From IMG/VR virus record IMGVR_UViG_3300017818_000115, positions 1 through 23,218 of that record: a DNA stretch of 23,218 nt, one strand, 5' to 3'. The position numbers and the translations under genes are program-made. The stretch is from a virus. The notes under the pieces were generated by a model. The model saw nothing but the letters and a program-made list of their open reading frames with translations. It had not been told where the DNA came from and searched no databases. Every line of letters begins with the position of its first letter. The first letter of the stretch is position 1. Below, piece by piece: positions 1 to 23,218 of this stretch.

Positions 1-419
1 AGGCACGCATCTTCTCTGGTGATTATACCAAATGTGCAGGGTCGTTTGGTGACCTTACTGAGGTGATTCAATTCGCTAAGCAAATGGCACAGACTGTCAC
101 CTTTTTGGATGATAAGCAGGCAAAGAAGATTAAGCAGCAATTGAATGCCTGTATCCGTGAGAATCGTCCTGTTGTGAATAGCGAATTTGACTGCGATCCT
201 CTGCTGCTTGGATTGTGGGCACTGGTCAAATCTATCAAGGATGACGCACTCTATCTCTGCCGTAATAATGGTCCTGCCGCTTATATCGGATACGATCAGA
301 TTGATGCCGAAGGTTATGTCTACTCCAATGAGTTCGGTACAATGAAACTGGTCAATCGTGAGCGGTTCAGCTATGCCAACTTCAACAACGCTAAGTTTAA
401 CAAAGAGGTGTGCCAGTGA
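1..419 (+). CDS. Unrecognised phage protein, 5'-truncated by the window
   Basis: The reading frame is open from base 3 and ends in TGA at 417-419, so about 138 C-terminal residues are visible and the true start lies upstream. A GTG at 63 is in frame, but the 20 codons before it are also open and protein-like (ARIFSGDYTK...), so I do not take 63 as the start. The visible part is soluble and mixed alpha/beta, with a Lys-rich helix (DDKQAKKIKQQL) and a tyrosine-rich C-terminal stretch (YIGYDQIDAEGYVYSNEFG). I see no membrane segment and no catalytic motif I can name. Composition is intermediate between the GC-rich genes just downstream and the AT-rich structural genes. Its TGA overlaps a GTG at 416 of the next frame (GTGA), but I favour a later start for that gene. 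It could be the C-terminal end of a larger conserved cyanophage protein; no function is proposed. Confidence 0.75.
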   Translation, partial: ARIFSGDYTKCAGSFGDLTEVIQFAKQMAQTVTFLDDKQAKKIKQQLNACIRENRPVVNSEFDCDPLLLGLWALVKSIKDDALYLCRNNGPAAYIGYDQIDAEGYVYSNEFGTMKLVNRERFSYANFNNAKFNKEVCQ

Positions 420-441
420 GCGCACTGTCCACCCATGCCCC

Positions 442-468
442 TTGGGCGACCCCTTTACCCCTTATACT
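442..468 (+). promoter_or_regulatory. Possible sigma70-type promoter before the 79-residue gene at 491
   Basis: TATACT at 463-468 matches five of six bases of a sigma70 -10 box. TTGGGC at 442-447 is a weak -35 with a short 15-base spacer. The predicted start of transcription, near 475, falls inside a short inverted repeat. The gap between the stop at 419 and the ATG at 491 leaves room for a promoter. Confidence 0.35.
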
Positions 469-479
469 GACTTCAGTCA
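468..479 (+). promoter_or_regulatory. Short inverted repeat TGACT-TC-AGTCA, operator-like
   Basis: The arms TGACT (468-472) and AGTCA (475-479) are perfectly inverted around a two-base spacer. They begin on the last base of the TATACT box at 463-468 and cover the predicted transcription start. That position would suit a repressor site, but the repeat is short enough to arise by chance. Confidence 0.25.
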
Positions 480-490
480 AACGAACCGAC

Positions 491-730
491 ATGATCGACA
501 CCACCTTCAACGGATGGGCAAACTGGGAGACCTGGAACGTGTCCCTCTGGATTCAAAACGATGAGGGTCTGTACAATGAGGCACGCCGCCTGGCACGCTT
601 CGGTCGGACCTATCAGGACCTGGTGATGATGCTCCGTGACTGCGGCAGCAAAGAGACCCCCGACGGGTGCCGCTGGGATGATCCCGCAATCGACGGCATG
701 GAGATCAATGAGATGATGGCGGAACTCTGA
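491..730 (+). CDS. Small phage protein with NGWxNxETWNVxLW signature, function unknown
   Basis: This is a 79-residue soluble protein starting MIDTTFNGWANWETWNVSLW. The Trp-rich N-terminus followed by an acidic INxD/LYNEAR helix recalls a domain of unknown function that is widespread in phages and plasmids (from memory, possibly DUF7249); no biochemical role is known to me. I chose ATG 491 over the in-frame GTGs at 410 and 416. The residues between (SALSTHAPWATPLP...) look non-coding, and a -10-like box and inverted repeat lie there. Codons are strongly C-ended (GAC, ACC, CGC, CTG), unlike the AGA-rich, A/T-ended structural genes downstream. The next ATG follows two bases after the stop, so the two genes are probably co-transcribed. 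No clear Shine-Dalgarno sequence is present. Confidence 0.8.
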   Translation: MIDTTFNGWANWETWNVSLWIQNDEGLYNEARRLARFGRTYQDLVMMLRDCGSKETPDGCRWDDPAIDGMEINEMMAEL

Positions 731-732
731 TC

Positions 733-957
733 ATGGCATCTCCGATCAAAGTCCGCGACGCCCGCCGCATGATCCACAAAGCAGGCGGCACGATCAAATC
801 AGGGGGCAACCACGACAAGGTGACCCACCCCCTGATTAGTCGGACCTTTCACCTCCCAACCCATGGAAGCAAAGGACGCCCAACCCTCTCCCCTGGCATG
901 TCGTCAGAATTTCGTAAGTTCTACGCTCTCATGCTGACGGCAAAGGCAAGCGCCTGA
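733..957 (+). CDS. HicA-like mRNA interferase-fold small protein
   Basis: This 74-residue basic protein matches the HicA (YcfA) toxin pattern. An N-terminal helix (RDARRMIHKAGG, 8-19) leads to a strand with GGNH at 24-27, corresponding to the GSHH/GSHR segment that carries the catalytic histidine (here His27). A second strand, FHLPTHG (39-45), corresponds to the family's vPxH, and LSPGMSSEFRKFY (52-64) to the kpGTLrsILkq helix. HicA proteins have a dsRNA-binding-like fold and cleave mRNA, normally neutralised by HicB. No HicB-like ORF is adjacent on either strand. It starts two bases after the previous stop and shares that gene's GC-rich, C-ended codon use. Whether it is an active RNase, a host-shutoff factor or a repurposed RNA-binding domain cannot be told. 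The match is by motif reading only. Confidence 0.65.
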   Translation: MASPIKVRDARRMIHKAGGTIKSGGNHDKVTHPLISRTFHLPTHGSKGRPTLSPGMSSEFRKFYALMLTAKASA

Positions 958-961
958 TCCG

Positions 962-970
962 TGCTACAAT
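962..970 (+). promoter_or_regulatory. Extended -10 promoter element TGCTACAAT
   Basis: TGCTACAAT fits the extended -10 consensus TGnTATAAT with one mismatch. It begins four bases after the stop of the HicA-like gene and lies 25 bases before the ATG at 996, so a start of transcription near 977 would serve that ORF. There is no convincing -35 at 17 bases, which extended -10 promoters do not strictly need. Host sigma70-type RNA polymerase would be the reader. Confidence 0.5.
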
Positions 971-995
971 TCCAAAGCAACCGACAGACAGACCG

Positions 996-1235
996 ATGAT
1001 CCTCTCCATGTCCTCCGACCTTCGTACCCGTCAGATCGTTTGGACCGGTCGCGGCAACGACGACTCCCCCATGGGGTCGCGCCTTCAACCCCAGCTGGGA
1101 ATCAGTGCGTTCGCCATCGCAGGGCAGAACGCTGAAATCTGGAAGGATGAGGCAACCACCTGCCCCGTGAGTGGGTGGAAGCACGGCAGCACCCTTCAGG
1201 ATCCCGACGCTCTCTACGACCTCATGCGTTCGTGA
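996..1235 (+). CDS. Hypothetical 79-residue protein, weak support
   Basis: The frame encodes MILSMSSDLRTRQIVWTGRG... with a stop at 1233-1235. It lies just downstream of an extended -10 element and follows the orientation of its neighbours, and its codons are C-ended like theirs. ATG 1008 is an alternative start. I recognise no family, signal peptide, membrane segment or catalytic motif; the protein contains two cysteines well apart (TTC, and none paired nearby) and several Gly/Ser-rich stretches. A longer open frame lies on the opposite strand at 921-1295, which is common in GC-rich DNA and makes the coding call less certain. The promoter, leader and following hairpin favour the + strand frame. 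Confidence 0.45.
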   Translation: MILSMSSDLRTRQIVWTGRGNDDSPMGSRLQPQLGISAFAIAGQNAEIWKDEATTCPVSGWKHGSTLQDPDALYDLMRS

Positions 1236-1245
1236 AACAGCAGTG

Positions 1246-1270
1246 CCCCGCCGTGCCCGCCCGGGCGGGG
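1246..1270 (+). terminator. GC-rich hairpin closing the accessory cassette
   Basis: CCCCGCC (1246-1252) pairs with GGCGGGG (1264-1270) around an 11-base loop. An alternative fold is the perfect 14-base palindrome CCCGCCCGGGCGGG at 1256-1269. It begins 10 bases after the stop at 1235, the right place for a terminator, but no U-tract follows (TCGCCGCCGTG), so it may instead be a pausing or mRNA-stabilising structure. Confidence 0.45.
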
Positions 1271-1281
1271 TCGCCGCCGTG

Positions 1282-1299
1282 TATATAAAACCCATGGGT
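1282..1299 (+). promoter_or_regulatory. TATATAAAA box abutting palindrome ACCCATGGGT
   Basis: TATATAAAA (1282-1290) resembles a -10 or a variant late promoter and is directly followed by the perfect 10-base palindrome ACCCATGGGT (1290-1299). An identical TATATAAAA recurs at 1350-1358, next to the start of the AbrB/MazE-like gene. The arrangement resembles a promoter with an operator, which would suit an autoregulating AbrB/MazE-like protein. This is inference from layout only. Confidence 0.3.
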
Positions 1300-1324
1300 C
1301 CCCTTAGTCTACAAAGTGTTACGA

Positions 1325-1358
1325 TTGCCCTCTAAATTCTTAAAGCACATATATAAAA
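1325..1358 (+). promoter_or_regulatory. Weak promoter candidate before the AbrB/MazE-like gene
   Basis: TTGCCC at 1325-1330 and TATATA at 1350-1355 are separated by 19 bases, a suboptimal sigma70 arrangement. The predicted transcription start would fall on or near the ATG at 1362. That would suit translation from the second in-frame ATG at 1380. Confidence 0.25.
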
Positions 1359-1361
1359 TCA

Positions 1362-1556
1362 ATGGACGAAAACAGAGAGATGCAAAAAAATCCGGAGGAA
1401 AATTTTACGACTGTAGAGGTTGATTCAATAACTGGCGAGTATTATATAACGTTACCCGAGTGGGTATTAAATGATTTTGGGTGGTACGAGGGCACTCAAG
1501 TAAACATGGAGATTGAGGGAGACTGCATTGTAGTGAGTGAATTGAAGGAGGATTGA
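1362..1556 (+). CDS. Small AbrB/MazE-like (SpoVT-fold) protein
   Basis: This 64-residue acidic protein shows the swapped-hairpin beta pattern of AbrB/MazE-type proteins. A strand with G-E-Y-Y-I-T-L-P (25-32) is followed by a short helix (EWVLNDFGW, 33-41), the turn EGT (43-45), then VNMEIEGDCIVVSEL (47-61). In the family this fold dimerises and binds DNA, acting as transition-state regulator or antitoxin. The N-terminal extension (DENREMQKNPEEN) is polar. ATG 1380 (residue 7) is a plausible alternative start with a weak GAGAGA upstream; ATG 1362 has no Shine-Dalgarno sequence. Composition returns to AT-rich here. No toxin partner is directly adjacent; the nearest candidate is the HicA-like gene, which is from an unrelated toxin type. 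Regulatory, antitoxin or anti-restriction roles are all open. Confidence 0.6.
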   Translation: MDENREMQKNPEENFTTVEVDSITGEYYITLPEWVLNDFGWYEGTQVNMEIEGDCIVVSELKED

Positions 1557-1574
1557 TACACAATATCATAGGTG

Positions 1575-1603
1575 TTGACCTCATATAGATAATACTGTAT
1601 GAT
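1575..1603 (+). promoter_or_regulatory. Sigma70 promoter before the glycosyltransferase gene
   Basis: TTGACC (1575-1580) and TATGAT (1598-1603) are separated by exactly 17 bases, each with one mismatch to consensus. TG sits directly upstream of the -10. It lies in the 69-base gap before the ATG at 1626, giving a leader of about 16 bases. This is the best host-type promoter in the window. Confidence 0.7.
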
Positions 1604-1625
1604 ACTGAAGTAATTACACTCTATT

Positions 1626-2384
1626 ATGGCTAAAGGATTTACCGTAAAAGCAAAGGCACCCGCGCCGACAGAATCTGCCCAAGAATGGGACTACGATAAA
1701 GCACGTGAAATGGTCCGTGGAAAATCTGTTGTTTTTTGTCTTCCTGGCAGAGGTGTCTCATATACATATCTGAAAAACTTTGTACAATTGTGTTTTGATC
1801 TAGTGCAGGCAGGGGCAAGCATTCAGATCTCGCAGGATTATTCATCGATGGTGAATTTTGCAAGATGCAAATGTCTAGGTGCGAATGTACTGCGAGGACC
1901 CGACCAAATTCCCTGGGACGGAAAGTTAAAGTATGATTATCAATTATGGATTGATAGTGATATTGTTTTTAATACTGAAAAGTTTTATCAGTTAGTTCTG
2001 ATGGACAAAGATATTGCAAGTGGTTGGTATTGTACGGAAGACGGGCGAACGACCTCTGTGGCACACTGGATGGAAGAGGATGATTTCCGTAACAATGGTG
2101 GTGTTATGAATCATGAAACTATAGAGACGATTCAGAAGCGTCGTAAACCTTTCACTGTTGACTATGCAGGATTTGGATGGTTGATGATTAAGAACGGAGT
2201 GTTTGAGCATCCAGAAATGAAGTATCCATGGTTTGCACCAAAGATGCAAGTCTTTGAATCTGGACAGGTTCAGGATATGTGTGGAGAGGATGTATCATTT
2301 TGTCTCGATGCAATTGCAGCAGGTTTTGAGATTTGGTGCGATCCTCGTATTAGAGTTGGTCACGAAAAGACAAGAGTGATCTGA
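1626..2384 (+). CDS. GT-A-type glycosyltransferase
   Basis: The 252-residue protein has the layout of a nucleotide-sugar-dependent GT-A glycosyltransferase. After a disordered Ala/Pro-rich N-terminus (1-20), a Rossmann-type strand VVFCLPG (35-41) opens the catalytic domain. LWIDSDIVF (107-115) carries the DxD motif (D110, D112) that holds the metal and nucleotide sugar. YAGFGWLMIK (180-189) and CGEDVSFCLDA (219-229) resemble the acceptor-side and catalytic GED segments. H246, near the C-terminus, is placed like the third metal ligand. No signal peptide or membrane segment is seen, so it acts in the cytoplasm. Donor and acceptor cannot be read from sequence; modification of a virion protein, phage DNA or a host surface sugar are options. 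It is preceded by a strong sigma70 promoter, which suggests expression independent of the late baseplate genes. There is no Shine-Dalgarno sequence. Confidence 0.8.
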   Translation: MAKGFTVKAKAPAPTESAQEWDYDKAREMVRGKSVVFCLPGRGVSYTYLKNFVQLCFDLVQAGASIQISQDYSSMVNFARCKCLGANVLRGPDQIPWDGKLKYDYQLWIDSDIVFNTEKFYQLVLMDKDIASGWYCTEDGRTTSVAHWMEEDDFRNNGGVMNHETIETIQKRRKPFTVDYAGFGWLMIKNGVFEHPEMKYPWFAPKMQVFESGQVQDMCGEDVSFCLDAIAAGFEIWCDPRIRVGHEKTRVI

Positions 2385-2388
2385 TAAT

Positions 2389-2550
2389 ATGTCGGATGTG
2401 TATACAATTCTCCATAAGAATAAAGTCTTACACAAGAACTTGACGGAGGATGAGTATTTCAATATAATGGAGGACCTGTCGATAGAGTTTTATCAGACGG
2501 GTTCTCCAAGACCTGAAAATCTTGAAACTAAAATCACTAAGAGGTATTAA
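2389..2550 (+). CDS. Small acidic conserved-type phage protein, 53 residues
   Basis: The frame starts at ATG 2389, four bases after the glycosyltransferase stop, and ends at TAA 2548-2550. It encodes MSDVYTILHKNKVLHKNLTE and continues with an acidic amphipathic segment (DEYFNIMEDLSIEFYQTG). It has the look of a small single-domain protein: basic N-terminal half, acidic middle, basic tail (KITKRY). I recall very similar short proteins in marine cyanomyoviruses, but none with a known role. The tight spacing suggests co-transcription with the glycosyltransferase. The gene ends in the ribosome binding site of the next gene. Confidence 0.75.
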   Translation: MSDVYTILHKNKVLHKNLTEDEYFNIMEDLSIEFYQTGSPRPENLETKITKRY

Positions 2551-2552
2551 TT

Positions 2553-2690
2553 ATGGCTATACGTAAGGGTGGCGGTTATGTGGAAGGTGCGCCGAAAAAA
2601 ACTCGTCAGGGTAGAGGACCTCATACCAAGTACGCAGCGTCTTCTCGCAATAAAGCAAAGAAGCGTTATCGTGGTCAAGGTAAGGCTTAA
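2553..2690 (+). CDS. Small highly basic protein, 45 residues
   Basis: ATG 2553 follows the previous stop by two bases and has a good Shine-Dalgarno sequence, GAGG at 2541-2544, eight bases upstream and inside the end of the preceding gene. The product begins MAIRKGGGYVEGAPKKTRQG and ends KAKKRYRGQGKA; roughly a third of residues are Lys or Arg and only one is acidic. It has no hydrophobic core long enough for a stable fold alone, so it is probably disordered and binds nucleic acid or an acidic partner such as a ribosome or capsid component. I recall similar short basic proteins in cyanomyoviruses. Function is unknown. Confidence 0.75.
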   Translation: MAIRKGGGYVEGAPKKTRQGRGPHTKYAASSRNKAKKRYRGQGKA

Positions 2691-2713
2691 ATAAGACAGT
2701 CACAAAAAAATAA

Positions 2714-3379
2714 ATGAGTTGTCTCATCACCAATCTACCATCAATGGAAGTATGGGTTCGTAAGGAATATCTTACAGATCATCAAAGTGGTCATGGTGAA
2801 TTTGTCAAGGGCGTTTGGGTTTCGGCAAAGTCGATTCCTGGACGCGCTTTTTATTTTGAGACTTATTTGCCAGAATATGCCGCAATGTATGATAAACTGC
2901 CGATTAGCGCGTTTGTCTCGTCGCCGGAAACACCTAGTCCCGATATGGACCTACCAAACTTACAATTTTGGAACTGTATGGACTATGGTGTAGTCAGTAT
3001 TGATAAAAAGTTCATTGGTAGTATGGACTTTGAGTGTTATACACGCGATTTTGGCATTCAAAAAGGTACTTATGTCTGTACAATCGACAATTATCATCGT
3101 GATCCAGACATGGTAGACTGGGCAACGAGTGAAAATCCTGCCGAACACAAGTCTCATAACCTGATTGAACTTGAAAATGGTCAATATGCACTGTATCCAA
3201 ACAATCGATTACGTATTTTTGACAATAGTTTGACACCTGTCGAACCAAAAATGCCTGATTTCAAGGTTTCGACTCAATATTATCAAGTTGAGAATGGTTA
3301 TGAACGTCTTGGAATGGGTAGAGAGGATGAATATCACTGGAAAACTGCCAAAGAACGTGAAGAAGAGGAAAATAAATAG
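2714..3379 (+). CDS. Conserved-type cyanophage protein of unknown function, 221 residues
   Basis: The protein begins MSCLITNLPSMEVWVRKEYL and is soluble, with many aromatic residues and a beta-rich first two thirds. Recognisable stretches are SGHGEFVKGVWVSAKSIPG (25-43), a Pro-rich segment (SSPETPSPDMDLPNLQFWNC), an NxYHRDPD segment, and LIELENGQYALYPNNRLRIFD near residue 150-170. The last 15 residues are charged and helical (KTAKEREEEENK). No catalytic signature is obvious. The match of lengths and phrases to proteins I recall near the baseplate genes of marine cyanomyoviruses suggests a conserved virion-associated or assembly role, but that is a memory of context, not a domain call. ATG 2714 is the first methionine after the previous gene; no Shine-Dalgarno sequence precedes it, only an A-run. 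Confidence 0.8.
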   Translation: MSCLITNLPSMEVWVRKEYLTDHQSGHGEFVKGVWVSAKSIPGRAFYFETYLPEYAAMYDKLPISAFVSSPETPSPDMDLPNLQFWNCMDYGVVSIDKKFIGSMDFECYTRDFGIQKGTYVCTIDNYHRDPDMVDWATSENPAEHKSHNLIELENGQYALYPNNRLRIFDNSLTPVEPKMPDFKVSTQYYQVENGYERLGMGREDEYHWKTAKEREEEENK

Positions 3380-3407
3380 TCCTAAGGGATAGAAACCCCT
3401 CTAAAAG

Positions 3408-3430
3408 TTCTGTTTTTAACGAAACAGGAG
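3408..3430 (+). promoter_or_regulatory. Hairpin that occludes the ribosome binding site of the 3436 gene
   Basis: CTGTTT (3410-3415) pairs with AAACAG (3422-3427) around a six-base loop. One G-U and one A-U pair (3409/3428, 3408/3429) extend the stem. The 3' arm runs into AGGAG (3426-3430), the Shine-Dalgarno sequence five bases before ATG 3436, so folding would hide most of it. Translation may therefore depend on opening of the hairpin. No T-tract follows, so it is not a terminator. Confidence 0.45.
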
Positions 3431-3435
3431 CTAAA

Positions 3436-3654
3436 ATGGGAAACCATCACCAGGTTGACAAGGGAGAATTGTTCATCGAACAAGGAATGACCCTCATTAC
3501 AGAGGTAGAAAGCGAAAAATATCTTAGAAAAGCATCAAAACAGAGAAAAATTACTCAAAATGAGGAACTTTATCCAATTCCACAGGATCGTTTAGAGCGT
3601 CCTTGTGGTGGAGCACATGGTTTTGATGATTTTGTTGAAAGATGGCACGAGTAA
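3436..3654 (+). CDS. Small hydrophilic phage protein, 72 residues, unknown function
   Basis: The product begins MGNHHQVDKGELFIEQGMTL and ends with a Gly/Cys/His-containing segment (ERPCGGAHGFDDFVERW). The middle is a Lys/Arg-rich helix (EKYLRKASKQRKIT). One Cys and three His are present but not in a zinc-finger pattern. This is the only gene near here with a near-perfect Shine-Dalgarno sequence (AGGAG, five-base spacing), and it is embedded in a hairpin. It lies directly before the late promoter of gp25, which begins two bases after its stop. No family is recognised; proteins like it occur, as I recall, at this place in related cyanophages. Confidence 0.75.
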   Translation: MGNHHQVDKGELFIEQGMTLITEVESEKYLRKASKQRKITQNEELYPIPQDRLERPCGGAHGFDDFVERWHE

Positions 3655-3655
3655 A

Positions 3656-3663
3656 TATAAATA
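3656..3663 (+). promoter_or_regulatory. T4-type late promoter TATAAATA upstream of gp25
   Basis: TATAAATA matches the T4 late promoter exactly and sits 22 bases before the gp25 ATG, giving a leader of roughly 15 bases. In T4 this box is read by RNA polymerase carrying gp55, with gp33 and the gp45 clamp. It begins two bases after the stop of the preceding gene. It should drive gp25, gp6 and the giant gene. Confidence 0.85.
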
Positions 3664-3685
3664 AAATCAAGAAAACTCTCTACTA

Positions 3686-4087
3686 ATGGCAGAACAAAGG
3701 GTATCCAGATCATTTAAAGACATCAGTTTATCCTTTGTTCCACATCCAGTGACAAAGGATCTTCAAGTATTAAAAAATGAGAATGCGATACGTAGATCCG
3801 TAAGAAACATTGTTGAAACTATTCCTACAGAAAGATTTTTTAACTCATTGTTAGGATCTGATGTGAGGGATAGTTTGTTTGAATTTGTTGATTTTGGTAC
3901 TGCATCCGTTATTCAGAGTCAAATTTTGGTCGCAATAGAAAACTTTGAACCAAGAGTTGACAATGTAGTTGTTGAAGTAAATCCTCAACCAGACCAAAAT
4001 TCATTCAATGTGACTGTTGTCTTTGATATTATTGGGCAGGAGTTTCCGACACAAGAGTATACGTTCCTATTAGAGGCAGCAAGATAA
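3686..4087 (+). CDS. 25: Baseplate wedge protein gp25
   Basis: The 133-residue length equals the usual size of T4 gp25, a lysozyme-like-fold baseplate wedge subunit related to TssE of type VI secretion systems. The family hallmark EPR is at residues 88-90 in the segment AIENFEPRVDNV. Upstream, KNENAIRRSVRNIVETIPTERFFN (30-53) and the LFEF segment (64-67) match the helical region. C-terminal strands follow (VTVVFDIIGQEFPTQEYTF). In the wedge, gp25 helps tie the gp6 and gp53 core together and contacts the tube initiation complex. It starts 22 bases after an exact late promoter and lacks a clear Shine-Dalgarno sequence. The gap to gp6 is one base. In T4, gene 25 lies away from gene 6; the adjacency here is the arrangement I expect in cyanophages. 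Confidence 0.93.
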   Translation: MAEQRVSRSFKDISLSFVPHPVTKDLQVLKNENAIRRSVRNIVETIPTERFFNSLLGSDVRDSLFEFVDFGTASVIQSQILVAIENFEPRVDNVVVEVNPQPDQNSFNVTVVFDIIGQEFPTQEYTFLLEAAR

Positions 4088-4088
4088 G

Positions 4089-6065
4089 ATGCCCTTTACA
4101 AAATTCACGAATCTAGATTTTGACCAGATAAAGACCTCAATCAAAGATTATCTTCGTGCTAATTCAACATTTAGCGACTTTGATTTTGAGGGATCAAATT
4201 TCTCTGTCTTAATTGACACCCTAGCATATAATACTTATATTACTGCATTCAACAGTAATATGATTGTCAATGAATCCTTCTTGGATTCTGCAACTCTTCG
4301 TGAAAATGTAGTATCACTCGCAAGAAACATTGGTTATGTACCCCGCTCCAGAACGGCAGCAAGGGCAACGATTTCTTTCACAGTATCAACTACCGAAGAC
4401 ACTCCTACACTCACTCTCAGAAGGGGTTTGGTGTGCGTAGGAACGGCAAATGACACAACATATACCTTCTCAATTCCAGAAGATGTAACTACAACCGTCA
4501 TTGATGGTGTTGCATCGTTTGATGAGGTAGAAGTTTATCAAGGAACCTATCTCACAAAACAATTCACATATGATGGTTCTTTGGATCAAAGATTTATTTT
4601 GAATAATTCTTTTATTGACACTTCTACACTTTCTGTCTATGTAAAAAGAACAAATGACAGTGGACTAGGAATTGAGTATGCGGCAATAGACAATATCTTA
4701 GACACAACGTCAGAATCCAGAATTTATATTCTACAAGAAGTGCAAGATGAGAAGTATGAGGTAAAATTTGGTGATGGAATCATTGGTAAGAAACTTGGTG
4801 ATTCTGTTGGTTATGATGGCACCATAATCACCGCAAATTATATCATTACTGATGGCGAAGATGGAAATGGTGCCAGTGTCTTCACATTTTCTGGAAGTGT
4901 AACAACTGCCAATGATAAAATCATTAACCCAGGAACAGTTACGATAACTACGGACCAGTCGTCTCAGAATGGGTCGAGCATAGAACCTATTGACTCTATC
5001 AAGTACTATGCTCCAAGAGTGTATTCAGCACAAAATAGGGCAGTGACTTCTAGAGACTATGAGGCAATTATAAAAACAATATATCCAGAAACAGAATCTG
5101 TTGCTGTTGTTGGTGGTGAAGAATTAGATCCACCAGAGTATGGTAACGTAATTCTGAGCATTAAACCAAAGAATGGCAGTTTTGTTTCCGATTTCAATAA
5201 GTCAAGAATTTTAAGTCAACTAAAACAATATACTGTTTCAGGAATCAATCCAAAAATTATAGATCTTAAGACTCTTTATGTTGAGGTAGAGTCTGCCGTT
5301 TACTATAATTACTCGCAAGTATCGAGCGTAGACTCCTTAAAAACTAATGTATTGAATAGTTTAACTAAGTATTCCGAGTCATTGGATCTCAATAAATTTG
5401 GCGGAAGATTTAAATATAGTAAAGTTCTTAGTGTAATTGATACGACTGATGCGGCAATTACTTCTAATATCACCAAAGTTAAAATTAGAAGAGATCTAAA
5501 AGCAGCTTTAAATCAATTTGCACAATATGAGTTGTGTTTTGGCAACAAGTTCCATGTAAACCCTCAAGGAAGAAATATTAAATCAACAGGATTTAAGATT
5601 GCTGGTGAATCCTCTACTGTTTTCTTAACAGATACACCCACAATAACGTCAGGAGGAACTAATGTAACAAGTTCTACTTCTGCTGAGGAGGTTTTTCTCA
5701 ATAGACCAACAACAATCGGAGCAACAACGGGCGTTCTTTCAATAGTTAAAATTGGTTCTGATGGTAGAAGTATTGTTGTTGCCAAAGATGTTGGAACGGT
5801 TGATTATGTAAAAGGTGAGATTAAGATAGGAACTATCAATATAACATCAACAACAAAAGAAAATGGAATTATAGAGGTTCAGGCTTTCCCAGAATCTAAT
5901 GATGTTGTTGGATTGAAGGATCTTTATTTGTCGTTTGATGTTTCTAAAAGTACAATAAATATGGTAAGGGATGTAATTGCTTCTGGTGATGAAATAACTG
6001 GAAAAGTGTTTACTAGAGATTACTATACATCAAGTTACTCAAACGGGAATTTAGCAAGAAACTAA
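4089..6065 (+). CDS. 6: Baseplate wedge protein gp6
   Basis: At 658 residues this is almost exactly the length of T4 gp6, the dimeric wedge subunit that forms the ring around the baseplate hub, homologous to phage Mu gp47 / P2 J (Baseplate_J). The N-terminal helices (FTNLDFDQIKTSIKDYLRAN, then LIDTLAYNTYITAFNSNMIVNESFLDSA) and the following VSLARNIGYVPRSRTAARA are typical of gp6-type proteins. The middle has the characteristic EVKFGDGIIGKKL segment and PRVYSAQNRAVTSRDYEAII (about 308-327). The C-terminal third is beta-rich. It begins one base after gp25 and ends one base before the giant gene, so translational coupling is likely. No Shine-Dalgarno sequence is evident. Assignment is from pattern and position. 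Confidence 0.92.
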   Translation: MPFTKFTNLDFDQIKTSIKDYLRANSTFSDFDFEGSNFSVLIDTLAYNTYITAFNSNMIVNESFLDSATLRENVVSLARNIGYVPRSRTAARATISFTVSTTEDTPTLTLRRGLVCVGTANDTTYTFSIPEDVTTTVIDGVASFDEVEVYQGTYLTKQFTYDGSLDQRFILNNSFIDTSTLSVYVKRTNDSGLGIEYAAIDNILDTTSESRIYILQEVQDEKYEVKFGDGIIGKKLGDSVGYDGTIITANYIITDGEDGNGASVFTFSGSVTTANDKIINPGTVTITTDQSSQNGSSIEPIDSIKYYAPRVYSAQNRAVTSRDYEAIIKTIYPETESVAVVGGEELDPPEYGNVILSIKPKNGSFVSDFNKSRILSQLKQYTVSGINPKIIDLKTLYVEVESAVYYNYSQVSSVDSLKTNVLNSLTKYSESLDLNKFGGRFKYSKVLSVIDTTDAAITSNITKVKIRRDLKAALNQFAQYELCFGNKFHVNPQGRNIKSTGFKIAGESSTVFLTDTPTITSGGTNVTSSTSAEEVFLNRPTTIGATTGVLSIVKIGSDGRSIVVAKDVGTVDYVKGEIKIGTINITSTTKENGIIEVQAFPESNDVVGLKDLYLSFDVSKSTINMVRDVIASGDEITGKVFTRDYYTSSYSNGNLARN

Positions 6066-6066
6066 T

Positions 6067-9000
6067 ATGATACAGACTGGTTTTGAATCTAGAGTCAAGG
6101 TTCAGCAGATTGTTGAGGGCCAACTTCCAAGTTTTATATTGGATGAAAATCCAAATGCTTCTGAGTTTTTAAAACAATATTACATATCTCAAGAGTATCA
6201 AGGCGGTCCAATAGACATTGCCGAAAATCTTGATCAATATCTGAAGTTAGACAATCTTACGCCAGAAGTAGTTGTTGATAGCACAACACTATCTTCTGAT
6301 GTCAGTTCAAGTGCAGAATCTATTACTGTTTCTAGCATTAAAGGATTTCCGAGTAAGTATGGTCTTTTGAAGATTGATGACGAAATCATTACTTACACAG
6401 GAATAACTGGAAGCACTTTTACTGGGTGTATTCGTGGATTTAGTGGTATTACAAATTATCACCAAGATCTGAACCAAGAAGAACTAACATTTTCAACCTC
6501 AGATGCGGCAGAACATACTGCTGACACAACCGTTCAAAATCTCAGTTCTCTTTTCCTCAAGGAGTTTTATCAAAAGGTAAAATATACTATTGCTCCAGGA
6601 TTAGAAAAAACAGAATTTACATCCGAGTTGGATGTGGGTAATTTTTTAATTGAAGCAAATTCCTTCTATAAAGCAAAGGGAACTGACGAGTCTTTCAGAA
6701 TTTTGTTTAATGTTCTCTATAATGAGACACCAAAAATTATAAATCTGGAAGAATATCTTATCAAACCATCTTCTGCTGAATATGTAAAGAATGAAATCAT
6801 TCTTGCTGAAGTTATTTCTGGATCTAATCCAAGAAATTTGGTTGGACAAACTGTAACAAAGTCTACAGATTCCTCCACAAATGCTTCCGTTTCTTCAGTA
6901 GAATCCTTCAATAGAAATAATCAACAATATTATAAGATATCTCTTTTTGTTGGTAATGATGAATTCCCAACAATTTTGGGTAATTTTACAATAACCCCCA
7001 ATACAAAGGCAACATCCGATTCTTCGGCATCGTCTTCGGTAGTTACTGTAGACTCTACAATAGGATTTCCAGAAAGTGGAACCTTGGTCTGTGGAAACAA
7101 TACAATAACCTATACTAGTAAATCAATAAACCAGTTTTTGGGTTGTAGTGGAATAACAGAAGACATTGCAAAAAATTCAGTAGTTAGAAACAATGATACT
7201 TACTTTGGATATGAGAATGGTGATACTAGCAAGAAAGTAGAATTTAGAATTCTTGGCGTACTATCAGAGTTCTCTGCGACATCAGATAATCTTAATGTTT
7301 CTGAAGGTGATATTGTTGGCATCAAAAATCTTGGCGACTTAATTGAAAATCCTCAAACTAAGACACAGAAACAGATCTTTGCAAACTCTTGGATTTATAA
7401 TACTGCTGCCAGATATGAAGTATTGAGTACCGATGCCAATTATGTTTTGGCAACCAATATCGATAGATCTAGTCTAAAAGTTGGTGATAGAGTAGAGTTA
7501 CTTGAAAGAGACACCGAAACTTTAGTAGAAGCAACAAATGATCCAAGAATAATTCAAATAATTTCTGATAATACTGTAGAAATAGGCGGAGGATCTTTTT
7601 CTACAGTATCTGGGAAAAAATATGATTTAAGAAGAAAAATCAATACTGCAAGTAGTTCTGGTGTTTCATTGGAATATGGAAATGGTTTGATCACGTCAGA
7701 CGTACAAAATTTGTATTCTGATGGTGAAGATTATGCATATGTTGCATCAAACTCTTTACCATCATCCGCACTTTCTGATCCATATGACTACAGATATACC
7801 ATAAGTGCAGACATTAAGTCTGCAAGTATATCTTCTGTGAATAATTTGTTCAATAAAAATTCTGATGATGAATATGATACAATAGGTTTCGCAGATGCTG
7901 CACCATTCATAACTGGAGATAGAGTTTACTATCAACCAAGTTCCACTTCGCTTATTGGATTGGAAGCAGGAAGTTATTATGTTGAGGTTCTTTCCGACAA
8001 CAAAAAAATCAAATTATATTCTTCACCAGCTTTTGTTGGGACTACACCATTAAAATTTAGAGTTCCAGATTCTGGTGTAGATACTCAAACCTTTACATTA
8101 TATTCACAAAGATCTAATCAGATTGGAGTACAGAAGGTTCTTAAAAAATTCCCACTTCAATCTCAAATAAAGAGTCCAGGAGTTGAGACTATTCCAGGAA
8201 CAACTGGAATGTTAATCAATGGCGTTGAAATTAATAATTACAAGTCTTTAGATAAAATTTACTATGGTCCTTTAGAATCTCTTGACGTTTTAAATGGTGG
8301 AGAAAATTTTGATGTCATAAATCTCCCAACCATATCCATTGCCTCTGGTACATCAGATGCTTTGGCACAACCTGTAATCAGTGGTTCTATTATTAATGTT
8401 TATATTGATGCACAAGACTATGACATTAATAAAATTCTTTCTATAGACGTTAGTGGTGGAAATGGTTCTGGTGCTATTTTGGAACCAATTATTAGAAAAA
8501 GAGTAAGAGAGATAGATTTTGATGGAAGAACTGTAGTAAACGGTGGTGGCATAAGTACAACTGGAAATAGAATTTCTTTCCTAACAGAACACAATTTAAA
8601 CAATGGAGAAGAGGTAGTATATAACTCCAATGGCAATTCTCAGGTAATAATTGGTTCTGGATCATCTACTTTAATAAACAATTCTTCCTATTTTGTAAAA
8701 GTTGAAAATAATACTACTATAAGTCTATTTGAATCTTTAGATGATTATAATAACAATACCAATATAGTTGGATTTACTACAGGAACTCAAGGAACTCATA
8801 AGTTTAAAACAATAACACCAAAGAATACAATTTCTGAAATAAAAGTAATTGATGGTGGAAGCGGATATACAAATAGAAGATTGACTGTCAAATCTTCTGG
8901 CATATCATCAATAACAGATTCTATTTCCTTCAAAGATCATGGATTTAATACTGGTGATCTGGTTACATATGAATATGAAACTTCAGCGATAACAGGAATT

Positions 9001-12000
9001 TCAACATCCAATCAATACTATGTTTTAAAGATTGATGATGATTCGTTTAGAATTTGTAATGCAGGAGTTGCTGGAACAGATACTTCTTTCTTTAATAGGA
9101 AAAAATATGAAGTTTTCTCAGACACAGGTTCTGGATATCAATATTTCAGTTATCCAACAATTTCAGTATCAGTAAAATACAATCCCGTTGGATTTAGTAC
9201 TAATACTCAAACCTATCAGGAGATTGTAGCAACTCCTGTTGTAAGAGGATCTATAGAGCAAGTGTACCTTTATGAGAATGGTGCTGGATATGGATCTACA
9301 GTAATAAATTACGAAAATAATCCCACCGTAACCATAAAGAATGGGAAAAATGCATCATTAGTTCCAATCATTTCTAATGGGAAGGTAGTTTCTGTAGACA
9401 TTCAATATAGTGGAGAAGAATATTATTCAATTCCTGATCTAATTGTCACTGACTCTAGCGAATCTGGAAGTGGTGCAAAACTAAGACCTGTTATTTCTGG
9501 TGGAAAAATAACAGAAGTTAAAGTAATAAGTGGAGGGTCAGGATATTCTGATTCTTCAACCTCTATTTTGGTCAAATCTTCGGGAATTAATGCAGTATTA
9601 AATCCAAAAATTAGAGCACTTACTGTAAACGAAAATCGCAGACTTGGAAATGAAATCTTGCAAGAGTCTGACAATAAGTTAAAGTATACAGTCTCTGGTT
9701 ACTATGAAGATTTAAGGACATCATTTGGTGAGAATGTTGGAAGTATTTCTGGAATTATTGGATGGGCTTATGACGGAAATCCAATTTATGGATCATATGG
9801 ATATTCGGATCCAAAAGATTCTGCATCAGCGATATCAAGAGTTTCTTCTGGTTATGTTCTAGATACTACGTATATCGATAGACCATCAGGTTTTGATTCG
9901 GGATTTTTTGTAGAGGATTACAAGTTTACAGGTTCTGGGTCCACTCTTGATAAAAACAATGGCAGATTTGGTAAAACTCCAGAATTTCCAAACGGTGTAT
10001 ATGCATATTTTGCAACCATTGATTCGTCCGGAAATCCAGAGTTCCCATATTTCATCGGAAATGATTATAAGTCAGAAATTTTAAGTGAAAATACTACACT
10101 AGATCAGTCTTTTGACTTTTCAAATTCTAGTCTGCTTAGAAATACTTATCCATATAAAGTTTCAGATAAAAATGCTGGATATGATTTTATCCCAAAAATT
10201 GATGATATTACAAGTCAAAAAATAGTCGTAGAGTCTGTATCTCAGGGAAGCGTTGAAAGTTTTACTGTAAAGAATTCTGGTACAAGATATAAGGTTAATG
10301 ATACTCTAGAGTTGAATGATGTTGGAGGTGCAAACGCTGTTGTATCATCTCTAGAAGGAAAGGATATTACCAATTTAGAAACTACAGTTACAACATATGA
10401 GGAGTCAATATTTACTTGGGTTGATGGAGAAACGGTAAAAGTTTCAATCTTACCAAGTCATACTTTAAATAATAATGATCATGTAACTATTTCTGGATTA
10501 TCTACAGATCTCTCAAAATTGAATAGAGTTTACAAGATAAATGTTAATTCAAAGAGTTCTGTTGCAATATCTTCAATATCTTCAGCAACAAGCATTGGTG
10601 GAACTGAAATATACGTCTCGTCAATTCCTAATAATATTTCCATAGGAAGTAGCATTGGTATAGGAACCGAAACTCTCAGAGTTTTAGAGTTATTCCAAAA
10701 TGAAAATGTAATTAGAGTAGAAAGGGGACTGACAAATGTTTCTCACGATGCAAATTCAACAATAACCTTCAAGCCTGATTCATTTACAATTAAACAAAAT
10801 ATTGATTTTTTCAATTCCAAAATTAATGATAAAATTTTCTTTAATCCCACGGAAGCGGTTGGATATGGAACAACTGCAGGAACTTCGTATTTAACTACAT
10901 TCGATTTTGGAGATCAAGTTGGAATTGAGAGAAGTATTCCAATAAAGGGAATTTACTTAAAAAATCATCCATTCACAAATAACCAACAGATCGTTTATTC
11001 TACAGACGGATCTAATATATTAGTTTCCACTGATGGTATATCAACAAATAATTTACCTTCCACTGTCTTTGTCATTAATAAAGGAAAGGATTTAATCGGA
11101 ATAAAAACTACTTTAAGTTCTGAAGAAGTATTTTTCCACAGTGGAGGTGATGACAGTGATTTATATTCTTTCGAATCTCAATATACTCAAACTACAGGAA
11201 AAGTTGAAAAAGTAAAAACTACAGTTTCAGTTTCTACTTCTCATGGAATGTCCACCGATGATGTCGTCAATCTAACAGTTAATTCTAATTTATCTGTTGG
11301 TATTGGAACATCTACTGCTGTAAGAATTTCTAGAGATCAAAATAGAATTTTAGTTAATCCCATAGGATTTAATTCTACTGCTATTAATATATCCACAAAT
11401 ACAATTACATTGCCTGATCATGAATTGGAAACGGGAGATAAAATTTACTATTCTGCCGATTTAGTTGCTTCTGGATTATCCATCGGAGATTATTACATCT
11501 TTAAAATAGACTCTAATAGTGTAAAACTAACTGAAACTTATTTTGAATCTCTTAAAGTTCCACCCACAGTGGTAAGTATTGCAGGAACTGGAGGAAGTTC
11601 TCAATCTATATCCAAAGTTAATCCAAAAATAGAATCGACAAAAAATAATAACTTGGTATTTGATTTATCAGATTCTTCCCTCCTAGATTATAAGTTTAGA
11701 ATTTATAATGATCAAAACTTCGAGGATGAGTTTGTCTCAACAGGATCAACAACACCATTTAATGTATCGGGTGTGGGTACTGTCGGCGTTTCAACAAATG
11801 CATCTCTAACTATAAATTACAGTTCTAACCTACCCGAAAAATTATATTATAATTTAGAAAAATCTGGATTTATAAGCACTGCTGACAAAGATGTAAATGA
11901 CTATTCTCAAATTTCATTTGTAGATAGTGTATATAATGGAAATCACACTATTGTTGGCGTTGCAACGACATCATTCGACTTAGTTCTCAATCGTGCTCCT

Positions 12001-15000
12001 GAAAGGTTATCATATACTCAGAGTGAGTGCGATGACTTAAAGTATACAACAACATCTACTACTGCAACAGGTGGAATTGACAAGGTAAGAATTATTTCTG
12101 GTGGATATGGGTATAAGAAGGCACCAATTGTTAGTAATGTCACTTCAACAAATGGTAAAGATGCATATCTTTTGGCAAAATCAAATTCCATTGGAAGTAT
12201 AAAAGAATTGAGAATTGTAAATAAAGAATTCGAATATTCTTTTGATCCAACCTTAAGACCGTCTGCTTTCATATCTCCAAACATTATTACAACAGATTCA
12301 AACACATTAGATTCTGTACTAGTTGAGAATGGAGGTAGTGGATATACTCAAGAACCAGAAGTTATTGTTGTAAATTCTACTACTGGAGATAAGATTAATT
12401 CCGGAAATTTAAAAGCTTCTTTGGTTGGTGAGTCGATACAAACTGTAGAAATATTAGAAAATCCAAGAGGTCTTCCAGAAGATTCCGTTAATATTATTAC
12501 TATCAATAATAGTAACGGAATAAGCATTCAAAAAGTTGAATCTAGTTCGACTGGAATATTTACTTGCTCTATAACTGTTCCTCCACTAGGATTTGTCACT
12601 CTCCCATTTGCTGCAGGAGATAAAGTTTTTATTGAGGGCATTGAAAAATTCGGTTCAGATGGATCTGGATTTAATTCTGAAGATTATGATTATAAATTCC
12701 TTGTTGTTGATAGTTATGATTCTTCATCAACACCTTACCATAAAGTAGTATTTGACCTCTCAAGCACTGCTAATAGTGGATTAACTACTAATACCGGTAT
12801 TGCCAAGACATCAACAGGAGCATTTGGTTCATTAATTCATTTTGACAATTATCCAACTTTTGAAGTAACTCAAAGAAGATTAGATTTTAATGTTGGAGAA
12901 CAACTAATTTCTAATCAGACGGAGAGAGATCTGTTCATTACTAGTTCTGATGGAACAAGATTGAAAGTTTCTGGAACTTATGAATTATCTGTTGGCGAAA
13001 CAATAACAGGGAAATCAACGGGAACTATAGCAACAATTGACGAAATAGAAATTAATTCTGGAACATTTGATGTCGATTATTCTATTCCAGAAAATGTAGG
13101 ATGGTCTGATGAAATTGGAAAATTAAATACTGATAATCAGGTTATTCCAGATAATGACTATTATCAAAATCTTTCATATTCTGTAAAGAGTAGTAAAGAA
13201 TATGAAGAAGTAGAAAAATCTATCAAACCTTTACTTCACACTAGTGGATTGAAAGATTTTGCCGATACTGGTATAACATCTACAACAGATGCGTCAGACG
13301 CACTTGGAATTGATAAAACAACAGTAATTCGTGATTTTATAGATGATCTTAGAGTTGATACAATTTATGATTTTGATTTTGCCAAAGACATTGATATTGA
13401 TTCTGAAGGAAGATCGACGTATCTACAATTATTGAATACAAAGTTAACTGATTATACGGACAACATTGGGAACGTTGTATTGGCAATAGATGATATTAGC
13501 GACAAGTTCTCATATTTTGAGGATAGTCCCAGTGAGTATTTAAATTTACTTAAATTAAATTCTTCAACTTCTTTTGAAAGTTTCTTAGTAAGAATCACAA
13601 ATGCTAATAACAGTGAAGTTCAACTCACAGAAGTAGTAGTTTTAAATGATGGTGCTAATAGTTTCCTTGTAGAAAAGGGTGGAGTTGTTAATGTAGGTTC
13701 TGGATCAACATCTCATACGCCAGATGAACAATATGGAGATTTGGATATTGTAGTAGATGAATTTAATGATAGTTATTTGAGATTTATTCCTGAAGATCCC
13801 TATGATACAGACTATGATTTAAAACTCATAAGAAATACTTTTACAAATTCTATATCTGGTATTGGTACAACTTCTATTGGATTTATTGATTTAGTAAGTA
13901 CTACCGGTGTTACAACTTCCGAATCTACTAAAACTATAGCGTCATTTGACAATAGTGAATTTGAATCCTTGTATGCCAATGTTCAGATCATTGATAATAC
14001 TTCAAATGATATGAATTTTGTTGAACTATATGTAACTTCAGATGGATCAAATACTTATCTCTCAGAGTACTATTTTGATAGTGAAAGTGAAACATCATCT
14101 TTCTCAAATAACTTTATAGGATCTTTTGGTGCAAATCTCTCTAGTGGAATTTTATCATTAAATTATACCAACACTTCTTCCAATGACAACACTTTTAGAG
14201 CAAGAGTTGTTGGATTTGGAACTACTACGTCTGGAACTGGAACTTATAGATTTAGATTGGACAGAGAACCTGAAGGATCTGAAAGATCTGCAATCTATAA
14301 ATCAGATTTTACTACGGGAATTGGAACAGCAACTATAGTTTCATTAGACAAGACACTATTCAACTCTACAAAATCTCTTGTAGAAATTAGTGTTGGAGAT
14401 ACAAAATCTGTTCATCAAATTATGATGATACAAGATGATAGTGATGTTTATCTGCAACAGTCAGCTTTATTGAGTGTTAGTGGTATATCGACATTTGATA
14501 CTGCAATTGGTATAGGAACATTTGGTGGAAATAATTCTGGATCAAACTTAGAACTTAAGTTCTACCCAGATTCCGACTATTCTTCCCAAAACATAGTTAT
14601 TTCTGCATTCACCCAATGTTTTTATACTGTTTTAGATACAGTTAATACACCTCCATCTCTTGAGTATGGAAACACTCAAGAGTCTGTTAATCTTAAATTC
14701 TATAATTCTATCAATGGAGATAGAATTAATAGAACCAATTTTACATTAACATCCGAAGGAACTCCAATTTTTGTCAAAGTAATTGATCCTGAAGACACCA
14801 ATGCATTAATAGCAACTACAGGAACATTTAATGTTACAAATCACTTCTTCAGAGATGGTGAAGAATTAGTTTATACACCAAAATCAACCATTGTTGGTGT
14901 CGCAACTACTGCAATGACATATAGAGATGCGGATAGTGGAGTATCTGATACTTTACCATCTACCGTTTTTGCTGTTGTAACGAATCGTAATTACGATCAA

Positions 15001-17655
15001 TTCCAAATATCAACAACAAGAAGTGGTACTGCAGTGACCTTTACTGATCTTGGTGGAGGAAATGCTCATCAATTCGAAATGGCGAAAAAAAGTGAAAAGT
15101 CAGTAGTTGTAGTTGATAATTTAATTCAACATCCATTAATTTTCACTAGTATTTCTCACACATTATCCAATGCTATCGGAGTAGCGATTACCACATTTAA
15201 TCTGAGTGGCATATCTTCAATAAACCCATCGGACATATTAAAAATAGATGATGAGTATCTTAGAGTTACTAATGTTGGATTAGGGACATCAAGCACTGGA
15301 CCAATTACTAATAATGGATCATTTAATTTGGTCCAAACTGATAGAGGGTTTGTAGGAAGTTCGGCAACGTCCCACTCATCATCAGCACAAGTTGATATTT
15401 ACAGAGGTGCTTTTAATATTGTAGAAAACGAGATACATTTTGCAGAAGCACCAAGAGGAAATCCTCAAATAGATAAAACTAAGTTTAATTTGGATTACGA
15501 AACTTCTTCATTCAATGGAAGAGTTTTCCTAAAATCTGATTATACTTCAAATAAAGTATATGATGACATATCAAGCGAGTTTAATGGTATTGGAAGAACA
15601 TTTAGTTTGAAAGTTGGCGGTGCAAATACTACTGGTCTGAGTACCGATGGTAGTAGTGGTATTGTTTTAATTAATGGTATTTTCCAACAACCAACAACTC
15701 CAAATAATCCTAAAGGTAATTTTGAAATAACAGAAAATGCGGGAATAAGCACTATCACATTCTCAGGAATTACAGTTCCTAATAGTGATCCATTGGAATA
15801 TATTATTTCAGATGTTGATGTAAATCAAAATGAAACTCCAAGAGGTGGAATTATTGTTTCTCTTGGATCTACACCAGGACTTGGTTTTGCACCACTTGTA
15901 GGAGCATCTGTGACTGCTACAGTTGCTGCTGGATCTATTACTGGCATAACAACTGATTTGCCTGGAGGATCATTTGGATCTGGTTATAATGGTTTAACTT
16001 CTATTGGTGTCACTGTTTTTGAGGATGGGCACTCTGGAACGGCAGCAACTATTACTGCTACTGTAGGTGCTGGTGGAACACTTTCGTTTACTATTGATGG
16101 AGGGGGAACTGGTTATACAAATCCATCAGTATACGTATCATCACCATCTTATGAAAACCTTTCTGTTGTTGGAGTTTCAAGACTTGGAGTTGGGACAACA
16201 ACCACAACTGGTATTGGATTATCAATTAGTTTGAGTGTTGGTTATGTTGGAATTGGATCAACTTACTTTGGGGTGGATAATTTTGAAATTACTAAAGATG
16301 GATATTCTTTCCGAAGAGGTGATGTATTTAAACCTGTTGGTCTCGTTACTGATTCTACATTATCAAGTCCTATTCACGAATTTGAATTAACAGTCTTAGA
16401 AACTTATTCCGATAAATTTGCTTCCTGGCAGTTTGGAAACTTAGACTTTATTGACTCCATTTCAGATCTTCAGGATGGTACAAAAACAACGTTCCCATTA
16501 TTCTATAATGGGGAACTTATTAGCTTTGAAGCGGATCCTAGCATCAGGATTGACCTGCAAAATTGTTTATTGATATTCATAAATGGAGTTCTTCAAGAAC
16601 CAGGAGTTAATTATACTTTTGGTGGAGGAACATCGTTCGTATTTACTACTGCACCAAAACCAGAAGACAATATTTCAATTTATTTCTACAAAGGAAGTTC
16701 TTCTGATTCTTCTGTTGGTAGTGTTTCTGAAACTATAAAGAAGGGTGATACTCTTCAAGTAGTAAAATTCAATGATGCTCCAGATATTCTATCTCAAAAC
16801 AAGAGAACTGCTACAGATCTGTCATTCTCGGATAAAGTTGAAACAGAAACGTACTCTGGTCCTGGAGTAACTGAAACTTATAGACCATTAAGTTGGACAA
16901 AACAAAAAGTCGATAAGAACATCAACGGTGAGTTTGTTTCTAAAGCGAGAGATTCCATTGAGTCACTAATTTTCCCAACAGCAAATATTATTGATGATGT
17001 ATCTACATCTGATACTGAAATATTTGTTGATAGTGTTGAATTATTTAAATATGAAGATCCTGATTTAAGTTCTTTTGATGCGTTAATAGTTGGTGGAATA
17101 TCAACTGCTTCAATATCTACAATAACTGGAAATGATTCAATTGAACTTGTAAAGAATTTCACAACTATCCAAGGAGATTCTGGATCTGTTGTAGGAATTG
17201 CATCTACATCTTCACCAAATCTTGCTATAGAATTTACATTAGATTCTTTAGTTGGAACTGATCTTCAGGTTGGTTATCCAATTTATATCTTCAATACTTC
17301 GGTTGGATCTGGAGTTACATCAATTGACACCTCTGGTAGTCAAATTGTTGGTATTGGCACCACTTATATTGACAATATCTACTATGTTCAAGCTTTAAAT
17401 ACCTCTACTGGTATTATAACTTGCCGTATTCATTCTGGTTCAAATGTTATTGGAATAAACACCACAGGAACTGAAGATTATCCAGTTGGCAGATATTCTT
17501 GGGGTAGGTTGTCCAATGCTTCTTTAGAAAGATCTTCCAATCCAATTTCAATAGGTGTAACTGGAAGGGTTGTATCAGGACTTTCAACATATCCAATTCT
17601 TCAAAGAAGAAATGTGGGAATAAGATCTACTGGCGCTTTACCCAAACTGTTATAA
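6067..17655 (+). CDS. Giant 3862-residue repeat-rich virion protein in the gp7 position (YHYH-like domain)
   Basis: Position between gp6 and gp8 makes this the cyanophage counterpart of baseplate wedge gp7 (about 1030 residues in T4), at several times the length. Residues 1-65 and 155-245 look like a specific N-terminal head. The rest is Ser/Thr/Gly-rich beta structure built from repeats. GGSGYT-type motifs occur near 745, 930, 1070, 1114, 1156, 1404, 2012, 2089 and 3345. H-x-L-x-x-G-D modules have their His at 842, 958, 1465, 1634, 1726, 1785 and 2926. IDDE/YTG modules lie at 79-132, 319-364, 1501-1568 and 3027-3115. Three tandem modules start near 2499, 2619 and 2759. INGxxQxP motifs lie at 3202 and 3504. 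A YHYH-like domain (about 1205-1335) has GWAYDGNPIYGSYGY and a YAYF at 1312-1315. It probably forms the outer wedge body, perhaps with receptor-facing parts. There are no internal stops and no membrane segment. Orthology to T4 gp7 is inferred from position. Confidence 0.85.
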   Translation: MIQTGFESRVKVQQIVEGQLPSFILDENPNASEFLKQYYISQEYQGGPIDIAENLDQYLKLDNLTPEVVVDSTTLSSDVSSSAESITVSSIKGFPSKYGLLKIDDEIITYTGITGSTFTGCIRGFSGITNYHQDLNQEELTFSTSDAAEHTADTTVQNLSSLFLKEFYQKVKYTIAPGLEKTEFTSELDVGNFLIEANSFYKAKGTDESFRILFNVLYNETPKIINLEEYLIKPSSAEYVKNEIILAEVISGSNPRNLVGQTVTKSTDSSTNASVSSVESFNRNNQQYYKISLFVGNDEFPTILGNFTITPNTKATSDSSASSSVVTVDSTIGFPESGTLVCGNNTITYTSKSINQFLGCSGITEDIAKNSVVRNNDTYFGYENGDTSKKVEFRILGVLSEFSATSDNLNVSEGDIVGIKNLGDLIENPQTKTQKQIFANSWIYNTAARYEVLSTDANYVLATNIDRSSLKVGDRVELLERDTETLVEATNDPRIIQIISDNTVEIGGGSFSTVSGKKYDLRRKINTASSSGVSLEYGNGLITSDVQNLYSDGEDYAYVASNSLPSSALSDPYDYRYTISADIKSASISSVNNLFNKNSDDEYDTIGFADAAPFITGDRVYYQPSSTSLIGLEAGSYYVEVLSDNKKIKLYSSPAFVGTTPLKFRVPDSGVDTQTFTLYSQRSNQIGVQKVLKKFPLQSQIKSPGVETIPGTTGMLINGVEINNYKSLDKIYYGPLESLDVLNGGENFDVINLPTISIASGTSDALAQPVISGSIINVYIDAQDYDINKILSIDVSGGNGSGAILEPIIRKRVREIDFDGRTVVNGGGISTTGNRISFLTEHNLNNGEEVVYNSNGNSQVIIGSGSSTLINNSSYFVKVENNTTISLFESLDDYNNNTNIVGFTTGTQGTHKFKTITPKNTISEIKVIDGGSGYTNRRLTVKSSGISSITDSISFKDHGFNTGDLVTYEYETSAITGISTSNQYYVLKIDDDSFRICNAGVAGTDTSFFNRKKYEVFSDTGSGYQYFSYPTISVSVKYNPVGFSTNTQTYQEIVATPVVRGSIEQVYLYENGAGYGSTVINYENNPTVTIKNGKNASLVPIISNGKVVSVDIQYSGEEYYSIPDLIVTDSSESGSGAKLRPVISGGKITEVKVISGGSGYSDSSTSILVKSSGINAVLNPKIRALTVNENRRLGNEILQESDNKLKYTVSGYYEDLRTSFGENVGSISGIIGWAYDGNPIYGSYGYSDPKDSASAISRVSSGYVLDTTYIDRPSGFDSGFFVEDYKFTGSGSTLDKNNGRFGKTPEFPNGVYAYFATIDSSGNPEFPYFIGNDYKSEILSENTTLDQSFDFSNSSLLRNTYPYKVSDKNAGYDFIPKIDDITSQKIVVESVSQGSVESFTVKNSGTRYKVNDTLELNDVGGANAVVSSLEGKDITNLETTVTTYEESIFTWVDGETVKVSILPSHTLNNNDHVTISGLSTDLSKLNRVYKINVNSKSSVAISSISSATSIGGTEIYVSSIPNNISIGSSIGIGTETLRVLELFQNENVIRVERGLTNVSHDANSTITFKPDSFTIKQNIDFFNSKINDKIFFNPTEAVGYGTTAGTSYLTTFDFGDQVGIERSIPIKGIYLKNHPFTNNQQIVYSTDGSNILVSTDGISTNNLPSTVFVINKGKDLIGIKTTLSSEEVFFHSGGDDSDLYSFESQYTQTTGKVEKVKTTVSVSTSHGMSTDDVVNLTVNSNLSVGIGTSTAVRISRDQNRILVNPIGFNSTAINISTNTITLPDHELETGDKIYYSADLVASGLSIGDYYIFKIDSNSVKLTETYFESLKVPPTVVSIAGTGGSSQSISKVNPKIESTKNNNLVFDLSDSSLLDYKFRIYNDQNFEDEFVSTGSTTPFNVSGVGTVGVSTNASLTINYSSNLPEKLYYNLEKSGFISTADKDVNDYSQISFVDSVYNGNHTIVGVATTSFDLVLNRAPERLSYTQSECDDLKYTTTSTTATGGIDKVRIISGGYGYKKAPIVSNVTSTNGKDAYLLAKSNSIGSIKELRIVNKEFEYSFDPTLRPSAFISPNIITTDSNTLDSVLVENGGSGYTQEPEVIVVNSTTGDKINSGNLKASLVGESIQTVEILENPRGLPEDSVNIITINNSNGISIQKVESSSTGIFTCSITVPPLGFVTLPFAAGDKVFIEGIEKFGSDGSGFNSEDYDYKFLVVDSYDSSSTPYHKVVFDLSSTANSGLTTNTGIAKTSTGAFGSLIHFDNYPTFEVTQRRLDFNVGEQLISNQTERDLFITSSDGTRLKVSGTYELSVGETITGKSTGTIATIDEIEINSGTFDVDYSIPENVGWSDEIGKLNTDNQVIPDNDYYQNLSYSVKSSKEYEEVEKSIKPLLHTSGLKDFADTGITSTTDASDALGIDKTTVIRDFIDDLRVDTIYDFDFAKDIDIDSEGRSTYLQLLNTKLTDYTDNIGNVVLAIDDISDKFSYFEDSPSEYLNLLKLNSSTSFESFLVRITNANNSEVQLTEVVVLNDGANSFLVEKGGVVNVGSGSTSHTPDEQYGDLDIVVDEFNDSYLRFIPEDPYDTDYDLKLIRNTFTNSISGIGTTSIGFIDLVSTTGVTTSESTKTIASFDNSEFESLYANVQIIDNTSNDMNFVELYVTSDGSNTYLSEYYFDSESETSSFSNNFIGSFGANLSSGILSLNYTNTSSNDNTFRARVVGFGTTTSGTGTYRFRLDREPEGSERSAIYKSDFTTGIGTATIVSLDKTLFNSTKSLVEISVGDTKSVHQIMMIQDDSDVYLQQSALLSVSGISTFDTAIGIGTFGGNNSGSNLELKFYPDSDYSSQNIVISAFTQCFYTVLDTVNTPPSLEYGNTQESVNLKFYNSINGDRINRTNFTLTSEGTPIFVKVIDPEDTNALIATTGTFNVTNHFFRDGEELVYTPKSTIVGVATTAMTYRDADSGVSDTLPSTVFAVVTNRNYDQFQISTTRSGTAVTFTDLGGGNAHQFEMAKKSEKSVVVVDNLIQHPLIFTSISHTLSNAIGVAITTFNLSGISSINPSDILKIDDEYLRVTNVGLGTSSTGPITNNGSFNLVQTDRGFVGSSATSHSSSAQVDIYRGAFNIVENEIHFAEAPRGNPQIDKTKFNLDYETSSFNGRVFLKSDYTSNKVYDDISSEFNGIGRTFSLKVGGANTTGLSTDGSSGIVLINGIFQQPTTPNNPKGNFEITENAGISTITFSGITVPNSDPLEYIISDVDVNQNETPRGGIIVSLGSTPGLGFAPLVGASVTATVAAGSITGITTDLPGGSFGSGYNGLTSIGVTVFEDGHSGTAATITATVGAGGTLSFTIDGGGTGYTNPSVYVSSPSYENLSVVGVSRLGVGTTTTTGIGLSISLSVGYVGIGSTYFGVDNFEITKDGYSFRRGDVFKPVGLVTDSTLSSPIHEFELTVLETYSDKFASWQFGNLDFIDSISDLQDGTKTTFPLFYNGELISFEADPSIRIDLQNCLLIFINGVLQEPGVNYTFGGGTSFVFTTAPKPEDNISIYFYKGSSSDSSVGSVSETIKKGDTLQVVKFNDAPDILSQNKRTATDLSFSDKVETETYSGPGVTETYRPLSWTKQKVDKNINGEFVSKARDSIESLIFPTANIIDDVSTSDTEIFVDSVELFKYEDPDLSSFDALIVGGISTASISTITGNDSIELVKNFTTIQGDSGSVVGIASTSSPNLAIEFTLDSLVGTDLQVGYPIYIFNTSVGSGVTSIDTSGSQIVGIGTTYIDNIYYVQALNTSTGIITCRIHSGSNVIGINTTGTEDYPVGRYSWGRLSNASLERSSNPISIGVTGRVVSGLSTYPILQRRNVGIRSTGALPKLL
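9679..10080 (+). other. YHYH-like domain within the giant protein
   Basis: Residues about 1205-1338 contain GWAYDGNPIYGSYGYSD (from 1232), typical of the YHYH family's G-x-A-x-D-G-x-P-I-Y-G signature. NGVYAYFATIDSSGNPEFPY follows near 1310-1328. The name-giving Y-H-Y-H is Y-A-Y-F here, so the two histidines are lost. The family's function is poorly known; it occurs in secreted and surface proteins. Confidence 0.7.
13561..14640 (+). repeat. Three tandem 120-140-residue protein modules in the giant gene
   Basis: Modules starting near residues 2499, 2619 and 2759 share a pattern. Each opens with a Ser/Asp/Phe-containing segment (TSFESFLVRI, SEFESLYANVQI, TLFNSTKSLVEI). A strand ending in an asparagine or aspartate plus V/S/Y-L pair follows (DGANSFLVEK, DGSNTYLSEY, DDSDVYLQQS). 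Next come a Gly/Ser turn and a closing strand (YLRFIPE, LSLNYTN, LELKFYP). Duplication at protein level is clear by eye; the DNA is diverged. Confidence 0.6.
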
Positions 17656-17658
17656 ATA
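17651..17658 (+). promoter_or_regulatory. T4-type late promoter TATAAATA overlapping the stop of the giant gene
   Basis: This exact late promoter box contains the TAA stop (17653-17655) of the giant gene and lies 19 bases before the gp8 ATG. It gives gp8 and the following structural gene their own late transcript, so their dosage need not depend on reading through an 11.6-kb gene. Confidence 0.85.
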
Positions 17659-17677
17659 TCTAAAAAACTATGTTAAT

Positions 17678-19216
17678 ATGGCTGCTGTCGTAACAGATCA
17701 ATTTAGAATACTGAATGCGAGTAACTTTATAGATTCTGTATTAGATGATAATAATTCATACTATGTTTTCTTAGGTCTACCAAATTCAACCGCCGTTGGA
17801 TTTGGTAGAACTTCCGATTGGAGTACTGCCACCAGCGGACCTCCAAGTCCAACCGACAACTCTCAGTATCTAACACATTATAGAGATACTGGAGTTTTTG
17901 GAAAAAGAATTACTAGTACAAATGTTAGAAGAGTAATAAGAAAAGTTCAGTGGACAACAAACACTGCCTATGACATGTATAGGCATGATTATAGTTCTTC
18001 TAATACAACTCCAAATTCAGCAACTAGTAGATTATATGATTCAAATTATTATGTAATTAATAGTGATTTCAGAGTTTATATTTGTATTGATAATGGTTCT
18101 TCTGGTTCCAATTTAAAAGGTGGTAGATCAAAATTTGAACCAACATCAACAGATTTGCAACCATTTTCGGCAGGATCTGACGGATATACATGGAAGTATC
18201 TATTCTCCATTTCTCCAAGTGATGTAATCAAGTTTGATTCTACAGAATATATTGTTTTACCTAATGACTGGTCAACGTCTTCAGATTCTCAAATTCAATC
18301 AGTTAGAGAAGCAGGAGACTCTGAGGCAAACAATAATCAAATTAAAAAAGTTTATATTAAAAGTGCAGGTTTAGGTTATACGGCATCTACGTATGATATT
18401 TTAGGTGATGGCACTGGAGGTAGAGTTGCGATAACAGTAGATGCTAATGGGGCAATTACTTCTACAAATGTTACAACTGGAGGAAAAGGTTATACATTTG
18501 GTATTGTTGACCTAGAAAGAACTGGAACTATATCAAGTGCTGCAAATTTAATTCCAATTATTCCTCCATCAAGAGGACATGGATATGATCTCTATACCGA
18601 ATTAGGTGCCGATAGAGTTTTGGTTTATGCAAGGTTTGATGATTCTACTAAGGATTTTCCAGTAGATACAAAATTTGCTCAGGTTGGAATAGTTAAAAAT
18701 CCAAAGGAGTATACTTCTTCAGGATTTGCCTCTACCAATTTTACTGGTTCAACTTATTCGTCTTTAAGTGCATTAAAACTGGATTCTTCATATACAGGAA
18801 CACCAACAGTAGGAGAAAAAGTTACTCAGACTCAATCATCTACAGAGATTGCGAAGGGTTGGGTTGCTTCATATGATAGTGATACAAAAGTATTAAAATA
18901 TTTTAAAGATAGATCATTATTCTTAACTGATGGTGTTAATCAAGAAGATAGGACAACCATTGGAGTAGATTCAAAAGTTATTGAGTTTAATAATACAGAC
19001 AGCATTGTGTTTACTACTGCTACTCAAACATCAGTAGCATCTGGATTTACTGGAAGTTCTGTAAATGGAACTAGTCTAGGAGTCAATTTCACAGGTGGAC
19101 TTGCAGATCCAGAGATAAATAAAAAGACAGGGGATATTATCTACATTGATAATAGACCTGAAGTTGAAAGAAATCTTAGGCAAAAAGAAGACGTTAAAAT
19201 CATTCTGGAATTCTAA
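17678..19216 (+). CDS. 8: Baseplate wedge protein gp8
   Basis: The 512-residue protein begins MAAVVTDQFRILNASNFIDS and resembles gp8 of T4-like phages. The N-terminal part has YYVFLGLPNSTAVG. A conserved-looking core includes RRVIRKVQWTTNTAYDMYRHD, NYYVINSDFRVYICIDNG and the aromatic SDGYTWKYLFSISPSDVIKF. In T4, gp8 (334 residues) is a dimer on the wedge between gp7 and gp10. The extra length here comes mainly from a C-terminal half with two GGxGYT motifs (S-A-G-L-G-Y-T at 229-235, G-G-K-G-Y-T at 268-273), the same repeat type as in the giant upstream protein. It starts 19 bases after a late promoter and has no Shine-Dalgarno sequence. The next gene follows after five bases. Confidence 0.88.
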   Translation: MAAVVTDQFRILNASNFIDSVLDDNNSYYVFLGLPNSTAVGFGRTSDWSTATSGPPSPTDNSQYLTHYRDTGVFGKRITSTNVRRVIRKVQWTTNTAYDMYRHDYSSSNTTPNSATSRLYDSNYYVINSDFRVYICIDNGSSGSNLKGGRSKFEPTSTDLQPFSAGSDGYTWKYLFSISPSDVIKFDSTEYIVLPNDWSTSSDSQIQSVREAGDSEANNNQIKKVYIKSAGLGYTASTYDILGDGTGGRVAITVDANGAITSTNVTTGGKGYTFGIVDLERTGTISSAANLIPIIPPSRGHGYDLYTELGADRVLVYARFDDSTKDFPVDTKFAQVGIVKNPKEYTSSGFASTNFTGSTYSSLSALKLDSSYTGTPTVGEKVTQTQSSTEIAKGWVASYDSDTKVLKYFKDRSLFLTDGVNQEDRTTIGVDSKVIEFNNTDSIVFTTATQTSVASGFTGSSVNGTSLGVNFTGGLADPEINKKTGDIIYIDNRPEVERNLRQKEDVKIILEF

Positions 19217-19221
19217 AAAAG

Positions 19222-22200
19222 ATGGCACAAAAAACAGACTTAAATATCAACCCATATTATGATGATTTTGATTCGGGTAAAAACTTTTATAAAGTCTTAT
19301 TTAAGCCAGGATTTCCAGTTCAGGCACGAGAATTAACTACACTTCAATCGATATTACAAAATCAGATTGAAAATTTTGGAAGTTATACATTTAAAGAAGG
19401 AACGGTAGTAATACCCGGAAACATTGTCTATGATGGTCAATTTTATGCAGTTAAGTTAAATTCAACTGAGTTTGGTGTTGACATATCATTATATCTCAGA
19501 AGTCTTATAGGTAAGAAAATTACAGGACAAACCTCTGGGACTACTGCGACAGTTCAATTTGTCGCTTTTCCAGATGGTGGAGATATTCAAGATCCAACAA
19601 TTTATGTGAAGTATGTAGATTCTAATGATAATTTTGTCTTTGATCAGTTTGTAGATGGAGAATCATTGTCTGCAGATGAAAATGTAGTTTATGGAAACAC
19701 AACTATCACTGCTGGAACTCCATTTGCGTCTCTTATCAGTTTAAACGCAACTTCTATCGGTTCAGCAGCATCAATTGGAGAAGGAATATATTTTATTAGA
19801 GGATATTTTGCGAAAGTTTCAAAGCAAACAATATTACTTGACAAGTATACAAACACACCATCTTACAGAGTTGGTTTAACAATTAGCGAATTGCTTGTCA
19901 ACGCTAAAGACGATGGATCTTTATATGACAATGCTAGAGGATTTACAAATTATGCCGCACCAGGTGCAGATAGATTACAAATTAATTTAACATTATCTAA
20001 GAAGTTACTCACAGACACCAATGATACGGACTTTGTAGAACTTCTTAGAGTAGAAGATGGTAAAATAAAGAAAATTGAAAATAAGACTCAACTCAACAGA
20101 CTTGGTGATTACATCGCAGAAAGAACATATGAGGAGTCTGGGCATTATGCATTAGACAATTTTAAAGTATCTTTACACAATTCACTCAATGACAAGTTGG
20201 GAAATGATGGACTGTTTTTTAACAATCAATCTACAGATCAACTTAATATACCTTCCGATGATCTCATGTGTGTAAAAGTTTCTCCTGGAGAAGCTTATGT
20301 TGGTGGTTATAATGTGGAAAAAGTATCAAATACAATTATTGATGTAGAAAAACCAAGAGATACTGCAACAGTATCTACTGCAAATATTCCCTTTGAAATG
20401 GGAAATCTTCTCAGAGTCAATAATGTAACTGGGGCACCAAAACAAAAAGAATCTATCGATCTTTATAATAGACACACTAATGGTGGTGGAACTAAAATAG
20501 GAGATGCCAGAGTTTATACGTTTAATCTAACAGGATCTGCATATCAAGATGGATCTACCAATTGGGATTTATATTTGTATGATGTTCAAACATATACGGA
20601 GTTGACATTAAACACTCCAGTAGGACCTTTAAATCTTATAACATCATCATATATTAAAGGAAAGAGTAGTGGTGCAAGTGGATATGCAGTTTCATCAGGA
20701 TCTGGTAGCGCAGTAAGTATTAGACAAACTTCAGGAACTTTCTCCGTAGGCGAGCAGTTGATTATCAATGGTGTTGATGCTTCTGCCACTGTAGCGTCAG
20801 TAATTGTATATGGAACTAGAGATATTAAATCTGTTTCTCAAACTGGTGTCTCCGATTTTCCAGATTTTTCTGCAAATACTGTACTAGATTCTATTGATCT
20901 TCCTAATGGAATTGTTGGTGGAACAATCAGTGGAGGAAATACACTTGTAAGTCCAGGAAAGGTATTTACCGGAGTCAAAGTTGGAGATGTCATTAGATAT
21001 CAGACTTCTTCTGGCGATGAAACATTCAATAGAGTTACTGCAGTCAGTACGTCATCACTTACCATTGGAATTGGAACCACCGTTTCTGGTGTATCAAAAG
21101 GGGAAGTTACTAACGGAACATACTCTCAAATAAAACTTGGTGTTCCAGCGCTGAGAAATCAGGATAAGGGATATCTTTACGCAGAACTTCCAGATTCCAA
21201 TATTGAATCGGTAAATCTTTCTGGTTCATCACTAAAAATATCTGAGCAAATTACTGGTGAAACGACTGACGGCAGTGGTGTCTTAACATTTGACTTATCT
21301 TCGGGTGGAATTACTTCTGGAATCACAAGTGCATTCTTTGATCCATTTGATGAGGAAAGGTATTCTGTTCATTACACTGGTGGTGGAATTGGAACAGTAA
21401 CTTCTGATGCGTTCTCTATTAGTGGGAATGTTGTCACCATTAATGGATTAGATACTAGTGAGACTAGTGTTGTAGTAAATGCTTCTCTTACAAAGAATGG
21501 TATTCAAAGTAAAATAAAAGAATACACAAGAAGTTCAACACTTGATGTCATCTATTCAAGAGATCAACAGTCTGGTGTTGGCGTCAATACTTCTATTAAC
21601 GATGGTCTTACTTATAATACAAACTATGGACTGAGAGTTCAAGATGAAGAAATTTCCTTAAACTATCCAGACGTAGTAAAAGTTCTTGCCATTCACGAAT
21701 CGTTAGACGAAAACGCATCAACATTGGATCAAATTCAGTTCTTTGATGCTTCTATAGTAAGTAATGCCATCATTGGTGAAAATGTTACTAGCTCTACAAG
21801 TAACACTATAGCAAGAGTAGTTGCGAAACCAACGTCTCTTTCTTTATCTGTCGTATATTTAAATCAAGATAGATTTATTGCTGGAGAAAGTGTCACGTTA
21901 GAAGAATCTAACAATACAGCTTCACTTCAATCTGTAACTAAAGGTTCTTATAAGGATGTTACTTCATCCTTCACATTAGACAAAGGTCAAAAGGATCAAT
22001 ATTACGACTATTCCAGACTTGTCAGAAGTTCAAATACACCAATTCCTTCCAGAAGATTGAAAGTTGTATTTGATCATTACACGGTTCCCGCCTCAGATAG
22101 TGGTGATGTTTATACCGTTCTCAGTTATGATGATGAAAGATTTACTGAGGATATTCCTTCTATCGGAGCTAGAAAAGTAAGAGCTTCTGATACACTTGAT

Positions 22201-23218
22201 TTTAGACCAAGAGTATCACAGTTCACTGCTACTGACAAATCACCATTTGACTTTGACTCAAGAAGTTTTGGAACTTTACCAAAACTTATTTTAAAACCAA
22301 AAGAAAGTTCGTTAGTTGGTTATAATTATTATCTGCCAAGAATTGATAAAATATATCTAGATACATTCGGAAACTTTATTGTACAAAAAGGAATTTCCGA
22401 GATTAATCCAAAAATTCCAACAAATAAAAATCCTGATGGATTGATGGATTTGGGAACAATATCTCTTCCAGCATATCTGTATGATCCAAGTGATGCTGAT
22501 ATTTCTCTGGTAGATAATAGAAGATATACCATGAGAGATATTGGAAAACTTGAAGATAGAATTGAAAATCTGGAGAGAGTTACTTCACTTTCTCTCTTAG
22601 AAGTAAACACACAAACTCTTCAAGTTCAGGATGCACAAGGAAATAATAGATTTAAGACTGGATTCTTTGTAGATGATTTTAAGAATAATTCTCTAATCAA
22701 TCTAGATGTTTCTTCAATAGAAGTAGACACTGATGCTCAAGAACTTACAACTATAATTAGTGACAATTCTCTTAAGAGTCAGATAGCACCTTCAACCGAT
22801 ACTACCGATGAAAATTTAGATCTGTCTACAAACTTTGATCTATTAGATTCAAACGTTCAAAAGACAGGAAATGCAATTACATTAAAATATAATAGTGTTG
22901 GTTGGATTGAACAACCACTGGCAACTAAAGTAGAAAATGTAAATCCATTCCATGTAGTTTCTTATAATGGATTTGTTAAACTTTCTCCTACTAATGATAG
23001 TTGGGTTAGAACTGTCAGACTTGCAGACTCCAATTCTTCAGTCACAAGAAGAGTTCCAGATCCAAATCGTAGAGGAACAACAGGAACGTTTGTATCTTCT
23101 AGAGATGTTGTAGTTTCTTCTGGCAAAGATGCATACATGCGTTCCAGAAATACACAATTCTCAGCAAACAATCTGAAACCACTTACAAAATTCTATCAAT
23201 TCTTTGATGGAAACGGTA
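19222..23218 (+). CDS. DUF4815-type virion structural protein, 3' end beyond the window
   Basis: The frame opens at ATG 19222, five bases after the gp8 stop, and stays open to the window edge, giving at least 1332 residues. The N-terminus has PYYDDFDSGKNFYKVLFKPG and then an R-E-L-T-x-L-Q-x-I-L-Q-N-Q-I-E segment (36-51), which I recognise as the start of DUF4815 proteins of cyanomyoviruses and other T4-like phages. The visible C-terminal part (VNPFHVVSYNGFVKLSP, RRVPDPNRRGTTG, LKPLTKFYQFFDGNG) fits the same family. It occupies the gp9/gp10 region of the T4 baseplate order, so a peripheral baseplate or tail-fibre-attachment role is likely. A gp10-like role is an inference from order only. A predicted late transcript starts upstream of gp8. 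Confidence 0.85.
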   Translation, partial: MAQKTDLNINPYYDDFDSGKNFYKVLFKPGFPVQARELTTLQSILQNQIENFGSYTFKEGTVVIPGNIVYDGQFYAVKLNSTEFGVDISLYLRSLIGKKITGQTSGTTATVQFVAFPDGGDIQDPTIYVKYVDSNDNFVFDQFVDGESLSADENVVYGNTTITAGTPFASLISLNATSIGSAASIGEGIYFIRGYFAKVSKQTILLDKYTNTPSYRVGLTISELLVNAKDDGSLYDNARGFTNYAAPGADRLQINLTLSKKLLTDTNDTDFVELLRVEDGKIKKIENKTQLNRLGDYIAERTYEESGHYALDNFKVSLHNSLNDKLGNDGLFFNNQSTDQLNIPSDDLMCVKVSPGEAYVGGYNVEKVSNTIIDVEKPRDTATVSTANIPFEMGNLLRVNNVTGAPKQKESIDLYNRHTNGGGTKIGDARVYTFNLTGSAYQDGSTNWDLYLYDVQTYTELTLNTPVGPLNLITSSYIKGKSSGASGYAVSSGSGSAVSIRQTSGTFSVGEQLIINGVDASATVASVIVYGTRDIKSVSQTGVSDFPDFSANTVLDSIDLPNGIVGGTISGGNTLVSPGKVFTGVKVGDVIRYQTSSGDETFNRVTAVSTSSLTIGIGTTVSGVSKGEVTNGTYSQIKLGVPALRNQDKGYLYAELPDSNIESVNLSGSSLKISEQITGETTDGSGVLTFDLSSGGITSGITSAFFDPFDEERYSVHYTGGGIGTVTSDAFSISGNVVTINGLDTSETSVVVNASLTKNGIQSKIKEYTRSSTLDVIYSRDQQSGVGVNTSINDGLTYNTNYGLRVQDEEISLNYPDVVKVLAIHESLDENASTLDQIQFFDASIVSNAIIGENVTSSTSNTIARVVAKPTSLSLSVVYLNQDRFIAGESVTLEESNNTASLQSVTKGSYKDVTSSFTLDKGQKDQYYDYSRLVRSSNTPIPSRRLKVVFDHYTVPASDSGDVYTVLSYDDERFTEDIPSIGARKVRASDTLDFRPRVSQFTATDKSPFDFDSRSFGTLPKLILKPKESSLVGYNYYLPRIDKIYLDTFGNFIVQKGISEINPKIPTNKNPDGLMDLGTISLPAYLYDPSDADISLVDNRRYTMRDIGKLEDRIENLERVTSLSLLEVNTQTLQVQDAQGNNRFKTGFFVDDFKNNSLINLDVSSIEVDTDAQELTTIISDNSLKSQIAPSTDTTDENLDLSTNFDLLDSNVQKTGNAITLKYNSVGWIEQPLATKVENVNPFHVVSYNGFVKLSPTNDSWVRTVRLADSNSSVTRRVPDPNRRGTTGTFVSSRDVVVSSGKDAYMRSRNTQFSANNLKPLTKFYQFFDGNG

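Follow-up and report, generated by a model that had tools for sequence, protein, structure and literature searches.

The window analysed here, the whole of a 23,218-base virus fragment recorded in IMG/VR, carries a gene whose small product resembles HicA toxins, and it raises the question of what such a protein might do in a phage when no HicB antitoxin appears to accompany it. The isolates nearest to the window by DNA similarity are mostly T4-like Synechococcus phages, of which S-SKS1 is the best match (79% over 9% of the window), and on these similarities we assign the window to a T4-like cyanophage; ARAGORN reported no tRNA in it. The gene lies within a GC-rich island, whose features and borders are listed here.

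3..419, + strand: C-terminal part of a DUF6267 gene, the left border of the island.
420..1300, no strand assigned: GC-rich island of small genes, with 55-63% GC in 200-base steps (401-1300) and 38-46% immediately either side.
462..468, + strand: TTATACT, a -10-like box preceding the DUF7249 ATG by 22 bases and a candidate promoter for the gene pair.
491..730, + strand: DUF7249 / PHROG 871 gene, directly upstream of the HicA-like gene; the start at 491 was chosen, and the ORF opens at 410.
733..957, + strand: apparently solo HicA-like gene with an ATG start, encoding 74 aa with a putative catalytic H27, G24/G25 and a second His, H44.
964..970, + strand: CTACAAT (in TGCTACAAT), a -10-like box that precedes the family C gene.
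996..1235, + strand: small conserved gene of family C, starting at 996, 1005 or 1008, with no HicB profile match.
1362..1556, + strand: gene of a small PHROG 661 protein with a weak AbrB/MazE-like match, the right border of the island.

The first-pass annotation had called this protein HicA-like on the basis of three motifs, all of which are present: GGNH (residues 24-27), PTHG (42-45) and LSPG (52-55). The protein is strongly basic, with a pI of 11.4. Its match to the Pfam family HicA_toxin is weak (E 0.046; its 14.3 bits fall short of the curated cut-off, 27, which is a database threshold and not a biological feature), and HicA_toxin is the sole Pfam family that it matches up to E 10; no NCBIfam family was matched, and a PDB sequence search with the protein gave no match. 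All 23 members of an alignment of its relatives match HicA_toxin at E up to 1, with a best E of 1.6e-5, and the relative L092, which is 43% identical to the window protein, scores 26.0 bits, just below the cut-off. Two PHROG families labelled 'toxin' also match the window protein, PHROG 18430 at E 5.7e-19 and PHROG 353 at E 7.9e-6. Searching the PDB with the alignment of relatives (A1) brought up nothing but an NSA2 homologue (E 0.11), which we took as chance. Pairwise dN/dS between the window gene and each of 22 relatives ranges from 0.09 to 0.35, in a set that excludes the more distant relatives (L086 onward) and in which several dS values are near saturation; these ratios point to purifying selection on the gene, which is therefore more than a chance ORF.

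An AlphaFold model of the window protein (pLDDT 85.8, pTM 0.67) has the order alpha-beta-beta-beta-alpha and matches the dsRBD-like fold of that order in solved HicA structures. When the model was compared with the PDB by VIA-align, six HicA-type entries came out on top with Z scores of 5.5-8.1, ahead of an unrelated row at 4.5, with the proviso that a Z below 8 may reflect merely a common arrangement: 6g26 (Z 8.1, rmsd 1.9, 60 aligned), 1whz (Z 7.8, rmsd 1.9, 62 aligned), 5yrz (Z 7.5, rmsd 1.9, 56 aligned), 6hpb (Z 7.0, rmsd 2.2, 56 aligned), 4p78 (Z 6.8, rmsd 1.8, 57 aligned) and 4c26 (Z 5.5, rmsd 3.7, 58 aligned). Four of the six have HicA or HicAB in their titles; 1whz is titled a hypothetical protein, and 5yrz a toxin-antitoxin complex, which we take to be HicAB, while 4p78 (HicA3) is presumably from Y. 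pestis. A superposition of 1whz on HicA has been published (PMC3969222). Foldseek placed 6g26 (two chains), 1whz and 4p78 in its top four PDB rows at E 0.05-0.09 (best 0.054), and found no PDB match at E 0.001; the closest viral model was that of the S-RIM8 relative, at E 1.1e-7. On the strength of the predicted model we count the window protein as a member of the HicA fold family, its direct profile score lying below the cut-off.

The annotation had also described the putative catalytic His27 as kept, and the relatives agree. The 63 contigs with a match, the window among them, yield 37 distinct matched peptides, and all 37 have a His-x4-His pair that includes H27 (in L083 and L084 the search pattern caught an earlier overlapping His pair, and GGKHNKVTH is present in both), and H27 and H32 are invariant across 29 aligned proteins. 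The His residues of E. coli HicA and of the HicA of Planktothrix phage PaV-LD align with H27, which is predicted to sit at the beta1-beta2 turn, as the catalytic His of HicA does. Toxicity of the B. pseudomallei HicA requires both His24 and Gly22 (PMC3969222); the latter, two residues before the His, corresponds to G25 of the window protein, a position at which a few distant relatives have A or S instead (GSKH in L089, TASH in the L092 group). Many HicAs have a second His (PMC3969222), near whose place H44 would lie; 34 of the 37 distinct peptides retain it within LPxHG, and three lack it. Taken together, the HicA-type predicted fold and the retained putative catalytic His bear out the HicA-like identity of the protein.

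The annotation saw no HicB next to the gene and proposed a wider search for one. The window genes on both flanks of it indeed have no HicB match in Pfam or PHROG, and scanned members of the neighbour families B, C, D, G, I and J have none either; no cognate HicB, which in a hicAB module is usually adjacent, was found beside the gene. Beyond the locus, the HicB profiles PF15919 and PF05534 matched none of 13 phage records, comprising the window fragment, nine other IMG/VR records, the complete S-RIM8 and S-RIM50 genomes, and S-SKS1; the genome of the window phage itself could be searched only as its 23,218-base fragment, and the other IMG/VR records may be fragments too. The third profile, PHROG 497 (HicB), matched none of the same 13 and did find the HicB of PaV-LD, added as a fourteenth record and positive control. 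The toxin profile PHROG 353 matches 12 of the 13, with S-RIM8 and S-RIM50 among the carriers and S-SKS1 the non-carrier. By these profiles, the HicA-like gene appears to be solo.

Nine neighbour families were tracked across 28 non-redundant loci (33 chosen, less five near-duplicates); untracked ORFs may lie between the gene and these neighbours. The nearest tracked neighbour upstream is family D in 17 loci, family I in seven, DUF7249 in two and none in two; downstream it is family C in 23, a gene of the 1362 type in two, DUF7249 in two and family I in one, where the 23 may be an overestimate, since the C cluster contains some ORFs in other frames. S-RIM8 and S-RIM50 have no family C, and all that they show of family D is a weak match of 24 positions within a roughly 2,400-aa open frame; D is also present in isolates that yielded no relative of the window protein. 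None of the tracked protein families is therefore a constant partner, and C and D as obligatory antitoxins are not supported. The AlphaFold model of family C (pLDDT 53.8) is too poor for judging whether it hides a HicB. Family D proteins, found in several cyanophages, are acidic (pI 4.1-4.3 in the five members computed) and 39-55 aa long (for example L005:3281-3448), with a conserved core LL..(G)..L.IL and an end of the IQF/IAF/IIW type; one member that was scanned had no Pfam or PHROG match.

The AbrB/MazE-like neighbour at 1362-1556, whose product has weak AbrB/MazE and SymE-type matches at E about 0.1, was also considered as an antitoxin and rejected, as similar DNA is present in S-SKS1, where PHROG 353 finds no HicA-like gene; in S-SKS1 that DNA adjoins baseplate genes. 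Farther along the window, 1626-2384 encodes a PHROG 1574 protein with weak similarity to glycosyltransferases (PHROG 34859, E 2.5e-4), and 2714-3379 is a PHROG 3704 gene whose S-SKS1 locus bears conflicting names: RefSeq calls it ferredoxin, GenBank PurM. One ORF of 3,862 codons takes up 6067-17655, after genes with matches to the baseplate wedge DNA of S-SKS1.

Several known systems offer points of comparison. The S-RIM8 'toxin' (YP_007518140.1; PHROG 18430, Neptunevirus) is 53% identical to the window protein over residues 4-63 and keeps the catalytic His, and the complete S-RIM8 genome, like the window, gave no HicB profile match. The S-RIM8 protein lacks H44, however, and its gene lies near a helicase and a methyltransferase in a locus without family C; unlike the window, the 8-kb locus has no ORF that clustered with the DUF6267 family, and the DUF7249 profile (PHROG 871) had no match in S-RIM8. 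Canonical HicAs (E. coli 6hpb, B. pseudomallei 6g26, HicA3 4p78 and S. pneumoniae 5yrz) are 17-23% identical to the window protein, for which, in contrast to them, no HicB partner was found, and its GSKGR-TLSPG stretch is three residues longer in the alignment than those of the E. coli and PaV-LD HicAs. PaV-LD carries a class 1 hicAB, with a cyanophage HicA of similar size (PMC10865869), but its hicA is overlapped by a HicB gene whereas none was found for the window gene. The same paper, by Gerdes, sets out 14 HicA contexts, among them hicA beside viperin genes, and in the portion consulted no solo phage HicA was noticed among the contexts. HicA is also named twice in an Aphanizomenon cyanophage (PMC6293099).

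Parallels in arrangement are LeBron gp82 (PMC13148394) and Abt2graduatex2 gp67 (PMC5773734), HicA-like proteins for which, in the relevant passages of those papers, no antitoxin is identified; both belong to actinophages, with other hosts than the window phage. Overexpression of the orphan LeBron gp82 is not toxic (PMC13148394). The HicB-paired Adephagia gp91 is highly toxic in a manner dependent on its His and Gly (PMC11373665), and Amelie gp73, another phage HicA, is highly toxic as well (PMC11797047). Relatives of the window protein already bear the label 'toxin' in RefSeq and PHROGs, and HicA-like phage proteins without a partner are on record in print; we found no literature on this cyanophage family by title or abstract among open-licence PMC papers. 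Scans of genome_contigs with alignment A2 and with L092, which require near-exact short peptides and miss distant HicAs, yielded no cellular relatives, and tblastn of the L092 protein against phages gave no match at E 0.01.

A functional analogue, though not a homologue, is offered by T4 RegB, a toxin-like endoribonuclease with no known antitoxin in a T4-like phage (PMC3014915). RegB inactivates early mRNA in T4 (PMC3014915). Its structure resembles RelE/YoeB and not HicA, and we propose no homology with the window protein, for which HicA, and not RegB, is the sole Pfam family up to E 10. Six related records, of which five carry the HicA-like gene, gave no match to the RegB profile, in a set that did not include T4 as a positive control.

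The setting of the gene bears on when it might be expressed. Two bases separate the DUF7249 stop from the start codon of the HicA-like gene, a gap that makes it likely that the two are co-transcribed. The three island genes have GC3 values of 0.68-0.77 against 0.17-0.51 in ten others measured. An assembly artefact was ruled out, as the island is present with both borders at 99.7-99.8% identity in two other IMG/VR contigs, L002 (dataset 3300020207) and L003 (dataset 3300023110), and in diverged form in many further contigs; its length and gene order differ among related contigs at the same place. In GC-rich blocks of the 28 loci (300-base blocks above 50% GC), the + strand has 94 copies of CTAYAAT and the - strand one, against a shuffle mean of 2.6, and for TATACT the counts are 35 and three, against 3.0; in the other blocks the corresponding figures are 27, 18 and 14.7 for CTAYAAT and 60, 39 and 20.7 for TATACT, which is thus raised there too. 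In GC-rich DNA, 105 of 113 box hits lie no more than 70 bases before an ORF start, compared with 1040 of 1948 random places. Over the window as a whole neither box is clearly enriched (17 found against 10.1 expected for one, with 4 of 100 shuffles reaching 17, and 5 against 5.6 for the other), neither type lies directly upstream of the HicA-like gene in the window, and a scan of 400-1400 for -35/-10 consensus sigma-70 promoters and terminators found none.

The CTAYAAT boxes form a strand-specific array before small shuffled genes that looks like a set of mobile promoter cassettes. They recall the PeSL (promoter early stem loop) cassettes of T4-like phages, in which shuffled genes are separated by an early promoter coupled to a stem-loop (PMC4503421), and of which few are reported in cyanophage S-PM2 by the same authors. 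Several relatives have hairpins, picked by eye, just upstream of the box, and in seven relatives likewise picked by eye the leader folding z was -1.8 to -3.2 in six and -0.5 in one. The boxes of the GC-rich islands are strongly enriched; the two leaders in the window itself fold with z of -1.1 and 0.1, little or no better than shuffles.

The reading that we tentatively prefer, to which we give a little less than even prospects, is that T4-like cyanophages have here a HicA-fold protein that acts alone, with no antitoxin, as an early RNase or RNA binder in a role like that of RegB. The protein would be made early by the host RNA polymerase from host-like promoters, would bind RNA and then cleave it using H27, and would depress the translation of mRNA from the host or from early phage genes, freeing ribosomes for later phage genes. 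A lytic phage would have no need of an antitoxin because the cell dies anyway, and damage would be contained if expression were low or the targets short-lived. The predicted HicA fold, the kept His, the basic charge, the purifying selection, the lack of a HicB profile match, the cassette setting and the precedent of RegB support an antitoxin-free RNase. Against it count the non-toxic orphan LeBron gp82, the sub-cut-off Pfam score together with the lack of a Foldseek match at E 0.001 and Z scores mostly below 8, the fact that G25 and the second His are not universal, and the lack of both a -10-like box directly upstream and a consensus sigma-70 promoter. That the protein is a host translation shut-off factor is offered as a hypothesis only.

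Other readings compete with this one. The dsRBD-like nature of the HicA fold (PMC3969222), the very basic charge and the lack of toxicity of LeBron gp82 (PMC13148394) would suit a HicA-fold RNA binder that is non-toxic or not a nuclease in vivo, and that, for example, binds structured RNA and protects or remodels phage transcripts; we consider this rather unlikely, as plain RNA binding does not obviously demand a His kept in all 37 distinct peptides. It is decidedly unlikely, in our estimation, that the protein is a toxin paired with an antitoxin that escapes recognition, be it another small protein of the phage, a small RNA or a host HicB. An RNA antitoxin has been suggested for the solo HicA of the Streptomyces phage Abt2graduatex2 (PMC5773734), and the prevalence of the acidic family D upstream (17 of 28 loci) and of C downstream (23 of 28) might point to a protein partner, but S-RIM8 and S-RIM50 have the HicA-like gene without C and with only the weak D-like match, D is present where no relative of the window protein was detected, and the scanned C and D members do not match HicB. 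A counter-defence function, in which the protein would bind host HicB or mimic host HicA and so tune a host HicAB, draws on the HicA fold and on the proposal that HicAB is an anti-phage system (PMC10865869); freeing host HicA would harm the phage, and we regard this as very improbable.

Returning to the antitoxin-free protein that we prefer, a bolder form of the proposal is that a domesticated HicA serves as an early mRNA-inactivating nuclease, a second toxin fold having been recruited independently for the job of RegB, with promoter-carrying cassettes passing the gene among phages. The five carrier records searched gave no RegB profile match. We judge this fuller version unlikely. Should the protein be active, a lytic phage would be using a toxin-fold nuclease minus its antitoxin as a tool of takeover, and one 74-aa protein, together with the cultured relatives S-RIM8 and S-RIM50, would provide a simple test system for the clearance of early or host mRNA; should it be inactive, the annotation of an orphan 'toxin' in these phages would be explained as that of an RNA binder.
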